From Peredibacter starrii (GTDB lineage: Bacteria; Bdellovibrionota; Bacteriovoracia; Bacteriovoracales; Bacteriovoracaceae), in assembly GCF_034259205.1 (NCBI RefSeq), contig NZ_CP139487.1, positions 3,844,001-3,908,000 of the forward strand: a stretch of DNA of 64,000 nt. Direction: 5' to 3'. A program made the translations under genes and the position numbers. The notes under the pieces are model-generated. The model searched no databases and had not been told where the DNA came from. It saw nothing but the letters and a program-made list of their open reading frames with translations. The first letter of the stretch is position 1. Every line of letters starts with the position of its first letter. This document shows, piece after piece, positions 1 through 64,000 of the stretch.

Positions 1-142
1 AGGCCTGAACAGCTCGCTGAAAGACTTGGTCGTTTCTGACTTGAGTGACTGTATCATTATCTGGATAACCATTTTTAAAACCTGGTTCATCAGCAGCATG
101 AGATGCAGAAAGTGAAAACAAAAGGAGCAGAAGGAATTTCAT
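1..142 (-). CDS. DUF1254-family exported protein, N-terminal fragment
   Basis: Only the first 47 codons lie in the window; the gene continues past base 1. Read on the minus strand it begins with a signal peptide (MKFLLLLLFSLSASHA) and then a segment containing YPDNDTV and FQRAVQAF. This resembles the start of DUF1254 proteins, which typically have a Y-P-x-x-x-T-V element followed by F-Q-R-A-V-Q. An AAGGA ribosome binding site lies about 8 bases before the ATG. DUF1254 proteins are exported and often occur with DUF1214; their biochemical role is unknown. The family call rests on a short stretch, so it is moderate; the gene itself is well supported. Confidence 0.65.
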   Translation of the reverse strand, partial: MKFLLLLLFSLSASHAADEPGFKNGYPDNDTVTQVRNDQVFQRAVQA

Positions 143-324
143 AAACACATCCTTGTGAAAGACTGTCTAGCATTCTCAAAAACCGCAAAGAGTCTTGTCA
201 CCGTTCACTGCTTATAAGTCTCATTTAGTTGATAAGGTAACCAGGCCGTGAGTTTGCACAGATAGAGTTATTTCTGAATAAAGCTTCGAGATGGTTTCTC
301 TACGAGGCATTCTAGGAGGGAATT

Positions 325-1608
325 ATGGTACTAAGTGATAATCTCATGGGCCTCAGTCAAACTTTTACATCACCCGATGTAGTGAGAAGGTTCAGTATGC
401 TTTTGGGTGAATCTGAAGAAAAAACCCGGGCGGGACTTAAAACTGCCATACCTACTCTTTTAATGGGAATTGCAGATAAAGGTGCTACCCCTGAGGGTGC
501 TCAAAAAATCGCAAACCTTGCGGCCAATCATCCTCTTGACCCTAATTCCTCCGCAAATGATTTAACAGAAACAAATCTTCCAGAAGGAAATACCGTCTTA
601 AATGGAATTTTTGGGAGTGGATTGACTCCCATGATTTCCAGACTTGGAAACTTCACAGGACTGAACACTTCTAGTGTGGCCAAAATGCTAGGACTTGCTA
701 CTCCACTAGTCATGGGAGTCATTGGCAACAAAGTGAAGAAAGATAATTTGAATGCAGATGGGCTAATGGGCTTTTTCGGACAACAAAAATATGCACTCGC
801 TGGTCTTCTACCCTCCAGTCTGGGAGGAGGTGCCGCCGCAACTTCGGCCAGAGGATTAGGAGTGAGACCATACAAGACAGTTGGAACTAAACGCTATTGG
901 TTTTTTGCTGCTTTGGCAGTCTTAGCAGTTCTTATCGGTTTGTGGTTTAAATCTAATAATACAATTGATCAGATTCCGAAGGCGGCGATTACTCCTACTA
1001 GTCCAAATGTTTCTTCCATGCCAGAGACAACAAATGTTCCAGCCGGAACAACTTCTAATACAACTGCGGCCGATTTAAATAGTGACACTGTAAATACGAG
1101 CGCAGCGGCCCCAGAGAGAACGGCCGCACCTGCTCCAGCAACAGCTCAACCAACGGCAAAGGGCCAAGAAGCGACTTCAATTGCAGCCTCGGGAACAACT
1201 GGTGCTGCGGCATTAAGTGAATTATCCGCGTTCTTAAAGGCCGGGGATGCTGCAGCAGTTCCTAAGAGATTTAGTTTTAAAAATCTCGTCTTTGCTTCAT
1301 CAGCGGCCAAGCTTATGCCGGGAGCAGAAGCAGAATTGGATCTTATTGCGAATGCAATGAAAGAGAATGGAACTGCCACTGCAACCATCGAAGGTTACAC
1401 AGACAACTCAGGAAATGCAGCGGCCAATCAAATACTTTCCGAAAACCGGGCCAAAGAAGTTAAAAAGCAGCTGGTCTCACGTGGTATTGCAGAAAACAGG
1501 ATTACAGCAGTGGGTAAAGGTTCCGAAGGACCAATCGCTCCAAATGAAACAATCGAAGGCCGTGCTCTCAATAGAAGAATCGAATTCGTAGTCACAAAAA
1601 TAAAATAA
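325..1608 (+). CDS. DUF937-OmpA fusion, inner-membrane-anchored peptidoglycan-binding protein
   Basis: The 427-residue product has three parts. Residues 1 to about 150 resemble DUF937 and have no signal peptide. A single transmembrane helix spans about residues 191-208. After a Pro/Ala/Thr-rich linker (about 220-300) comes an OmpA C-terminal domain (about 315-426) with the peptidoglycan-binding signature (GYTDNSGN, then N..LSENRAKEV). The inferred topology is a cytoplasmic DUF937 domain, one inner-membrane pass, and a periplasmic wall-binding domain. The start is set by AGGAGGG eight bases before the ATG. It is monocistronic and followed by a strong hairpin. The function of DUF937 is unknown; a link between cytoplasm and cell wall is inference. 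Confidence 0.88.
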   Translation: MVLSDNLMGLSQTFTSPDVVRRFSMLLGESEEKTRAGLKTAIPTLLMGIADKGATPEGAQKIANLAANHPLDPNSSANDLTETNLPEGNTVLNGIFGSGLTPMISRLGNFTGLNTSSVAKMLGLATPLVMGVIGNKVKKDNLNADGLMGFFGQQKYALAGLLPSSLGGGAAATSARGLGVRPYKTVGTKRYWFFAALAVLAVLIGLWFKSNNTIDQIPKAAITPTSPNVSSMPETTNVPAGTTSNTTAADLNSDTVNTSAAAPERTAAPAPATAQPTAKGQEATSIAASGTTGAAALSELSAFLKAGDAAAVPKRFSFKNLVFASSAAKLMPGAEAELDLIANAMKENGTATATIEGYTDNSGNAAANQILSENRAKEVKKQLVSRGIAENRITAVGKGSEGPIAPNETIEGRALNRRIEFVVTKIK

Positions 1609-1614
1609 CAAGCT

Positions 1615-1643
1615 ATGCCGTTCTCATTCAATGAGAACGGCAT
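1615..1643 (+). terminator. Hairpin terminator after the DUF937-OmpA gene
   Basis: A perfect 13-bp stem (ATGCCGTTCTCAT / ATGAGAACGGCAT) with a 3-base loop starts seven bases after the stop codon. The U-tract is weak: an AAATTTT stretch follows about ten bases later. It is therefore a likely but not textbook intrinsic terminator. Confidence 0.65.
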
Positions 1644-1760
1644 CATCTCTAAATTTTCCTGAAAATTAATAAACTAAAATATTTTCTTCATCCTTTGTGG
1701 CATTCGACCATGACTTCCCGGCGTACGAAAGTATTCTTACTGGAAACATAGGAGATAACT

Positions 1761-2369
1761 ATGAAATCGATTATCGCCTTTCTGCTCCTTCTTACGGTCT
1801 TCATTGCTGCACCTAGAGCACGAGCTTATTCCACTATGGATTTGAACTTTAACCTTGGTCCTTCACTAAGTCAGTCTGGTGGTATTTCGGATCTGGGTGA
1901 CCCAAATATCAACACCGGTTTTGAATTTAACTACTTTTTTAGAGAAAACCACGGACTTGGTTTCTCTTATTCAAATGAATTCGATTTCAATGGAAGTAGA
2001 AAATTTCCAGGCATCGATAGTGGCTCAATTTCAACTTTTGATCTTCACTATGCTTATCGCCATTTCTTCACACCTAAGTTTCATGTTCTTTTCGAACCGG
2101 GTTTTGGTTGGCAGACTCTCTATGATCAAAGTGGTGACTATTATTGGTACTATGCTTATTATGACGACCTTTCAACTGCACTTATCTTCGATTATAAACT
2201 TATGGCCCGCTTTATCTTGAGAGAGTGGGACAAGGACGAGGGGTCAACTGGTTCTTTCTATCTTGGTGCCGGTATTCAGCAGATCTTTTCATATAACGAC
2301 GAGCTAAATGGAAAAGATATTTCTGGTAGTCGTCTTGCGATGCTTTTTCAAATCGGCTTTGGTTTCTAA
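1761..2369 (+). CDS. Outer-membrane beta-barrel protein
   Basis: The 202-residue protein has a clear signal peptide (residues 1-22, ending ARA). The mature chain is rich in alternating aromatic and polar residues (Tyr and Phe in FNYFF, YWYYAYYDD, FGWQTL) and ends in Phe (FQIGFGF). A terminal aromatic residue on a final beta strand is typical of barrels inserted by BamA. The size fits an 8- to 10-stranded barrel. No conserved catalytic motif is visible. A GGAGATAACT ribosome site precedes the ATG and a terminator follows directly, so it is a single-gene unit. The specific function is unknown. Confidence 0.8.
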   Translation: MKSIIAFLLLLTVFIAAPRARAYSTMDLNFNLGPSLSQSGGISDLGDPNINTGFEFNYFFRENHGLGFSYSNEFDFNGSRKFPGIDSGSISTFDLHYAYRHFFTPKFHVLFEPGFGWQTLYDQSGDYYWYYAYYDDLSTALIFDYKLMARFILREWDKDEGSTGSFYLGAGIQQIFSYNDELNGKDISGSRLAMLFQIGFGF

Positions 2370-2373
2370 TAAT

Positions 2374-2403
2374 AAAAAGGCCACCTATTGGTGGCCATTT
2401 TTT
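2374..2403. terminator. Bidirectional terminator between convergent genes
   Basis: The stem GGCCACC/GGTGGCC (2379-2385 and 2390-2396) has a TATT loop. It is flanked by AAAAA on the left and TTTTTTA on the right, so it can stop transcription from both the barrel gene (+) and the lipoprotein hydrolase gene (-). Confidence 0.88.
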
Positions 2404-3871
2404 ATTTTCTCGGTCGGATTAATTGATGAAATTTTGCCTTTTTCTTACTCTTCTTAAAAATCTCCAAATCAGATTTTCTCATCTCTTCCAATTCACTGTA
2501 GAAGTCCATGTAACTCATCGGTACGCCGTATTTCTTTTCAAAGGCCACATCGCGGGCCTTAAGTTCTACTAAGAGCTTTTCCCCTAGCTGGTTAATGATC
2601 GTAACCGTTCTGATCATATTTCTTGGAACTTCTTTTGAGAAATCATCAAGCTTCAGAACCTTCTTCACTAAAGGCCACATAAAGGTACGGCGTACATCGT
2701 AGATAATCGTCCCTGCTAAGCGCGACTTCACATTATCTTTTAGTTCGTAATCCTTCTTAACCATCCATTCAAAAATAGCAGTCATGATGGCGTCTTTCTG
2801 ACGAGATTCACGAGTTAAACGTAAGTCCTGAAACTCTCCCATCAATTCAAAACGCGGATCAATCTCCATGTCACCGGGTTCGTAAGTTTCACCTTCCACC
2901 AACTTCAGGCGTTCGATAATACTTTTAGCACCCGCGATCTCATTGGGATAAAAGGGAATTTTAAATTGATTGTCACTCGCCATCTGGAAGGCAACTTGTG
3001 AGACCTCTGCACATGACATGGTCTTTGGATCATTGAAATTCAATTCGTAGTCATACTTAATTGGATTTTTCGAATCAATTCGTTCTTGTACAAGTTTGGC
3101 CATCTTTTCTGCCGCACTCTTAGCAAGCGATCTATCTTTCGCTCTTAACCAAAGGATTCGGGCGTTTTCGTTTTTTAGCGCATAATCCATGTCGTAGAAG
3201 GCGACACCTACTCCGACATAAGACTCAATTGTTTTGAGTTCTTTTGTTTTAGGATCTTCCGCCACCATCACCACGTGACTGAATTGAGTTGAACGTGTTC
3301 CCAAGCGAGCAATCATTCCTGAGAGAAAACTCACACCACGAGTAATGAGTAAGTCACCGGGTTCAAGCTTAGGCGAATTATTCGAACGGAATTGATAATA
3401 AGGAACGGAATTGTCCCTAATAGGCACAGGCTGATTCTGGAAATCAATTTCCGCCGGTGTGGAGTGAGTCACTTTGCGAGAAAGCTCGAGTAAGTAATCC
3501 TCAACAAATCGAAACTGACGAAAGTTTGCCTGCATTTGAATGGCACAATCTTTATCTACTTCATCTAAACGAGCATGAAGTGTGCTTCGAATAAGCCAGG
3601 AATTCTTGGCGATCTTTTCAGCGTCCTGAACGGCAGTCGCTGGCATGGCATTCACATCCATGGCATCAATTTGTTTTTCTAGTTCTCTTAAGTAAGGCAC
3701 ACAGTTTTGTGGAAACTGATGGTCTTCAACGTCCGCCAAGATGTTCTCACTTGCTTGCAGGAGATCATCTAGTTTGGGGGGTGATAGTGGCGCACTCGCG
3801 GTTCGCCTTCCCATATGCATACAAGATGAGAGGATAAGAACGGACGGTAAAATTAAATGGTATATTTTCAT
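2402..3871 (-). CDS. YiiX/YebB-like (NlpC/P60-superfamily) lipoprotein hydrolase
   Basis: The ATG at 3871 is chosen over the longer start at 3898 because AAGGA lies about six bases upstream and the product then begins with a lipoprotein signal peptide ending in LSSC (lipidated Cys17). The 489-residue protein carries a permuted NlpC/P60 (YiiX, DUF830) core: the entry strand EPGDLLI, the catalytic-type His in FSHVVM (His199), and the catalytic-type Cys in MSCAEV (Cys287). Such proteins are predicted amidases or peptidases, some acting on murein or lipids. About 100 residues before and 170 after the core have no recognised domain. Its place as an envelope lipoprotein in a possible predator makes a wall or lipid substrate plausible, but this is not shown. 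Confidence 0.82.
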   Translation of the reverse strand: MKIYHLILPSVLILSSCMHMGRRTASAPLSPPKLDDLLQASENILADVEDHQFPQNCVPYLRELEKQIDAMDVNAMPATAVQDAEKIAKNSWLIRSTLHARLDEVDKDCAIQMQANFRQFRFVEDYLLELSRKVTHSTPAEIDFQNQPVPIRDNSVPYYQFRSNNSPKLEPGDLLITRGVSFLSGMIARLGTRSTQFSHVVMVAEDPKTKELKTIESYVGVGVAFYDMDYALKNENARILWLRAKDRSLAKSAAEKMAKLVQERIDSKNPIKYDYELNFNDPKTMSCAEVSQVAFQMASDNQFKIPFYPNEIAGAKSIIERLKLVEGETYEPGDMEIDPRFELMGEFQDLRLTRESRQKDAIMTAIFEWMVKKDYELKDNVKSRLAGTIIYDVRRTFMWPLVKKVLKLDDFSKEVPRNMIRTVTIINQLGEKLLVELKARDVAFEKKYGVPMSYMDFYSELEEMRKSDLEIFKKSKKKAKFHQLIRPRK

Positions 3872-3925
3872 GGATTCCTTATCGGAATCCTCGGGCATTT
3901 ACGTTAGTTCTGGGCTTAAGTAACT

Positions 3926-3956
3926 GAAAAAAGGAGGCACCGCTAGGTACCTCCTG
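3926..3956 (-). terminator. Terminator of the 3966-4847 gene
   Basis: On the minus strand the stem AGGAGGTACC / GGTGCCTCCT (one mismatch, 4-base loop) is followed by six T residues. It starts ten bases after the stop codon of the upstream minus-strand gene. Confidence 0.85.
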
Positions 3957-3965
3957 CAACATGTA

Positions 3966-4847
3966 TTAGATAATTCTTCCAAGCATCCACAGACCAACCA
4001 TCATAGTTTCGTTGCGGATATTTCTCTCATCCAACATTCGGATGAAAGGAATAATTGTAAGTGATGGCATCGGTGAATAACCAAGACCCCAGCTCATATA
4101 GTTCTTATATCTCTTCAAGAAAAAGAAATCTCTGTGCTTTGGATTGCTCGAATCATTGGTATTTCGGTGTTGCATGTCCCACTCGTGCATCATCTGAGCA
4201 TTGAACTTGTCATTGATCTGATAGTTAATGAGTGTCGTGAAGTTAATACGGTGACGCTCTTCAGTCGCGTCTTGATTGTAGGCATAGTAACGATAGTTGT
4301 TCCACAGGATGATACGCCATTCTGGACGAGGCATCCAAGTAAGGTCATGTTGCCATTCGATTTGAGAGTCAATGTTTTCGTTACGGGATTTTGTAGAGAA
4401 AGGAGCACGATGCGTGAAGCGATTGTTGTACTGGAAGGTCGGCGATTTATAAAATGTGTAAAACACACCAAATTGCCAGTCATCCATCACCACAACGTGA
4501 GGGTCTGCTGTCGGTCGGAGATCATTCCTATCTCCAATTACCGTACTCACCCTCGGACTCATGAACAGGTTAAAGTTCTGAGTCATTAGATACCTGACGT
4601 TGAACGAGTGATACATGGTCATCGGCTCACGCTTCTTACTCCCATCATCCTCGATCTCGTTGTCGTCCCATTTTTTAATTGATGGGCCGAGAGTCTCACT
4701 GAAGTAGTTGATCTTAAATTTCTCTCTAAGACGTTCGAGAGAAAAAGGAGATAACGACGTCGATGAGGTGTTGGTCGCAGATGTCGAGGTCGTCTGGGCA
4801 AAGACAGCTCCAGAGCTCAACAAGAGGATCAAAAACAAATTTTTCAT
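3966..4847 (-). CDS. Exported outer-membrane protein, probable beta-barrel
   Basis: The 293-residue protein has a signal peptide (MKNLFLILLLSSGAVFAQ) followed by a Thr/Ser-rich linker. The rest is dense in Trp, Tyr, Arg and Asn in alternating patterns (WRIILWNNYRYYAYN, KNYMSWGLGYSPMP), as expected for barrel strands with long polar loops. No enzyme motif is visible. It is a single-gene unit with its own terminator and a long upstream region. I do not recognise the family; it could be a porin-like or substrate-specific outer-membrane protein. Confidence 0.75.
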   Translation of the reverse strand: MKNLFLILLLSSGAVFAQTTSTSATNTSSTSLSPFSLERLREKFKINYFSETLGPSIKKWDDNEIEDDGSKKREPMTMYHSFNVRYLMTQNFNLFMSPRVSTVIGDRNDLRPTADPHVVVMDDWQFGVFYTFYKSPTFQYNNRFTHRAPFSTKSRNENIDSQIEWQHDLTWMPRPEWRIILWNNYRYYAYNQDATEERHRINFTTLINYQINDKFNAQMMHEWDMQHRNTNDSSNPKHRDFFFLKRYKNYMSWGLGYSPMPSLTIIPFIRMLDERNIRNETMMVGLWMLGRII

Positions 4848-5181
4848 TTGATATACCCATCTTTAAAAAAGTTAATGTTCACTTCTTGTATACACGATTT
4901 CAATTATTAGAAAGTGCTTTGTTAATTTTTTTTAAGTTCATAACAAAATCTTCACACTTGGTGCCAGAGTGACATCAGAAGGCAAGAAAAATTCCATTTG
5001 AAGTAAGAAAAGTCAGGCTAGACAAAATGAAAAATGGCCTTTTTAACACCGAAAAAAAGGGCATGATTTCATGTAGATGGAGCACTAATAAAAATTCTGG
5101 TCTAAACAAACCCATTTCAAGGGTGACAGTCCCGCTCACCGATTGGTATGTAGCTTTTGAAATTTTTACAGGGGGTCTTGT
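4848..5181. other. Divergent intergenic region of about 330 bp
   Basis: This gap separates the minus-strand barrel gene from the first glutaminase-like gene and must hold both promoters. It is AT-rich at its left end. A weak inverted repeat, CCTTTTT with AAAAAGG, sits around 5040-5062. I see no convincing sigma-70 boxes, ORF or RNA gene. The only clear element is the AGGGGG ribosome site at about 5170-5175, serving the TTG start at 5182. Confidence 0.5.
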
Positions 5182-5919
5182 TTGAAATTAATTAGCCTAA
5201 TTGCGCTTATGGGTCTTTCTATCTCTGCTTTTGCCCAAGAGATTAAGCTTAACCCTTTCCAATGGACCATGACAGATGTTGCCTCTCGCGGTCTTACTAA
5301 AGAAGCTCTCTTCAAAGGTATGGATACTGAGTTTGTAAAAACCAACAGCTCTATTTGTTCAAACCGTGCTCTTATGTGGGCCAATGATTTTAAACGTGAT
5401 CACAATCTAGATACCGGTAAGATTTTTATCTTCTTCACTGAGAAGAAAAATGACGACGTTAAATTTAAAGTTTGGTGGTACCACGTTGCTCCTGTTATCA
5501 ATGAAAGCGGCAATATTTGGGTAGTAGATGCTGGCTTCCAAGGTCGTAACGGCATCAACGAGCCAAGAACAAAAGAAGACTGGATGAAGTATTTCAACCA
5601 GGGTCAAGTTTGTCGCGAAATTAAGCCGAATGAAACTGAGTTGATTGAACTTATGTTCTCTCAACAGACATATCCGAAATACACTGCGTACGGAAATCAT
5701 CCTTGTTACTACATGATTGTTCCTCACACTATCTGGACACCAAATGTTCTTGCTCAATCTCTATTGGGTAAAGATTCTTCTGGTAAGCCAGTTCGCGTTG
5801 AGCGCCCAGCAATTGTAGAAAGAGAACTAATGGAAGCTTGTGTTGAAGCTGCTTCTGGAAAAATTGGTCGTGTTTTCGGTTCTAGTAAAAAGAAATGTGA
5901 AGAATACGTGGCTAAATAA
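5182..5919 (+). CDS. Secreted protein-glutaminase-like cysteine enzyme, paralogue A
   Basis: The TTG start at 5182 follows AGGGGG by six bases and opens a signal peptide (cleavage near AFAQ). The 245-residue protein has the layout of the protein-glutamine glutaminase family: Cys59 in ICSNRALMW, His101 in WWYHVAPV and Asp116 in IWVVDAGF, a Cys-His-Asp triad in the papain-like order. This family deamidates glutamine side chains of proteins, releasing ammonia. Further cysteines (CREI, HPCYY, EACVE, KKCEE) may form disulphides outside the cytoplasm. The paralogue at 7449-8174 shares all three residues and these cysteines. Assignment to glutaminase rather than to a related transglutaminase-fold hydrolase is inference. 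Confidence 0.75.
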   Translation: MKLISLIALMGLSISAFAQEIKLNPFQWTMTDVASRGLTKEALFKGMDTEFVKTNSSICSNRALMWANDFKRDHNLDTGKIFIFFTEKKNDDVKFKVWWYHVAPVINESGNIWVVDAGFQGRNGINEPRTKEDWMKYFNQGQVCREIKPNETELIELMFSQQTYPKYTAYGNHPCYYMIVPHTIWTPNVLAQSLLGKDSSGKPVRVERPAIVERELMEACVEAASGKIGRVFGSSKKKCEEYVAK

Positions 5920-5928
5920 TCTACTGGC

Positions 5929-5960
5929 CCCTGGAGTTACTTAAAAAACTCCAGGGTCCT
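5929..5960 (+). terminator. Terminator after glutaminase-like gene A
   Basis: A 10-bp perfect stem (CCCTGGAGTT / AACTCCAGGG, 8-base loop) is followed by TCCTTTT. It overlaps the last codons of the convergent hydrolase gene. Confidence 0.75.
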
Positions 5961-6650
5961 TTTCCACGCATCCGCCGCCGCTTCCGCATTATAGACTTTT
6001 CTCTCTTCACAAAAAAATCCATGATCGCCTTGTTCGTAGACCACAATTTCGTGGGGAACGTTGTCTTTAGAAAGTGTCTGACGAATAACATTTATATCTG
6101 ACTCCGGGATGCTCGCGTCTTTGCCTCCAAAGAAGAAAAGTGTTTGCCCTCGAATGTTCTTCAATTCATCTAAGAAAGGGTGAATATGAAATCCTTCCCG
6201 AGGTCGAACCATTCCTCCACCATAGAAGGAGATCATGCGTTTAATACCAATTTTCGTCGCTCCCAGAGCGGACATAAAGCCACCCACACAAAAGCCAATA
6301 GAATACACCTGACTTAAATCGGCAGTGGGAAGGTCTTCTAAAAATCTCAGAGTCCCATGAATGTCTTCTATGATTTGTTCATTCGTAAGTTTCCCTAAGA
6401 GCGGGAAGATCGCCTCACGATTAGCATAATCCACTGTAATCCTTCTCCCCTCTCGGTGATAAAGATCAGGTGCCACTGCCATGAAACCTTCCTGAGCAAG
6501 TCTTTCACAGACATTTTGAATGTGATGGTTCACACCAAAGGCCTCCATGAAGACCAAAACCACGGGAGAATTAGTTTCAGGCGAAGCAACATAGAGATCA
6601 AAGGGGCCAGTGGGAGTTTCAATTGTGAGGAAGTTTTTAGAAATATTCAT
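5937..6650 (-). CDS. Dienelactone hydrolase family protein
   Basis: The 237-residue cytoplasmic alpha/beta hydrolase has no signal peptide. The catalytic triad is visible: nucleophile Cys in GFCVGG, Asp in GGKDASIP and His in QGDHGFF. The conserved Glu of the family is in FMEAFGVN. Length and motifs fit the dienelactone hydrolase/carboxymethylenebutenolidase family, which opens lactone or ester bonds. No aromatic-degradation genes lie nearby, so the physiological substrate cannot be read from context and it may be a general esterase. It is convergent with the glutaminase-like gene, sharing its terminator region. Confidence 0.88.
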   Translation of the reverse strand: MNISKNFLTIETPTGPFDLYVASPETNSPVVLVFMEAFGVNHHIQNVCERLAQEGFMAVAPDLYHREGRRITVDYANREAIFPLLGKLTNEQIIEDIHGTLRFLEDLPTADLSQVYSIGFCVGGFMSALGATKIGIKRMISFYGGGMVRPREGFHIHPFLDELKNIRGQTLFFFGGKDASIPESDINVIRQTLSKDNVPHEIVVYEQGDHGFFCEERKVYNAEAAADAWKRTLEFFK

Positions 6651-6665
6651 GCAGAAGATAATAGC

Positions 6666-6697
6666 GGAAAAAAAAGAGGGGGACCAAGTCCCCCTCT
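6666..6697 (-). terminator. Terminator of the 51-residue protein gene
   Basis: On the minus strand the stem AGAGGGGGAC / GTCCCCCTCT with a 3-base loop is followed by eight T residues. It starts about ten bases after the stop of the small ORF at 6707-6862, supporting that ORF as a real gene. Confidence 0.9.
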
Positions 6698-6706
6698 ATC
6701 ATAAAG

Positions 6707-6862
6707 CTAAGCTGCTTTTTTATTCTGTTGGTCAGTGCGGAAAGCATTGATATCCACGACGTTACTACCTTTATTGGCCATTAACTTGGCGTGGTTGATT
6801 GCTTTTTGTTCTTTCTTCGTCAGCTTCTTTTTCTGACCACCGTGTTCATGCTTCTTACTCAT
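6707..6862 (-). CDS. Small basic protein, 51 residues
   Basis: This short gene encodes MSKKHEHGGQKKKLTKKE followed by a segment containing NHAKLMANKGSNVVDINAFR and a KKAA end. GGAGG lies five bases before the ATG and a strong terminator follows, so expression is well supported despite the size. The product is cytoplasmic, strongly basic in its first 20 residues and without cysteines or a hydrophobic helix. A nucleic-acid or ribosome-associated role is possible but is a guess; I do not recognise the family. Confidence 0.8.
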   Translation of the reverse strand: MSKKHEHGGQKKKLTKKEQKAINHAKLMANKGSNVVDINAFRTDQQNKKAA

Positions 6863-7077
6863 ACGTACCTCCGGATAGAGCATTTCGTCTCATCACGAGA
6901 ACTTAAAATCTTATCGACACTTCAGATTTATTTCTTGAGCAAACAACTCAAGAAGTTAATATTTTCGAGCACTTAACTAAGGCTTTAGAACTAAATACAC
7001 CAAATATCTTACTCCTTGCAAAAGCCGATGGCGTCTAATTTAAAGCATAAGAATATGCGCCTGATATAGAGAGGAGT

Positions 7078-7410
7078 ATGATGTTTGGGAAGGAAGATTA
7101 TATGGATCAAAATCCAGTTGATAACAAAGTAGATAATTCCATCGCGGCCATTTGGTCGATGATGCTTCCTGGTCTGGGCCAACTTTTGAAAGGTCAGATC
7201 ATGCCTGGTATTTTCTGGGCGCTGCTAGTGGGTTTTGGCTATTTCGGTTATTTCTGGCCTGGTCTATTTCTTCATGGTCTCTGCATCATGGATGCCGCAT
7301 TTAACAAAGGCGAAAATTCTTGGATCGGCTTCGACACCATTTATAAAAAAATCGGTTTCGCACTTCTCATACTCGCCTTGTTGGCCTACATCGTAATCAG
7401 AAATTTCTAA
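7078..7410 (+). CDS. Small membrane protein
   Basis: The product has up to 110 residues with a TM2-like arrangement: a hydrophobic stretch beginning AAIWSMMLPGLGQLLKG, a Trp/Phe/Gly-rich helix pair (about residues 45-70) and a C-terminal helix (FALLILALLAYIVI). The motif LPGLGQ.LKGQ resembles that of small TM2/DUF5683-type membrane proteins. The start is uncertain. GAGGAG is very close to the tandem ATGs at 7078/7081, whereas AAGGAAG lies five bases before an ATG at 7102, which would give a 102-residue product starting MDQNPVDN. The function is unknown. Confidence 0.75.
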   Translation: MMFGKEDYMDQNPVDNKVDNSIAAIWSMMLPGLGQLLKGQIMPGIFWALLVGFGYFGYFWPGLFLHGLCIMDAAFNKGENSWIGFDTIYKKIGFALLILALLAYIVIRNF

Positions 7411-7448
7411 ACATATGGTAAAGACCTCCTTAACAAGTGAGGTATTCC

Positions 7449-8174
7449 ATGAAGTTTCTTGCATTGGCCTTTATGTTACCGCTTTCAGTCTTCGCGCAAA
7501 CGATTACGCTTCAAGATTTTAAGTATCCCGTTCAAGACGTTTTGACTCTCAAACTAAGCAAAGAAGAACTTTTTAAGAGCATGGATCTTTCTTTGATTAA
7601 ACCGAAAGATTCCATTTGCTCGAGTCGTGCCCACATGTGGTCATTTGATTTTAAGAAAAAGTTTGAAGTAGATGCTCCGAAGATTTTTTTGTTTTTCACT
7701 CGTAAGAATAATCGTCATGGTCAATTCACCTGGTGGTATCACGTGGCACCGATGGTGAATGAGGGCGGAAAACTATGGGTCATGGATAAAGGTTTTCCTA
7801 AAAAGATCACCTCTCCCCTTCTTCGTGATGAATGGATGAAAAACTTTGTGGGCGATAAATCGGTCTGCAAAGAAATTAAACCGGGTGAAGATGATTTGGT
7901 TGATCGCATGTTCAGAGAGGCCTCTTTCCCGGTCGAGACACAGTATGGCAGTCATGACTGTTATTACAAAATCACACCGGCCGGATATATGACTCCAGGA
8001 AGTGTGGCAAAACATATTCTTGGTAAAGATGAAGATGGCAGACCCGTCAGCTTCAATCGCGATGAGATGAATTTGAATGAAGTTTATAATGCCTGCCTGG
8101 AGGCCCACACTGCACCTTGGGGTTGGGCAGTAGGTGCGGGCCAACAGGCATGTAGAAATTTTGTCTGGAACTAA
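7449..8174 (+). CDS. Secreted protein-glutaminase-like cysteine enzyme, paralogue B
   Basis: The ATG at 7449 is preferred because GTGAGG lies six bases upstream and the product opens with a signal peptide (MKFLALAFMLPLSVFAQ). It is the same length and layout as the gene at 5182-5919. The catalytic candidates are Cys57 in ICSSRAHMW, His98 in WWYHVAPM and Asp113 in LWVMDKGF, and the later cysteines are also conserved (CKEI, HDCYY, NACLE, QQACRN). The two copies differ widely in other positions, so this is an old duplication. They are separated by unrelated genes rather than in one operon. A protein deamidase is the best family guess. Confidence 0.75.
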   Translation: MKFLALAFMLPLSVFAQTITLQDFKYPVQDVLTLKLSKEELFKSMDLSLIKPKDSICSSRAHMWSFDFKKKFEVDAPKIFLFFTRKNNRHGQFTWWYHVAPMVNEGGKLWVMDKGFPKKITSPLLRDEWMKNFVGDKSVCKEIKPGEDDLVDRMFREASFPVETQYGSHDCYYKITPAGYMTPGSVAKHILGKDEDGRPVSFNRDEMNLNEVYNACLEAHTAPWGWAVGAGQQACRNFVWN

Positions 8175-8177
8175 TTC

Positions 8178-10259
8178 TTAGAACGCAAGTGTGGTGTACT
8201 GACAACTACGCCAGCTTTCCCACGGAGAAGTCTCAGGACTCGAAGTATAATCTCGATTCAGTCCCGGAAGCACCAATTGAATTTTTGGTGCTTCCGTCAT
8301 TTCAATAATCATTCGCATAGAAGCTCCTGAGTATTGCTCGAAAACTTTTCGATCCTCATTCCATTTTGCTGTTCCAGGATCTACTGAATGACTGTCCCCT
8401 ACACCAGGAAGTTCCGGTGAAAAGACCCATGATTCATTCTTCGACATATGGGCGAAGCCCAGTCTCAATACTTCTGACCAAGAACGATTAGAGATGTCAT
8501 TTTTTGCCATTTCAAAAAGAGTCTTAAACTCCAGAATTTGTTTTTCATCTAAGTCATCCAATAACTTGAATAAAGCGTATTCATTCACTTCCCATTTCTC
8601 GAAAGTAAGATCTAGTAGACGACGATACAGCGGAAGAACTTTTGAATCGTTGGTGGCCAGCATGTCCCAATTTCTAAATTCATCAGCATTAAGATACTTT
8701 TGAATTTTTGGAAGGAAGAATCGCGCGTCCACTACTTTACGATCACATTGAATTTTTTTGAAGGCCTCTGGATCTTCATGATCTTTTAGCATTTCTTCGA
8801 TTCGATATCCGCGAAATGAATAACTGTATCCGCGACCCCCGTAAAAAGCAGCATCACTTGGCCAGTGACGATTGTTGGCGGAATATACGTACTCTCTTTT
8901 TGGCCTTAAAACCTGAGGGCGATTTTCAACCGGAAGGAATTCTTCGTTTTGGATTTCCGCCAGAGTTCTCTCGCTGATGCCGTAAGGATTCTTACTGCGA
9001 TCAAGGTAGGTTTTCCCAATGAGATGGTAACCAATGTTTCCTTTGGCATCAGCGAAAACAAAGTTCCAGGAAGGAAGTCCGATCTGAGTCAGAAGTCCAT
9101 TCATTTCATCAACGTTATTTACCTTATAGAGATCGAACATCGGGAAAATTTCTTCCGGCTTCAATGAGAACCCCGACCAGCGAAGAACTAATTTTTTATC
9201 GGAATCGGTTTCTAATGGAAGAATTCTTTGACCGGTCTTTAAACGTTCAAAGCTTTTGAACATAAAGGGAACTTTAAAGAACCAGATCTTGATCCATACC
9301 GTAGGTCTGATCGTCTCGACATCAGAATCTTTTGCGTCTTTAGCAAAGAAGACATCCGCTGCATTTAAATATGAGTTTGTGAGGCCCCAAGCGACCTTTC
9401 CATTGGTTCCACTCACAATGACCGGAACACCTGGCACACTGGCCCCCATGACTTTCCCTTCCGGCGTCTCAAGCTTAATCCAATACCAGAACATAGGTGT
9501 TTTTAAATCAAGGTGTGGATCATTGGCCAGAATGGCATGACCAGTCTTTGATTTCTTTGCACTGATCGCCCAGTTGTTTGATCCAGATTCAACTCCAAAG
9601 ACACTTGGAAATTCCGCCCAAAGTTTTACATTTTGATGAGTGGTCGAGGTGGTCTTAGAAGTTTCTTTTTTTAAGTACTCACCTTCTTTAAGAATCGTAC
9701 TCTCCCAGGGCATGTGATCTTCATCGAAAAGCTCTTCTGTGAGATTTCCCCATTTGGCCTTTACTTTTTCTTCTTCATAATCCCGGAAGAAAGTTTTGCG
9801 AGTTTGATCGAATGATTGAAGAAGAAGAATGAGAACTGTATGTTCAGGTTTCCATGGTTCCGGTTCATAACCTTTATCTTGAAACTCTTTGGCCCTTTTC
9901 CCTTCTATGAATCCGGCATTGGCGCCTTCAGCATAAAGTTCTAAAAGTCTTTTTCTGTCGGCCGGAAATTCACTCCACAGTTTATTCGCGAGCTCCTCTA
10001 AATTAAGAAGTCTCATCATGAGGTCAGAGCGGAGTTGAGAGAATCCTAGTACCTCAGAGTTTCTCCCTTGACCCACTCTTCGGAAGTAGTCCATTTCCCA
10101 AGCGCGGTCATGAGCATGATGAAAGCCAAAGCAGTAAGCGGCCTCATCCTGATTCTGGACCTTTTGATGGGGAATATTTAAGTCTCCGAAGGTCGCCTTA
10201 CATTCATAAGTTGCGGCGAAGGCAGATGAGAGGAAGAAACTCAAAACGAGATACAGCAT
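8178..10259 (-). CDS. Exported penicillin acylase family amidase (Ntn hydrolase)
   Basis: The 693-residue precursor starts with a signal peptide (MLYLVLSFFLSSAFAA). The family's self-cleavage site is visible: Gly226-Ser227 in ESGSNNWAIS, where Ser227 would become the N-terminal nucleophile of the beta chain. Other family features follow, including NDPHLDL, the oxyanion-type VPGVPVIVSGTNG and AWGLTNS. Substrates of such enzymes include N-acylated amino acids, acyl-homoserine lactones and beta-lactam side chains; the actual one cannot be read here. GGAG precedes the ATG by four bases, and the start lies one base beyond the stop of the PLA2-like gene, so it is the last gene of a coupled three-gene operon of exported proteins. 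Confidence 0.9.
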   Translation of the reverse strand: MLYLVLSFFLSSAFAATYECKATFGDLNIPHQKVQNQDEAAYCFGFHHAHDRAWEMDYFRRVGQGRNSEVLGFSQLRSDLMMRLLNLEELANKLWSEFPADRKRLLELYAEGANAGFIEGKRAKEFQDKGYEPEPWKPEHTVLILLLQSFDQTRKTFFRDYEEEKVKAKWGNLTEELFDEDHMPWESTILKEGEYLKKETSKTTSTTHQNVKLWAEFPSVFGVESGSNNWAISAKKSKTGHAILANDPHLDLKTPMFWYWIKLETPEGKVMGASVPGVPVIVSGTNGKVAWGLTNSYLNAADVFFAKDAKDSDVETIRPTVWIKIWFFKVPFMFKSFERLKTGQRILPLETDSDKKLVLRWSGFSLKPEEIFPMFDLYKVNNVDEMNGLLTQIGLPSWNFVFADAKGNIGYHLIGKTYLDRSKNPYGISERTLAEIQNEEFLPVENRPQVLRPKREYVYSANNRHWPSDAAFYGGRGYSYSFRGYRIEEMLKDHEDPEAFKKIQCDRKVVDARFFLPKIQKYLNADEFRNWDMLATNDSKVLPLYRRLLDLTFEKWEVNEYALFKLLDDLDEKQILEFKTLFEMAKNDISNRSWSEVLRLGFAHMSKNESWVFSPELPGVGDSHSVDPGTAKWNEDRKVFEQYSGASMRMIIEMTEAPKIQLVLPGLNRDYTSSPETSPWESWRSCQYTTLAF

Positions 10260-10260
10260 A

Positions 10261-10718
10261 TTACTCCAGTCGAGAACGTAATTGGTCGATGAAATATTGT
10301 TTGATATTGGGAGAGATGAAATCGTAGTCGTTTAAGATTTCTACTTCGATCTGATCAATGTCTTTAGAAGTCAGAGTCTGAAAAACCGGTCGGCCTTTCC
10401 AGCCGTTGTTCCACATCTTATCAGGATACTTGATGGGAGAATAGGATCCGGCCCTTACTCCCAGATACATTAGCTCCGCAATTTGAATGGCACCGGTCTT
10501 TGCAATACAACTTTTTAAATCAAGATCGGCAACGTCCCGATCATCTTTACTTCCCCCGCCCAGAAGAACATATCGTGAGTAAGGCAGCAGTGTTTCCACA
10601 ATGCAGGTTCTTCTCTCGTGCCTTCAGGGAAGTTGGTGCAGAAATCAGTTTTAAAAGGGCGAACATTGTCCGCCCACGCAAAGCTTGAAATTAGTAGAAG
10701 AAAGAAGAATGTTTTCAT
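10261..10718 (-). pseudogene. Phospholipase A2-like exported protein, frameshifted
   Basis: Two minus-strand frames join into one protein. The first (from the ATG at 10718) gives a signal peptide (MKTFFFLLLISSFAWA) and a PLA2-like core with CTNFPEG and KHCCLTHDMFFWAG (Cys44, Cys45, His48, Asp49: the CC..HD calcium/catalytic motif). The second frame continues with GGSKDDRDVADLDLKSCI and about 90 more residues, as expected after GG in this family. The switch falls at a run of five C (plus strand, 10553-10557); one more base would restore a protein of about 152 residues. The ATG overlaps the stop of the upstream gene (ATGA). It could be a true null allele, a phase-variable tract or a sequencing error. 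Confidence 0.72.
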
Positions 10719-11548
10719 GGCATCTGAACTTTAAATAAAGCTCCCGCTCGAACAATATCACCCTCTTGTTGCTCATTATAAAGACCACAACCAACCAGAG
10801 TATTGCCCTCGAAGTAGAAGTCGCCTTTTAACATCATATAGTGAGCGTTCATGCCAGATCCGAGTTGATGAGAGACCCAACGTGGTCTGAACTTCTTGCC
10901 ACTGGCCAATTGCTTTGGAGTAATGACATGAATCCATCCTCCATTGTTGAGAACGAGATTACCATTATGCCAGTGAGCAATGGCCTCTGGATCGATTACT
11001 CCGGCGCGAACATAATCATAAGGAGATGTTTTAATAACTTTTCCCTGAAGATTCATTGTGGCCACGCCATTGAATCCACCTTCGCGAGTTCCCGTCACCA
11101 CCACCAAGGCATTCGTTCCATCAAACGTAATGGAAACAGCGTCACCGCCATCAACTTCATTTAAAGTTGAAGTCCATGCAACTTCTCTGCTCTTGGTATT
11201 GAATGCAGTGACAGTTCCGCCACCGTGAACAACGAGGATTAAATCTCCCGCTTTGGTCATCGAAATGTTTTTATCCATCTCAAAGCCTTCAATGCCTGAT
11301 CCATCTTTATTCATTTGAATAAGAGAATTGCTGGCAAGGACCCAAAGCTTATCACCATCACGGATAACACCTCTAAGACGAACATGGTTTTCAAAAATTA
11401 ATTGGCCTTCAAGATTCTCTAGCACATTGTAACGAGTGAGGAAACCGTCAGTGAAAGAGGGAGCTGACATCATTTTGCAAACGTTATCAAGGTGAGAGGC
11501 TTGAACCGATAATGATACTAATGCGGAAGCAAGAGCTACACGCCACAT
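10715..11548 (-). CDS. Exported PQQ-like beta-propeller protein
   Basis: The 277-residue protein has a signal peptide (ending VQAS) and repeated blades of the type LWVLASNSLIQMN..G, DLILVVHGGGTVTAFN and LVVVTGTREGGFNG, typical of a PQQ/WD-like propeller of about five or six blades. AAAGGAG precedes the ATG by eight bases. Its stop overlaps the start of the PLA2-like gene, making it the first gene of an operon with two exported hydrolases. No enzymatic motif is visible; a scaffold or binding role for its partners is inference. Confidence 0.78.
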   Translation of the reverse strand: MWRVALASALVSLSVQASHLDNVCKMMSAPSFTDGFLTRYNVLENLEGQLIFENHVRLRGVIRDGDKLWVLASNSLIQMNKDGSGIEGFEMDKNISMTKAGDLILVVHGGGTVTAFNTKSREVAWTSTLNEVDGGDAVSITFDGTNALVVVTGTREGGFNGVATMNLQGKVIKTSPYDYVRAGVIDPEAIAHWHNGNLVLNNGGWIHVITPKQLASGKKFRPRWVSHQLGSGMNAHYMMLKGDFYFEGNTLVGCGLYNEQQEGDIVRAGALFKVQMP

Positions 11549-11639
11549 AGAAGGACTCCTTTCCTTAGTGAATGTCCTAAAATTCTATTGCTTCGATTAT
11601 TAAGTGGCAAAGAACAGATTCTTACAGGAAAATGTCAGA

Positions 11640-11873
11640 ATGAAGACCATTCTCATCCTGTTGTTTCTCGTGAGCTGCTCACAAGTGCCTACAAAAAAAG
11701 GCGATGATGACGTCTCTCTTGATGCGGCCCTAAACCAGGCCCAAATGTCTTACTTAAAAGGCTGTGTAGACGCCAAGAAAGAGCTTAAAATCCCAGAGGT
11801 TTTTGAGGGCTGTAGGGACAAGTCACTACTTTACCGTCAAGAACTTGAAGAGATCATGGGGCAAGGCCTATAA
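11640..11873 (+). CDS. Small lipoprotein
   Basis: The start at 11640 gives a 77-residue product beginning MKTILILLFLVSCSQVP, a lipoprotein signal with lipobox LVSC. An in-frame ATG at 11604 would put 12 non-hydrophobic residues ahead of it, which is unlikely. The ribosome site AGGA is about ten bases upstream. The mature part is short and charged, with two cysteines (KGCVDAKKE, FEGCRDKS) that may pair in the periplasm. The family is not recognised. Confidence 0.68.
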   Translation: MKTILILLFLVSCSQVPTKKGDDDVSLDAALNQAQMSYLKGCVDAKKELKIPEVFEGCRDKSLLYRQELEEIMGQGL

Positions 11874-11894
11874 TTGGATTAACAAGGGGCATAT

Positions 11895-12356
11895 ATGAGA
11901 ACCTATAATCAGTGGATGGATGAATATGGAGTGAGTCATCAAAATCATACTAATCAGCTCATTCATAAGATTTGTGTTCCTTTGATCATGCTCACTGTTG
12001 TTGGATTTCTCTGGTGTATCCCAACTCCCGCTGTCTTCGCCTCAATTCCATTTCTCAATTGGGCCACTCTCTTCATCGCTGGCTGTTTGTGCTTTTATCT
12101 CAGTCTGAACTTTATTCAGTTTTTGGGAATGATCGTTCAAACCTTCATCATGTGTTTTATCTGCCATCACCTTTATCAGGCAGGAATTCTTCTTCCATTC
12201 TGTATTATTGTTTTTGTCCTGGCATGGATTGGACAATTTTGGGGACACAAGATCGAAGGTAAAAAACCATCTTTTCTACAAGATATTGCCTTTCTTCTGA
12301 TTGGCCCACTTTGGGTAACGAGATTTTTTTATCGTAAGATTGGAATCAATGTTTAA
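11895..12356 (+). CDS. Mpo1-like (DUF962) membrane protein
   Basis: The 153-residue protein matches the Mpo1/YGL010w (DUF962) layout. An N-terminal motif [15 protein letters not shown] contains His15, His18 and His24. Four hydrophobic helices follow, and a C-terminal motif [14 protein letters not shown] contains His118 and Glu121. In yeast Mpo1 is an Fe(II)-dependent dioxygenase that shortens 2-hydroxy fatty acids during phytosphingosine breakdown, and these histidines match its metal-binding pattern. Some Bdellovibrionota make sphingolipids, so a lipid-oxidation role is plausible but unproven. The gene overlaps the end of the convergent fumC by 11 bp. Confidence 0.82.
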
Positions 12357-13740
12357 GATTGGTCATCTCTTCCGGACGTACCCACTTATCGAAGTCCTCA
12401 GCTGATACTAACCCGAGCTCTACAGCGACCTCTTTCAGAGTTTTATTCTCTTTGTGGGCCTTCTTCGCGATCTTGGCGGCATTGTCATAACCGATATGAG
12501 GATTAAGTGATGTCACGAGCATGAGTGAGTTTCGTAAGTGCTCTTCAATGGTTTTTAGCCTTGGTTCAATTCCGCTTACGCAAAATTTTTCAAAGCTTAA
12601 ACAGCCATCTGTTAACAAACGAACACTTTGTAGGAAGTTGTGAATAAGAAGGGGCTTAAACACATTAAGCTCAAAGTTTCCGGATGCTCCACCAATTCCA
12701 ATCGCCACGTCATTGCCCATCACCTGGGCACATAACATTGTCATTGCTTCACACTGAGTAGGATTCACTTTCCCTGGCATGATGGATGAGCCGGGCTCAT
12801 TCTCAGGAATGGAAATTTCACCCAACCCACTTCGTGGACCACTCGCGAGCCATCTGATGTCATTGGCAATTTTGATGAGCGAGGCAGCGAGACCTTTCAG
12901 AGCACCATGGGCCTGAACAAGAGCATCGTTTGCCGCAAGGGCCTCAAACTTATTAGGAGCCGAGACAAATTGTATTCCAGTGTATTTTGAAATCACACCC
13001 GCGGCCTTTTCCGCAAAGCCTTTAGGAGCATTAAGTCCGGTTCCTACCGCAGTTCCCCCTAAAGCTAATTCTGATAAATGCGGGAGTTGAGCTTCAATAT
13101 GTTTCATTGAATGCTCTAATTGAGAAACATAACCCGAAAGTTCCTGGCCCAGAGTAATGGGAGTTGCGTCCATTAAATGAGTGCGACCGATCTTCGTCAC
13201 TTCCCAATAGTCTTCAGACTTTTTCTTGAATGTATTTTTTAATTTTTCTACTGCAGGGAGAAGATCCATCAAGATCACTCGAGTGGCGGCGATACTCATG
13301 GCAGTAGGAAAAACGTCATTGGAACTTTGCCCTTTGTTGACGTCATCATTCGGGTGAACAAGCTTGTCGCCTTTTTTTCCGCCGAGAATCTCATTGGCAA
13401 TATTGGCGATCACTTCGTTCACATTCATATTGGTCTGAGTTCCACTTCCCGTCTGCCAGACCGCAAGAGGAAACTCTTCTTTATGAATTCCGGTGAGAAT
13501 TTCATCGGCCGCACCTTTAATGGCGAGAGTTTTAGCAATGGGCATTGCCTTCATCTCTTCATTGACTTGTGCGGCCGCCTTCTTGATCAAGACCAGGGCC
13601 TTAATCAATTCAGTATCCATTTTCTCATGGGAGATTTTAAAGTGATGGAGAGATCTCTGTGTCTGAGCGCCCCAGTAATGGTTCGCTGGAACTTCAATCT
13701 CTCCGAATGAGTCTTTTTCGATTCGAACATTGTCCTTCAT
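12346..13740 (-). CDS. fumC: Fumarate hydratase class II
   Basis: The 464-residue protein is full length for the class II, iron-independent fumarase, which reversibly hydrates fumarate to L-malate in the TCA cycle. The superfamily signature [11 protein letters not shown] is present (catalytic-loop Ser), as are [13 protein letters not shown]-type and SSNDVFPTA segments, both part of the tetrameric active site. The ATG follows a weak GAAGGA-like site. The downstream exported gene at 13750-14121 ends only nine bases before it on the same strand, so the two may be cotranscribed. Confidence 0.96.
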
Positions 13741-13749
13741 AGAAGGAGC

Positions 13750-14121
13750 TTAGCGAGTGTGTTCCATCTTACAGCGCTTCTTCACACCGCTGGCATAGAC
13801 ATCAACCTTAGGAGGATTGCCCTCAACATAACTTGGTTGAATAAAAGTATAAGTTGGATTGCCTTGTTTGAAATCATCGCTTTTTAGATCAGTTTCAAAT
13901 TCTGTAGTCTTCATTGAGTTCTCATGGAAAGCAGAACCGTCTTTAGCTACTAGTTTTGTTTTTGTGTCACCTTGAACAGCAAGCACATATTTCTCGCCTT
14001 CTTTAGCAAGAATCTGAACCTTCTCATCGCAAGAAGTTGTTTCCGCCACTACTTTCCAGTCTTGAGCGGCCCAAACAACTGATGACATTGATAGAAGGGA
14101 TATAAGGAAGAGGTGTCTCAT
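13750..14121 (-). CDS. Exported protein of unknown function
   Basis: The 123-residue product has a signal peptide (MRHLFLISLLSMSSVVWAA). The mature chain is about 105 residues with two cysteines (TTSCDEK and KRCKMEH), probably one disulphide, and a mostly beta pattern. AGGAG lies about six bases before the ATG. It is the first gene before fumC on the minus strand, separated by only nine bases. The family is not recognised. Confidence 0.7.
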   Translation of the reverse strand: MRHLFLISLLSMSSVVWAAQDWKVVAETTSCDEKVQILAKEGEKYVLAVQGDTKTKLVAKDGSAFHENSMKTTEFETDLKSDDFKQGNPTYTFIQPSYVEGNPPKVDVYASGVKKRCKMEHTR

Positions 14122-14130
14122 TGCAAACTC

Positions 14131-14212
14131 CTAGGCTTTGAGCGTGGTTTGATTCGCGCTTGAAGATAACTTATCTTCCGAGCGAAAATCTCTGAACGCC
14201 GAGTCGCCTAGA
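14131..14212 (-). other. Long imperfect hairpin, candidate structured RNA element
   Basis: Between the aminotransferase gene and the next minus-strand gene, several nested complementary arms line up: CTAGGC (14131-14136) with GCCTAG (about 14207-14212), GCGT with ACGC, and a strong inner arm GAAGATA / TATCTTC (about 14162-14178) flanked by GCGCT/AGCG. Together they form an 80-base extended hairpin. No U-tract follows on either strand, so it is not a standard terminator. It could be a processed 3' end, an attenuator or a small RNA. Confidence 0.45.
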
Positions 14213-14237
14213 CCTAAATTCTACCTTGAGATCAGTC

Positions 14238-15431
14238 TTACTTTAACTCTGCTAGTGCCGTGGCAATTCTTCTAACTGCTTCACGAATCTTATCTTCAGA
14301 AGTTGCGTAAGAAAGACGCAGATAATTAGGAGCGCCAAAGGCCCCACCCGGAGTCATGGCCACATGTCCTACATTTAGGAGATACATGCAAAGATCTTTT
14401 GCGTCTTTAATGACAGTGTCACCGTTCTTCTTTCCGAAGTATGCAGATACTTCAGGGAATAAATAGAAAGCGCCACCAGGATTGTTTAATTTAAGATTCG
14501 GAACTTCTTTCATCAAAGAGATAAGAAGATCACGACGATTCTTAAAAGCTTCCTGCATCGTTTTTACGACCGCAGGATCAGCATTCACGGCCGCAACGGC
14601 AGCACGCTGAGAAATTGAACTTGGACCAGAAGTAAACTGACCTTGAATTTTCACACAGGCCTTTGCCACCTCTTCCGGGGCACCAAGATAACCAAGTCTC
14701 CAACCGGTCATCGCGTAACCTTTCGAGAGACCATTTACTGTCACTGTACGATTAGCAAGTTCTGGAATTGAACCGATTGAGAACATTTTTTCAGTGAAGC
14801 TAATGTATTCATAAATTTCATCAGAAACGATCAATACATGAGGATTCTTTTTGAACACTTCTCCCAGAGCACGAAGTTCTTTTTCAGTGTACATGGTCCC
14901 GGTTGGGTTACATGGATTTGAGAACAAGAACATTTTCGTTTTTGGAGTAATGGCCTTTTCAAGCTGCTCTGGAGTGATTTTGAAATCAGCTTTGTAATCC
15001 GTTTGGATCTCAACGACCTTCCCTTCATTAAGCTGGATCATTTCTGAATAGCTCACCCAATAAGGTGCAGGAAGAATCACTTCGTCACCTGGATTCACAG
15101 TCGCCATGACAACGTTAATGATCGATTGTTTAGCACCAGTTGAAACCACAATCTGTGAAGGCCTGTAGTTCAAATTATTATCACGCTTAAATTTAGCAGA
15201 GATTGCTTCTTGAAGATCTTTGTATCCTGGCACAGGAGTGTAATAAGAGAAATTTTTATCGATCGCTTCTTTAGCGGCAGTTTTAATGAAGTCCGGTGTT
15301 GCAAAATCCGGCTCACCTAAACTCATGTTGATAACGTTAACGCCTTTTTCTTTAAGCTCATTCCCTAAACGGGCCATGGCCAATGTTTCAGACTCAGCTA
15401 ACTTTTCAACTCTATTCGATAAAAAACTCAT
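14238..15431 (-). CDS. aspC: Aspartate aminotransferase (class I PLP enzyme)
   Basis: The ATG at 15431 gives MSFLSNRVEKLAESETLAM, the usual N-terminus of type Ib aspartate aminotransferases; a longer frame adds 15 unrelated residues. The 397-residue protein has NPCNPTGT, the DEIYEY motif that binds the PLP pyridine ring, the PLP-binding Lys237 in NGLSKGYAMTGWRLG, and the substrate-carboxylate Arg near the end (NYLRLSYA). It transfers the amino group between aspartate and 2-oxoglutarate; relatives may also act on prephenate or aromatic substrates. The ribosome site lies inside a hairpin (see 15436-15476). Confidence 0.93.
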   Translation of the reverse strand: MSFLSNRVEKLAESETLAMARLGNELKEKGVNVINMSLGEPDFATPDFIKTAAKEAIDKNFSYYTPVPGYKDLQEAISAKFKRDNNLNYRPSQIVVSTGAKQSIINVVMATVNPGDEVILPAPYWVSYSEMIQLNEGKVVEIQTDYKADFKITPEQLEKAITPKTKMFLFSNPCNPTGTMYTEKELRALGEVFKKNPHVLIVSDEIYEYISFTEKMFSIGSIPELANRTVTVNGLSKGYAMTGWRLGYLGAPEEVAKACVKIQGQFTSGPSSISQRAAVAAVNADPAVVKTMQEAFKNRRDLLISLMKEVPNLKLNNPGGAFYLFPEVSAYFGKKNGDTVIKDAKDLCMYLLNVGHVAMTPGGAFGAPNYLRLSYATSEDKIREAVRRIATALAELK

Positions 15432-15435
15432 GTAA

Positions 15436-15476
15436 ATGATCCCTGAGGAGAATGGTTCGTCTCCCCAGAGTATCAT
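15436..15476 (-). promoter_or_regulatory. Hairpin covering the aminotransferase ribosome binding site
   Basis: Five bases before the aspC ATG, the arms ATGAT..CTG.GGAG and CTCC.CAG..ATCAT can pair around a ten-base loop. The 3' arm on the mRNA contains the AGGGA ribosome site. Pairing would block translation, so this could be a translational switch or thermometer. It lacks a U-tract and so is unlikely to be only a terminator. Confidence 0.45.
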
Positions 15477-15515
15477 TAAAAAGGTATTGCTGAAAGGCTT
15501 GAAAGAAGTTCCGTA

Positions 15516-16382
15516 TTAACGGAATGTGACCTGTACCGGGCAATGGTCAGAGACAGACTGGTAACTTACACCAAGGTTCTGTGGTGTCGCAGGACGACAG
15601 TCCGTCATGGCACAATGTGCCCCAACTCTCACATCCATCACCTGAGCTACGTTTTTATCCTGAAGAACAATGTGATCCAAGATTGACGGTTGGAACTCAG
15701 CACCGCCCTGTGTTCCCTTCCAGTAGTTAGTACACCCAATGTTTTCCGCCATGGTTCTCACGCCGGTTCCAGAGAGCATATCTTCAAATCTTTGATAATC
15801 TTCGTTTTGAAGGTTGTAACCAGTGGTATTGAAGTCCCCAAGAAGGATTAAATTTTGAGCAGCATATTTTTTAACTAACCCGCCTAGGTTTTGATACTGC
15901 TTCCACCGTTGAGACATAGCACGATTGTCACCACCGGCCTTCAAGTGTACTGCTCCAAAGGTATAGATCTTTTTCGAAGCGATGTGCATGAGAGTAACCA
16001 GAAGCGCCGGTCTTAATGATCCACAAGAATTATTGTTTGAACCAGAGAAGCTTAGATCTTCTACTGTGCTCATGAATTCAAAAACTTTTGGATTATAAAC
16101 CACCGCAAGATTTTGTTTACCGAAACCACCGCAGTTGGACATCTGGTAAGCATAGCCTGGAAGATTTTGTTTAATGAGTGAGTCAAATGCAGTTCTGTTA
16201 ACGACCTCTTCGAAGGCCATTACATCACTTTGTACTGACTTAATAATTTTTCCAAGTTCAGCAATGTTGGTTTGACCAGAACCAGGATCTTTATCAAAGT
16301 TCCTAATGTTGTAAGTCGATACACTCCATTTGGCCCATGCATGGGAACTCAAAAGGAGGATGAGAAGAAATGAAAACTTCAT
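15516..16382 (-). CDS. Exported endonuclease/exonuclease/phosphatase family protein
   Basis: The ATG at 16382 begins a clean signal peptide (MKFSFLLILLLSSHAWA) and is preferred to in-frame starts further out. The 288-residue protein carries the full DNase I-like motif set: Asn in STYNIRNFD, Glu in FEEV, His in GAVHLKAGG, Asp-x-Asn in LLGDFNTTG, Asp-His in SILDHIVL and the terminal Ser-Asp-His in SVSDHCPV. These coordinate Mg2+ and cleave phosphodiester bonds. A secreted nuclease could degrade extracellular or prey DNA, which is inference. Confidence 0.88.
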   Translation of the reverse strand: MKFSFLLILLLSSHAWAKWSVSTYNIRNFDKDPGSGQTNIAELGKIIKSVQSDVMAFEEVVNRTAFDSLIKQNLPGYAYQMSNCGGFGKQNLAVVYNPKVFEFMSTVEDLSFSGSNNNSCGSLRPALLVTLMHIASKKIYTFGAVHLKAGGDNRAMSQRWKQYQNLGGLVKKYAAQNLILLGDFNTTGYNLQNEDYQRFEDMLSGTGVRTMAENIGCTNYWKGTQGGAEFQPSILDHIVLQDKNVAQVMDVRVGAHCAMTDCRPATPQNLGVSYQSVSDHCPVQVTFR

Positions 16383-16493
16383 GCACACATCCATGTTAAA
16401 AGTTTTTTTGCACTTTAATTGAAGGATGTGCGAGATCAAATGGCAATGCTAATCTGCTGAATTAATTTAGCTTAACACGAAACTGACAGATGC

Positions 16494-16928
16494 TTACTTT
16501 GATGAAAATGCGTTTTTCAAAATTTCGATAAGTTCGTCACGCTTCTCAGGAGACACTTTGGCACTATCAAAATGCTGCATCTGTAACCAAGGCGGATTTT
16601 TGAAATTTGGATCACTCTCATAACGCGGAAAGAAATGCCAATGCACATGATCAACCACATTTCCTAAGCTGCACATGTTCATTTTTTTTGGTTGGAAAAC
16701 TTTTTGAATGACTTCGTGGGCCCTCATCATTTCTTGAAATAGTTCTTCACGTTTTGGTGATGGAACATCTGTCATCTCGCGATAATGATCTTTCGTCACG
16801 AGTACACAGTAGCCTTGATAATATTGATGCTCACCTAAATACAAATAAGAATTTTTGAACTCGTGAATGAGAAAAGGATACTTTCCTTCCGCCGTATTTT
16901 TTGATCTTTCACACAATGGGCAATTCAT
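16494..16928 (-). CDS. HIT family nucleotide-binding hydrolase
   Basis: The 144-residue protein has the histidine-triad signature HVHWHFF (His94, His96, His98), preceded by Asn-rich LGNVVDH and a CPLC pair at the N-terminus that may bind zinc. HIT proteins hydrolyse nucleotide phosphoramidates or dinucleoside polyphosphates. GAGG lies four bases before the ATG and overlaps the stop codon of the upstream oxygenase gene, so the two are translationally coupled. Confidence 0.92.
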   Translation of the reverse strand: MNCPLCERSKNTAEGKYPFLIHEFKNSYLYLGEHQYYQGYCVLVTKDHYREMTDVPSPKREELFQEMMRAHEVIQKVFQPKKMNMCSLGNVVDHVHWHFFPRYESDPNFKNPPWLQMQHFDSAKVSPEKRDELIEILKNAFSSK

Positions 16929-16934
16929 AAAACC

Positions 16935-17528
16935 TCAGTACAGAATTTTTCGATGCATCCAACCTGTAAAACTTCTTCGTTCACGTTTGGCCGGTTTTAC
17001 TTCGTGAGGAAATTTCTCACTTAAAAAACAAATGAATGATCCAGGAACAGGTTTAACCGTTTCCAAAATCGAATCATCTTTATCATAGATAACTAACTCT
17101 CCCCCATCATTTTCATTCCATTCATCATGAAGATAAAAAATGAATGAGAGCACTCGGGACGATTCCAATCCGTGTCGATCAGAGTGTTTGGTATAATAAG
17201 TTCCTGGAGGATAGTAGGCCAGGTGACATTCAAAATCCTTCAAACCTAAAAAGAAGTGACCGTTTAGCGCTTCTTTGAGCTCCGTAAGAAAATGTACCAG
17301 ATGCCTGAATGTTGCCGGTGGTTCATGGGGATCGATCCAAAACGTGTAATCGCCACGTATGTTCTCAGCGCGCTGAAGGTTCTCACCTTTCCCGACCTTC
17401 GCTGGAACAAATTCGCTTCGGCGATGGTCAAAGAAGTCTTTGATCTCGGCCAGCTCCGTAGGACCAATTACTCCGGTCCTATGACTCCAGCCTTTTCCTT
17501 CTATTTCCTGAATAATTTGCTCAATCAT
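16935..17528 (-). CDS. 2-oxoglutarate/Fe(II)-dependent prolyl-4-hydroxylase-like oxygenase
   Basis: The start at 17528 is supported by AGGAATAGGA just upstream and removes ten residues of a longer frame. The 197-residue protein has the facial triad His115-x-Asp117 in TYYTKHSDRHG and His175 in KFPHEVKP, followed by the 2OG-binding Arg in RRSFTGWM. This order matches the prolyl 4-hydroxylase-like (PF13640 type) oxygenases. The substrate may be a protein side chain; none can be named from context. It forms a two-gene unit with the HIT gene. Confidence 0.88.
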   Translation of the reverse strand: MIEQIIQEIEGKGWSHRTGVIGPTELAEIKDFFDHRRSEFVPAKVGKGENLQRAENIRGDYTFWIDPHEPPATFRHLVHFLTELKEALNGHFFLGLKDFECHLAYYPPGTYYTKHSDRHGLESSRVLSFIFYLHDEWNENDGGELVIYDKDDSILETVKPVPGSFICFLSEKFPHEVKPAKRERRSFTGWMHRKILY

Positions 17529-17619
17529 TCCTATTCCTAACGGCAAAGTTCCCCCCAATTGTATGCAGTTATCAGTAGAGAGAGAATAAAAATATCTATT
17601 ACCTACAAAGGGGTGACTA

Positions 17620-18090
17620 ATGAAAGGATTTCTAGTCCTTGCAGCTCTACTTATCGGTCAGACTGCATCGGCCAACGTGCTTCGTGAATACAAAAAAGAA
17701 TGTAAGAGCACTGTGGTAACTGTTGATGAAGTGATTAAGAACGAACACATCAGAGGTCACATCACTGGACTTCCAGCTGACGCGTATGAAAAGTTCAAAG
17801 TTGTGTTCTATGTGAAAACCAATCGCTGGTATGTTCACCCGTATACTTATACTGAAGGTCAGGAAGAAGGTTATAGCTACTCTAATCTGAATGCGAACGG
17901 TGAATTCTGGGTGAGAACGCTTAGACGTGATGTTCCTTCAAAAGAACTTGCGGTGGTTCTTGTGCCGAAAAATTACAAGATCGTCACTCAAAGATGGTTA
18001 CTAAAACCTTTCTTGGGAATTTTCGGTGGAATCACGAAGAACTCGTGTAGTCACACAATCGTGCCTGGTAACGGCGACTTCTTTCTTTAA
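17620..18090 (+). CDS. Exported protein of unknown function
   Basis: The 156-residue product has a signal peptide (MKGFLVLAALLIGQTASA) and a mature chain with two cysteines (KKECKST near the start, KNSCSHT near the end) that probably pair. Segments such as FKVVFYVKTNRWYVHPYTYT and GEFWVRTLRR suggest a compact beta fold. AAAGGGG lies about six bases before the ATG and a strong terminator follows, so it is a single-gene unit. No family is recognised. Confidence 0.75.
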   Translation: MKGFLVLAALLIGQTASANVLREYKKECKSTVVTVDEVIKNEHIRGHITGLPADAYEKFKVVFYVKTNRWYVHPYTYTEGQEEGYSYSNLNANGEFWVRTLRRDVPSKELAVVLVPKNYKIVTQRWLLKPFLGIFGGITKNSCSHTIVPGNGDFFL

Positions 18091-18097
18091 AAAAATT

Positions 18098-18121
18098 AGG
18101 GGACCTTAGGTCCCCTTTTTT
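18098..18121. terminator. Bidirectional terminator
   Basis: A perfect 8-bp stem AGGGGACC / GGTCCCCT with a TTA loop is flanked by an A-tract on the left and a run of T on the right. It serves both the exported-protein gene (+) and the MATE gene (-). Confidence 0.92.
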
Positions 18122-19432
18122 TTACAACTGATTTAATTTCTTTCTTAAAATCATTCCTAACATGACAGCAACAACCGCCAGAGACGTTGCTAGACCTACC
18201 CAAAAGCCCTGTGCCTCAAGACCACTGAAGAATCCTAGATAGTAACCAAGTGGAATACCAATCAACCAATAGCCGGTGAAGATCGCCAATGAAGAGGCCT
18301 TGGTAATGGAAAGACCTCGAAGAATTCCTGCAATCGTAACTTGAGCACCATCAAAGAGCTGAAAGCAAGCGACCCAAAATAAAAGTTTCTTTCCAAAATC
18401 AACCACCAGGTTGTCATCGGTATAAAGACCCATAACCACTTCTGGAAATAGATAAAAGAAAAGACCGGTCATGAGAGTAAAACAAAATGAAGCGAATAAA
18501 CTTACCTGAGAAAAGATTCTGACATTTTCGTAATTCTTCTCTCCATAAGCGTGCCCGACTTTCACCCCTACCGCTGCAGAGATGGACATCGGAATCATGA
18601 AAGATAGTGAACCAATATTAAGCGCAAGATTATTGGCCGCAGTCTGGATGGCGTCGAACTTCCCAACAAATAAGGTCACCGCACAGAACGCCATAATTTC
18701 AAAAAAGAGAGAGGCGGTAATCGGAGTTCCCAATCGGAGAAGCTCTTTCATGAAGTTCCAGTTAACTTTCTTCGAGGACTTCCAATATTTATAAGTCATG
18801 GCAAAAAGCCCTGTTGCCATGAGCATTCGAACAATCAGACTCGCCCATGCAAGACCCTGCTCTTTTAACTCTGGCATGCCATAAACACCATAAACAAATG
18901 AGTAGTTAAAATAGAGATTCACAAACACGGCAAGCATCGCCAGGATGTTGGCGGCGAGAGTTTTTTCCTGAGACTGAAAGAACTCCTTAGAGCTTTGATA
19001 GAAGCAAAGTCCAAAAGAAGAAAAACTTGTGATCAAAATATAATCGAGAATGATCGGTTGAAGAGTCGGCCCATAATTTAACCATGGAACGATCTGAATA
19101 CTTAAATAGGTCAGAACGAAAGAAACAAGTCCCACAAAAAAACTATAAAGAGTTACGGTCCAGAAATAATCATCAATCGATTCACCATTCCCTCTTTTCT
19201 GGGCAAGAAGTGGTGAGATCGCAAACTGCATTCCTAGAAGTGAAATCTGAATCGGATTGGCGATAGAGATCGCAAGCCCAATGGCGGCGAGACACTCACG
19301 GGAATAGCGACCGGCGATAATCATATCTCCGGTTCCCACTAACATAAGACCTAGTTGTCCAAAAATAATCGGTAAAGCAAAAATCAGAAGCTGCTTTAAA
19401 GCTTCTTTACGAGGCAGAACATTTGTCGTCAT
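18122..19432 (-). CDS. MATE family efflux transporter
   Basis: The 436-residue protein has about 12 hydrophobic helices in two similar halves, with the MatE-type segments LPIIFGQLGLMLVGTGDMIIAGRYS near the N-terminus and LRLGTPITASLFFEIMAF at the start of the second half. MATE proteins export cationic drugs and metabolites using Na+ or H+ gradients. Its ATG lies three bases after the stop of peptide deformylase, so they are cotranscribed. The substrate cannot be inferred. Confidence 0.93.
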   Translation of the reverse strand: MTTNVLPRKEALKQLLIFALPIIFGQLGLMLVGTGDMIIAGRYSRECLAAIGLAISIANPIQISLLGMQFAISPLLAQKRGNGESIDDYFWTVTLYSFFVGLVSFVLTYLSIQIVPWLNYGPTLQPIILDYILITSFSSFGLCFYQSSKEFFQSQEKTLAANILAMLAVFVNLYFNYSFVYGVYGMPELKEQGLAWASLIVRMLMATGLFAMTYKYWKSSKKVNWNFMKELLRLGTPITASLFFEIMAFCAVTLFVGKFDAIQTAANNLALNIGSLSFMIPMSISAAVGVKVGHAYGEKNYENVRIFSQVSLFASFCFTLMTGLFFYLFPEVVMGLYTDDNLVVDFGKKLLFWVACFQLFDGAQVTIAGILRGLSITKASSLAIFTGYWLIGIPLGYYLGFFSGLEAQGFWVGLATSLAVVAVMLGMILRKKLNQL

Positions 19433-19435
19433 AAA

Positions 19436-19975
19436 TTACTCAATACTGGGTGCTTGGATAAACTCTTCAAACTCTTCCTGATAAGAAAGAAGTTTGGGAT
19501 CTTTAATTCGATCCACATATAAAACGCCTTGCAGATGATCTAGTTCATGTTGCAACACAGTCGCTAAAAAACCTTCGGCCACAAGTTCCTGGGGCTCGGC
19601 TTTTTCATTCAGATAACGAACGCGAACTTTTTTTGGCCGCTCAACAAAACCGCGCAGACCCGGGACTGATAGACAGCCTTCCCAAAAGCCTTGCTCTTCA
19701 TTGGTGAGATATTCAATCTTTGGATTAACAAATGTTGTAAGTGGAAGGTTCACCTCTTCACCGTAGCGATTAAAGCCCATGAGTTCAATGATGGCCACCT
19801 GCAAATCAACTCCGATCTGAGGAGCAGCAATTCCAATTCCGCCGTAATGCTTCATCGAATCTTTAAGATCAATCAATAACTGACGAAACTTGTCAGACAA
19901 AAGGTAATCTTTTGATATCTCTTGTGTCTTTTTCCTTAAAATCGGATTTCCCATACGGCATATTGGCTGAATCAT
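19436..19975 (-). CDS. def: Peptide deformylase
   Basis: The ATG at 19975, with GAGGG five bases upstream, is preferred to a TTG at 19990 that has no ribosome site. The 179-residue enzyme has all three family motifs: GIGIAAPQIG, EGCLSVPG with metal ligand Cys101, and QHELDHLQG with His143, Glu144 and His147. It removes the formyl group from the N-terminal methionine of new proteins. It is followed directly by a MATE transporter rather than by fmt, which is often its neighbour elsewhere. Confidence 0.95.
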   Translation of the reverse strand: MIQPICRMGNPILRKKTQEISKDYLLSDKFRQLLIDLKDSMKHYGGIGIAAPQIGVDLQVAIIELMGFNRYGEEVNLPLTTFVNPKIEYLTNEEQGFWEGCLSVPGLRGFVERPKKVRVRYLNEKAEPQELVAEGFLATVLQHELDHLQGVLYVDRIKDPKLLSYQEEFEEFIQAPSIE

Positions 19976-20082
19976 AAGTCCCTCATGCAATTAGGAGGAA
20001 AAAATTGCCTTTTTCCTCATGAACAAGACGCTATAACCGATAAGCCTGATCGAACAATAGGTCTATCAAGGTCAACACAAGT

Positions 20083-20817
20083 ATGAACTACTCTTTGATG
20101 AAGCTGGCCCTCACCGTCGTCCTTAACCTCGTGGCGTCCGTTCCATTGTACGCTCAGATGGTTGAACAGAAACAGCTTAATTTTCCAGTTAAAGCGGAAG
20201 AGCTGATGAAAGGTGATATTCACTATTACTTCTCATTGGATAACCCTAGAAAACTTCTTAAACAACACCCGGAGCTCTTTGATCTGGATTCGCTCTCATT
20301 ATTTTCTGAACCGGAATCGGCGATTGCTGTGACCAAAGCGGCCTATGTGATCGATCGTCCAGTTGGCTTCTTTGACGATAAACAAATGACCGATGAAAAA
20401 TTTGTGTCTCATGTTCTAGGTGATCAAAAAGTTAAAAAGCTAAATCCTGAAACCTTCAAAGTTACTGTTCCAGGTGAATTCTCTCATCAATATAAACTTC
20501 AAATCTTTATTGATTCGGATGATATCAGCACTCTACCTAACTCTAAGGTCATTCGTGCGGTATCAGCGGCGAAGAAAATGGACATCATTTCGCAAGGGGC
20601 CTCTTCGATCGTCATTAAAGAGATGACTCAGTATTCGAAATTTTCATTGGGCGGAATTGTGGTGATGTCTTTCATTCCATTGAAAGAAACGAAGACTTTG
20701 GTGATTCAGTATCAGCTTTCCTCAGTAAAGAAGGCCTTTGGTTCAGCGAAGATCATGAAACCGGGAATGGTTCAGGAAATCTCTTACGGACGAAGGCTTA
20801 TTCAAGATTTTAAATAA
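20083..20817 (+). CDS. Exported protein of unknown function
   Basis: The 244-residue product has a signal peptide (cleavage near PLYAQ), then an alpha/beta chain with no cysteines or known catalytic motif. The end of the protein (GGIVVMSFIPLKETKTLVIQYQ) looks like beta strands. The ribosome site is weak: AAGG is about ten bases before the ATG at 20083, and an alternative ATG at 20098 has none. A strong terminator follows. No family is recognised. Confidence 0.7.
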   Translation: MNYSLMKLALTVVLNLVASVPLYAQMVEQKQLNFPVKAEELMKGDIHYYFSLDNPRKLLKQHPELFDLDSLSLFSEPESAIAVTKAAYVIDRPVGFFDDKQMTDEKFVSHVLGDQKVKKLNPETFKVTVPGEFSHQYKLQIFIDSDDISTLPNSKVIRAVSAAKKMDIISQGASSIVIKEMTQYSKFSLGGIVVMSFIPLKETKTLVIQYQLSSVKKAFGSAKIMKPGMVQEISYGRRLIQDFK

Positions 20818-20818
20818 T

Positions 20819-20850
20819 AAGAAAGGGCCCGATATTCGGGCCCTTTCTTT
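20819..20850. terminator. Bidirectional terminator
   Basis: A 14-bp perfect stem AAGAAAGGGCCCGA / TCGGGCCCTTTCTT with a TAT loop, followed by TTTT. It separates the convergent exported-protein and hpf genes and can serve both. Confidence 0.93.
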
Positions 20851-20851
20851 T

Positions 20852-21178
20852 TTAGGCAGCAACTTCTTTTAGTGGAATATATCTACGATTAATTCTGTCT
20901 TTAACTTTACGTTTTTGTTCTCCTAGTGATCGATTGGCCTTATCAACGGCCGCAGCAAAGGATTCATACAAGTTATCACCATCTGAGGAGAAGGCATAAT
21001 CGTGTCCTCTGTTATGAATTGCAAGGGATGTGACGTATCGATTTTTGAACATTCTTAAATTAACCTGGATGCTGGCCGCAGTCCCAAGATAACGCTCTAA
21101 CTTCGATACTCGAGTTGTAATAAACTCGTCCATCCAAGGTGAATTTTCTAGGTTTTGATAGTGTACTTGAACATGCAT
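20852..21178 (-). CDS. hpf: Ribosome hibernation promoting factor, short form (HPF/RaiA)
   Basis: The 108-residue protein has the HPF/YfiA N-terminal fold: V.YQNLENSPWM..FI..RVSKLERYLG, then VNLRMFKN and the DNA-dsRBD-like DNLYESFAAAVDKANRSLGEQKRKVKDR. It lacks the C-terminal dimerisation domain of long HPF, so it is a short-form protein that binds the 30S decoding region in stationary phase. AAGGAG lies seven bases before the ATG. Confidence 0.9.
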   Translation of the reverse strand: MHVQVHYQNLENSPWMDEFITTRVSKLERYLGTAASIQVNLRMFKNRYVTSLAIHNRGHDYAFSSDGDNLYESFAAAVDKANRSLGEQKRKVKDRINRRYIPLKEVAA

Positions 21179-21273
21179 AAACGAACTCCTTCTGTTTCAT
21201 GCCTTGAATCAAGGTTAGCAAGAGTCGGTTTTTTGCGACATTCAATAATCTTTAACACACCCTTCAGGGAAAT

Positions 21274-22164
21274 TTACTTAACTGAGAGAGTAAAGTTTTT
21301 CATCGCGTGAAGCGCCAGTGGATTCAGAATCTTACGTTTGCCAATGATCATCCAAATCTCTTCTTGAACACCAGTGAGTGGGCCAAATTCTACCAAAACT
21401 TTTTCTTTTAAAAGATGAGCTACACTCTTTTTCATGACGGAGATCAGTCCATGCCCACGTAGAGCAAGATCAATTTCAGTTGCTTTATCTTCAACTTCAG
21501 CAATTACATCAATCACCAGATTGTTCTTTTTAAAATAGAGATCTAATTTTTGGCGTGAACTTGAATCATAAGTTGGAAGCACCATTGGTACTTCTTTCAA
21601 GATACCTGGCCACTTTGATTTTGATTTAAATTTAGGATGTCCAACCACAATAAGTTCTTCTTTAGCAAGAAGACGAGATTCAAAAATATAAGAGTTATCA
21701 ACTTGAGGTACAGAGTTCGTAAGGATGAGATCCAATTTGTACTCGTTCTGCATTTTCAATAATTGTTCGCGATTTCCTTCTTTCAATAAAACTTTGCAGG
21801 ATTTTGTTTCTAGAAGAAACGCCAGAAGTTCATCGGCCACATTTTTGGGGATGGAATCCTGACAGCCAATTTCAATGCGAGTTCTCTCCTGACCTTTATT
21901 TCGATCGGCCAGGGTGTCTTTTAATTCAAATCCCAGTTTAAAAATATCACGGGCATATTCAAAAACGATGGTGCCCGCTTCAGTTAAAACGAGCTTCTTT
22001 CCCACTCGATCAAATAAAGGAGTGCCAAAAGAATCTTCAAGTTCCTTTAACTGCATGGAAAGTGCAGGTGAACTAATGAGGACACTTTTAGAGGCCAAGG
22101 CTATAGAACCTTGTTCTGCGATTTTGTAGAAGTAATAAAGCTGATTGTAATTTAAAGGTACCAT
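21274..22164 (-). CDS. LysR family transcriptional regulator, NhaR-like
   Basis: The 296-residue protein opens with LNYNQLYYFYKIAEQGSIALASKSVLISSPALSMQLKELEDSFG, a LysR winged helix-turn-helix whose wording is closest to NhaR, the Na+/H+ stress activator. A periplasmic-binding-type effector domain follows (about residues 95-290). No nhaA antiporter gene lies nearby in this window, so the target is unknown. The start is a GTG-free ATG at 22164 close to the transposase end, on the same strand. Confidence 0.85.
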   Translation of the reverse strand: MVPLNYNQLYYFYKIAEQGSIALASKSVLISSPALSMQLKELEDSFGTPLFDRVGKKLVLTEAGTIVFEYARDIFKLGFELKDTLADRNKGQERTRIEIGCQDSIPKNVADELLAFLLETKSCKVLLKEGNREQLLKMQNEYKLDLILTNSVPQVDNSYIFESRLLAKEELIVVGHPKFKSKSKWPGILKEVPMVLPTYDSSSRQKLDLYFKKNNLVIDVIAEVEDKATEIDLALRGHGLISVMKKSVAHLLKEKVLVEFGPLTGVQEEIWMIIGKRKILNPLALHAMKNFTLSVK

Positions 22165-22178
22165 TGCCTGATTATAGG

Positions 22179-22823
22179 TCAGATGAGGAGTTCAAGTCCA
22201 CGTCTTGTAAGATAACTTTGACCGACATCGAGATCCCATCTCTCCTGCCTTTTAATCTCAATAGTTATCTTCATCCTTTGGGCATAGTGCTGAACGATCT
22301 TGAACCCTTCCTTCAGATGAATGAGGGATGAGTATCCATCGATCTTTGTATATATGCCTTTTTCATGGCGATGTTGATTAAAGAGTACATACTGAATGGC
22401 GTTCTTGGTTTCTCTAAATGTTTTGAGCACATGAAGATGATATCGTTCAATTTGGACCCGACCTTTATTGAGACCTTTAGCGAAAGTGACAGTGAGAGAT
22501 CTCATTCCTTTTGTGAGCACTTCATTATTAACGGCCTCAAGAATGAGATGAATGTGATTACTCTGCATTGAAAAATGCAAAATTCTTAGCCCATGCGATC
22601 GCGCATTCACAATTGCCCTTTTCAAAAGCTTCAAAGACTCCTTATTTCTAATGGAGGCTCGATATTTGAAGTTTACATGGACTGGCGTTCTTTGGAGCAC
22701 AAGTTCGCGTTTACGGTGGGCCACACCTTTTGAATGGACCCTCTTTCTTCCTGATCCCGGTCTTCTCCCACCTTTGTTTCCTTTATTGACATTAAGTTGA
22801 AGTTGTTTGGCCATGGGCCTCAT
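22179..22823 (-). mobile_element. REP-associated tyrosine transposase-like (IS200 superfamily) gene
   Basis: The protein has the HUH motif in QSNHIHLILEA and the downstream catalytic Tyr in AIQYVLFNQHRH, the two elements of Y1 transposases. Its N-terminus is very basic (GGRRPGSGRKR), as in the REP-associated (RAYT) subgroup. The start is either the ATG at 22823 or the one at 22814, which has GAGG just before it; longer frames add a hydrophobic stretch that does not belong to the family. I found no IS200-type end hairpins or target repeats on either side, so it looks like a single domesticated or solo copy rather than an intact mobile unit. Confidence 0.82.
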
Positions 22824-22980
22824 TTGAAAGAGGCATATATAAGAAGCATAAGTGGGGAGGCACTGATTAAGAACTAAGCAGGCCAAACATTTCAGAGGAG
22901 AAATCGTATAAAAAATAGACATATGTATATTTTAGACATTTTTCCCTCCTCCTAACCCCTTGATTCCATGGACCTATTTT

Positions 22981-22995
22981 TGGCACACGGCTTGT
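22981..22995 (+). promoter_or_regulatory. Possible sigma-54 promoter
   Basis: TGGCAC, five bases, then TTGT matches the sigma-54 consensus TGGCAC-N5-TTGC with correct spacing but with the conserved C of the -12 box replaced by T. It lies about 62 bases before the ATG at 23058. One key mismatch keeps confidence low. Confidence 0.35.
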
Positions 22996-23057
22996 ACTAA
23001 GAGAAGCACGAGGGGCGATGGCAGGACGACATCTTCTTCATAAACTCAGGGGGAAAC

Positions 23058-23447
23058 ATGAAAACAAAAACATTATCACTTTCAACGATTCTTGGTTTTT
23101 TAGGACTTATTCTTATGATCCACACGATGAGTGCCTACAGTGCAACTCCATCGATTACTTGCTCTACTGCATTTGGTGAAAAAACATTCACTATCCAAGA
23201 CGACCGCATCTCATTCCAAAAAGAAGATGAGGCAGGAGTTAGTCGTTCAATTTCGTCTCTAAATGGTGAATCTGTGAGAACTCACAAGAAGAACCACGGC
23301 TTTACAAAAACTCTTTATATCGATGGTCTTAAACATCGAATCAACGTCCAGGACACAAATGAGTTCTCGGATGTTAACGACTACCTTTCGATTACGTCCC
23401 CTAAAGGGCATGAGATGACATACCCCCTCAATTGTCACTCTGCTTAG
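23058..23447 (+). CDS. Small exported protein
   Basis: The 129-residue product has a long N-terminal signal or anchor segment (hydrophobic residues about 10-30, ending SAYSA) and a mature chain with two cysteines (SITCSTAFGE near the start, LNCHSA at the end). AGGGGGAAAC precedes the ATG. It is a single-gene unit with a good terminator and a possible sigma-54 promoter. No family is recognised. Confidence 0.72.
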   Translation: MKTKTLSLSTILGFLGLILMIHTMSAYSATPSITCSTAFGEKTFTIQDDRISFQKEDEAGVSRSISSLNGESVRTHKKNHGFTKTLYIDGLKHRINVQDTNEFSDVNDYLSITSPKGHEMTYPLNCHSA

Positions 23448-23468
23448 TAGTGGTTATACCCCCCTGTA

Positions 23469-23508
23469 AAAAAAGGGACTAGCGCCGGATGCGTGAGGTC
23501 CCTTTTTT
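23469..23508 (+). terminator. Terminator after the 129-residue gene
   Basis: The stem AAAAAAGGGAC / GTCCCTTTTTT is 11 bp, with an 18-base loop and a run of T at its end. Confidence 0.85.
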
Positions 23509-23565
23509 ATTTCCCGACCGTCACAGTCGCCTTCTAATCTTCTTCAATTAAAATCCGATTAGATT

Positions 23566-23585
23566 CTTTGAGTTAGCACTCAAAG
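23566..23585 (+). promoter_or_regulatory. Palindrome overlapping the ribosome site of the caspase-like operon
   Basis: CTTTGAGT-TAGC-ACTCAAAG is a perfect 8-bp inverted repeat seven bases before the ATG at 23593. Its right arm includes the first bases of the AAAGGA ribosome site. It could be an operator or an mRNA hairpin limiting translation of the first gene. Confidence 0.5.
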
Positions 23586-23592
23586 GAATCTC

Positions 23593-23913
23593 ATGAAGTT
23601 TGTGCTTTATCTGCTTTTATTCATGTCATTTGCTCACGCTCAAAAGGCAAAAGTACTTTTGATCGATGAAAACATCAATGGCAAAGAACTCGAAAAGAAT
23701 TTCGATGTGGAGAAGAACACCCATCAAAGCTCCATTCCCAATAAAGCAGACAGAGATTTGCTCCTAAAAAATGTAAAGGGCACGGCCAAATGGGACGAAC
23801 TTCAAAAAGACATCTTCTACATGGATCTCAAATCTAAATCCGTTAAAGAACTTAAAAAGAAATATTCAGAATTCTCAGAGAAGGAACTTCAACTTCTCAA
23901 GGACAAGAGGTAA
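23593..23913 (+). CDS. Small exported partner protein, module copy A
   Basis: The 106-residue product has a signal peptide (MKFVLYLLLFMSFAHAQ). The mature part carries a pattern shared with the copy at 26003-26326: KNTHQSSIP, then DRDLLL, W-D-E-L-x-K-D-I-F-Y-M-D-L, and a basic end (KELQLLKDKR). AAAGGA lies six bases before the ATG, and the next gene starts two bases after its stop. It has no known domain. Being always paired with the large caspase-like protein, it may be an inhibitor, chaperone or substrate; this is inference. Confidence 0.8.
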   Translation: MKFVLYLLLFMSFAHAQKAKVLLIDENINGKELEKNFDVEKNTHQSSIPNKADRDLLLKNVKGTAKWDELQKDIFYMDLKSKSVKELKKKYSEFSEKELQLLKDKR

Positions 23914-23915
23914 TC

Positions 23916-25955
23916 GTGAAAAAGTTAATCCCTGTTGCCACTCTACTCGTTTCAATTGGAGCTCACGCTCAATGTAACAAAAAAGTCGATCCGAATAAGG
24001 TGATCCTCTTTATTGACACCAATAACTCGGAACTTGAAATTGCCACGACTGAGAAGGCGGCCTGTGAACGTGGTGAAAGATTAATGGTTGTTCCCAAGAA
24101 CCATAAAGAATATATCAAATACACGAACGCAGTCATCGCTTCGACCAAAAAAGTTGAAAGATGTAGAACGGCCAAAACTGATTGTACCAGTGCTAATGCA
24201 GAATATGAAAAGGCCCAACAAGAACTGGATAAACTAAGCAGAAGTAACAAAAATATTTCTAAGCAAACTCAAGAGGCCCTGGCAGAGATTAAAAATTCTG
24301 GTGCCAAACTTCAAAACCTCACTATTTCGGGACATGATGGTGGAGGACATTTTGGTGGGTATAAAGGTGACTTCGGCCGCCAGGAACTAGCGGCAATAAT
24401 GAAAAATTTTAAAGACATTAACGAAGTAAAATCCGTTCTTCTGCTTGGTTGTTATACTGGTGTTCCGAAAGAAATCATCGAATGGAAACATATCTTTCCG
24501 GAAGTAAAAATCATCGCTGGTTATGATGGTTCTGCCCCTCTCTCAGACAAACCCGCAGGTCACCAATATATTTCAGACATCCTTTTAAAAGAAAAAAGTC
24601 TTCTGAAGAATGCAGAACAAAAGAAACTTCAGTCTTATGCCAAACAAAACATTCAGGGTCTAACTCAGATGAATGCGGCCATGTATGTCTATTGTAGTGA
24701 CGGAACGAAAGAAGGTGAATTCTATTACGGCTCGCTTAAAGAAGGCAAGGCCTTCCGTCCATTTGATATTAATGAGTGTGAAGGAAAACGAAATCAAATT
24801 GAAGAACTGATCTCGAAGGTCAATCAATATTACTCAGGTGAACTTGAAGTTCCGAAAAATACTGCCAGTGGTGAACTACGTCAGATCTATAACGAAGCAA
24901 GACGTATCGAACATTGCGGTGAAATTCTTCAGATGGAACTTAACCTGAATGCGGTGTTTAATCTTCTTTTCTATGAAGGTGCTAAACAGAACTTTGCCAA
25001 CTATTACAAAGATGATCTTGCTGAGGCCGAGAAGATTTTAAGCGAATTTAAGCTTGAAGATATGGAGAAAGGCTTTAATGAGGCCCAGGAAAAGCAGAAC
25101 AAATTTATTGAATCTATCAGAGCAGAGATCGAGTCTCTGGAAAAGAATCCAGAGGCCGCAGTTGCAGCAGAACAGAAAAAGCTTGAAGAATTTACCAAGA
25201 AAAGAGACGCGTTATTTAATGACCCGAAATTTGCGCGAGTTAAAAGTTACATTAATCCCGAGAACGGTGCTTATAACGGGCCGATGGATCTGGCCGAGAA
25301 TTTAGTTCCGCTGGCGCAGGAACTTATGAACTCAGCGATGACCTATAGTGCACTTAAATATACAGCAGAAGCAGTTAAGGCAAATCCTCAAGGGATGGTC
25401 CTGGCAAAAAGACAGGTTCTCGTTTCTGAAGAAAATAACCAAAAGAATCAGATCCTCGCCTTCCAGCAGTTGAAAGAAAAGCTCGCTAAACCAGAGAATA
25501 AAGTCTGGGTACCTACGGCCAAAAATCTTAGTTCTAAGACACGTAAAGAAACACTCGCCAATATCCATAATGCTCACGCAATACTTTCGGTAGAAGGTCT
25601 ACCAGCAAAACAACGTCAGGCACTTTCATGGATGGTTCAGGCATCTAGTGCACACTTAGGATATTTCCAAAACCCTTTTAGCTGGCACGAATTCACTGGC
25701 AGGACCGAAGACCCTCAGTTCCCTATTCGCTTAAAAGACTACACTTCAGGCCAAGGATACATGGGCGGCGGCGGTGGTTATGTGGGACCTGCTTATTACG
25801 GTGGATATACTGGTAGTGGATACCCGTCCCCAATGGGAATGGGTGGAATCGCTGGCGGTATGATGGGTGGGGCCACAACCGGTGGTTACTATGGCGATGG
25901 AGGTATAGATGAGGCCGATGAAGACAATGCTTACTCAGATGAGTCTGAAGAATAA
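23916..25955 (+). CDS. Exported caspase-like (clan CD-type) cysteine protein, copy A
   Basis: The GTG start follows AGAGG by five bases. The 679-residue protein has a signal peptide (cleavage near AHAQ), then a strand-like VILFIDTN. A His140 in LTISGHDGGG and a Cys179 in SVLLLGCYTG both follow hydrophobic strands, the arrangement of clan CD peptidases (caspase, gingipain, CHAT). A conserved block EIIEWK.IFP...GYD.SAPLSDKPAGHQ follows. Residues about 370-535 form a charged coiled-coil-like insert absent from copy B. The end has NPFSWHEFTG and then a Gly/Tyr/Met-rich tail and an acidic terminus. I do not recognise a named family. Proteolytic activity is inferred from the dyad only. Confidence 0.8.
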   Translation: MKKLIPVATLLVSIGAHAQCNKKVDPNKVILFIDTNNSELEIATTEKAACERGERLMVVPKNHKEYIKYTNAVIASTKKVERCRTAKTDCTSANAEYEKAQQELDKLSRSNKNISKQTQEALAEIKNSGAKLQNLTISGHDGGGHFGGYKGDFGRQELAAIMKNFKDINEVKSVLLLGCYTGVPKEIIEWKHIFPEVKIIAGYDGSAPLSDKPAGHQYISDILLKEKSLLKNAEQKKLQSYAKQNIQGLTQMNAAMYVYCSDGTKEGEFYYGSLKEGKAFRPFDINECEGKRNQIEELISKVNQYYSGELEVPKNTASGELRQIYNEARRIEHCGEILQMELNLNAVFNLLFYEGAKQNFANYYKDDLAEAEKILSEFKLEDMEKGFNEAQEKQNKFIESIRAEIESLEKNPEAAVAAEQKKLEEFTKKRDALFNDPKFARVKSYINPENGAYNGPMDLAENLVPLAQELMNSAMTYSALKYTAEAVKANPQGMVLAKRQVLVSEENNQKNQILAFQQLKEKLAKPENKVWVPTAKNLSSKTRKETLANIHNAHAILSVEGLPAKQRQALSWMVQASSAHLGYFQNPFSWHEFTGRTEDPQFPIRLKDYTSGQGYMGGGGGYVGPAYYGGYTGSGYPSPMGMGGIAGGMMGGATTGGYYGDGGIDEADEDNAYSDESEE

Positions 25956-26002
25956 GAAAACTTGATTAATTTTAACCAAGGCGAAAGCCGAAAGAACTAA
26001 AT

Positions 26003-26326
26003 ATGAAAAAGCTAATGACGATCTCAATGTTAATGGTTTCCATCTCCGCTTTCGCTCAAAAGGCGAACGTTATCTTTATCGACCCTGATATCGAAACGAA
26101 GGAACTTGAAAACTTCAACATTCAGAAGAACACCCATGAAAGTTCTCTTCCAGACAGAGACGATCGCGAGATGCTTCTCAATCAAGTGGCCAAGACCAAA
26201 GATTGGGATGAGCTTAAGAAAGATATTTTCTATATGGATCTGGCACGAAAATCAGTGTCAGAACTTCAAAAGAAATATCCAGAACTATCGGCCAAAGAAA
26301 TTAAACTACTAAAAGAAAGACGATGA
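26003..26326 (+). CDS. Small exported partner protein, module copy B
   Basis: The 107-residue product has a signal peptide (MKKLMTISMLMVSISAFAQ). It shares KNTHESSLP, DR..LL, WDELKKDIFYMDL, SVSELQKKYPELS and a basic end with the copy at 23593-23913. The ribosome site is weak (AAAGAACTAAAT before the ATG), and the gene starts 47 bases after the large copy A, so it probably relies on readthrough of the same transcript. Its stop overlaps the next ATG (ATGA). Function unknown. Confidence 0.8.
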   Translation: MKKLMTISMLMVSISAFAQKANVIFIDPDIETKELENFNIQKNTHESSLPDRDDREMLLNQVAKTKDWDELKKDIFYMDLARKSVSELQKKYPELSAKEIKLLKERR

Positions 26327-27891
26327 AAAAACTTCTTCTTCTCCCTCTAGCAGTTCTACCTCTTTATGCAGGAGCTTCCTGCCAGGACAGCATTAAGTCT
26401 GATAAGTACATGCTATTTATCGACACCAATGAATCTGAGAGAGAAATTGAAACAGCTGAGAAAGCGGCCTGTGCCCGCGGTGAGAAGATGGTGATTGTTC
26501 CTAAAAACTATAAGGACTATCGCACTTATATGGAAGAAATGGCCAAAGCAAAAAAAGTGGCCATGGACTGTACAAAGAAAAACCCCACTAGCACAACCGC
26601 TTGTCGAGATGTTCAGGTGGCCTTTCGTCAAAGCTACGAGAAGATGGAGAAATTCCGTCTAAGTCAGCCTAAAATTGAAACTGGCACTGACGAAGCACTG
26701 AAAGAAATCAAGTCCAAGAATGGCAAACTCAATAATCTTATCATCTCTGGTCACGATGGTGGTGGGGAGTTTGGTGGAGCGAAAGGTCGCATGAGTCGTG
26801 AAGACCTTTCGAAGGCCATGGCAAAATACAAAGACATCAACAATGTTTCTACGTTAATGCTTCTTGGCTGTTATACCGGTGTTCAAAAAGAAATTATCGA
26901 ATGGAAAAATATTTTTCCAGATGTTCGCATGATCGGTGGATACGATGATTCAGCTCCCCTATCTGATAAACCGGCGGGTCACCAATTCATCACAGAGCTA
27001 CTGACTAAAGAAAAAGCACTGATCGCCAATGCCGACCAGAAGAAACTCCAAAACTTCACCAGAGCAAACGTTAAGAGTTTAACTCTCTTAAACGCAGCAG
27101 TTTACGTAAATTGCGAAGATGGTACTAATAAAGAAGAGTTTTATTATACTTCTAAAAATCGTGGAAAACATTTCTCTCCTTATGGCGCAAAAGAATGTCA
27201 TGAGAAAGAAAAAGAATTCAACGACATCATCACGCAAATGGCGCCTTATGAGACAGGTGAAAAAGAACCACCTGCGGACACCGCCCGAGGCGAATTACGT
27301 CAATTGTACATCAAGGCGAGAAACCTCGAACATTGTAGTGATTTCTTAAAAAAAGAGATTAACGTCAGTAATCTTTTCAATCTTCTATTCTATCAAGGCA
27401 TCAAAGACAGTTTTGCCGCTTTTTATAAAGACGATTTGGCGGCAGCGGAAAAGGCCGTTGAAGAAATGAAGAAGAAATATCCCAATTATTTGAAAGACAT
27501 TTGGGTTCCTACTGCAGAAAACCTTGCCAAGCATTCAAGAAAGGAAATGCTGGAAAATATCCACAATATTCATGGCATTTTATCCAAAGCAGATTTAAGT
27601 CGTGAGGAAAAGAAAGTTCTGAGATGGACAGGCCATGTGTCATCTCGTCACCTCCATGAATTTGGCAATCCTTTCAGTTGGCATGAATACACTTCGGGGA
27701 CACCTGAAGCGCCCAGATACCCACTTCGACTTGCTAATTACTCTCCAATGCAAGCTTCCCTACATGGCGGATATGGCTTCGCCAGCGGTATCGTTGCAGG
27801 GTCAGGAAGTGGCGCTTTAAGCACACCTGCTCCTCAAAGAGAGGAATCAGATGGCACTTTCACTCGGTTACTGAACTTTATCCGAGAATAA
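26323..27891 (+). CDS. Exported caspase-like (clan CD-type) cysteine protein, copy B
   Basis: The ATG overlaps the stop of the small partner. The 522-residue protein has a signal peptide (cleavage near AGAS). His144 in LIISGHDGGG and Cys183 in TLMLLGCYTG have exactly the same 39-residue separation as in copy A. Blocks EIIEWKNIFP, GYDDSAPLSDKPAGHQ, GELRQLY.KAR and NPFSWHEYTSG are shared. It lacks the roughly 150-residue coiled-coil insert and the long Gly-rich tail of copy A. Conservation of both candidate catalytic residues suggests that both copies are active. No terminator is evident before leuS, 74 bases on. Confidence 0.8.
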   Translation: MKKLLLLPLAVLPLYAGASCQDSIKSDKYMLFIDTNESEREIETAEKAACARGEKMVIVPKNYKDYRTYMEEMAKAKKVAMDCTKKNPTSTTACRDVQVAFRQSYEKMEKFRLSQPKIETGTDEALKEIKSKNGKLNNLIISGHDGGGEFGGAKGRMSREDLSKAMAKYKDINNVSTLMLLGCYTGVQKEIIEWKNIFPDVRMIGGYDDSAPLSDKPAGHQFITELLTKEKALIANADQKKLQNFTRANVKSLTLLNAAVYVNCEDGTNKEEFYYTSKNRGKHFSPYGAKECHEKEKEFNDIITQMAPYETGEKEPPADTARGELRQLYIKARNLEHCSDFLKKEINVSNLFNLLFYQGIKDSFAAFYKDDLAAAEKAVEEMKKKYPNYLKDIWVPTAENLAKHSRKEMLENIHNIHGILSKADLSREEKKVLRWTGHVSSRHLHEFGNPFSWHEYTSGTPEAPRYPLRLANYSPMQASLHGGYGFASGIVAGSGSGALSTPAPQREESDGTFTRLLNFIRE

Positions 27892-27965
27892 CGCACCCCG
27901 AATACCTTTAAAAAAAGGCCCATTTCCAGTAAGCTACTAGCACTCACAAAGTGCAAGGAAAGCTT

Positions 27966-30368
27966 ATGGAATACAATTTCTCAGAACTCGAACCCAAGTG
28001 GCAAAAATACTGGGACGATAACAAAACTTTTAAAACCGTCGTTGATCAGAACAAACCAAAATATTACGTTCTCGACATGTTCCCTTATCCATCTGGTGCT
28101 GGTCTTCACGTAGGTCACCCCGAAGGTTATACGGCCACAGATATCATGGCGCGCTTTAAGCGTATGAAGGGCTTCAACGTTCTTCACCCAATGGGTTGGG
28201 ACTCTTTCGGTCTTCCGGCCGAAAACCATGCGATGAAAACTGGGATTCACCCAAACATCACAACTCAGGAAAACATCAAAACTTTCAAACGTCAGTTGAA
28301 GATGCTTGGCTTCTCATATGACTGGGACCGCGAGATCGCGACTTCTAACATTGATTACTACAAGTGGACTCAGTGGATCTTCGTTCAGCTTTTCAACAAA
28401 GGTCTGGCCTACGAATCACACATGATGGTGAACTGGTGTCCAAATCTTAAAACCGTGCTTGCTAACGAAGAAGTGATTAACGGTAAGTCTGAAGTTGGTG
28501 GTCACCCGGTGATCAGAAAACCAATGAAGCAGTGGATGCTAAGAATTACTGAATACGCTGAACGTCTTCTTCAAGATCTTGATCTTGTAGACTGGCCTGA
28601 ATCAGTAAAAGAAATGCAACGTGTGTGGATCGGTAAATCAGAAGGCGCCATTGTGAGTTTCGCGGTAGAAGGCAAAACTGACATGATTGATGTCTTCACT
28701 TCTCGTCCGGATACACTTTTCGGTGCCACATATATGGTGCTTGCTCCTGAGCACAAACTAGTTGATATCATCACAACTGATGCTCAAAAAAACGAGATCG
28801 CAAAGTACCGTGAAGTAACAGCACTTAAATCAGATCTGGAAAGAACTGAGCTTAACAAAGACAAGACAGGTGCTTTCACTGGTGCTTATGCCATTAACCC
28901 GGCCAACAAAAAGAAGATCCCGGTTTATATCGCTGACTACGTTCTGAACACATACGGCACTGGTGCCATCATGTCAGTTCCGGGTCACGATGAAAGAGAT
29001 CATGAGTTCGCAAAGAAGTTCAACCTTCCAATCGTAGAAGTGGTAAAAGGCGGAAACGTTGATGAAGCTGCTTTCACAGAAGATGGCGAGCACGTTAACT
29101 CTGATTTCCTAAATGGTCTCAATAAAGAAAACGCGATCAAGAAAATGATCGTTTGGCTTGAAGACAATAAAATCGGCTCTAAGAAAATTAATTACAAACT
29201 TCGTGACTGGTTGTTTTCTCGCCAGCGTTACTGGGGTGAACCGTTCCCAATTCTTAAATATGAAGATGGTACAGTTCGTTGTCTTGATGTTGATGAACTT
29301 CCGGTCGCTCTTCCTCAGGTTGAGAAATACGAACCGTCTGGAACTGGTGAATCTCCACTTGCCACAATTGATGAGTGGTTAAACGTTATTGATCCTAAGA
29401 CTGGCAAGAAAGCGAAGCGCGAAACAAACACAATGCCTCAGTGGGCCGGTTCTTGTTGGTACTACCTTCGTTTCTGTGATCCTCAAAATACAGAGCGCCC
29501 TTGGGACTCAAAAATTGAAAACTACTGGATGCCAGTTGACCTCTACGTAGGTGGTGCTGAGCACGCGGTTCTTCACCTTCTTTACTCTCGTTTCTGGCAC
29601 AAGGTTCTTTTCGACCTTGGTCTCGTTTCAACGAAAGAGCCTTTTTACAAGCTGGTTAACCAAGGGATGATCCTTGGTGAAGACGGCGAGAAGATGAGTA
29701 AGTCACGTGGAAACGTGGTGAACCCGGATTCAGTAGTAAATGAATTTGGTGCTGATACTCTTCGTCTTTATGAAATGTTCATGGGTCCACTTGAGAAAGT
29801 GAAGCCTTGGAACGCCAATGGTGTGAAAGGTGTTTATAATTTCCTTAACCGTGCTGCTCGTTTCTTCCTGGATAAGGAAAACTACGCTACTGGTACTGAA
29901 GACGTATCAAACGTAAAAGAGCTTCATAAGCTGATTAAGAAAGTGACCGAAGACATCGAAGGCATGCGCTTTAACACGGCCATCTCTCAGATGATGATCT
30001 TTGTGAACCACGTTTATAAAACAGGAAAAGTGTCGAAAGAAACTGCGGAGAAATTCGCCATGGTTCTTTCTCCATTTGCACCTCACTTGGGCGAAGAGCT
30101 CTGGTCATTCCTTGGCCATACTAAGTCTCTTGCTTACGAGAAGTGGCCTGAATTTAACGCTGAACTTGCCAAAGATTCTATGATCACGGTTGCAGTTCAA
30201 GTGAATGGAAAAACTCGTGGAACTTTCGAAGTGGATGCTGACATCTCGAAAGAAAACCTGATGGCCATCATTAAATCTGATGAGAAAATTGCAAAGTATC
30301 TCGCAGGCACGATTGTGAAAGAGATCTATGTACCAGGTAAGATTTGTAACTTTGTTGTAAAAGAATAA
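27966..30368 (+). CDS. leuS: Leucyl-tRNA synthetase
   Basis: The ATG at 27966 has AAGGA five bases upstream and gives the normal start [16 protein letters not shown]; a longer frame adds five residues. The 800-residue class I enzyme has the HIGH-type motif [10 protein letters not shown], an inserted editing (CP1) domain (about residues 220-420), the catalytic-loop KMSKSRGN motif and a C-terminal anticodon/DALR-like domain. It charges tRNA(Leu). It is the largest housekeeping marker in the window and suitable for phylogenetic placement. Confidence 0.97.
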
Positions 30369-30376
30369 TATAGTTG

Positions 30377-30401
30377 GCAGTGGGGACCTTCTCCCCACTG
30401 C
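30377..30401 (+). terminator. Hairpin terminator after leuS
   Basis: The perfect 10-bp stem GCAGTGGGGA / TCCCCACTGC with a 5-base loop starts nine bases after the stop. It is followed by only TTT, so it is a probable terminator with a weak U-tract. Confidence 0.65.
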
Positions 30402-30530
30402 TTTACCCTCTTAAGAAACCTACCATAAGCGCTCTGAATATTAGACTTCAAGAACCTTCAGTTCTCTCAACCTACCAATGCTGCATTCGAAAAATCATGC
30501 TCAGAATAGAATAGAGCCTTGAGCGAACAT

Positions 30531-30544
30531 TTGATTTATATCAC
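30531..30544 (+). promoter_or_regulatory. Crp/Fnr-type operator upstream of the Crp/Fnr gene
   Basis: TTGAT-TTAT-ATCAC differs from the FNR consensus TTGAT-N4-ATCAA by one base, and TTTGA-N6-TCACG also resembles a CRP site. It lies 48 bases before the start of a Crp/Fnr-family gene, suggesting autoregulation. Confidence 0.5.
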
Positions 30545-30591
30545 GATTTTGTGTTCGACAGTGGATTTGAGTGATTGGTAAAGGGTAAGAC

Positions 30592-31242
30592 ATGAAACCT
30601 GGTTCTCTTGTCCTTGAAAATTCTCATCCGTTCAAAGAGCTTCACTGTCCCTTTCAACTTAAACCGAATGAACATTCGAACTTCGTGATGAAGGACGCTC
30701 CTGGATTTATTTTCATCAAAGAAGGATTCATGCGGATCGGGTATAAACGAAGCAGTCATATTCAGACTGTTCGTATCGCGGGCCCAGGTGAAATCGTGGG
30801 CTTCGGGAACTGGAAATATCCTGATCGTTATGTGGCAATTGCTTTGGGACAGGTGAATGCCGTCTTCATCGACAAGGACCTTTTTGAAAAACAACTTACT
30901 GTTGATCCTCAAATCTCAAAAGAGATTTTTGATATGAATATCTTCCAGGTCATGCTTCGGGATGAAAGAATCTGTACTCTCCAAAATCCTACAGTAAGAG
31001 GTAGAATTGCCGGAACACTGGTGAGTCTTTCTGATAAGTTTGGAAAGTATGATGCTCAAGGACGCCTGGAAATTCTCGCGACTGTAGATAGAAAAATACT
31101 GGCAGAACTTTCAAGTACGGTGGTTGAGACTCTGGCGCGCACTCTGACTGAATTTGAAAACAAAGGCATTATCGAGAGACAGGGTAAGACCATTTTTATT
31201 CTGGACTACCCTGCCCTTGTTCAAGCATCCGATCATAATTAA
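30592..31242 (+). CDS. Crp/Fnr family transcriptional regulator
   Basis: The 216-residue protein has an N-terminal cyclic-nucleotide-binding-type beta roll (about residues 20-110, with IKEGFMRIGYKR and GPGEIVGFGNW), the long dimer helix, and a C-terminal winged helix-turn-helix (about 150-205: TVDRKILAELSSTVVETLARTLTEFENKGII). It has only two cysteines, so it cannot carry an FNR-type 4Fe-4S cluster. The phosphate-binding Arg-Ser of CRP is not obvious either, so the effector is unknown. A matching operator lies upstream. Its last four bases overlap the convergent chemoreceptor gene. Confidence 0.88.
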   Translation: MKPGSLVLENSHPFKELHCPFQLKPNEHSNFVMKDAPGFIFIKEGFMRIGYKRSSHIQTVRIAGPGEIVGFGNWKYPDRYVAIALGQVNAVFIDKDLFEKQLTVDPQISKEIFDMNIFQVMLRDERICTLQNPTVRGRIAGTLVSLSDKFGKYDAQGRLEILATVDRKILAELSSTVVETLARTLTEFENKGIIERQGKTIFILDYPALVQASDHN

Positions 31243-32741
31243 GCAGCCGCTTTAGATTCATGATTCTGATAGAATTCAATCGTCTCGGCCTCTTTGCCGT
31301 GATGTCCTTCCACAAAATCTTTCAGTTGATTAACCAGGCCCAAAAGCTCATTCGCTTCTGAAGACATATTATCTGATGAAGAGGCCACTTCTTCTGAGAA
31401 TGAAGCAGTTTGCTGAATAGCTGAATCTAAGTGGTGCATGGCCTTTGAAATTTGCTCAATTCCATGGGCCTGCTCTTGAGAGGCGGCCGAGATTTCAGAG
31501 TTCAAATCTGCCACTCGTTTTACCGAGGTCACAATTTCCTGAAGCACGATGCCTGATTGACTCGCTCTTTGGTAACCTTCCTGACCCATTCTCACGTTCT
31601 CAGAAATAAGTTCATTGATGTTCTTTGCGGCTGCGGCCGATCTTTGAGCAAGACCCCTTACCGCGTCCGCCACTACCGCAAAACCTTTTCCTTGTTCACC
31701 GGCACGTGCCGCTTCAACTGCCGCATTCAAAGCGAGGAGATTGGTTTGAAATGAAATTTCATCAATCACGTTAGTGATCTCTTCAATCTTCTTAGAAGAC
31801 TTCGACATGTCGTTCATAGCATCGATAAGTTTTTTAAGTTCAGTCTCTCCACTTTGGGCAGAGTTAAATGACTTCTGAGAAAGTGCATTGGCCTCACGAG
31901 CGTGATCAGAATTTAACTTCACCATTGAAGATAGCTCTTCCAGGGCGGAAACAGTTTCCTCAACTGAGGCCGCAGAACTAGACGCACCTTCAGAAAGACG
32001 AACAGAAGCAGAATTCATCTCACCACTGGCATATGAAGTCTTCTCAGTAGACCCCATGATCTTAGTCGCGATATCTTGAAGAGTTGTAGATATAATATTC
32101 GAGAAAATAGCACCAACAACAAGAGCGAATATGAGAACTGCAATGGCGAGGGAGAATATGAAAATATTCGTGAAGGCCGCAGATGATTGAGCATCGTTAA
32201 CGTAAGTCTTTGCTAGTTCCATTTCATGGGCCTTTAGATTTGTAATGGCCTTTTCAAATTTCGCCGCAGACTCTGGACACTCGACAAAGAAAATTGTTTC
32301 AAGGGTCGCCTTCATCCCTGGATCAGTTGAGTGATAAGCATTCACCGCACGCTCACCAATTTTACTGAACTGTAACCATTCAGATTGAAGAATGGCGTAA
32401 AGTTCTTTTTGCTTAGGTAATTTCACATTCAAAGAATATTCACGATTGGCCTCAATAAAGGCCGATTGCGCTTCTGCCAAACCTTTTAGTGATTTTGCCG
32501 CCACATCCTAAGGGAGATTCATCAATCCCAAAGTGCGCAGATTGATTCTGATGCTTTGATAGCTTAGGAACATTTCATTCAGTTTATTGAGACTTGGAAG
32601 AGCAGAATCCGCGACTAAGTCATAGCTGTTAGAAACCTTGGAACTTCCATAATAAGAGACTCCTCCAATGAAAACACTCATAAGAGAAAGAAAAACACAC
32701 AGAACAAGAAGTTTTTTTTTAAGGCCAACATTCTTCAACAT
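31239..32741 (-). pseudogene. Methyl-accepting chemotaxis protein interrupted by an in-frame TAG
   Basis: One frame spans the gene. The first 77 codons (from the ATG at 32741) give a transmembrane helix (LLVLCVFLSLMSVFIGGVSYY) and the start of a four-helix-bundle sensor ending LGLMNLP. A TAG at 32508-32510 then interrupts, after which the same frame continues with DVAAKSLKGLAEAQSAF, a second membrane helix (FSLAIAVLIFALVVGAIF) and a complete signalling domain with the hairpin tip FQTNLLALNAAVEAARAGEQ. No frameshift is involved. A GTG at 32504 could restart translation, giving a receptor without its first helix. It is a nonsense allele, a readthrough site or a base-call error. Confidence 0.85.
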
Positions 32742-32902
32742 AAAGCTTCCTTTACAAAGTTGAACACTGAGTATTTCGGGAGTCCTTTATGAAAGCTTAA
32801 GAAAGTTTAATTGATTTAAGACAATGTAGAGGGTTTGTAGAATTCGTAACCCCCTAACAATTGATTGAATATCAAGATCGTTAGGGAGTTGTTAAGAGTT
32901 GA

Positions 32903-33580
32903 TTAACCAAATACAGGAACGAAGTGATTGAGCAGAGTCATTCCAAGACCAGATAAAACTGGGATCGTTAGATTGTCATCAATGTTGAATGCTGAAACGA
33001 GTTCAGAAGCAGCACCAATTACTCCAGACACGATTGCGAACACTAGGATATGAGTTCCAAGAGTCGCCGTATTCATCACATAAAAAAGAGTAATGAGGTA
33101 ACAAGTGAAGAAGCCCGCCACTGCACCTTGAAGAGATTTGTTCGGTAGGATTTTATCTTTCCCGTACAGCACTCCAAAAAAAGATGAAAGTGGATCAGAG
33201 AAAACTAGAAACATTACAGAAATGATGGCGATGTCTCTTTGGTAGAAAAATAGAGAAATTGACACGCCCAATGCATAAAACGGAAGACCACTCATCCCTT
33301 CTTTTTCAGAACGGCGCATTAGTGGACCCATTAGTTTGATTACGAGTTTATTAAAGGGAGGATATTTTGCGCGAATGATGTCGGCCATGAAACCGGCCAC
33401 AGCAATCGCCATGATAATGATGGCGAAAGTATTTGTAGAAGCATCCATCTGATGGAACATGAACAAGCCGAGAGACCCAGTTGAAATGTGCCAAAGCTTT
33501 CTAAGTATGTGAAGATCTGATCTTTTATGTAAAACCGTCTCAAAAGACGAATTGTATTTCTGGCCTTGAGATGCTGACAT
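32903..33580 (-). CDS. Dolichol/phytol kinase-like integral membrane protein
   Basis: The ATG at 33580 is preferred because AAGGAG lies five bases upstream; a longer frame adds 30 residues. The 225-residue protein has six or seven hydrophobic helices and motifs of the SEC59/DGK2/VTE5 group: LRKLWHISTG, MADIIRAKYPPFNK, FSDPLSSFFGVLYGK and KSLQGAVAGFF, then DDNLTIP near the end. These enzymes use CTP to phosphorylate polyprenols, phytol or diacylglycerol. The lipid substrate here is unknown. Confidence 0.85.
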   Translation of the reverse strand: MSASQGQKYNSSFETVLHKRSDLHILRKLWHISTGSLGLFMFHQMDASTNTFAIIIMAIAVAGFMADIIRAKYPPFNKLVIKLMGPLMRRSEKEGMSGLPFYALGVSISLFFYQRDIAIISVMFLVFSDPLSSFFGVLYGKDKILPNKSLQGAVAGFFTCYLITLFYVMNTATLGTHILVFAIVSGVIGAASELVSAFNIDDNLTIPVLSGLGMTLLNHFVPVFG

Positions 33581-33785
33581 CCCTGCTCCTTCGCAATTAA
33601 AAAAGGGATTTAAACAAAATCCCCCTAGAATCAATAAAAAACAAAGTTCAACCAATTTAAAGGATTCCACCCCTATCGTCTACCCCCATTAGCACTCAGG
33701 TATCCTCGGACCACCCATAAATCTTGAAAATCATTCATGAAAGAACCTTTCCAAACCACAATTTAGCTTCATATAATTTCAGGAT

Positions 33786-34718
33786 ATGGAATTAGAATCA
33801 GAGGCGGAAATTTCGCCTGAGAATATGAAAAAAATATGGGCCGTTGGTGGCGGTAAGGGTGGCGTTGGTAAGAGTCTTGTCTCTGCGAACGTTGCGATTT
33901 GCCTTGCGCTAATGGGTAACAAAGTTGTGGCCGTGGACCTGGATCTTGGTGGAGCAAACCTTCACACTTGTTTAGGTCTTCCGATTCCGCAAACGACTCT
34001 TTCGGACTACGTATCGAAAAAGGTCGATAACTTTGAAGACCTACTGGTAACGACCCCAATCAATAACCTTAAAATCATTTCTGGGGCACAGGATGAACTG
34101 GGCATGGCGAATTTAAAGCACATGCACAAAAACCAGATCATCAAGAAGCTCTCAGAGCTTGATGCCGACTACATCCTATTTGACTTGGGTGCGGGTACGG
34201 CCTTCAACACGATCGATTTCTTTATCAGTGCTGATAAAGGAATCTTAGTTGTTCTTCCTGAACCAACTTCAATTGAGAATACTTATCGCTTCATCAAGTC
34301 AGTGTTCTACCGTCGTTTAAAAATGGTGGATGGAATTGCTGAGATTGAACCTCTTATCAACGAAGCGATGAATGCGAAACTTTCCCTTGGTGGAACAACT
34401 TCACCAGCAGATCTGATTCGCAAGATCACTGAAATCAATCCTGAAGTTGGTCGTCGAGTTAAAGAAGAAATGGCGGATTTCCGTCCTAATTTGATCATCA
34501 ACCAGGTTCGCTCTCAAGCGGACATTGATATCGGTTACTCTATTCAGAGCATCTGCCGTAAGTACTTTGGTATCGAGATGACTTTCCCTGGTTATCTTGA
34601 TTACGACCAATCAGTTTGGCAGAGTGTGAGAAAGAGAAAGCCTCTTCTCATTGAATATCCAAATTCAAAACTGGTGAATAATTTTGATCGTATCGTTAAC
34701 CGTTTGATCGAATCTTAG
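33786..34718 (+). CDS. MinD/ParA-type P-loop ATPase
   Basis: The 310-residue protein has the deviant Walker A GGGKGGVGKS (residues 21-30), switch I DLDLGGANLH and the Walker B-like DYILFDLGAG, all typical of the MinD/ParA/FlhG group. The insert after the central sheet (about residues 180-250) resembles FlhG/FleN-like relatives rather than MinD. It does not end in an obvious amphipathic membrane helix. The gene starts an operon in which the next gene encodes a J-like/HTH protein 12 bases later, suggesting a shared role in positioning or morphology. No flagellar genes are near. Confidence 0.87.
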   Translation: MELESEAEISPENMKKIWAVGGGKGGVGKSLVSANVAICLALMGNKVVAVDLDLGGANLHTCLGLPIPQTTLSDYVSKKVDNFEDLLVTTPINNLKIISGAQDELGMANLKHMHKNQIIKKLSELDADYILFDLGAGTAFNTIDFFISADKGILVVLPEPTSIENTYRFIKSVFYRRLKMVDGIAEIEPLINEAMNAKLSLGGTTSPADLIRKITEINPEVGRRVKEEMADFRPNLIINQVRSQADIDIGYSIQSICRKYFGIEMTFPGYLDYDQSVWQSVRKRKPLLIEYPNSKLVNNFDRIVNRLIES

Positions 34719-34730
34719 AGGTAAAAGCGC

Positions 34731-35423
34731 ATGGATGCTGAAAAGAAAAACTATTACGAAGTCCTTGAGATCGAAACAAACGCGACTCCGAATCAAATCG
34801 AGAACGCCTACATTCGTGCTCGTAATGCTTACTCTGGTGACAGTGTTGCTCTTTACTCGCTTATGACTAAAGACGAGTGTGATAATATTCTTGGCCAAAT
34901 TGAAGAGGCCTACTCTGTTCTTGGTTTCCCTGAAAAGCGTCGTGAATACGATCGCCTTCGCGGTTTCAACCAAGGTGGAATCTCTCCACAAGCAAATCCA
35001 GATAAGATTCACATGGTTCTTACTGTGGAAGACCGTAAGAATGAATCGATTCAATATGAAAACTTTGGCTCTAACCTCATTGAGGCAAGAGTTTCTAAGA
35101 TCACTGCTCAAAAGAAATTCGGTCTTGAGTTCTCTGAGAACGCGGACATGGAAAGAAAAATTCGTGAAGCGAGTGACTTCCCTGGCTCATTCTTAAAAGA
35201 GATTCGTGAGTATAAAAACGTATCGATTGAACGTATGGCCGAGATGACAAGAATTTCTAAGACTCATTTGACTGCAATTGAAAACGAAGATGTGTCTAAA
35301 CTTCCTGCGGAAGTTTATGTTCGCGGTTATGTTTATCAATTCGCGAAAGTTTTAAAGCTTAATCCAGACACAGTGGCCAACAGCTACCTTCTGCATTTTA
35401 AAAAGCTTAGAACACAAAAATAA
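34731..35423 (+). CDS. J-domain-like plus RodZ-type helix-turn-helix protein
   Basis: The 230-residue protein combines two parts. Residues 7-75 follow the J-domain pattern (NYYEVLEIETNATPNQIENAYIRA... AYSVLGFPEKRREYDRL), but the essential His-Pro-Asp loop is missing, with SGDSVALYS in its place. Residues about 155-228 form a Cro/RodZ-like HTH (LKEIREYKNVSIERMAEMTRISKTHLTAIE and the family's typical LPAEVYVRGYVYQFAK). Without HPD it should not stimulate DnaK. RodZ-type HTH modules bind MreB or DNA. No transmembrane helix follows. Its stop overlaps the next start. Confidence 0.85.
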   Translation: MDAEKKNYYEVLEIETNATPNQIENAYIRARNAYSGDSVALYSLMTKDECDNILGQIEEAYSVLGFPEKRREYDRLRGFNQGGISPQANPDKIHMVLTVEDRKNESIQYENFGSNLIEARVSKITAQKKFGLEFSENADMERKIREASDFPGSFLKEIREYKNVSIERMAEMTRISKTHLTAIENEDVSKLPAEVYVRGYVYQFAKVLKLNPDTVANSYLLHFKKLRTQK

Positions 35424-36406
35424 TGTCTTCCGAACCAGATAACACCGACGAAACCCAGAACTATACCGTCACCGTCACTAACGAAGACCGTGAAGAGTAT
35501 AAGCGTCTGGATGTTTACTTAGCTCAGAAGCTTCCGCAGTTTTCTCGCTCTACGCTTCGTCGTTTATTTGATGATGAAGAAATTTCCAGTGACGTGAAGC
35601 TCTCTATTAATAAGATGCCTCCGGCCGGAACGGTGATTGAAGTTGAAATTCCTCCTCCGGTACCAACTGATCTCATCGCAGAAAATATCCCTTTAGATAT
35701 TCTGTTTGAAGATAAACATCTCATCATCATTAATAAACCTGCGGGTCTGGTGGTTCATCCAGCTCCCGGCCACTATACTGGCACCTTAGTGAATGCCATC
35801 CTCTATCACTGTCCGGATCTAAAGGGCATTGGTGCAGAGAAGAGACCTGGAATTGTTCACCGTCTTGATATGGGAACTTCTGGTGTAATGGTAGTTGCAA
35901 AAGATCAGGCGACTCATGAAGGGCTCGTAAGTCTTTTCTCGATCCATGATATTGATAGAAAATACGAAGCACTCGTCGGTGGCCAGCCGGCCCAGCAAGG
36001 TGGCACGATCACAACGACAATTGGCAGACACCCGACTCACCGTCAGAAAATGGCGGCAAACGTGAAAAACGGAAAGACCGCTGTTACTCATTATAAAGTT
36101 CTTAAGCAGTATAAGGGCGCGGCCCATATGGAACTTCGACTGCAAACCGGTCGAACTCACCAGATTCGTGTGCACATGTCACAAATGCTTCACACGCCCG
36201 TCTTATGTGATCCCATCTATGGTGGAAGTGATTCGCACTTAAAGCGCACTCCGGATTCCATCCGCCAGAGACTAATTGATTATCCTTATCAACTGCTTCA
36301 CGCCAAGGAGCTGGGATTCGTACATCCGATTACCAAAGAGAAGCTCCATTTCACGGCGCCTCCACCAGAAATATTCCAAGCGGCACTCAAAGCTTTCTCA
36401 GAGTGA
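35423..36406 (+). CDS. rluD: RluA/RluD family 23S rRNA pseudouridine synthase
   Basis: The 327-residue protein has an N-terminal S4 RNA-binding domain (about residues 25-85, RLDVYLAQKLPQFSRSTLRR) and a synthase domain with the motif HRLDMGTSG and catalytic Asp149. RTHQIRVH and TPVLCDPIYGG follow in the expected places. The two-domain length fits RluD/RluC, which modify 23S rRNA helix 69 or others; the exact positions cannot be read from sequence. The start overlaps the preceding stop (TAATG), and the end overlaps pgeF. Confidence 0.93.
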   Translation: MSSEPDNTDETQNYTVTVTNEDREEYKRLDVYLAQKLPQFSRSTLRRLFDDEEISSDVKLSINKMPPAGTVIEVEIPPPVPTDLIAENIPLDILFEDKHLIIINKPAGLVVHPAPGHYTGTLVNAILYHCPDLKGIGAEKRPGIVHRLDMGTSGVMVVAKDQATHEGLVSLFSIHDIDRKYEALVGGQPAQQGGTITTTIGRHPTHRQKMAANVKNGKTAVTHYKVLKQYKGAAHMELRLQTGRTHQIRVHMSQMLHTPVLCDPIYGGSDSHLKRTPDSIRQRLIDYPYQLLHAKELGFVHPITKEKLHFTAPPPEIFQAALKAFSE

Positions 36407-37011
36407 AATTTAGAGCTACAATAGGTGGCATGGATATTCCTTATTCTTCGAATCTCAATCGCGGTCGATTTGAGACCTGGACCCACAAACCTGACATGTT
36501 TTTAGTTCATGCCCATCAAGTGCATGGTACTGATATCGTTTCGATGGAAACACTTCCCTGCGAAGCGGATGGACTGGTTGTTTCGTGGGAAGAATTTGAA
36601 CAACCGCTGGCCATTAAGACTGCGGATTGTTTACCAGTCGTCATTGAAGGTGAAAAAGGTGTGGTGTTTCTTCATGCGGGATGGAGAGGACTTGCTCATG
36701 GGATCTTAGAGCGGCCTGAAATCGCCATGATCAAACCACAAAGAGTCCTGATTGGACCTTGTATTCATGAATGTTGCTTTGAGGTTTCTCCTGATTTTGG
36801 TGAGAATTTTAAGGGTTCTCCCTTTTTCACCAAGCGTGGAGACAAAAACTATTTCAATCTTCCGGAGGAGGCCAAACGCCGCCTGAGAGAAACTTTTCCT
36901 CAGCTTCTGGTTGAAGTCGCCCCTTACTGCACATGTTGTAATGAAAATTTTAATAGCTATCGTCGAAATAAAACTACAGAAAGAAACTGGAATATCTACA
37001 TAAAAGGATGA
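36403..37011 (+). CDS. pgeF: PgeF-like laccase-domain protein (multicopper polyphenol oxidase family)
   Basis: A GTG start overlaps the previous stop (GTGA). The 202-residue protein has the family zinc/metal motifs QVHGTD (His41), TADCLPV (Cys76) and FLHAGWRG (His91), then IGPCIHECCFEV and the ending CTCC....SYRR. PgeF (YfiH) corrects peptidoglycan precursor misincorporation and has purine-nucleoside activity in relatives. At 202 residues it is shorter than most members (about 240). Its place after rluD is a common bacterial arrangement. Confidence 0.93.
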   Translation: MKFRATIGGMDIPYSSNLNRGRFETWTHKPDMFLVHAHQVHGTDIVSMETLPCEADGLVVSWEEFEQPLAIKTADCLPVVIEGEKGVVFLHAGWRGLAHGILERPEIAMIKPQRVLIGPCIHECCFEVSPDFGENFKGSPFFTKRGDKNYFNLPEEAKRRLRETFPQLLVEVAPYCTCCNENFNSYRRNKTTERNWNIYIKG

Positions 37012-37016
37012 TCTCA

Positions 37017-38165
37017 ATGGAACAGAAAAAAAGCCTCACCATGAACGGCATGACCGGGCCAAATTTTCTTTTTATCTTAAATGCGGTGGGCATGATTGCA
37101 GTGAGTATTTATCTCACAACTCACTTCTACGATGTTCTCTACCCAACTAAACTGGGTGGAGCGAGCACACTTTGTAACATATCTAATTTTTTTAATTGTG
37201 ATGCTGCTACCTATTCTAAGATTTCAAACATCGCTGGAGTGCCGATTTCATTCTTCGGAATCATCGTTGGTCTATTGTTCTTATTCACGAGCTTAATGCC
37301 AGGTGAATCACTTGAGAAAACTTCAAGTGCCGTAGCAAAATATAACTTCATTGGCTGCGTACTGCTTTTCATTTTCTCACTCGCAGTTCTTGGAAGCCTA
37401 TGTCCTTTCTGTACTCTTTATTACATCCTTTCAGGTGTTGCCTTTTTCCTTATGTGGAAATATGGCTCAAACTCTTGGGTACCGGATTTTAAAGTAGCAG
37501 GTCTTTGGGCAGTTCTTCTTATCGGCGGCTCGGCCTTCATGTACATGACAACGAAAGAGAAAGCTGATGTGAATGCTAAGATCTCTAAGAGCATCGTAGA
37601 GCAATTCAGAAAGCTTGGTTCAAGTGGTGATCCGGATGTTGAGTCTCCTTATAAGATTCACATGGCAACTGAGAAATTCGCTGATTCTCCAATTCGTATT
37701 ACGGTATTTTCTGACTTCCAATGTCCATTCTGTAAGGTCGTGGCCGAGCAGATGCACGAAATCATCAGAAGATATCCGAATAAAGTAAGTATTCAGTATA
37801 TGTTCTTCCCACTAGATGCTAAATGTAACTCAAACGTAAAAGGTCGCTTCCACGAGAGTGCATGTGACGCTGCTATGCTAGCTGCTTGTGATGAGAAGAA
37901 GTTTGTGTCTCTGCACGATGAAATCTTCGCAAATCAAGATAAACTGCAATCAGGCGTTCTTGCTGATCTTGCCAAGAAGTATGAACTGAATGGTTGTTTT
38001 GAGAATGAAACAATCAAGAATCGTGTGATCGAAGCGATCAATCAAGGTACAAAATACAACCTGAAGTCGACTCCAACGATCATTATTAACGGTAAGAAGA
38101 TTGAAGGAACAATTCCTAACAATCAATTCTTCGCGATCTTTGAAGATATTTTAAGCGGAAACTAA
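37017..38165 (+). CDS. VKOR-DsbA fusion, disulphide-forming membrane protein
   Basis: The ATG at 37017 has AAGGA eight bases upstream; an ATG at 37008 overlaps the preceding stop but has no site. The first 170 residues form a vitamin K epoxide reductase-type domain of four or five helices with loop cysteines in TLCNISNFFNCD and the active pair LCPFCTLYY. The rest is a periplasmic thioredoxin-fold domain with FQCPFC and cis-Pro in KSTPTIIING. In bacteria such fusions use quinones to oxidise exported thiols. That fits the many disulphide-type exported proteins here. Confidence 0.93.
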   Translation: MEQKKSLTMNGMTGPNFLFILNAVGMIAVSIYLTTHFYDVLYPTKLGGASTLCNISNFFNCDAATYSKISNIAGVPISFFGIIVGLLFLFTSLMPGESLEKTSSAVAKYNFIGCVLLFIFSLAVLGSLCPFCTLYYILSGVAFFLMWKYGSNSWVPDFKVAGLWAVLLIGGSAFMYMTTKEKADVNAKISKSIVEQFRKLGSSGDPDVESPYKIHMATEKFADSPIRITVFSDFQCPFCKVVAEQMHEIIRRYPNKVSIQYMFFPLDAKCNSNVKGRFHESACDAAMLAACDEKKFVSLHDEIFANQDKLQSGVLADLAKKYELNGCFENETIKNRVIEAINQGTKYNLKSTPTIIINGKKIEGTIPNNQFFAIFEDILSGN

Positions 38166-38166
38166 G

Positions 38167-38943
38167 ATGTTTATTGAGACCCATTGCCATCTGGATTATT
38201 TAAAGGCCCTCCCTCTGGAAGAGATCAGAAAGCTCATCTCCGAGGCCGGCATTCAAAAAGTTGTGACCATTGGCGTGGACCCTCTCAATCTCGATAAAGT
38301 TCAAGAACTATCTCAGAATTGCCCTGAGGTGTATTACACTCAGGGCATTCATCCTCACGATGCCAAAGAAGCAACTGACGTAGAATTTAACAAGATTCGC
38401 ACTCGTGGCGCTGAACCGAAGATGGTGGCAGTGGGTGAAATTGGTCTTGATTACCACTACAACAACTCCCCTCCTGAAATTCAAAAAACGGTATTTGAAC
38501 AACAATTGCAAATTGCTTGTGACTTAGATCTTCCAGTTGTGATTCACACCCGTGAAGCTGACGAGGACACCAAGGCCATTCTTAGAAACTTCTCAAGCAA
38601 ACTAAAACGCCGTGGGGTGATTCACAGTTTCACCTCGAGCCTGGATCTGGCAGAGTTTGTTCTTGGCGAAGGTTACTACATAGGTTTTAACGGCATTATT
38701 ACCTTTAAAAAGGCCGAGAACGTTCAGGAAGTGGTGAAGATCACCCCTACTTCGAAAATCCTTTTTGAAACCGATTCTCCGTTTTTAACACCAGTTCCTC
38801 ATCGTGGGAAAGAAAACGCTCCCTACTATTTACCATTCGTAGCAGCAAAAATCGCAGAATTAAAAAATGTTGATTTGGAAAAATTGAAGGCCGAAGTTTA
38901 TCAGAATTCGTTCAGCTGTTTTTCGAAACTCGCTAATTCATAA
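38167..38943 (+). CDS. tatD: TatD family metal-dependent hydrolase
   Basis: The 258-residue TIM-barrel protein starts directly after the VKOR-DsbA stop. Metal ligands are visible: His6 and His8 in ETHCHLD, Glu in AVGEIGLDY, His in VVIHTREA, His in VIHSF and Asp in FETDSPFL. TatD proteins are Mg2+-dependent 3'-5' nucleases, implicated in DNA repair and quality control. It ends the six-gene plus-strand operon beginning with the MinD-like ATPase and overlaps a convergent small gene by 11 bp. Confidence 0.94.
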   Translation: MFIETHCHLDYLKALPLEEIRKLISEAGIQKVVTIGVDPLNLDKVQELSQNCPEVYYTQGIHPHDAKEATDVEFNKIRTRGAEPKMVAVGEIGLDYHYNNSPPEIQKTVFEQQLQIACDLDLPVVIHTREADEDTKAILRNFSSKLKRRGVIHSFTSSLDLAEFVLGEGYYIGFNGIITFKKAENVQEVVKITPTSKILFETDSPFLTPVPHRGKENAPYYLPFVAAKIAELKNVDLEKLKAEVYQNSFSCFSKLANS

Positions 38944-39187
38944 TCCTAAAAACTTTCATGAGTAGTGTGTCTTGCGGATGCTGTCCTAACAGAAAGCCTT
39001 TGATAGCACTCAACTCAATTTCATAGAGATCAGCGAGCTCCTGTGGAATAATTTCCGGCAAGCGTCCATCCAGACGAGAAAAATAAACTTCCAAAATTTT
39101 TGAGCGTTCGTATTGTTCCAGAACAGAGCGCACATGGTGAGCGTCGTTAATCCCAGAGTGATTTTCTGACATTTCCACTGGTAGCAT
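38933..39187 (-). CDS. Small cytoplasmic protein of unknown function
   Basis: The 84-residue product has no signal peptide or cysteines. It is helical and acidic (RSVLEQYERSKILEVYF, IIPQELADLYEIELSAIKGFL). AAGGA lies four bases before the ATG at 39187, which supports expression. The gene is convergent with tatD, overlapping its last 11 bases. No family is recognised. The 297 bases to its right, up to 39484, hold no other gene; the one visible element is a small GAGGG/CCCTC hairpin at 39271-39285. Confidence 0.7.
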   Translation of the reverse strand: MLPVEMSENHSGINDAHHVRSVLEQYERSKILEVYFSRLDGRLPEIIPQELADLYEIELSAIKGFLLGQHPQDTLLMKVFRIMN

Positions 39188-39484
39188 AAATTCCTTCTTT
39201 TTGTGACACCATTAGGAGAGATTTGGTGCCACACTGTCTTACGTCAAATGAGATTTCAATTATCTCACTAGAGGGTTCGTCCCTCGCGAAGCAGCCTGAT
39301 AGTTTTACTGCAAAATGACTGACAACAAAATGATTGTTAAACTTTGTTAGGTTCTTACACCCATAACTTTAGATTTATTTGCGGTTTACTTCATAACTCG
39401 TCCTCTACCTCGCACGCTTGAGTGTCTTTTCATTCGGAAACAAACAAGGTCTCTTCTTAGGAGCTTTAACTCAAAGGAGTTCCA

Positions 39485-39820
39485 ATGAAATGGATTTTTG
39501 TGTTTCTCCTTGTGTCTAGTTCAGCTTTTGCGAAATGCGATCTGGCTCCTCTCAAGGATGAAATCATTTCTAAGTACAAAGACCCCATGCCTGTCACAAA
39601 TGAAAAAGGTGAAGTTGGACATGCCCTGGCCAAGAACTTCAAAATCTCTGATTACTTGATGAGACTTCCAACGGAGTATGTTCTCACCGCAAACTTTGAG
39701 TTGGATATAAAATGGGAAACAGGTTTGACTCAATCAGTGAGAACATTAGTGGTAGGATCGGTGAATCCAAGGACATGTAAGATCGATAAGTTTAATAACG
39801 AGCAAGTTGCGGCAAAATAA
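39485..39820 (+). CDS. Small exported protein
   Basis: The 111-residue product has a signal peptide (MKWIFVFLLVSSSAFA) followed by KCDLAP, and a second cysteine near the end (RTCKIDKF), likely one disulphide. AAAGGAGTTCC precedes the ATG. A terminator follows closely, so it is a single-gene unit. No family is recognised. Confidence 0.75.
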   Translation: MKWIFVFLLVSSSAFAKCDLAPLKDEIISKYKDPMPVTNEKGEVGHALAKNFKISDYLMRLPTEYVLTANFELDIKWETGLTQSVRTLVVGSVNPRTCKIDKFNNEQVAAK

Positions 39821-39822
39821 AA

Positions 39823-39842
39823 AAGGGCCCGAAGGCCCTTCA
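39823..39842. terminator. Terminator between convergent genes
   Basis: Stem AAGGGCC / GGCCCTT with a CGAA loop. On the minus strand it is followed by TTTTTT and serves as a clear terminator for the gene at 39843-40769; on the plus strand the T-tract is weak. Confidence 0.85.
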
Positions 39843-40769
39843 TTATTTAACAGATTTTACGCACATGTATGTCATCGTGTAGTTATAGGGAAGATTCACC
39901 AGCATTCCGCTGTTACCCATTGGCCACATCGCACTCACAACACTGTAACCGCTGTAATCAGTGGCGGCCCATTCAGTTTTAAGACCCATATTCACGCCAC
40001 CATGATAAGCACCAAGACCAAATAGAGTTGTTAATTCTTTGACCGTAGCTAGTCGCTCGCCGCGTGCACTACAATAGGCAGCAACTTGTTGAAGCATATA
40101 GCGGTATTGAACGTTACCGTTTGTTGGAAAAGTTCTCACTCCTGAGATCACAAGATTTTCATAACCAATTTTCATCTTAAGCGGGAACGTTGTCTTGTGA
40201 ACTGAATTGAACACCTGGCTCGCAAGAGCGTATCCAACGACATTAAGATTTAGAACTGAGCCTCTTGAAGCAAAACTGCGAGAGATGCCTGTCTCTTTAT
40301 TTGAAACACGAAGTACTGTGTAAACACCAGAGCCTGGTCTTACTCCCCACATAAGTTGAAGATCATATTTAGAAGCATTTACAGACCAATCAAGACGTCT
40401 TACCCCGCCTTCATTCTCATAGGCATCATTCAGTAGTTCTAAACCACTGCGCACATAATTCGCCAGGGTTTCACCCATGCCAGCTTTTGCAACCTGACGA
40501 CGATCATAAACGCGATCATCAAACTGAAGCACCATCTCCATGGCCTCCATTCCCATAGCACCTCTTTCCATCAGGTACATCGCCTGGCGAATGTAGTTAT
40601 CTCTTAGCTCTGAAGTTGTTTGAGAAAAGCTCTCATCGAATTCAGCGATATCAAGACCCTGATAATTTGAAATTCTAGGGTTAAGTTGAATCTCACCGCC
40701 ATTCCAGAATGAAGGAGCGGCGAAAGCATTGAATGAGGCCAAAAGCATTAAACCAATGAACATTTTCAT
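39843..40769 (-). CDS. Exported protein of unknown function
   Basis: The ATG at 40769 begins a clean signal peptide (MKMFIGLMLLASFNAFA); a longer frame adds 39 unlikely residues. The mature protein of about 290 residues has an N-terminal helical part (SELRDNYIRQAMYLMERGAMGMEAMEMV) and a C-terminal domain with two cysteines (AAYCSARGERLATVKEL, TYMCVKSVK). The latter wording, C.ARGERLAT..EL...F, resembles the start of formylglycine-enzyme/DUF1566-like folds, but no active site is clear. AAAGAAGATC precedes the start. Confidence 0.7.
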   Translation of the reverse strand: MKMFIGLMLLASFNAFAAPSFWNGGEIQLNPRISNYQGLDIAEFDESFSQTTSELRDNYIRQAMYLMERGAMGMEAMEMVLQFDDRVYDRRQVAKAGMGETLANYVRSGLELLNDAYENEGGVRRLDWSVNASKYDLQLMWGVRPGSGVYTVLRVSNKETGISRSFASRGSVLNLNVVGYALASQVFNSVHKTTFPLKMKIGYENLVISGVRTFPTNGNVQYRYMLQQVAAYCSARGERLATVKELTTLFGLGAYHGGVNMGLKTEWAATDYSGYSVVSAMWPMGNSGMLVNLPYNYTMTYMCVKSVK

Positions 40770-40912
40770 GATGATCTTCTTTAACGAGTTAATATTTGCG
40801 CCATAACATAATGGAATTTGAGGCACGGCAACAGTGGGCCTGTAGGAAATATATATGTCATTAATTCCGAGTCTCTGGCCCCTCACTCTAAGGGCCTCTA
40901 TTATGCCTCTAT

Positions 40913-42043
40913 ATGCTGAAAGTTATTACCTTTACCATCGTCGCGATCATCGCTTCAGGGGCCCGGGCCTCGGATTTGGGTATTAACTATTCTGCGGCCA
41001 ATGACCTGCTCCTGACTGCTCCAAGCTGTGAGGAACTTGTTTCGCAACATCAATCTATCTGCAATTGGAAAAAGAATATTGAGCCAAGTTTCAAAACGCC
41101 GGTGATTCAGACGAGCTCGTGTAAAAAAATTTCGAGCAAATCATTCTCTATGATTGTTTCCAGTTGTCTGCCAGAATTTGTGAAAGCAAATCAACATAAG
41201 AAACTTTTTAAGAGCGGGGCCAATTGTTGGGGAACTGCTCTAAGCTTTAAGAAAATTTCAAATCGACCAAGATTCATTTGGTCACAGGAAATGAAGTACT
41301 GGCTGGATAGTCCGGTTTGTCGCAAGCTTGCTCCCAAAGAACAGAAACTTCCGGGCGATATCATCAATACATTTGGTCCTGAGTATATTTTTGAAAAAGA
41401 TGAAGCATCCAACAAAGGCATTCAATTTTGGGAGGCCCTCTTTCCTGGGCGTTTAACGGCGCCTCAAGTTGATGGTGGTTATTCCGGTTATCACAACTTT
41501 CTTCACTCTGAGACATTTATCAGTGACAAACTTGCCTTCGGTAAAGACTCTCCCAATCAGCTCGACAGATTTGAATTTCATCCCATGAATGAAGTTTATG
41601 GTCGCTCGAAAGATGTAGATTGCCAGGAAAACCAAACGCGATCTCCTCACTACCGCGAGAATCAAAATCCGCCTAGGCCAATTAAAGGTAGTAAGTGCGA
41701 TTATTTCTCTCTCGCTTATCGATGTGAGAATTTTGAAAACTACTTTGCTAAACAAACGCTGACGGCCAGTGATGAGGACAATCTTGCGACCATTAAGCGA
41801 TTGCAAGCTGTGCAAGACAAACTCTTTCCACTCTTAACTATTGCTGGAAAAACTTTTCCTAAGAATGAAATTTCTCAGATGGTGAAAGAAGCAGATTTAA
41901 TTGCGAAAGAGAGTTTGGAAGAGTTGAAAATTGCCGGAGATAAAAATCGTGAGATGATTCTGACTCTTAAATTCTTTACGGCCAATGGAATAAGAAAGTC
42001 GCTGGAACTCGCGGACCTCATACCACCAACGGAAGCTCTCTAA
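40913..42043 (+). CDS. Exported protein with NlpC/P60-like Cys motif
   Basis: The 376-residue product has a signal peptide (cleavage near ARAS). About residue 100 is SGANCWGTALSF, followed by KLPGDIINTF and then NFLHSETFISDKLAFG. The order Cys, Gly-Asp-Ile, His resembles the NlpC/P60 papain-like superfamily, though spacing is unusual and I cannot be sure of the family. The C-terminal 100 residues are helical. It ends four bases inside the convergent lipoprotein gene. Function as a wall or protein hydrolase is inference. Confidence 0.68.
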   Translation: MLKVITFTIVAIIASGARASDLGINYSAANDLLLTAPSCEELVSQHQSICNWKKNIEPSFKTPVIQTSSCKKISSKSFSMIVSSCLPEFVKANQHKKLFKSGANCWGTALSFKKISNRPRFIWSQEMKYWLDSPVCRKLAPKEQKLPGDIINTFGPEYIFEKDEASNKGIQFWEALFPGRLTAPQVDGGYSGYHNFLHSETFISDKLAFGKDSPNQLDRFEFHPMNEVYGRSKDVDCQENQTRSPHYRENQNPPRPIKGSKCDYFSLAYRCENFENYFAKQTLTASDEDNLATIKRLQAVQDKLFPLLTIAGKTFPKNEISQMVKEADLIAKESLEELKIAGDKNREMILTLKFFTANGIRKSLELADLIPPTEAL

Positions 42044-42669
42044 ATTTTGGTTAAACAAAACTGAGCATTATTTGCTGGATCTAACAAAAAGCTTGTCTGA
42101 TTTGAAAGAACAGTAGCAACTGAATCACCCGTTCCAATCGAAGCAAAACAGAGCGTTGAATTCCCATGATCATACCAGACCACCATATCTGCGGATGTTG
42201 AACCATCTGCGGCCCTAGAGCGTCCGATAAAAAATTGTCCACTACCAACAGTAGGTGTGGCACCTGGGTCAAGATTTTCATGTACCATGAAATGCGATTC
42301 CACACTAATTGATTGAGCACCAGTTTCATCTAAACTTGTGCAATGAGCGGCATCAGCATAGGTAACAAGTCTCTGATGGAAGGCCATTTCAGTTGAATCG
42401 ACCCAGTAATCAGGTTCTTGAAAAAACCTGGCGATCGGACCTGGTCCTCCTGGATCAAAACAAGGAGTAACAATATCCCGATCCCAAATTTCCTGAAAAG
42501 TACAACTGGTAATCCCGCCTGCGACACATATGGCTCCATTGTTTCCGCTATTTCCAGGGCCACCGCCACTTCCACCTGATGAACTAGCACTCCCCCCAGA
42601 AACGTCAATAAACCCTTCGCAGGCCGAAAGAAAACCAAGAAGAAGAAGCAGAGAAAGTCGTAAGATCAT
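42040..42669 (-). CDS. Lipoprotein with Ser/Gly-rich linker
   Basis: The ATG at 42669, with GGAGA six bases upstream, gives MILRLSLLLLLGFLSACEG, a lipoprotein signal with lipobox LSAC. A Ser/Gly-rich linker (about residues 25-45) leads to a domain of about 160 residues with several cysteines (ICVAGGITSC, TPCFDPG, AHCTSL, TLCFAS, QFCLTKI), which suggests a disulphide-stabilised fold such as a lectin-like domain. The family is not recognised. An imperfect hairpin (about 42674-42705) covers the ribosome site. Confidence 0.75.
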   Translation of the reverse strand: MILRLSLLLLLGFLSACEGFIDVSGGSASSSGGSGGGPGNSGNNGAICVAGGITSCTFQEIWDRDIVTPCFDPGGPGPIARFFQEPDYWVDSTEMAFHQRLVTYADAAHCTSLDETGAQSISVESHFMVHENLDPGATPTVGSGQFFIGRSRAADGSTSADMVVWYDHGNSTLCFASIGTGDSVATVLSNQTSFLLDPANNAQFCLTKI

Positions 42670-42777
42670 GAATCTCTCCAAAAAAGCCTATGTTCACTTT
42701 TTCGGAGATAATTCTAAAAGAATTAAGAAGAGGTTAAAATATCGCTTTATTCGCTTTTATTTAAATATTTTCTTTAT

Positions 42778-43881
42778 TTATGGCTTATCGACCTTAAATC
42801 CAGACAGCATATTCCCCAAACTCGTCTTAGGCTCCGGCTGCCCTCTTTGGGGCTTAGGAGCTTCACGCTTAGGCTCAGGACGTTCTTGTCTTTCTTCATG
42901 ATGATGCTCTTCTTCCTGAATGTATTCAGGATAGAAAGGAAGCTCAGACTTATAAACAATACGATCCAAGTGCTTCACAAATCCAGACCAGTGACCAGTA
43001 TTGTTATCAGTCTTACGAATGATATCGAATGAACCCATTTTTGAATCCATGAGATCAATCAAGTGCACTAGGTAAGCCTCAGAAGTCTGAGGAATTTTTG
43101 GTGATCCGTATTCATACTCTCCATGGTGGGCCAGGAGGATATGTTTAATGTGCATTTTTGTGTAGTGAGGGAAATTTTTAATCTTATAAGAGAAGCGATC
43201 AACGATCTCTAGCCCCTTAACCAAGTGGCCAACCAATTTTCCTTCTTCTGTATACTCAACGTTCACGCCGTCAGTCAGCTCATAGATCTTACAAATATCG
43301 TGCAAGATACAACCGGCCACCACGTAGTTCTCGTTCACCTTGTAATGCTTAGAAAGGTGAAGTGCCAATTCTGTACAAGAAAGGATGTGCTCTAAAAGAC
43401 CAGAGCGGTAAGCATGATGAATCGACTTCCCTGCTTGCCAGATTTTCAGACGACGAGCGATTTCTCCATCAGTGATGATATTTCTTAATAGGTCACGAAT
43501 GTAAACATCTGTCAGCCCATCAACGATGTTCAAAAGCTTCTTGTACATCACTTCCGGATCCTCAACCGCCTTCATCACGAAGTCGTCCAGGCTCACGTCG
43601 TTTTGTTCCACTTTCTCAATGTGAGCAATGATAAACTGCTTACGGCCCTGATAGAAATTCACCTTCCCACGAACCTTAACAAAGGTCCCCTTCGAGATGT
43701 TCTTCTCGATCTCAGCCGAATAATGCCAAAGACGAGCTTCCATCTCCCCTGTTGAGTCAGTCAGGATGATATTGAAGTATTTCTTACCGTCCTTCCCTTC
43801 CATTACGTTGAAGATTTTAACCAGGAAAACAGATTCAATTTCTTCTTTACCCTGCAAATCGGAGATAAAAAGTTTTGTCAT
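42778..43881 (-). CDS. YhaM-like 3'-5' exoribonuclease (OB fold plus HD)
   Basis: The 367-residue protein starts with an OB-fold (about residues 1-95: LTDSTGEMEARLWH, VKVRGKVNFYQGRKQFIIAHIE), followed by an HD domain with HHAYRSGLLEHILSC, the HD pair in GCILHDICKIYEL and HHGEYEYGSPKIP. This order is that of YhaM, a Mn2+-dependent exonuclease acting on RNA and DNA. The last 40 residues are a Pro/Glu/Arg/His-rich tail not typical of YhaM. It stands alone on the minus strand. Confidence 0.88.
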   Translation of the reverse strand: MTKLFISDLQGKEEIESVFLVKIFNVMEGKDGKKYFNIILTDSTGEMEARLWHYSAEIEKNISKGTFVKVRGKVNFYQGRKQFIIAHIEKVEQNDVSLDDFVMKAVEDPEVMYKKLLNIVDGLTDVYIRDLLRNIITDGEIARRLKIWQAGKSIHHAYRSGLLEHILSCTELALHLSKHYKVNENYVVAGCILHDICKIYELTDGVNVEYTEEGKLVGHLVKGLEIVDRFSYKIKNFPHYTKMHIKHILLAHHGEYEYGSPKIPQTSEAYLVHLIDLMDSKMGSFDIIRKTDNNTGHWSGFVKHLDRIVYKSELPFYPEYIQEEEHHHEERQERPEPKREAPKPQRGQPEPKTSLGNMLSGFKVDKP

Positions 43882-44044
43882 TGTAGAACTCGTGCGTTAA
43901 GTGCCTAAAAAGTGGATTAAAGGCTACACGGAAATACTTGAATCCGCTACCCAAAACCTCGCGCTTGGAGTATGTTCTAAACGCTTAAAATATCTTAGTT
44001 TTGAATCATATCGTGGCGTCACTTTCAGTGACATGAGGAGTCTT

Positions 44045-45073
44045 ATGAAAACAGTAAAAATTGGTATTAACGGTGTTGGACGTATCGGTCGTACAATTCT
44101 TCGCGCTTACTTCGACAGAATTGCAAAGAACCTAGATACAAATATTGAAGTGGTTGCAGTTAACAACCCTGGTATCCCTAAGCCATATGTTCACCTTCTA
44201 AAGCACGACTCCCTTCATGGTAAGCTTGAAGGCGATTTCTCTTTCAACGAAGAGACAGCTGAAATCTCTTACAATGGCCGCAAAATTAAATTCTTCTCTC
44301 AACGTAACCCTGAAGAACTAGACTGGTCTTCACTAGGTGTAAGCGTTGTTATCGACTGTACTGGTATCTTCAAAGACAAAGCGAAACTTGGTCTTCACAT
44401 GAAAGGTACTGTTAAAAAAGTTATTATGTGTGCTCCTGGTAAAGACCTTGATGGTACATTCGTAATGGGAATCAACCACGAGAAGTACGATTCATCTAAG
44501 CACCACATTATCTCAAACGCTTCTTGTACAACTAACTGTCTGGCTCCAATCGTTAAAGTTCTTCACGAGAACTTCGGTATCGTTAACGGTCTTATGACAA
44601 CTGTTCACGCTTATACTTCAGATCAAAACCTTCTTGATAACGCTCACGATGATCTTCGTCGTGCTCGTGCTGCTGCTCTTTCAATGATCCCAACTTCAAC
44701 TGGTGCTGCTAAAGCTCTTGGCGAAGTTATCCCTGAAATGATCGGTAAACTTGATGGTTACGCTGTTCGCGTTCCAACTCCAGATGTTTCTATGGTTGAC
44801 CTGACTGTAAATCTTGAGAAGAAAGCAACTAAGCAAGAAATCAACGATGCTATGAAGAAGGCCTCTCAAGGTCAGCTAAAAGGCATTCTTGGTTTCACAG
44901 ATGAAGAACTAGTTTCTATGGATTTCATGGGAACAACTGAGTCTTCATTCTTCGATTCTAAACTTACAAACGTAATCGGCAACACTGCTAAAGTTGTTAG
45001 CTGGTACGATAACGAAGTTGGTTTCTCTAACCGTGTACTAGATCTTGCTAACTTTGTGGGACAAAAACTCTAA
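44045..45073 (+). CDS. gapA: Glyceraldehyde-3-phosphate dehydrogenase
   Basis: The ATG at 44045 has GAGGAG four bases upstream and gives MKTVKIGINGVGRIGR, the NAD-binding Rossmann start; a longer frame adds 48 unrelated residues. The 342-residue enzyme has the active-site SCTTNC with the catalytic Cys and SWYDNEVGFSNR near the end. It oxidises glyceraldehyde 3-phosphate to 1,3-bisphosphoglycerate. It leads the gapA-pgk-tpiA operon. Confidence 0.97.
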   Translation: MKTVKIGINGVGRIGRTILRAYFDRIAKNLDTNIEVVAVNNPGIPKPYVHLLKHDSLHGKLEGDFSFNEETAEISYNGRKIKFFSQRNPEELDWSSLGVSVVIDCTGIFKDKAKLGLHMKGTVKKVIMCAPGKDLDGTFVMGINHEKYDSSKHHIISNASCTTNCLAPIVKVLHENFGIVNGLMTTVHAYTSDQNLLDNAHDDLRRARAAALSMIPTSTGAAKALGEVIPEMIGKLDGYAVRVPTPDVSMVDLTVNLEKKATKQEINDAMKKASQGQLKGILGFTDEELVSMDFMGTTESSFFDSKLTNVIGNTAKVVSWYDNEVGFSNRVLDLANFVGQKL

Positions 45074-45082
45074 GAGGAACTT

Positions 45083-46270
45083 ATGCAACTTAAATCAATT
45101 CAGGACGTCGATTTAAAAGGGAAACGAGTTGTTGTTCGTTTCGACTTCAACGTTCCTCTGACTAAAACTGAGCCGAGAACTATTACAGATGCTAGCCGCA
45201 TCGATGAAGCGATCCCAACGATCCGTTTGCTCCTTGAAAAAGGTGCTTCAAAGATCGTAATGATCAGCCACCTTGGTCGTCCAGATGGTCAACCAAACCC
45301 TAAGTACTCTCTTGAACCAGTAGCGGAATACCTTGCTTCAAAACTTGGTACTGACGTTATTCTTTCTGAATCAGCAGTTGATAATGGTCTAAGAAACCTT
45401 CTTCAACTTCCTGAGACGAAACTAGTACTTCTTGAGAACATCCGTTTCCTTCCGGGTGAAGAGAAGAACGATATGGAACTTGCCGAGAAGCTTTCTCAGT
45501 ATGGTGACATCTACGTGAACGATGCTTTTGGTGCCGCTCACCGTAAACACGCTTCTACTTACGGGATCAACGCTTTCTTCAAGGGCCGCGCTTATCCCGG
45601 TCTTTTGATGAAAAAAGAAATCGAATCTCTTAGCTCTCTTCTAGAGAAGCCTGCAAAGCCATTCGTGGCAATTGTTGGTGGTGCAAAGGTTTCTGATAAG
45701 ATTAAAACTATCGAAAAACTTCTGGTAATGGTGGACACACTTCTTATCGGTGGTGCGATGGCCTACCCATTCCTAAAAGCTCGCGGCAACAGTGTTGGTA
45801 ACTCACTTTGCAGCGATGATGATGTATCGCTTGCTAAGCAACTTCTTGCTGCTGATAAAGGTGGTAAGATTCAACTTCCGAAAGATCATATTGTAGCTGA
45901 AGGTCTTGAAGGTAAACCTGAAACTTGTCACACAATCGCCATCCCTGAAGGGAAAATGGGTCTGGATATCGGTCCAATGACTATTCAGTCATACGGCGAC
46001 CATATCAAGACTGCTAAAACAATTTTCTGGAACGGCCCGATGGGTCTGTTCGAGTCAAAAGCTTTTGCTCGCGGAACAATGTCTATCGCTCACGAAATCG
46101 CTGGAACAAAAGCGTTCTCAGTTGTTGGTGGCGGTGATTCAGTAGCAGCTGTTCAACAGTCTGGTGAAGCGTCGAAGTTCTCTCACGTTTCAACCGGCGG
46201 TGGTGCTTCTCTTGAGTACATCGAGAAAGGCGAACTACCTGGTGTTCAAGCTCTAAGATTTGGAGTGTAA
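45083..46270 (+). CDS. pgk: Phosphoglycerate kinase
   Basis: The 395-residue enzyme has the signature VVVRFDFNVPL, the substrate region SHLGRPDG, NDAFGAAHR, and the nucleotide-binding IVGGAKVSDKI and FWNGPMGLFE. It makes ATP from 1,3-bisphosphoglycerate. AGAGGAA lies just before the ATG, nine bases after gapA, and the stop is three bases before tpiA. Full length for the bacterial enzyme. Confidence 0.97.
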   Translation: MQLKSIQDVDLKGKRVVVRFDFNVPLTKTEPRTITDASRIDEAIPTIRLLLEKGASKIVMISHLGRPDGQPNPKYSLEPVAEYLASKLGTDVILSESAVDNGLRNLLQLPETKLVLLENIRFLPGEEKNDMELAEKLSQYGDIYVNDAFGAAHRKHASTYGINAFFKGRAYPGLLMKKEIESLSSLLEKPAKPFVAIVGGAKVSDKIKTIEKLLVMVDTLLIGGAMAYPFLKARGNSVGNSLCSDDDVSLAKQLLAADKGGKIQLPKDHIVAEGLEGKPETCHTIAIPEGKMGLDIGPMTIQSYGDHIKTAKTIFWNGPMGLFESKAFARGTMSIAHEIAGTKAFSVVGGGDSVAAVQQSGEASKFSHVSTGGGASLEYIEKGELPGVQALRFGV

Positions 46271-46272
46271 GA

Positions 46273-47001
46273 ATGAAAAAGCTCATGGTTGGTAACTGGA
46301 AGATGAATAAAAACGGAAAAGAAGCTCAACAGTTTACTGAAGAGTTCAATTCCAAGTTCACAGACAAAAGAGACGCTTGGATCGCATCTCAAGCTCTATT
46401 TGTTAAACTCATTATCAACTCTGGAATCAAAGCCGGTATCCAGAATTGTTCTGAGCATGTGAACGGTGCCTATACAGGTGAAGTTTCTCCAAGAAGCTTC
46501 AAAGAAATGGGCGGCCACTTCGTTATTCTTGGCCACTCTGAGCGTCGCCAATATTTTGGTGAAACTTCAAAAGGTCTAAACGCTAAAATCCGAACTGCCC
46601 TTGCTGAAGGTCTAGAGGTCATCTACTGCGTAGGTGAAACTCTTGCTGAACGTGAGGCAGGTCAGACTCTTTCTTTGATCGAGGATCAGCTTCACCAAGG
46701 ACTGAACGATCAAAGTCTCGCTAATGCCACAAACCTAATCGTGGCCTACGAGCCGGTTTGGGCCATCGGAACGGGTAAAACCGCATCTCCGGCCCAGGCA
46801 CAAGAAGTCCATGCCCATATTCGAAATGTCCTAAAGGCCAAATTTCCGGCCTTTGGTGACAAAACTCGTATCCTCTACGGCGGCAGCGTAAATCCGGCTA
46901 ACGTAGAAGAATTATTGGCCCAGAAGGACATTGATGGGGGTCTAGTTGGGGGCGCGAGCCTCAAGCCAGCTGACTTTTTGGCGCTTTGCGGAGACCGTTA
47001 A
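46273..47001 (+). CDS. tpiA: Triosephosphate isomerase
   Basis: The 242-residue TIM barrel has the active-site Lys in GNWKMNKNG, the electrophilic His in ILGHSERRQYF, the catalytic Glu in AYEPVWAIGTG, and the phosphate-binding loops YGGSVNPANV and LVGGASL. It interconverts dihydroxyacetone phosphate and glyceraldehyde 3-phosphate. It lies two bases after pgk in the same operon. Slightly short but complete. Confidence 0.97.
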   Translation: MKKLMVGNWKMNKNGKEAQQFTEEFNSKFTDKRDAWIASQALFVKLIINSGIKAGIQNCSEHVNGAYTGEVSPRSFKEMGGHFVILGHSERRQYFGETSKGLNAKIRTALAEGLEVIYCVGETLAEREAGQTLSLIEDQLHQGLNDQSLANATNLIVAYEPVWAIGTGKTASPAQAQEVHAHIRNVLKAKFPAFGDKTRILYGGSVNPANVEELLAQKDIDGGLVGGASLKPADFLALCGDR

Positions 47002-47067
47002 ACTTATTTGATTTGCAAGTCCCCGTAATTTTGTTAAAACTATGGGTCTAATTGGAGATTCGTCACT

Positions 47068-47487
47068 ATGATTACTTTTCTAATCGTTCTACACGTTATT
47101 ATTTGTGTTCTTCTTGTTGTTACAGTTCTTCTTCAGTTCGGTAAAGGAGCTGAAATGGGCGCAGTTATGGGTGGCGGTGCCTCTCAAGCTGTTTTCTCAA
47201 GCTCAGCGAAGGGTAACTTCATGACGAAGCTTACAACGATTCTAGCAATCGGCTTCATGGTGAACTCAATCGTTCTAACAACGATGAAATCAAGAGACTC
47301 TAAACGCTCTCTATTCGATAACGAAGCTCCTGTAGCAGCTCCGCTTAACTCTGACGTTCAGGCCCTAGACACTAAAGGTGTTGAAACAGTTCCTGCGACA
47401 GACGCTAACGGAACTCCAGCTTCGACTCCAGCTCCAGCTGAACAAGCGGCCCCAGCAGCTCCAGCTACTCAGCCAGCTAATCCGTAA
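47068..47487 (+). CDS. secG: Preprotein translocase subunit SecG
   Basis: The 139-residue protein has two membrane helices (about residues 3-20 and 51-68) around the conserved SecG loop FGKGAEMGAVMGGGASQAVF. A long Ala/Pro/Thr-rich tail follows (about residues 90-139), which is longer than in E. coli. SecG assists SecYE-dependent export. Its place after tpiA is common in bacteria. GGAGATTCGTC precedes the ATG and a strong terminator ends the operon. Confidence 0.93.
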   Translation: MITFLIVLHVIICVLLVVTVLLQFGKGAEMGAVMGGGASQAVFSSSAKGNFMTKLTTILAIGFMVNSIVLTTMKSRDSKRSLFDNEAPVAAPLNSDVQALDTKGVETVPATDANGTPASTPAPAEQAAPAAPATQPANP

Positions 47488-47512
47488 TTTTTAAAGTTAT
47501 TCACAAAAAGAG

Positions 47513-47536
47513 AAGGCCGCGAAAGCGGCCTTTTTT
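47513..47536 (+). terminator. Terminator of the gapA-secG operon
   Basis: Perfect 8-bp stem AAGGCCGC / GCGGCCTT with a GAAA tetraloop, then TTTT, 25 bases after the secG stop. A-rich sequence on the left may let it also serve the convergent HD-GYP gene. Confidence 0.93.
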
Positions 47537-47540
47537 ATGT

Positions 47541-48689
47541 CTAAGCTTTTTTAGCTTCTTTCTTTTTTCCAGTCTCCACGACCTTAATTTTACCGAAGTC
47601 CATTTCCTTCTCGAACTTTTTGATTTCTTCGATCGGTAACTTCGCATACGGAATAGTCGGATCAAAGTGATCGGCAAGTCGTAGATCTTTTGCACTCTCC
47701 GCTCTTACGTAACGAACGTGCTGATCAAAAATATCAAAGATCGTTGGATCGAGTTTGATCCCACGAAATTTTCTCATCGTATTCATCGCATCTGGGATTT
47801 GCAGGACTTCACTATAAGAACGCTTGGTCGTAATCGCATCGAAGAAATCGGCGATGGTACAAACGCGGGCAAGAAGATGGATCTCGTCCTTCCCTTTTAA
47901 TTTTTTTGGATAACCAGTTCCATCGAAGTTCTCGTGATGTTCATGAACCACACGAGCGACAATTTTAAGATCGATGTCACTACTCACTTCACAGTGACCA
48001 CCAAGCAGTAGATCCAGACCAAAATCCGGGTGCTGCTTGATCATCTGATACTCTTCATCCGTTAACCCGCCCGGGTTGTTCAAAATGTGAGTCGGGATTT
48101 TAATTTTCCCAAGATCGTGAAGAAGACCACCAAGACCCGCATGCATCAGTTCTTTACGAGACGCTTTTGGATTAATCGTCTTGTAGATCGAAATGCAATA
48201 CATGGAAACGTTGATGGAGTGATCGTATGTATAGAAGTCGTGGAAACTAAGATTCGCGATAAGATTTCTGAGTGAATCAATGTTGTGGTGGTCGAGGACA
48301 TCCACCATTCCCTCTACCACTTCCCGGCAACCCTCGATGTTTTTTGCCAGGAGTTCAGTCGAGAACTCTTTGTCCTTATCAAAAATGTTATGCAGGTATT
48401 GAAGGGCCGCCTCTTTGATGACAGTCGTTTTTTGAACGTCATCAGCTTCTGACTTCATCAAGCTTCGAAGATAAATTCGTCGCTGCTCTTCAGGAATGTA
48501 GAGTTGAAAGTATTTGCGGTGAAATTCTTCGAGATCTTCTTTTTGAAGAACGCCACCTTGCGGGAAAATTCGTACAAACTTTTCCTTCCCTTTAACGACC
48601 GATGAGTTAACAAAAAGGTCAAAACTTAGGGCCTGGCCGACTTGTATTAGGTCGTACCTTACGGAAAAGAAACTGGGCTTCGTGTCCAT
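47541..48689 (-). CDS. HD-GYP domain protein, candidate cyclic-di-GMP phosphodiesterase
   Basis: The 382-residue cytoplasmic protein has an N-terminal domain of about 120 residues resembling the DUF3391-like or PilZ-adjacent part of such proteins, then an HD-GYP domain with HDFYTYDHSINV, the HD pair in LGGLLHDLGKIKIP, HHENFDGTGYPKKL (the GYP motif) and ADFFDAITTKRSY. HD-GYP proteins hydrolyse cyclic di-GMP to pGpG or GMP. All metal-site motifs are intact. The C-terminus is Lys-rich. Confidence 0.92.
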   Translation of the reverse strand: MDTKPSFFSVRYDLIQVGQALSFDLFVNSSVVKGKEKFVRIFPQGGVLQKEDLEEFHRKYFQLYIPEEQRRIYLRSLMKSEADDVQKTTVIKEAALQYLHNIFDKDKEFSTELLAKNIEGCREVVEGMVDVLDHHNIDSLRNLIANLSFHDFYTYDHSINVSMYCISIYKTINPKASRKELMHAGLGGLLHDLGKIKIPTHILNNPGGLTDEEYQMIKQHPDFGLDLLLGGHCEVSSDIDLKIVARVVHEHHENFDGTGYPKKLKGKDEIHLLARVCTIADFFDAITTKRSYSEVLQIPDAMNTMRKFRGIKLDPTIFDIFDQHVRYVRAESAKDLRLADHFDPTIPYAKLPIEEIKKFEKEMDFGKIKVVETGKKKEAKKA

Positions 48690-48740
48690 TCGCCCATTGT
48701 ACCACTTTCAAGACTCAGCGGCGGACTATTTCTGCACCAA

Positions 48741-48767
48741 TAAAAAAGCCCACTTGCGTGGGCTTCT
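48741..48767 (-). terminator. Terminator of ssb
   Basis: On the minus strand the stem AAGCCCAC / GTGGGCTT with a 4-base loop is followed by TTTTTATT. It lies about 33 bases beyond the ssb stop. Confidence 0.88.
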
Positions 48768-48798
48768 ATTAAAGAAATATTAACTTCGTACTAGAATA

Positions 48799-49245
48799 CT
48801 AGAACGGGATATCGTCAGCAGCGAATGAAGCGTCAGATGCGATTTGATATTCTTGTGCAGGAGCTGGAGCTTGAGCATAAGAAGAATCAACACCAGCATT
48901 GTTGTTAGCACCAGCAGATGCACCACCGATGAACTGAACAGTTGAAGCTAGAATTTCAGTTGTATAACGTTTGTTACCATCTTTATCGTCCCATGAACGA
49001 GTTTGAAGACGGCCTTCTAGGAAAGCCTGACGACCTTTTGCTAGATATTGGTTACAAAGCTCAGCAAGTTTTCCCCAAACAACAACTCTGTGCCATTCAG
49101 TTTTTTCTTGTTTCTGGCCTGATTTATCAGTCCAAGCTTCAGTTGTAGCTAGAGAGAAGTTACAAACAGCTGCGCCGCCTGGAGTGTACTTAAGCTCTGG
49201 ATCTTGTCCAAGACGACCTAATAAAATAACTTTGTTTACGCTCAT
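48799..49245 (-). CDS. ssb: Single-stranded DNA-binding protein
   Basis: The 148-residue protein has the SSB OB-fold (residues 1-105: [51 protein letters not shown]), a short Ala/Gly/Pro/Gln-rich linker and the acidic tip DDIPF that recruits partner proteins. GGAG lies six bases before the ATG. It binds ssDNA in replication and repair. The gene is a single unit on the minus strand. Confidence 0.96.
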
Positions 49246-49369
49246 AAAGCTCCTAATCGCATAGGTTGCGAATAATTTGGTAAAAGGTTTTTCCTATACT
49301 TCCTTATTACCTCAGATTGATGTTGTGGGAAAAGAGAATTTCCTGTCCTTTCCTGACTCTTTTAATTGA

Positions 49370-49396
49370 AAAAAAGAGACCAACTCTGATGGAGTT
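49370..49396 (-). terminator. Possible terminator of the 49440-49817 gene
   Basis: On the minus strand a short stem AACTC / GAGTT with a five-base loop is followed by GGTCTC and seven T. The stem is short and the T-tract is offset, so this is only a possible terminator. Confidence 0.4.
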
Positions 49397-49439
49397 TAAG
49401 TGATGGAAATTGGAACTAAGATGATGCGAGTCTGAATAA

Positions 49440-49817
49440 TTAGTTCAGGTGATTATAAGTAGAATCTTCCTGACGGATTCGGCGTAAAACTGGGCTCTCT
49501 GGATTTTGTTTAAGAAACTCCTCTACTTTCTGGCGAGCGAGCTTCACGTCCTTCTTGTACCACTTTGGATCGAAGCCACAGTAAGGGCACTTGAGATCCT
49601 TACGATAAAGCGACTTATGAATACTCTCAAAAAGGCCCCAGATAATAGGAAGAGCACAGGCTCCTTTCCAATCGAACCAGGGATAGAGAGCGGCCGTTAC
49701 ACATAAAGTGAGAATGAGAATCTGAAGATAATTTTGACCTGAAAGATGGCGAGAATAGCGAAGCTTTCTCGGCGATCTACAAAGGGCACAGAAACAGTCT
49801 TTTGAGTTCTTTTTCAT
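49440..49817 (-). CDS. Zinc-ribbon-like small membrane protein
   Basis: The 125-residue product has two Cys pairs, CFCALCRSPRKL near the start and LKCPYCGFDP at about residues 77-83, suggesting a split zinc ribbon. They lie either side of two hydrophobic helices (about 31-66: YLQILILTLCVTAALYPWF). A basic, helical C-terminus follows. GGAGATATGA precedes the ATG. No specific family is recognised; such small proteins are often unannotated. Confidence 0.72.
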   Translation of the reverse strand: MKKNSKDCFCALCRSPRKLRYSRHLSGQNYLQILILTLCVTAALYPWFDWKGACALPIIWGLFESIHKSLYRKDLKCPYCGFDPKWYKKDVKLARQKVEEFLKQNPESPVLRRIRQEDSTYNHLN

Positions 49818-49895
49818 TCATATCTCCGCTTTCTATTAGATCATACTTCCCTTCAACCTTAAGACCCTGCACTTTTTGCCCTAGAAAAAGAGCCT

Positions 49896-50087
49896 CTAGG
49901 CATCCCGCGATGCCTAGGGTTGTGAAATTTTAGGAGGGCAAAATGGTGGTGGGTTGCTAGGAGAGGTCTACCGAATTCAACAAACGTACAACCACCAAAG
50001 CTCGGTACCCTTTGGATGGCTTTACACCTCGCAAATGCCATACCAAAATAGAATGACGTAATATTACGAACTTTAATCATTTCCAAA
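49896..50087 (+). other. Structured 5' leader candidate of the TadG-like gene
   Basis: Several inverted repeats sit in this gap: CTAGGCATC / GATGCCTAG (49896-49917), TACCGA / TCGGTA (roughly 49972-50007) and CCAAAG / CTTTGG (around 50000-50017), the last two overlapping so that they cannot both form. A five-codon ORF with a perfect GGAGG site (ATG near 49942) lies between them. On the minus strand the first hairpin is followed by AGGCTCTTTTT, so it may instead be a terminator in that direction. Confidence 0.35.
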
Positions 50088-52778
50088 ATGGCGCCAGTGA
50101 CAAAACGGACCCACGAGCAGGGACAAATTAGTATCTTCTTTTCAGCTTCGCTGATCGTGCTGATTTCTATTATCGCGTTCGTGATTAACATTGGTCTATT
50201 TGTGAAAGCGAAGATCAATCTTCAGAACGCCACCGATGCGGCAGCTTTTTCCGGGGCCGCAGTTCAAGCGAGACAACTGACAAAGATCGCCTATCTCAAT
50301 TGGGAAATGAGAAACATCTACAAAGAGTGGATGTATAAGTATTATGTCGTCGGAAATCTAAACGTTGAAGATGTAGAAAAGCCAAGTGGTGGCGACGTGA
50401 TGAAGTACAATCTTCGTCCGGATGAGAACGTTCTAAGTGGTGTGGTGACAAGAGATCCATACAACATCCCTGCGGTTTGTATTCACATCGCGGGATCAAA
50501 AACAAATATCTGTAAGCGCTACTCTATTCCCGGTCTTCCTGAATTTGGTTCATCTAACCTTCCTGGTGCTGAAGAAGCTTCTCGTGCTTTCATGGATACA
50601 TTGATTGCAACCAAAGTGAATGACTGCGTAGACCGTACTCGTTTGAACATGCTGGTTGCGACCACTTGGACATATAACGTTCTTGCCAGCGATATGGATT
50701 CGTCACTCGCTGGACGAGCTCCTGCCATTCTTGCTGACAGACAAGGTGCATGGCCTCGCGCTGTTGAACTTGGTCTTCGTATTCGAAATTTAGAATACGC
50801 CATGAACCGCCCAGCAGTTTATCAAGGTGTATGTAACGATACTGGCGCTCCAACGAAGACCAACTGCCAAGTTGGAATCAATGATGTTGTTCAAGAAAGA
50901 AAGTTAGGTAACGAAAGAGTTCTGAAGGCCTTCTACTCGGGTTACAGAAATCTTGGTAACTCTACAAACAATGAAATGAAAGCGACATTCACGCTTTCAG
51001 AAATTCCACCGAAAGGCATGACCTTCACTCGTCCTGCCGACGCTAGTTACCTCTTAGTTCCTTCGGATAAGGCCAGCACCTATACAAAACAATGGGTGGA
51101 TCTAAAGCTCATGATGGTTAACTACGCCATCTTCTACGCGGCGATGATTCCGAGAGCAGAAAGAGACACTTCCGGTGCTTGTGACGTGACAAAAGTTGCG
51201 ATTCCAGTTCCTGGTTATCCGATGGGATTCTACAAAAATCCTGAAGTTCAAACTTACTATGCGGTTCGCGGTGAAGCTGAATTCGTTGGTCTCTTTAATC
51301 CATTCGCAAATGATACTGTGAAACTCACTGCCTACTCTGCGGCGAGACCATTCGGTGGAAGAATTGGCCCGATGCTGTTCGTTCAAAAACCTGGTTCGGA
51401 TTACTTCACTGGTCGAACTGACCGTTTGAAATTTCGCTCAGTACCTTACATCACTTCGTATGATTTCCTGGGAACTCAGTTAAGAGGCGGAGGCGCACTT
51501 CAGGCCAACCAATTTGAACCAGGTGTACCACTTCCGATCAATACCACTTCTAATCCGGGCCCATTTTGGCTGACCAATGAATCAGATCCACTGGGTGGAC
51601 TTCTTGCCGATGCATCTGGGGTAAAATTTGGTGTTCCGAATCTGGTCTATGATTATCAAACGCCACACTCTAGTGAAGGCTACACTCTCGCGAGTGAGAA
51701 GATTTACAAAATTAGCTCGGCAAATCCTGGTTCTGAACAACCAGTTGGTCTTTACAGTAAACATCAGTTCAATGCTTTCAAAGGTCCGGCCCTTAGTGCT
51801 AACAATGCTATCTCTCCGGAAGATCTTGATGCCGAAATCGCTCGCGTAAGAGCACCGACAAGTTATGAGGCCGCCAATTACCTCATTCCATCTCCCAATA
51901 AATTTAACATTGAAAATGGAATGGACTCGTTCGGATTCATCGGTGGCGAAGGCACTCCACTTAAAAGCGGTGTGACTCGTTATGAATCAAACATCTACGC
52001 CCCTCTCTACAAATCAGGCACAGATCAGGAAGATATTCTTTTCGAGAACACTGCAACTGTGACTTCAACCATTTTCGAATTTATGCGTGCTCAGGAAACT
52101 GGTATGCGTAAATATAAAATGGCCCTAAACAAGGCCGCTCAAATTATCGACGCTCAGAAAGGCAGAATTGCAGGTGGAGCGAAGAACTCTGCCCCAGGTT
52201 ATGAAAGAGCTGCCCAAGGTGTTTCCGATATCAATATGGGAGACCCGAATCTGGATCAGAATCCGGCGAGCTGTAACAGTATTGCGGGCCAGTTTTTGTA
52301 TTTCTACTATGGCGGCGGTGTGGGTCCAGACCAAGTACAAAATCCTGCGGGCTGTCCAAAACCGCTGGGCACCATGATCAGCGAGTACTTTGCTTCTTCT
52401 GCGAATGATCCGACGTTCAATCCGACTCATTACCGCTTCAGCTTCTCGTGGCCAACAAGTGCTTCGGGAGCTGCTGGAAAGCAGTTTTTTACGGCCTATA
52501 TGCCAGGTCCATTCACGGGAATCGGTGATGATGGACAATTCAGTAACCCAATTCCAGGCTCCAATATATCTGAGAATATGCGCCGCAACTTTTACTCAAC
52601 CAAGTTCGTTACTCTTGACTCACTGCTTGGTTCGGGTGGGTACAGCCCAGCATCTAACTTCAATATTATGTCCGAAGGGACCCCATCTGGTGCAGATCAG
52701 GACATCAAACCTACCCAGTTTGCAAACCCACTCGATCCAGACATCATTGGGTCTGATTTAAACACCATTAAGTATTAA
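50088..52778 (+). CDS. TadG-like Flp-pilus-type pseudopilin-domain protein
   Basis: The 896-residue protein opens with QGQISIFFSASLIVLISIIAFVINIGLFV and then KINLQNATDAAAFSGA, the N-terminal helix and following motif of the TadE/TadG group of tight-adherence pilus proteins. The large rest (about 830 residues) is a Tyr/Asn/Pro-rich extracytoplasmic region with a few cysteines. TadG usually sits in the inner membrane and works with a Tad secretion system; no other tad genes are in this window. The start codon has no clear ribosome site, so the exact N-terminus is uncertain. Confidence 0.78.
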   Translation: MAPVTKRTHEQGQISIFFSASLIVLISIIAFVINIGLFVKAKINLQNATDAAAFSGAAVQARQLTKIAYLNWEMRNIYKEWMYKYYVVGNLNVEDVEKPSGGDVMKYNLRPDENVLSGVVTRDPYNIPAVCIHIAGSKTNICKRYSIPGLPEFGSSNLPGAEEASRAFMDTLIATKVNDCVDRTRLNMLVATTWTYNVLASDMDSSLAGRAPAILADRQGAWPRAVELGLRIRNLEYAMNRPAVYQGVCNDTGAPTKTNCQVGINDVVQERKLGNERVLKAFYSGYRNLGNSTNNEMKATFTLSEIPPKGMTFTRPADASYLLVPSDKASTYTKQWVDLKLMMVNYAIFYAAMIPRAERDTSGACDVTKVAIPVPGYPMGFYKNPEVQTYYAVRGEAEFVGLFNPFANDTVKLTAYSAARPFGGRIGPMLFVQKPGSDYFTGRTDRLKFRSVPYITSYDFLGTQLRGGGALQANQFEPGVPLPINTTSNPGPFWLTNESDPLGGLLADASGVKFGVPNLVYDYQTPHSSEGYTLASEKIYKISSANPGSEQPVGLYSKHQFNAFKGPALSANNAISPEDLDAEIARVRAPTSYEAANYLIPSPNKFNIENGMDSFGFIGGEGTPLKSGVTRYESNIYAPLYKSGTDQEDILFENTATVTSTIFEFMRAQETGMRKYKMALNKAAQIIDAQKGRIAGGAKNSAPGYERAAQGVSDINMGDPNLDQNPASCNSIAGQFLYFYYGGGVGPDQVQNPAGCPKPLGTMISEYFASSANDPTFNPTHYRFSFSWPTSASGAAGKQFFTAYMPGPFTGIGDDGQFSNPIPGSNISENMRRNFYSTKFVTLDSLLGSGGYSPASNFNIMSEGTPSGADQDIKPTQFANPLDPDIIGSDLNTIKY

Positions 52779-52862
52779 TATTTCTACTCTTGATTAGACC
52801 CCTGGCCACCCTTTATAATAAGGTTGTCTAAAACCACCTTTCACTTCATCAAAGGATCTTTT

Positions 52863-53489
52863 GTGGCTACGAAAAAGACCAAAAAAGTAACAAAAAAAGC
52901 ACCTGCTAAAGCTGCTAAAAAAGCACCTGCTAAGAAGGCCGCTCCTAAAAAAGTAACTAAGAAAGCTGCTCCTAAAAAGGCCGCTCCAAAAAAAGTAACA
53001 AAGAAAGCTGCTCCTAAAAAGGCCGCTCCAAAAAAAGCTGCTAAGAAAGTTGCTGCGAAACCAGCTGCTAAAAAAGCCGCTGCTCCTAAGAAAGCTCCAG
53101 CGAAAGCTGCTACTCCGAAGGCCGCTCCTAAAGCTGCACCAAAAGCCGCTGCCAAAGAGAAAAAGGCCATCACTCCAGAAGTGGTTGCTCCAAAAGTTCC
53201 AGCTCACGCTCAATCTATTAACGATGACTACACAGCTGATTCACTAAACGACGACTTCGATGCTGAATTCGATTCAGACGAAGAAGAAGAAGGTGAAGCG
53301 AAGCCCGCTGACGAAGCTGCCGATGAAGATGAAGAAGGCAGTTACGGTTACGGCTGGGGATATGAAGAAGGTCTAGACTCTCCTGAAGATGAGGAAGAGG
53401 AAGACGAAATGGACGAAGACGCTGAATACGTTAAAGGTCCAAAGAAAAAGTCTGATGAAGAAGAAGACGAAGATGATGAAGACTACTAG
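52863..53489 (+). CDS. Histone H1-like Lys/Ala/Pro-rich protein with acidic tail
   Basis: The GTG at 52863 follows AAAGGA by six bases and is preferred to a TTG at 52824. The 208-residue protein starts with about 105 residues of repeated KKAAPKKAAPKKVTKKA units, as in histone H1-like bacterial proteins such as AlgR3/Hc1, which bind DNA nonspecifically. The last about 90 residues are strongly acidic (many Asp/Glu, also YGYGWGYEEG). This bipolar charge is unusual for H1-like proteins. Repeats are visible in DNA but are coding. A terminator follows. Confidence 0.82.
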   Translation: MATKKTKKVTKKAPAKAAKKAPAKKAAPKKVTKKAAPKKAAPKKVTKKAAPKKAAPKKAAKKVAAKPAAKKAAAPKKAPAKAATPKAAPKAAPKAAAKEKKAITPEVVAPKVPAHAQSINDDYTADSLNDDFDAEFDSDEEEEGEAKPADEAADEDEEGSYGYGWGYEEGLDSPEDEEEEDEMDEDAEYVKGPKKKSDEEEDEDDEDY

Positions 53490-53499
53490 ATAGTAGAGA

Positions 53500-53525
53500 A
53501 TGGCCCCGTTTGGGGCCATTTTTGT
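53500..53525 (+). terminator. Terminator after the H1-like gene
   Basis: Perfect 8-bp stem ATGGCCCC / GGGGCCAT with a GTTT loop, then TTTTTG, ten bases after the stop. Confidence 0.92.
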
Positions 53526-53539
53526 TTGAGAGGTGTTTT

Positions 53540-53818
53540 ATGAAGAAATTAGAACTTTATTTTTTCCCGCAATGTCCTTACTGCCAGATTGTAGAATCTG
53601 CTCTGAGAGTGACTGGTCTGGAGAACAGTGTAACTTATTATGACATTCATGATGAGCCACACAGAAAAGAAGAGCTTATCAAGATGACCGGCCGTGGAAC
53701 TGTTCCATGTCTTGTGATCGATGGTAAACCGATGCATGAATCACGTGATATTGCAGACTGGTTACACAAATACGCAAAAGAAATTGCTCACGGCGGAGAT
53801 CAAGTAAGTGGAAATTAG
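53540..53818 (+). CDS. Glutaredoxin-like protein
   Basis: The ATG at 53540 has AGAGG about six bases upstream; a longer frame reads through the terminator. The 92-residue protein has the thioredoxin-fold active site FFPQCPYCQI near the N-terminus, cis-Pro in GTVPCLVIDG and the glutathione-binding ESRDIADWL. It fits a dithiol glutaredoxin, reducing disulphides with glutathione. Its end overlaps the start of the HD phosphohydrolase gene. Confidence 0.9.
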   Translation: MKKLELYFFPQCPYCQIVESALRVTGLENSVTYYDIHDEPHRKEELIKMTGRGTVPCLVIDGKPMHESRDIADWLHKYAKEIAHGGDQVSGN

Positions 53819-55097
53819 AGACCCGGTACATGGTTCGATTCCTATTCACGATGCTGAAATAGAAATTCTTGAACACCCTTTTTTTCAGCGTCTTAGGAAC
53901 ATCAAACAACTGGGTTTCTCAGAGTATGTTTTTCCAGGGGCGACTCACACTCGTTATTTGCATTCCATCGGAGTGATGAACGTCTCGACTTTGGTTTTCA
54001 ATAGCCTTTTTAAAGATCAGAATTCAAAAGACATCCAACGACTGAAGGAAAGTCTTCGTCTTGGATGTCTTCTTCACGATATTGGTCACGCTCCCCTTTC
54101 TCACTCGACTGAATCAGTAATGCCGATGGTGAGTGCTTTGAAACTTCCAAAACAGTTTCAAGGAAAAGAAAGACAGGCTTCGCATGAGGACTATACGATT
54201 AAATCCATCACGGACAGTTCTTTCACTCAGTCCTTCAAAGGAGTGACGAGAGAATTTGGCATTGATCCTAATGCCATTGCTGAACTTGTGATCGGTGAAT
54301 CAAAAAATCCGGACTACTTTACAGTTGGTGGCGTGAACTACTTCCCGCTTCTTCATCAACTCGTGTCTTCAGAAATGGACTGCGACAGAATGGACTATCT
54401 TCTGCGTGATAGTTATTTCTGTGGTGTGAGTTACGGTAAATTTGATCTGGATTGGATCATCGACAACATGAAAGTGTGTGTTGAGAATAATCAAGCGTTC
54501 CTGGGAATCTCAGAGCGCGCGATTTCGACTTTCGATGATTTCCTTCTTTCGCGCTTCCATATGTTCATGATGGTTTACTTCCACTACCGCGCGGTTTGTT
54601 TGGAACAAATGCTCATGCGCTACTTTGATAGCGAAAAGAATGAATATTCTATTCCAGCGGATATTGAAGCTTATCTTGAACACGACGACGCTTATCTGAT
54701 GAGGGTCCTTCGTAAATCAGATAACGTATGGGCCAAGAGAATCGTAAGAAACTCAATTCCAAAAAAGATCCTTGAGACCTTTGGAACTGTTCACCTTCAG
54801 CAGATGCATGATCTTGAAAAATACATGAAGTCGCAAAATATCGACTACATCAAGTGTTCTTCTACCGGTCGACTGTCAAAGTACTACAGTGCTACTTCAC
54901 CTCAGGAAGTTTATCCGATGAAGGTGCTACGAGAGTCTTCACTCGCTAAAGGTCATCGCACGATTAAGAACATCCAGGAAGCGACAGATCTATTCACGAA
55001 ATACAGTGAATCTCATGCGGTTAACCGTATTCACTGTGACTTCGAAGAACTTACACCTAATCAGCAGGCCGAAATCCTAAAGATCATTCAGGCCTAG
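53808..55097 (+). CDS. HD domain phosphohydrolase
   Basis: The GTG start is about ten bases after GGAG and overlaps the glutaredoxin stop. The 429-residue protein has the dGTPase/SAMHD1-like layout: EIRDPVHGSI, FQRLRNIKQLG, FPGATHTRYLHSIGV with the first metal His, LLHDIGHAPLSHSTE with the His-Asp pair, and MDCDRMDYLLRDSYFCG. Such proteins hydrolyse nucleotides; the related bacterial group is often called metal-dependent phosphohydrolase. The precise substrate is unknown. Confidence 0.92.
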   Translation: MEIRDPVHGSIPIHDAEIEILEHPFFQRLRNIKQLGFSEYVFPGATHTRYLHSIGVMNVSTLVFNSLFKDQNSKDIQRLKESLRLGCLLHDIGHAPLSHSTESVMPMVSALKLPKQFQGKERQASHEDYTIKSITDSSFTQSFKGVTREFGIDPNAIAELVIGESKNPDYFTVGGVNYFPLLHQLVSSEMDCDRMDYLLRDSYFCGVSYGKFDLDWIIDNMKVCVENNQAFLGISERAISTFDDFLLSRFHMFMMVYFHYRAVCLEQMLMRYFDSEKNEYSIPADIEAYLEHDDAYLMRVLRKSDNVWAKRIVRNSIPKKILETFGTVHLQQMHDLEKYMKSQNIDYIKCSSTGRLSKYYSATSPQEVYPMKVLRESSLAKGHRTIKNIQEATDLFTKYSESHAVNRIHCDFEELTPNQQAEILKIIQA

Positions 55098-55098
55098 T

Positions 55099-55758
55099 AT
55101 GTATAAGTTTTTTCTCTATTCGATGCTCATGATATTGTATCTAGGACTCGCGAAGGCGCTCTCGCCTTCCGAGCTCGGTGTGCAATATCTTCAGAACGAG
55201 AAGGCCTTTTCGAAAGTCATTAAGGCCCCACTTGCCACTGCCATTTTGGTGGATACTCATGCCACTGGTTTTCTCATCAAGACGTATTATCAAAAGTATC
55301 GAGTCATTAGTGGCTATGATTCAGTGGAAGAAGTGATTGTTAGAACCAGTAAAGAGTTCGCGAAGAAGAATCTCGCGAATGTCGGCCTGTCACTTTACCG
55401 CAGAATTGATGATAAAGAAGAGTTCTTACCACTGCCTCCGGGAAGCCTCTATTTAGGAAACCGTGAGTTTGGTGAGTGGAAAACGAATAAAAAGGGCGTC
55501 GTAAAATGGCGCTTTAATAAATCGTTTAAGAACTTTCCGAAATATCTCGGTTGGGGAAACTTCCGTCCGACTGAAGAATTCTATCAACAGATGCGCTCAA
55601 GCGTGACCTTGAATCGACCTTTCTACGGACTGAAAAACGAGTTTGGTCCCAAGGGCCGCATTACTCAGGAGAACTTTCCTCATTTCTTCAAAGATGAACG
55701 TATGAAGAAAGTAGAAATGAAGACTCTCCTGATTGAATATTTTAAAGAGAACTTTTAA
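55099..55758 (+). CDS. Exported protein of unknown function, possible L,D-transpeptidase relative
   Basis: The 219-residue product has a signal peptide (cleavage near LAKA). The rest includes an alternating beta-strand pattern with FLPLPPGSLYLGNREFGEW, SFKNFPKYLGWGNFRP and TLNRPFYGLKNEFGPKGRI. The last part recalls the substrate side of L,D-transpeptidase or related domains, but the essential Cys and His of YkuD proteins are missing, so I do not assign it. The start is one base after the HD gene stop, with no strong ribosome site, so it is likely coupled. Confidence 0.6.
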   Translation: MYKFFLYSMLMILYLGLAKALSPSELGVQYLQNEKAFSKVIKAPLATAILVDTHATGFLIKTYYQKYRVISGYDSVEEVIVRTSKEFAKKNLANVGLSLYRRIDDKEEFLPLPPGSLYLGNREFGEWKTNKKGVVKWRFNKSFKNFPKYLGWGNFRPTEEFYQQMRSSVTLNRPFYGLKNEFGPKGRITQENFPHFFKDERMKKVEMKTLLIEYFKENF

Positions 55759-55767
55759 GGAAAAAAT

Positions 55768-56670
55768 ATGGCCGAGATTTTTGACAGGCTCGTCATTCGC
55801 TTACTTTTGGCAATTTTCGTGTGCTTCATGATTTGGGTGTATCGTTACGCCCACGTGATTTTTTACCCGACGGTGAAACGTCAGGTGCTGAAGAAAATTA
55901 ATCCGGCGGAAAATCCAGCGGACGCTCTTCACCTCTTTTCTCGATTGGTGGGGATTGCGCTGATCTTCTCTTCGATTTCTTTTAACGAAGCCTCTGGTTT
56001 CTTTTTAAGTATCTTCCACTTCGCGGTTTGGGGAACCATCGCGATTGTGCTTTATCTACTTTCGCTCTTTATCATTGAGTCGATCGTGTTCTACAACTTT
56101 GATTACACAGATGAGATCCTGAAGCGCAAAAACATGTGTTATGCCTTCATTAGCTTCTGTCACGCTATCGTGATCGCGTACCTAACCAGAACCGTGATGC
56201 TTGAAGCGGAGAACTCACTGGTGATTCTCCTGGTGCTTTGGCTTTATATGCTCGTGATCGTTGGCTTCTCAGTTAAGTACTTCACTTTGATTAGCCGTCT
56301 GACTTTCAATAAGCTCATGATGCAGAAGAACCTTTCCCTGTGTTTTGCTTACGGCGGATTCACGCTGGGTGCGGGTTTTATTATCGCAAGCTGTTTTGAT
56401 CAGGAACATTACGACATTACCGTTTACTGTATTCAGGTTCTCTTAAAGACCATCCTGTCGCTGATCATCTTCCCGATCTTTAAAAAGGGTCTGATGAAGA
56501 TTTTCCCGGTGAAACTAGGCGAAGAGCGCGGCCATGAAGGTCTTATTGAAGAAGACCGTCAGAGCTATGGTTATGGATTCTATGAAGGTGCCGTTTTCAT
56601 TGCTGGCGCAATCCTGACTACAATGATCGTGAATCGCATCCAATTCGGTACAATTTACCCATTCTTCTAG
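55768..56670 (+). CDS. Polytopic membrane protein, DUF350-like
   Basis: The 300-residue protein has about eight hydrophobic helices. The segment YTDEILKRKNMCYAFISFCHAIVIAYLTRTV resembles the DUF350 repeat, and a similar helix pattern occurs in the second half (about residues 195-260), so it may be a two-repeat member. DUF350 proteins are inner-membrane proteins of unknown role. AAGGAAAAAAT precedes the ATG. Confidence 0.72.
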   Translation: MAEIFDRLVIRLLLAIFVCFMIWVYRYAHVIFYPTVKRQVLKKINPAENPADALHLFSRLVGIALIFSSISFNEASGFFLSIFHFAVWGTIAIVLYLLSLFIIESIVFYNFDYTDEILKRKNMCYAFISFCHAIVIAYLTRTVMLEAENSLVILLVLWLYMLVIVGFSVKYFTLISRLTFNKLMMQKNLSLCFAYGGFTLGAGFIIASCFDQEHYDITVYCIQVLLKTILSLIIFPIFKKGLMKIFPVKLGEERGHEGLIEEDRQSYGYGFYEGAVFIAGAILTTMIVNRIQFGTIYPFF

Positions 56671-56676
56671 TAGGGG

Positions 56677-56708
56677 CACCCTCTGGTAAAATGAAAGACC
56701 AGAGGGTG
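56677..56708 (+). promoter_or_regulatory. Hairpin covering the ribosome site of the rhodanese-like gene
   Basis: An 11- to 12-bp perfect inverted repeat, CACCCTCTGGT / ACCAGAGGGTG with a ten-base loop, lies between two genes. Its right arm contains AGAGGG, the ribosome site for the ATG at 56714. It may be a terminator for the upstream gene, but it lacks a T-run, so translational control is also possible. Confidence 0.5.
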
Positions 56709-56713
56709 TTCTT

Positions 56714-57232
56714 ATGAGTAATAAAATTCAAAACGTTTTCTCCCAGCTTCAGCATTTTGAAGAGCATATCGGACATCTTGAGGCCCGTATTCTGGAACTA
56801 GAACAACGAATCGAACAACTTATTCAAATTGAACGTAACCACCTTATTCGTGTGAAAAATCGCGAAGAGGTTTCAGATGATTTCCTATTCCATGGCCGTC
56901 GTTATCAGGACCTCTCTCCTGAGAAGGCATGGAAGCTGTATAACAATAAAGATTTTGATTTTATCCTGATCGATATCTCGGCGGCGGACTTTGCTCCTGA
57001 GAATAAGATTCCAGAGGCCCTGCACATTCCTTGGGAAGTGTTTCCGGAAAGATTCATGGAAATCACCAGCAAGACCACGCCTATTTTCTTCATCTCAGAA
57101 GATGGTGCGACCTCAGTTCTAGCTTGTGAATTTATGGTGAAGCGCGGTTACTTCAACTGTAACAACATCTCGGGTGGTTATAGACATTGGAAGGGAAATC
57201 AGCTTTCAATCGTAAAAGAGCAAACTGCCTAG
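56714..57232 (+). CDS. Coiled-coil plus rhodanese-like domain protein with Cys-to-Ser active site
   Basis: The 172-residue protein starts with a coiled coil (about residues 5-50: FEEHIGHLEARILELEQRIEQLI). The rest is a rhodanese-like domain with DLSPEKAWKLYNN, ILIDIS, IPEALHIPWE and NNISGGYRHWKG. At the catalytic loop, where active members have C-x-x-G, it reads FISEDGATS, so the Cys is replaced by Ser. It should therefore be inactive as a sulphurtransferase and may be a structural or binding domain. Confidence 0.85.
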   Translation: MSNKIQNVFSQLQHFEEHIGHLEARILELEQRIEQLIQIERNHLIRVKNREEVSDDFLFHGRRYQDLSPEKAWKLYNNKDFDFILIDISAADFAPENKIPEALHIPWEVFPERFMEITSKTTPIFFISEDGATSVLACEFMVKRGYFNCNNISGGYRHWKGNQLSIVKEQTA

Positions 57233-57684
57233 ATCAGGCTGCCCTTAGTTTGATTCTCTAAAAGCTCACGATAAAGATTATCCAGCATGAGTTCAACGCG
57301 ATCGAGCTCAACCTCACCTAGTTTGGTGGTGTATTGGCGTTCGAGATCATTCGTTACTTGGAGAAGGTTCAGCTTAAATTTTTCGCCGTAATCAGTGAGG
57401 AACACCAGCTGCTCACGTTTGTCCTGATCGGAGTGCGCGCGCTTGATATAGCCGCGTTTTTCGAGCTCATTGAGGTGTGAAGTCATGGTCTGCTTCTTCA
57501 GACCACACGCCTTCCCGATCATCTTGATGGATGGACCATCGTTTTCGGAAAGATACATTAGAATTTCCAGGAAGCTTGGGCGAAGATCGTTGAAGCCACG
57601 AGACTGAAGCTCTTTAATGAGCTCAATCGAGTAAACTCGATAGATTTTTTTTAGCAAACTTCCGATGTTAGCAATTCTCTTCAT
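57229..57684 (-). CDS. MarR family transcriptional regulator
   Basis: The 151-residue protein has the MarR winged helix fold, with the recognition region ASIKMIGKACGLKKQTMTSHLNELEKRGYI (starting PSIKM in the sequence) and wing HSDQDKREQLVFLTDYG. MarR proteins bind a palindrome as dimers and usually repress their own gene. A perfect inverted repeat lies directly before its ATG (see 57685-57723). The gene ends four bases inside the rhodanese-like gene, which is convergent with it. Confidence 0.93.
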   Translation of the reverse strand: MKRIANIGSLLKKIYRVYSIELIKELQSRGFNDLRPSFLEILMYLSENDGPSIKMIGKACGLKKQTMTSHLNELEKRGYIKRAHSDQDKREQLVFLTDYGEKFKLNLLQVTNDLERQYTTKLGEVELDRVELMLDNLYRELLENQTKGSLI

Positions 57685-57723
57685 ATAGTATGACTATCAT
57701 ACTATGACTCGGGTAAAACTCAA
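57685..57723 (-). promoter_or_regulatory. marR promoter with overlapping operator
   Basis: On the minus strand TTGAGT (57718-57723) and TATGAT (57696-57701) are separated by 16 bases, a good sigma-70 promoter. The perfect repeat ATAGTATG-ACTAT-CATACTAT (57685-57705) overlaps the -10 box and ends at the ATG. Transcription would start about five bases before the ATG, so the mRNA is nearly leaderless. Confidence 0.7.
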
Positions 57724-57917
57724 GTCTTTTGAAGAGCACGCTCTAATTCTTCTGGAAGCGGCTTTTTAGGCTGCTGACTCTTTTTATTGATCACTGGTTT
57801 GTCTTCTGAGACCCCATTCATCCACATATCGAGACGAAGGCGCTCTTTCACTGTCATGAAAGGAGAAGCGTGAGCGGCGAAGGTAATGAGAACAATGAGC
57901 GCGATAAGGTATTTCAT
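57720..57917 (-). CDS. Small exported protein
   Basis: The 65-residue product has a signal peptide (MKYLIALIVLITFAAHA) and a short basic, Pro/Lys-rich mature part with SQQPKKPLPEELERAL. No ribosome site is visible before the ATG, so expression is less certain, but the signal peptide is typical. The gene lies directly upstream of the marR promoter on the same strand. Family not recognised. Confidence 0.6.
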   Translation of the reverse strand: MKYLIALIVLITFAAHASPFMTVKERLRLDMWMNGVSEDKPVINKKSQQPKKPLPEELERALQKT

Positions 57918-58011
57918 GAGGAAGTACAGAGCAAGTTGGGTGCCAGTATTTCGAGAGAAAAATGACTAACTTTTAGACAATTTCTGAGATGAGTGTCTGG
58001 AGAATAAACAC

Positions 58012-59271
58012 TTAAAGAACCGGCTCGAAGGCCTTGGTAATTAATTTATAGAAGCCCTTGCGAGTGCAGTGTTTAGCAGCGTCTTTGGCAGAAAGTTTTT
58101 TTACATCCACTACTTCCACCTTATCCATGAAATACTTCTGAATACGGCTATTGTGCACGCTGAGTTTTTCAGCAAGTTGTTTATCCTTCACAATCACACC
58201 ATTCTCGAGATTGATGTTTTGCGAGCGTGGATCCATGTTGAAACTTCCGATGTAGGTCTTCTCGTTATCAACGACGATCGTTTTGGCATGAATGAAGTGC
58301 TTCGGTTTAAGCTCGAAGGTTTCTATTCCCATTTTCACTAGTTCTTCTTTACGAGCATCCCAGGCAACACCCATGAGATAAACGTCGTTAGACACACTTG
58401 AGTTAGAGAGAATTCTGACCTTCACTCCTCTATCCAAAGCCTTTTGAAGGGAGCCTTTGAACTCGTCAGTGAGGAGAACATAAGGGTTCATGATATCGAT
58501 CGAAGTCTTGGCCTCATCGAGCATTTTTAGAATCTCACGATGTATGCCTGCTTGCTTTTTAATGTCGGGAAGATCGGCGATATATTTTACTGATTCAGGT
58601 TTTACGGTGAGCATTTTCTTTGGTGGGAGATGCTCTTCTTTTGCCTTCTTGATCCAGCTATCTACGTCTTTTGCGGCGAGATCGATTTCGGCATTCGTGA
58701 CTACTGTGACGGGATTTCTGATCTCTTCTTTCATGAGGAGATTTTGGAAAGTTTGTCTCGCTTCATCAGCTGGCTTGCCTGTGACTTTTACCTCGGCACT
58801 AATGTAGTTATTAGGAGCACGACGTTTGAAGTAACTTGCAGTCATGTTACGGTCGCCGGTGATGACAGCATCTGAGCCAATGAGAGCTTTCTGGTGATTG
58901 CGATTATTGATTTCTGGAAGATGACGAATTTTTGGATTGTAGACTTTTACGTCGATGCCATTTTTGCGGAGAACTTCTACAACTGCCGAGTGATAAGTAA
59001 CACCCTTTCCGATTCCATCTACGACCATGGTTACTTTCACGCCACGTCGAGCGGCATCTACTAGAAGACCGATAGTTTTTTGTCCGAAGTCATCGAGATC
59101 GAAAAGATAGGTGTTTAGATATAAAAACTTCTTCTCATTCATGATCATTTGCTCACGAACGCTTTGGGCCTGGAGGCGGTTAAGGAGTAGCGAGACTTCT
59201 TCGGCCGAAGCGGATGAGCACGCTAATAAGAGCGCGATGAGTGTCAGATGAATGTGTTTTAGACAGCTCAT
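58012..59271 (-). CDS. Exported phospholipase D-like protein
   Basis: The 419-residue protein has a signal peptide (cleavage near ASAE). It contains two HKD motifs: NHQKALIGSDAVITGDRN and HFIHAKTIVVDNEKTYIGSFNMD, each with His, Lys and the downstream Asp or Asn, so both half-sites look complete. PLD-type enzymes cleave or transfer phosphodiester bonds of lipids or nucleic acids. The C-terminus has a charged stretch with one Cys (KHCTRKG). No ribosome site is obvious. A repeated palindromic element lies about 90 bases upstream. Confidence 0.88.
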   Translation of the reverse strand: MSCLKHIHLTLIALLLACSSASAEEVSLLLNRLQAQSVREQMIMNEKKFLYLNTYLFDLDDFGQKTIGLLVDAARRGVKVTMVVDGIGKGVTYHSAVVEVLRKNGIDVKVYNPKIRHLPEINNRNHQKALIGSDAVITGDRNMTASYFKRRAPNNYISAEVKVTGKPADEARQTFQNLLMKEEIRNPVTVVTNAEIDLAAKDVDSWIKKAKEEHLPPKKMLTVKPESVKYIADLPDIKKQAGIHREILKMLDEAKTSIDIMNPYVLLTDEFKGSLQKALDRGVKVRILSNSSVSNDVYLMGVAWDARKEELVKMGIETFELKPKHFIHAKTIVVDNEKTYIGSFNMDPRSQNINLENGVIVKDKQLAEKLSVHNSRIQKYFMDKVEVVDVKKLSAKDAAKHCTRKGFYKLITKAFEPVL

Positions 59272-59358
59272 ATGAGAATACCCATGTGGGCTTATCGGAT
59301 ATTCTAGGGATAAGTTTAGGTTTTCAACCCTACGAAATCATTTAATCTCAAAGTTTAC

Positions 59359-59387
59359 TTCGACGTCGAAGTGGTTTTGGTCAAAAA
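59359..59387. repeat. Palindromic repeat, copy 1
   Basis: TTCGACGTCGAAGTGG is identical to the start of the copy at 60348, and the next bases (TTTTGGTCAAAAA versus ATTTGCGTCAAAAA) also align. The core TTCGACGTCGAA is a 12-bp palindrome. Read on the minus strand, a TTTTTGAC box comes first. It lies 88 bases upstream of the phospholipase D-like gene. Confidence 0.8.
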
Positions 59388-59398
59388 TTAGCCTTCTT

Positions 59399-60244
59399 CT
59401 ATCTATCATTACAAGGAAGACGGACTTTGGTTATTTCTTCGTCCTTGCCTAGAAAATAGAGAGTGTCACAGCTATCACTGTGAAAAGCTTCTCTAAATTG
59501 TAAGGTCCTTAATCCTTTAAAATCTTCACTGACCTCAAGTTTGAAGTTTTTATCAACGACAGATAGATTCGTGGATAAAGAATATTTTCTACCTTTTTTT
59601 GTTCGAAGAACTATGGTTTCAATCCCCTCTTGATTCTGTACTGGAAGGATATAAATTGTGAAATCGAGCAAACCAGCTACACGAATTTTAGTCTTATCAA
59701 AGTTCTTAAAATAATCAAAATTGAATAAGGGATCACTCTTTTGCAGAACAACCGTCGAAACTTTCTTTGGTAATTTCATTTGCAATTTACGAGAAGAACC
59801 CGTGTAAGCAAAACCATTGATGTATCTTGCAGCAGACGCTTCATCTTTACTTATAGAATTATGTATCTTCACATCGTCAGTTAGAATTAAATGAAATCGA
59901 TTCCAATAATTCGAAGAATCAAAAGGGTCATTGTATAAATATACGAAGACTTCTTTTTTAACTGTATAGACAGGATTTCGGGTGGATTGAATCTGCGTCC
60001 CTTCTCGAATGCCAATTCCCTCAAGGAATTGCGAAGGTATTTTGCGTATTCTATTTTCAGATTTTGAAGAGAGATCACCAAATACTTCGGAAGTGGGATT
60101 AAGATTACTGACATTTAAAATTTGATTATAGATCGGAAAGAAATGTTGAGAGTCTTGAGCAGCAGGAACATTCAAAAATACTTGAGACCAGGCAAAATTT
60201 GTAAAAGCACAAATTAAAAGACCCAGAATTCCTTTCAGTTGCAT
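59399..60244 (-). CDS. Exported protein of unknown function
   Basis: The ATG at 60244 has AAGGA six bases upstream; the longer frame starts at a TTG. The 281-residue product has a signal peptide (MQLKGILGLLICAFTNFAWSQ) and a mature chain with two cysteines near the end (SDSCDTLYF, RLPCNDR). It has a beta-rich pattern (VFVYLYNDPF, VAGLLDFTIYILPV). Base composition looks more AT-rich than in the neighbours. It lies between the two copies of a palindromic repeat. Family not recognised. Confidence 0.72.
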   Translation of the reverse strand: MQLKGILGLLICAFTNFAWSQVFLNVPAAQDSQHFFPIYNQILNVSNLNPTSEVFGDLSSKSENRIRKIPSQFLEGIGIREGTQIQSTRNPVYTVKKEVFVYLYNDPFDSSNYWNRFHLILTDDVKIHNSISKDEASAARYINGFAYTGSSRKLQMKLPKKVSTVVLQKSDPLFNFDYFKNFDKTKIRVAGLLDFTIYILPVQNQEGIETIVLRTKKGRKYSLSTNLSVVDKNFKLEVSEDFKGLRTLQFREAFHSDSCDTLYFLGKDEEITKVRLPCNDR

Positions 60245-60347
60245 ATTCAATCCTTGAAAACAGCTTTAGTGATAATGCTAAGTCTCCACCGGATCGCTGT
60301 ACACTCAAGAAAACTTATAACCCCGCCAGCGGGATAAATCTTAAGAA

Positions 60348-60377
60348 TTCGACGTCGAAGTGGATTTGCGTCAAAAA
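60348..60377. repeat. Palindromic repeat, copy 2
   Basis: Second copy of the element at 59359-59387, 989 bases away in the same orientation. Its 12-bp palindrome TTCGACGTCGAA and the following GTGG are identical. It lies 104 bases upstream of the exported-protein gene at 59399-60244 and next to the rodA terminator. Confidence 0.8.
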
Positions 60378-60401
60378 AAAGGGCCCCTTACGGAGCCCTT
60401 A
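60371..60401 (-). terminator. Terminator of the rodA operon
   Basis: On the minus strand the stem AAGGGC / GCCCTT, with inner CC/GG pairs, is followed by eight T. It starts seven bases after the rodA stop and ends the mreD-mrdA-rodA unit. Confidence 0.85.
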
Positions 60402-60407
60402 GAATTT

Positions 60408-61520
60408 TTAATTGAAGAAGTTTCTGGAATTCGAAACAGACGTCGCCATCCCCACACCCACTCCGAAGGTGAGCATACTCGATCCCCCGTAACTCATTAG
60501 TGGTAATGGAATCCCCACAATCGGCAGAAGACCAGACACCATCGCCATATTAATAAACGTGTGCCAGAAGAAAATCGCCATAATCCCTACAACCAGTACA
60601 GAGTCGTAAAACCTCTGCACCGATGTCGCCAGCCAGATAAGCCTCATAAAGAATACGAGGTAGAGAATGATCAGGAAGACCGAACCAAAGAATCCGTGCT
60701 CTTCATTGAAGATCGCGAATACGAAGTCGGTATGGTTCTCAGGAAGATAGTTTAGAGATGCTTGAGAAGAGTTCTTAAAACCCTTACCAAAAAGCCTGCC
60801 TGAACCGATCGCGATCTCTGATTGAATCGCGTTGTAACCAGAACCTTTTGCATCTTCGTATGGATCGATGAACGTGTGAATACGTTTTCTCTGATACTCA
60901 CGGAGACCGAAGTTATACATCAACACCCCGGACACGACTGCTATCACACCAAGAGTAGTAATGGTTCTCCACTTAAGACGCTTATAAAAAATCATAAGTG
61001 AGAAGATGAACACCAGAAGCATCCCGGTACCAAGATCGGGCTGAATGATAACCATCACCGCCGGAATACCCATAATGAGGCCCGGAACGATGAGATCTTT
61101 GAAACCAAGTTGTCTTTCAGGATTCACTTTCGTGAAATAACGAGCAAGTGCCAGCACCAGACCCATCTTCATGAACTCAGATGGCTGCATTCGAATTGGT
61201 CCAAGTACTAGCCAGCGCTGAGCACCCATCCCTACTTTACCCATCAAAAGAACCAGGAACACGAGAAACAGAGTTCCCACGTAACCTACGTATGAAAAAC
61301 GCTCAAATGTTTTTGGGTTTAAGAAGCTGATTCCGATGGCCACACAAACTGACAGGAAGAACCAACCAATCTGTGACTTATATAAAGCGTCGAGTCCTGC
61401 TGCCACGTCGGCGTGAGTAGAAGAGTAAAGATTCAACACTCCAACCAGGAAGATGGCGGCCATACTTCCGATGAAGCTGAAATCATATCGCTTTAAAAAT
61501 TGAATTATCGTCTGATTCAA
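60408..61520 (-). CDS. rodA: Rod-shape peptidoglycan glycosyltransferase RodA
   Basis: The start is a TTG with GGAG nine bases upstream, 14 bases after mrdA. The 370-residue SEDS protein has ten hydrophobic helices and the conserved QPSEFMKMG, GLGTG-like QPDLGTGML, the ENHTDFVFAIFNEEHGFFG loop and IPLPLMSYGGSS. It polymerises glycan strands with PBP2 in the elongasome. Last gene of the minus-strand operon. Confidence 0.96.
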   Translation of the reverse strand: MNQTIIQFLKRYDFSFIGSMAAIFLVGVLNLYSSTHADVAAGLDALYKSQIGWFFLSVCVAIGISFLNPKTFERFSYVGYVGTLFLVFLVLLMGKVGMGAQRWLVLGPIRMQPSEFMKMGLVLALARYFTKVNPERQLGFKDLIVPGLIMGIPAVMVIIQPDLGTGMLLVFIFSLMIFYKRLKWRTITTLGVIAVVSGVLMYNFGLREYQRKRIHTFIDPYEDAKGSGYNAIQSEIAIGSGRLFGKGFKNSSQASLNYLPENHTDFVFAIFNEEHGFFGSVFLIILYLVFFMRLIWLATSVQRFYDSVLVVGIMAIFFWHTFINMAMVSGLLPIVGIPLPLMSYGGSSMLTFGVGVGMATSVSNSRNFFN

Positions 61521-61534
61521 AACAAATACTCCGT

Positions 61535-63514
61535 TTATTCGTCAGCAGCAGGTTCAGCTGCTGGTTTAGGCTTGGCCGGTTGGGCCGCGCGTAGAGACTT
61601 CACCCAGTTTTCTCTAATTTCTTTATCTTTCTCTAAGTTCTGAAGATAAAGATCAGGATGATATTTTTTCATGTACTGAGTGATTACCGCTTCAGCAACT
61701 GGAGTCGCAGCACTTGAACCGTGACATCCGTGCTCTACAATTACCGCCGCTGCGATCTTCGGATTATCTGCCGGAGCAAAACCTACGAATAGACCGTGGT
61801 GACGAGATTCATAATCCATGTTTTCACATTTCGCATAAACCTTGTCCGCAGAAGCACTCTTCACCTGAGAAGTACCTGTCTTACCTGCCATCAAGATACC
61901 TTGACCACGACGGTAAAATGCAGTTCCTTTCGGGCTGTTCACAACTTGGAAAAGACCTTCACGTACAAACTTCAGAGTCTTTGGGTTCTTCATTTCAAAA
62001 GAAGAAAGAAGTTCTGGAGTGAACGTCTTAACCAGTTCACCTTCTGTATCGTAGATATCTTTAACAACGTATGGACGATAGATTTTCCCGCCGTTAGCAA
62101 TTGCCGCATAAGCAGTCGCTAGCTGAATCGTTGAAGCAAGAACGTAAGACTGACCGATGGCACATGATAGAGTCTCCCCTGCTTGCCACTCTTGTCCGAA
62201 TCTCTTTTTCTTCCATTCTTTCGTCGGGATAAGACCATTTACTTCACGAGGAAGTGATATACCTGTTCGTGCACCAAGACCGAAGGCCTTTGAGTACTTC
62301 GCAATGACATCAATGTCCATGCGGTTGGCGGCCTTCTGGAAGTAAACGTTACAAGACTCACGAATCGCTTTTACAAGGTTCGTTGGCCCGTGACCTTCTT
62401 TCTTCCAGCAGTGATAGACCTTACGACCTAAACGGAATGAACCACCACAATTTACTTCAGTGTTCTCATCGATCTCGCCCTCTTCAAAAGCGGCGATACC
62501 AGTGATGGCCTTGAAAGTTGAACCCGGTGAAAAGTGTTCCTGAATGTTTCTGTCACGAAGGGGGTGTTCTTTGTTACCCACAAGGCTTCTCCAATACTCA
62601 GGTGTTAAACCACGAGAGAACTGAGAAGGATCAAAGCTTGGACGAGACACCATTGCCAGAACCTGACCAGAGTTAATGTCGATCGCGATCACACCACCAA
62701 CTTTGTCCTGAAGAGCATTGAAAGCGGCGATCTGCATATCACGGTCGATTGTGAGTTTCACATTCATACCAGACAGGGGCTTTTCGTCTTCAATTCCTTT
62801 AAACAAGTTATCAGTGTTGATGTAACGCTTACGACGACCTCGGGCATCCACTTCCACGAACTCGTGTCCGTTTTCACCACGAAGGTATTTATCAAGTTGC
62901 TCTTCAATTCCGAACTGACCGATGAAATCACCTAGGCGGTAATCAGCATGATCACGCTCGCGAAGTTTCGGAAGTTGAGTCTGGGAAATCTCTGAGATAT
63001 AGCCAAGTAAGTGAGCACCGATTTCTTTATCGCGGTATTCACGGGAAATAAATGTATCAACCGAAATGCCGGGAAGATCCGCGTTCTGAGTTTCGATTTG
63101 CGCCAACTCTCCGAACGAGATGTTCTTTTTAAGAATGATCGGACGATACTTCGCCTGGTTCGAGTTCTTCTTTAAAATGGTATTGATCGATTCAATATCC
63201 ATCGAAAGCATTTTCGAAAGTTTTACCAGCGTCTCTTCTTTCTCCATCAAAAACTGCGGAGTCAGAATCGCATCGAAACGAGGGATGTTATCCACAAGTA
63301 ACTGATCATCTCGAGAATAGATAAGACCTCTTGGGGCCCACACTACTTCTTTACGAAGACGGTTTTGAATTGAATAGTTGTGAAGTGTCTCACCCTTATA
63401 GACCTGAAGGTACCATAAGCGCGCAAGCACCAAACCAAACGCGGCCGTGATGATGTATGACATCAGCGCCGCTCGTTCCTTATGTATTTTGACCAGTTCT
63501 TCTTCACCGAACAT
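61535..63514 (-). CDS. mrdA: Penicillin-binding protein 2 (elongasome transpeptidase)
   Basis: The 659-residue protein has one N-terminal membrane helix (ALMSYIITAAFGLVLARLW), a PBP dimer (pedestal) domain, and a transpeptidase domain with the SxxK motif in PGSTFKAITG, the SxN in RESCNVYF and KTGTS. It cross-links the side wall with RodA. The C-terminal tail is Ala/Pro/Lys-rich. Its start is two bases after the mreD stop, with a distant GGAG, so it is likely coupled. Confidence 0.97.
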   Translation of the reverse strand: MFGEEELVKIHKERAALMSYIITAAFGLVLARLWYLQVYKGETLHNYSIQNRLRKEVVWAPRGLIYSRDDQLLVDNIPRFDAILTPQFLMEKEETLVKLSKMLSMDIESINTILKKNSNQAKYRPIILKKNISFGELAQIETQNADLPGISVDTFISREYRDKEIGAHLLGYISEISQTQLPKLRERDHADYRLGDFIGQFGIEEQLDKYLRGENGHEFVEVDARGRRKRYINTDNLFKGIEDEKPLSGMNVKLTIDRDMQIAAFNALQDKVGGVIAIDINSGQVLAMVSRPSFDPSQFSRGLTPEYWRSLVGNKEHPLRDRNIQEHFSPGSTFKAITGIAAFEEGEIDENTEVNCGGSFRLGRKVYHCWKKEGHGPTNLVKAIRESCNVYFQKAANRMDIDVIAKYSKAFGLGARTGISLPREVNGLIPTKEWKKKRFGQEWQAGETLSCAIGQSYVLASTIQLATAYAAIANGGKIYRPYVVKDIYDTEGELVKTFTPELLSSFEMKNPKTLKFVREGLFQVVNSPKGTAFYRRGQGILMAGKTGTSQVKSASADKVYAKCENMDYESRHHGLFVGFAPADNPKIAAAVIVEHGCHGSSAATPVAEAVITQYMKKYHPDLYLQNLEKDKEIRENWVKSLRAAQPAKPKPAAEPAADE

Positions 63515-63516
63515 AA

Positions 63517-64000
63517 CTAGATTTCAACTCCTGCCGGACCGCGATCACTTGGAACACGCCATACTTGCTCCAGAACCCAGAAAAGGATCGGAGAAATGAG
63601 GGAAAGAAGAATACTTCCTGGAATGAAACTCCAAAGAATCATTCCGAACTTATCGAAGTTAGAGATTTTAAGACAGATGATTAAAGTCACAGTCAGGTAC
63701 CAAACGAATTGGAAAAACTGCACAGTTACCATCGTCATTACTGCATTCGTTAAATGCAAAAGCTCTTTTAAGTAATTGGCCGACATCATCACGATAAGAC
63801 CAGCAAGTGTTCCCAATGCCCAACCTTCAATTGAGAAGATTGAGTGAACCATTTGAAGACCCATGATCATCCACGGCACTGCCGGAGAATTTAAACGGAT
63901 CGCAAGGAACAGAATAAACAGAACGTTAAAAGTCAGGCGATATTCAGTCCAACCAAGGGCCGGAAGAATTGTCGACGTTACAATTTCAAAACCAATAAGC
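63517..64000 (-). CDS. mreD: Rod shape-determining protein MreD, C-terminal part
   Basis: The frame runs open from the stop at 63517 to the window edge, so the start lies outside. The visible 160 residues hold about five hydrophobic helices (RLTFNVLFILFLAIRLNS, IFSIEGWALGTLAGLIVMM, VQFFQFVWYLTVTLIICL). They have the F.IEG.ALG..AG and P.LF..LE patterns of MreD. The position directly before mrdA-rodA fits the usual mreBCD-mrdA-rodA order. Assignment is by topology plus context. Confidence 0.85.
   Translation of the reverse strand, partial: LIGFEIVTSTILPALGWTEYRLTFNVLFILFLAIRLNSPAVPWMIMGLQMVHSIFSIEGWALGTLAGLIVMMSANYLKELLHLTNAVMTMVTVQFFQFVWYLTVTLIICLKISNFDKFGMILWSFIPGSILLSLISPILFWVLEQVWRVPSDRGPAGVEI

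What the first reader, a model, noticed from the sequence alone, without database searches (positions are those of the whole stretch)
23593..27891. Tandem-duplicated operon of secreted caspase-like proteins with small exported partners
Seen: two successive pairs (106+679 and 107+522 residues), all four with signal peptides, tightly spaced (2-base gap in A, ATGA overlap in B). The large members conserve SGHDGGG and LLGCYTG with a 39-residue spacing, plus GYD.SAPLSDKPAGHQ. Known: clan CD peptidases (caspases, gingipains, CHAT) place the catalytic His and Cys after consecutive hydrophobic strands, as here. Inference: a new secreted peptidase/partner system, possibly used in predation or self/non-self control. 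I do not recognise a named family.
Basis: partly seen in the sequence, partly recalled or inferred. Interest (0 to 1): 0.82.

Follow-up and report, generated by a model that had tools for sequence, protein, structure and literature searches.

The report
Secreted caspase-fold protein with obligate partner
This Bdellovibrio-like bacterium carries two tandem copies of a two-gene unit that exports an unnamed protein with the fold and active-site residues of caspase/legumain-type proteases, together with a small companion protein of its own that has stayed beside it across a whole phylum.

Summary
The large proteins match no Pfam, NCBIfam or PDB sequence. AlphaFold2 (pLDDT 85.5, pTM 0.80) gives the caspase/haemoglobinase order of strands, with His144 at the end of b3 and Cys183 at the end of b4. 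Foldseek's best solved structures are almost all legumains and caspases, for two separate models, though with weak E-values. SGH and Cys183 are invariant in 29 homologues. The family occurs patchily in Bdellovibrionota, including Bdellovibrio-like genomes. The small partner lies beside 53 of 63 large genes, mostly with an ATGA overlap; half of the exceptions are at contig ends. Both proteins define new families. In the host genus the p129-leuS slot holds this pair, a papain-like secreted peptidase, both, an orphan partner, or nothing. Best reading: a secreted clan-CD-type cysteine peptidase with a co-secreted partner that keeps it latent (inhibitor or trans-prodomain). Fold and partnership are well supported; proteolysis is likely but untested; the partner's role is inferred; predation is speculation. 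A new peptidase family on a known fold, not a new kind of mechanism.

The parts
23593..23913 (+). small secreted partner, copy A (P0001, 106 aa)
   Evidence: profile A2: conserved WDELxKDIxYxxL...KKYP C-terminal half
23916..25955 (+). large secreted caspase/legumain-fold protein, copy A (P0002, 679 aa, GTG start); His140, Cys179; carries a helical/coiled-coil insertion and a Gly-rich, acidic tail
   Evidence: homologue modelled has the same fold
26003..26326 (+). small secreted partner, copy B (P0003, 107 aa); stop overlaps the next start (ATGA)
26323..27891 (+). large secreted caspase/legumain-fold protein, copy B (P0004, 522 aa); His144, Cys183; lacks the coiled-coil insertion
23058..23447 (+). 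p129: secreted 129-aa conserved gene that marks the left edge of the variable slot (not part of the pair)
   Evidence: present in all 26 genomes of the genus; no Pfam match
27951..30368 (+). leuS (leucyl-tRNA synthetase), right edge of the slot (not part of the pair); the ORF list starts it at a GTG at 27951, homologues start at the ATG at 27966

Best explanation
Each unit encodes a clan-CD-type (caspase/legumain-like) cysteine endopeptidase exported through the Sec pathway, plus a small dedicated partner exported with it. Shown: sequence, signal peptides, fold prediction, invariant SGH...GC dyad, and obligate linkage. Inferred: the enzyme uses His144/Cys183 to cut proteins after a specific P1 residue once outside the cytoplasm. 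The partner is made first, usually with coupled translation, and binds the enzyme in the periplasm, keeping it folded and latent like a prodomain supplied in trans (inhibitor, possibly also foldase) until the enzyme leaves the predator or meets its target. The conserved C-terminal helices of the partner (WDELxKDIxYxxL...KKYP) would be the binding module; the variable N-terminal stretch could tune it to its own enzyme.
For: Fold: (pLDDT 85.5, pTM 0.80; His and Cys at the C-terminal ends of b3 and b4, hairpin between b3 and a3) set against the clan CD description in PMC4357240. Foldseek: for P0004 and for a second homologue; top hits are legumains and caspases, best probability 0.99-1.00. Active site: S142, G143, H144, C183 and W194 invariant in 29 sequences, and His/Cys nearly so in the wider set. 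Profile-profile alignment with clan CD proteins of the same phylum puts His on His and Cys on Cys (P 1.6e-4). Secretion: signal peptides in all four, plus invariant extra cysteines C292 and C338, fitting an oxidising compartment. Partner: adjacent to 53 of 63 large genes, 26 with a 4-base overlap, order reversed in 7; partner hits genome-wide are nearly always beside a large gene; well-supported clades recur in both gene trees. In L042 the divergent large gene sits with the divergent partner. Inhibitor rather than activator: two genomes keep a signal-peptide-bearing partner in the same slot where the enzyme is gone (L163, L164). Peptidase function: the same slot holds a papain-like secreted peptidase in 10 other genomes.
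Against: Foldseek E-values are weak (best 8e-3) and TM-scores low (TMt up to 0.53), since the protein carries large helical additions. No Pfam or PDB sequence match supports clan CD directly. The residue after the His is usually Asp, not the Gly of classical H-G motifs. No structural proof that partner and enzyme bind: the fused-pair model has pTM 0.67 and no interface score or coordinates were available. Orphan partners come from MAGs that are 82-89% complete, so an enzyme elsewhere in those genomes cannot be excluded. Five internal large genes have no detectable partner (L059, L098, L101, L108, L109). No substrate or activity data.
Confidence: 0.5

Rival explanations
1. The partner is a dedicated chaperone, foldase or activator: the peptidase needs it to fold or to become active, as lipase foldases do for lipases, and it has no inhibitory role.
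For: Obligate linkage, with the partner mostly translated just before the enzyme (46 of 53 upstream). Partner families diverge together with the enzyme.
Against: Orphan partners persist in the same slot without the enzyme, which is odd for an activator. The order is reversed in 7 loci. Five internal large genes have no detectable partner.
Confidence: 0.27
2. Effector and immunity: the large protein is delivered into or onto competing cells or prey and the partner is a periplasmic immunity protein protecting the producer and its kin, which explains orphan partners, patchiness and slot swapping.
For: Patchy distribution (73 of 369 genomes at E 1e-3, this count including a sister family), tandem duplications (own genome; G080, independent), orphan partners, variable slot.
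Against: No delivery signal or toxin-delivery neighbour was seen. Both proteins carry plain signal peptides. Linkage so tight that both are co-exported also fits a simple inhibitor.
Confidence: 0.15
3. The large protein keeps the fold but not proteolysis: a structural or binding protein, or one that only processes itself.
For: The residue after the His varies (D, N, S, H, Q) and a few members alter the motif (L103 SAH, L114 SGEHG). Large helical and C-terminal domains with conserved WHE dominate the protein.
Against: SGH and the Cys are invariant in 29 divergent sequences down to about 18% identity, the signature of catalysis, with both residues at the canonical positions of the fold.
Confidence: 0.12
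4. The clan CD assignment is wrong: a different Rossmann-like a/b hydrolase or binding fold that only resembles caspases.
For: Foldseek E-values do not pass 0.001 and there is no sequence family match.
Against: The overwhelming majority of the listed best hits, for two models of different proteins, are legumains and caspases; dyad position, b3-hairpin and spacing all fit; profile alignment is in register.
Confidence: 0.06

Closest known systems
Legumain, MEROPS C13 (Peptidase_C13, PF01650), including GPI8/PIG-K
   Same: Predicted core fold and dyad placement; best Foldseek hit is human legumain (7fql); the SGHDGGG...GCYTG pattern resembles the H-G...x-C-x-S/T-G pattern of C13 relatives in the same phylum (SHGGYRRGF...SACYSG).
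   Different: No Pfam C13 match; weak profile similarity (P 1.4e-3); Asp usually follows the His; helical insertion between b2 and a2 and a large helical C-terminal region; separate secreted partner instead of an attached C-terminal prodomain.
Caspases, metacaspases, orthocaspases, MEROPS C14 (PF00656)
   Same: Same strand order and dyad; caspase-3 and -7 among the best structural hits; SGHG...DSCYSG of Bdellovibrionota C14 proteins aligns with SGHD...GCYTG.
   Different: No Pfam C14 match; no p20/p10 cleavage loop identified; secreted; partner gene.
Secreted peptidase with co-encoded periplasmic inhibitor (alkaline protease AprA with AprI; staphopain with staphostatin)
   Same: Small protein of about 90 mature residues encoded next to a secreted peptidase.
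   Different: Unrelated families (no Pfam match); the comparison rests on general knowledge and is an analogy of layout only; inhibition not tested.
Sister family of secreted SGHFGG...FLMGCNTL proteins in Bdellovibrionota (L120-L130, found here)
   Same: Same SGH/GC signature and a downstream GF.s.gP motif; hhalign 98% probability, E 7e-15 to the A1 core.
   Different: Different C-terminal regions; none of the partner genes beside them.

Membership tests
MEROPS clan CD (caspase/haemoglobinase fold) | Four parallel strands 2-1-3-4 with helices a1-a3, catalytic His at the end of b3 and Cys at the end of b4, small b-section between b3 and a3 | tested here: met
   AF2 model: b1 28-34, a1 39-51, b2 55-59, a2 118-131, b3 135-145 (H144), hairpin 149-158, a3 159-168, b4 173-183 (C183); definition from PMC4357240. 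Sequence order tested; spatial strand order only through Foldseek.
MEROPS clan CD (caspase/haemoglobinase fold) | Structural similarity to solved clan CD peptidases | tested here: met
   best hits legumain and caspases, probability up to 0.99-1.00, but E 8e-3 and 1.4e-2, not below 0.001.
MEROPS clan CD (caspase/haemoglobinase fold) | His-Cys dyad conserved, Gly immediately before the His | tested here: met
   S142 G143 H144 C183 invariant in 29 sequences; Gly-His rule from PMC12445089.
MEROPS clan CD (caspase/haemoglobinase fold) | Peptidase activity with strict P1 specificity | not testable with these tools
   No biochemical data.
Peptidase_C13 (PF01650, legumain) | Match to the family profile above the curated cut-off | tested here: not met
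   No C13 hit for 29 members at E<=0.1; hhalign to C13 relatives P 1.4e-3, probability 18%.
Peptidase_C14 (PF00656, caspases/metacaspases) | Match to the family profile above the curated cut-off | tested here: not met
   No C14 hit for 29 members; hhalign P 6e-3, probability 6%.
Secreted peptidase plus dedicated inhibitor operon | Partner always encoded beside the peptidase and exported to the same compartment | tested here: met
   53 of 63 loci; 5 of the 10 exceptions at contig ends; signal peptides in both.
Secreted peptidase plus dedicated inhibitor operon | Partner binds and inhibits the peptidase | tested here: inconclusive
   Fused-pair model folds the partner well (pLDDT mostly 82-96) but gives pTM 0.67 and no interface measure.

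The most novel reading that the evidence does not exclude
A phylum-wide, so far undescribed secreted cysteine-peptidase system of bacterial predators: a new clan CD family whose latency is controlled by a prodomain that exists only as a separate co-secreted protein, with orphan partner genes protecting cells that have lost the enzyme, and interchangeable at one locus with an unrelated papain-like peptidase.
Probability: 0.3. Interest if true: 0.78.

Novelty: new variant of a known kind. Interest (0 to 1): 0.6.

Why it matters
Predatory Bdellovibrionota must release destructive proteases without digesting themselves, and their secreted arsenal is mostly unannotated. A caspase-fold family plus a matched secreted partner, neither in Pfam nor NCBIfam, gives testable candidates for that control. 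It also extends clan CD, known mainly from eukaryotes and a few bacterial proteases and toxins, with a new secreted bacterial family, and names a small partner family that can be used to find more such enzymes.

Tried and rejected
Direct family assignment: Pfam, NCBIfam and PDB sequence searches of the four proteins and of the 29-member and 27-member profiles gave only chance or coiled-coil hits. Plasmids: no homologue. Viral contigs could not be scanned with the profile (too divergent). Modelling the complex by reading the stop between the two genes of L036 as a residue worked technically but yielded no coordinates or interface score, so it is not used as proof of binding. Hits weaker than about E 1e-10 in the phylum scan (L120-L130) were first counted as the same family but are a sister family without the partner. 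A simple 'either papain-like or caspase-like' rule for the slot was rejected: two genomes have both, and the window's own genome has the papain-like gene elsewhere. Literature: no paper in the library links Bdellovibrio with clan CD; the two papers naming both Bdellovibrio and caspase-like proteins are about other subjects. The Bdellovibrio homologues could not be mapped to published locus tags.

Full report
What was checked. The two units are paralogues: 55% identity between the small proteins, 50% between the shared parts of the large ones. The large protein of copy A starts with GTG. Copy B lacks a helical/coiled-coil block present in copy A and in most relatives, which accounts for most of the length difference. 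The own genome contains just these two large genes.

Homologues. A search of 129 genomes of the class found the large protein in 23; a profile of 29 large proteins (A1) found matches in 73 of 369 genomes of the phylum at E 1e-3, including Bdellovibrio-like complete genomes; that count includes members of a sister family (see below). Named records among the relatives are Bacteriovoracaceae MAGs. In A1 the invariant residues are A49, S142, G143, H144, C183, W194, G206, C292 and C338 (P0004 numbering), although pairwise identity falls to about 18%. In the wider set His and Cys stay almost fixed; exceptions of note are L103 (SAH) and L114 (SGEHG).

The fold. AlphaFold2 with A1 gave mean pLDDT 85.5 and pTM 0.80. 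The order b1-a1-b2-(helical insertion)-a2-b3-hairpin-a3-b4-a4-b5...b6, with H144 near the end of b3 and C183 at the end of b4, is that of the caspase/haemoglobinase fold as described for clan CD (PMC4357240); a Gly precedes the His, as required (PMC12445089). Foldseek against the PDB put legumains and caspases at the top (best E 8.4e-3, probability 0.99). A second model, of a different homologue, gave the same answer. The E-values are modest, so the claim rests on the agreement of topology, dyad, two models and the near-exclusivity of the top hits. No Pfam family matches any of 29 members convincingly. Comparison of A1 with clan CD proteins from the same phylum gives P 1.6e-4, with SGHDGG over T/SGHG and LGCYTG over DSCYSG. 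It is therefore a new family that works like, and very probably belongs to, clan CD; it is not a member of Pfam C13 or C14 as those are defined.

The partner. In 30 class loci and in the wider set a small secreted protein of the same family adjoins the large gene: 53 of 63 genes; 46 upstream and 7 downstream; 26 with a 4-base overlap. (The script lists 65 ORFs; two genes, in L097 and L107, are each split in two pieces by an in-frame stop and are counted once.) Of the ten without, five lie at contig ends, and one of these genomes has the partner at the end of another contig (L039 and L173). Its profile (A2) shows a conserved C-terminal half, (W)DELxKDIxYxxL...KKYP, and a variable N-terminal half. 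It too has no Pfam or convincing PDB relative. A genome-wide search shows that it hardly occurs elsewhere. The well-supported clades of the large-protein tree recur in the partner tree, and the tandem pair of G080 is a separate duplication, after its split from the other lineages.

The locus. In the genus the slot between the secreted p129 gene and leuS is variable (with for the pair-bearing genomes). It holds one or two pairs in seven genomes (G000, G080, G081, G082, G086, G087 and G102; in G102 the pair follows p129 but its link to leuS was not checked), a papain-like secreted peptidase alone in ten, both in two (G083, G094; in G094 p129 lies on another contig), a partner without the enzyme in two (G095, G097), and nothing in four. 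The papain-like assignment rests on motifs (Q38-x5-C44, WH188VILIVGYDD, D/N-S-F-G) and on sub-threshold Pfam C1/C70 hits; it is tentative. The partner never accompanies the papain-like gene alone in this slot. The window's own genome has the papain-like gene elsewhere.

How it probably works. Shown: two coupled genes, both exported, an enzyme-like fold with an invariant dyad, and a partner retained over phylum-scale divergence. Inferred: the enzyme is a secreted endopeptidase and the partner restrains it in the periplasm. The orphan partners argue for an inhibitor or immunity role over an activator role, but they come from MAGs 82-89% complete. Coupled translation with the partner mostly first fits either. 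A model of the two proteins joined (L036, stop read as Ser) folds the partner well but does not say where it sits. Predation is a reasonable context, given the phylum, and nothing more.

Relation to known systems. By layout it resembles peptidase-inhibitor operons (AprA/AprI, staphopain/staphostatin; general knowledge), by fold legumain and caspases, and by sequence only a sister family of secreted SGHFGG...GCNTL proteins in the same phylum that has no such partner. I file it as a new family of a known kind of fold with a new partner.

Noticed in passing
p129-leuS slot, window 23447-27951; L203-L218: Variable slot: clan-CD-like pair, papain-like secreted peptidase, both, orphan partner, or empty, between the same two genes across one genus.
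   Followed up: yes
L163 4499-4780 (+), L164 4478-4771 (-): Partner-like secreted proteins of 93 and 97 aa in the same slot with no large gene; the N-terminal half is shortened, the C-terminal helical half kept.
   Followed up: partly
L167 4671-4871 (+) (own genome, G000 3358670-3358870): A 66-aa secreted mini-protein resembling the C-terminal half of the partner, just downstream of a gene that looks like uvrA; function unknown.
   Followed up: partly
L120-L130: Sister family of secreted SGHFGG...FLMGCNTL proteins, widespread in Bdellovibrionota, no Pfam match in the four scanned (three had sub-threshold HEAT-repeat hits), no partner gene.
   Followed up: partly
L097 5331-7100 and L107 5098-6986: Large gene interrupted by in-frame stops in two genomes; decayed copies or assembly errors.
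   Followed up: no
window 5182-5919 and 7437-8174: Two similar secreted 245-aa proteins, about 1.5 kb apart, that look like another duplicated exported family.
   Followed up: no
window 22179-22922 (-): Protein with an HIHLI motif that looks like a REP-type (HUH) transposase, just left of the slot; judged by eye.
   Followed up: no
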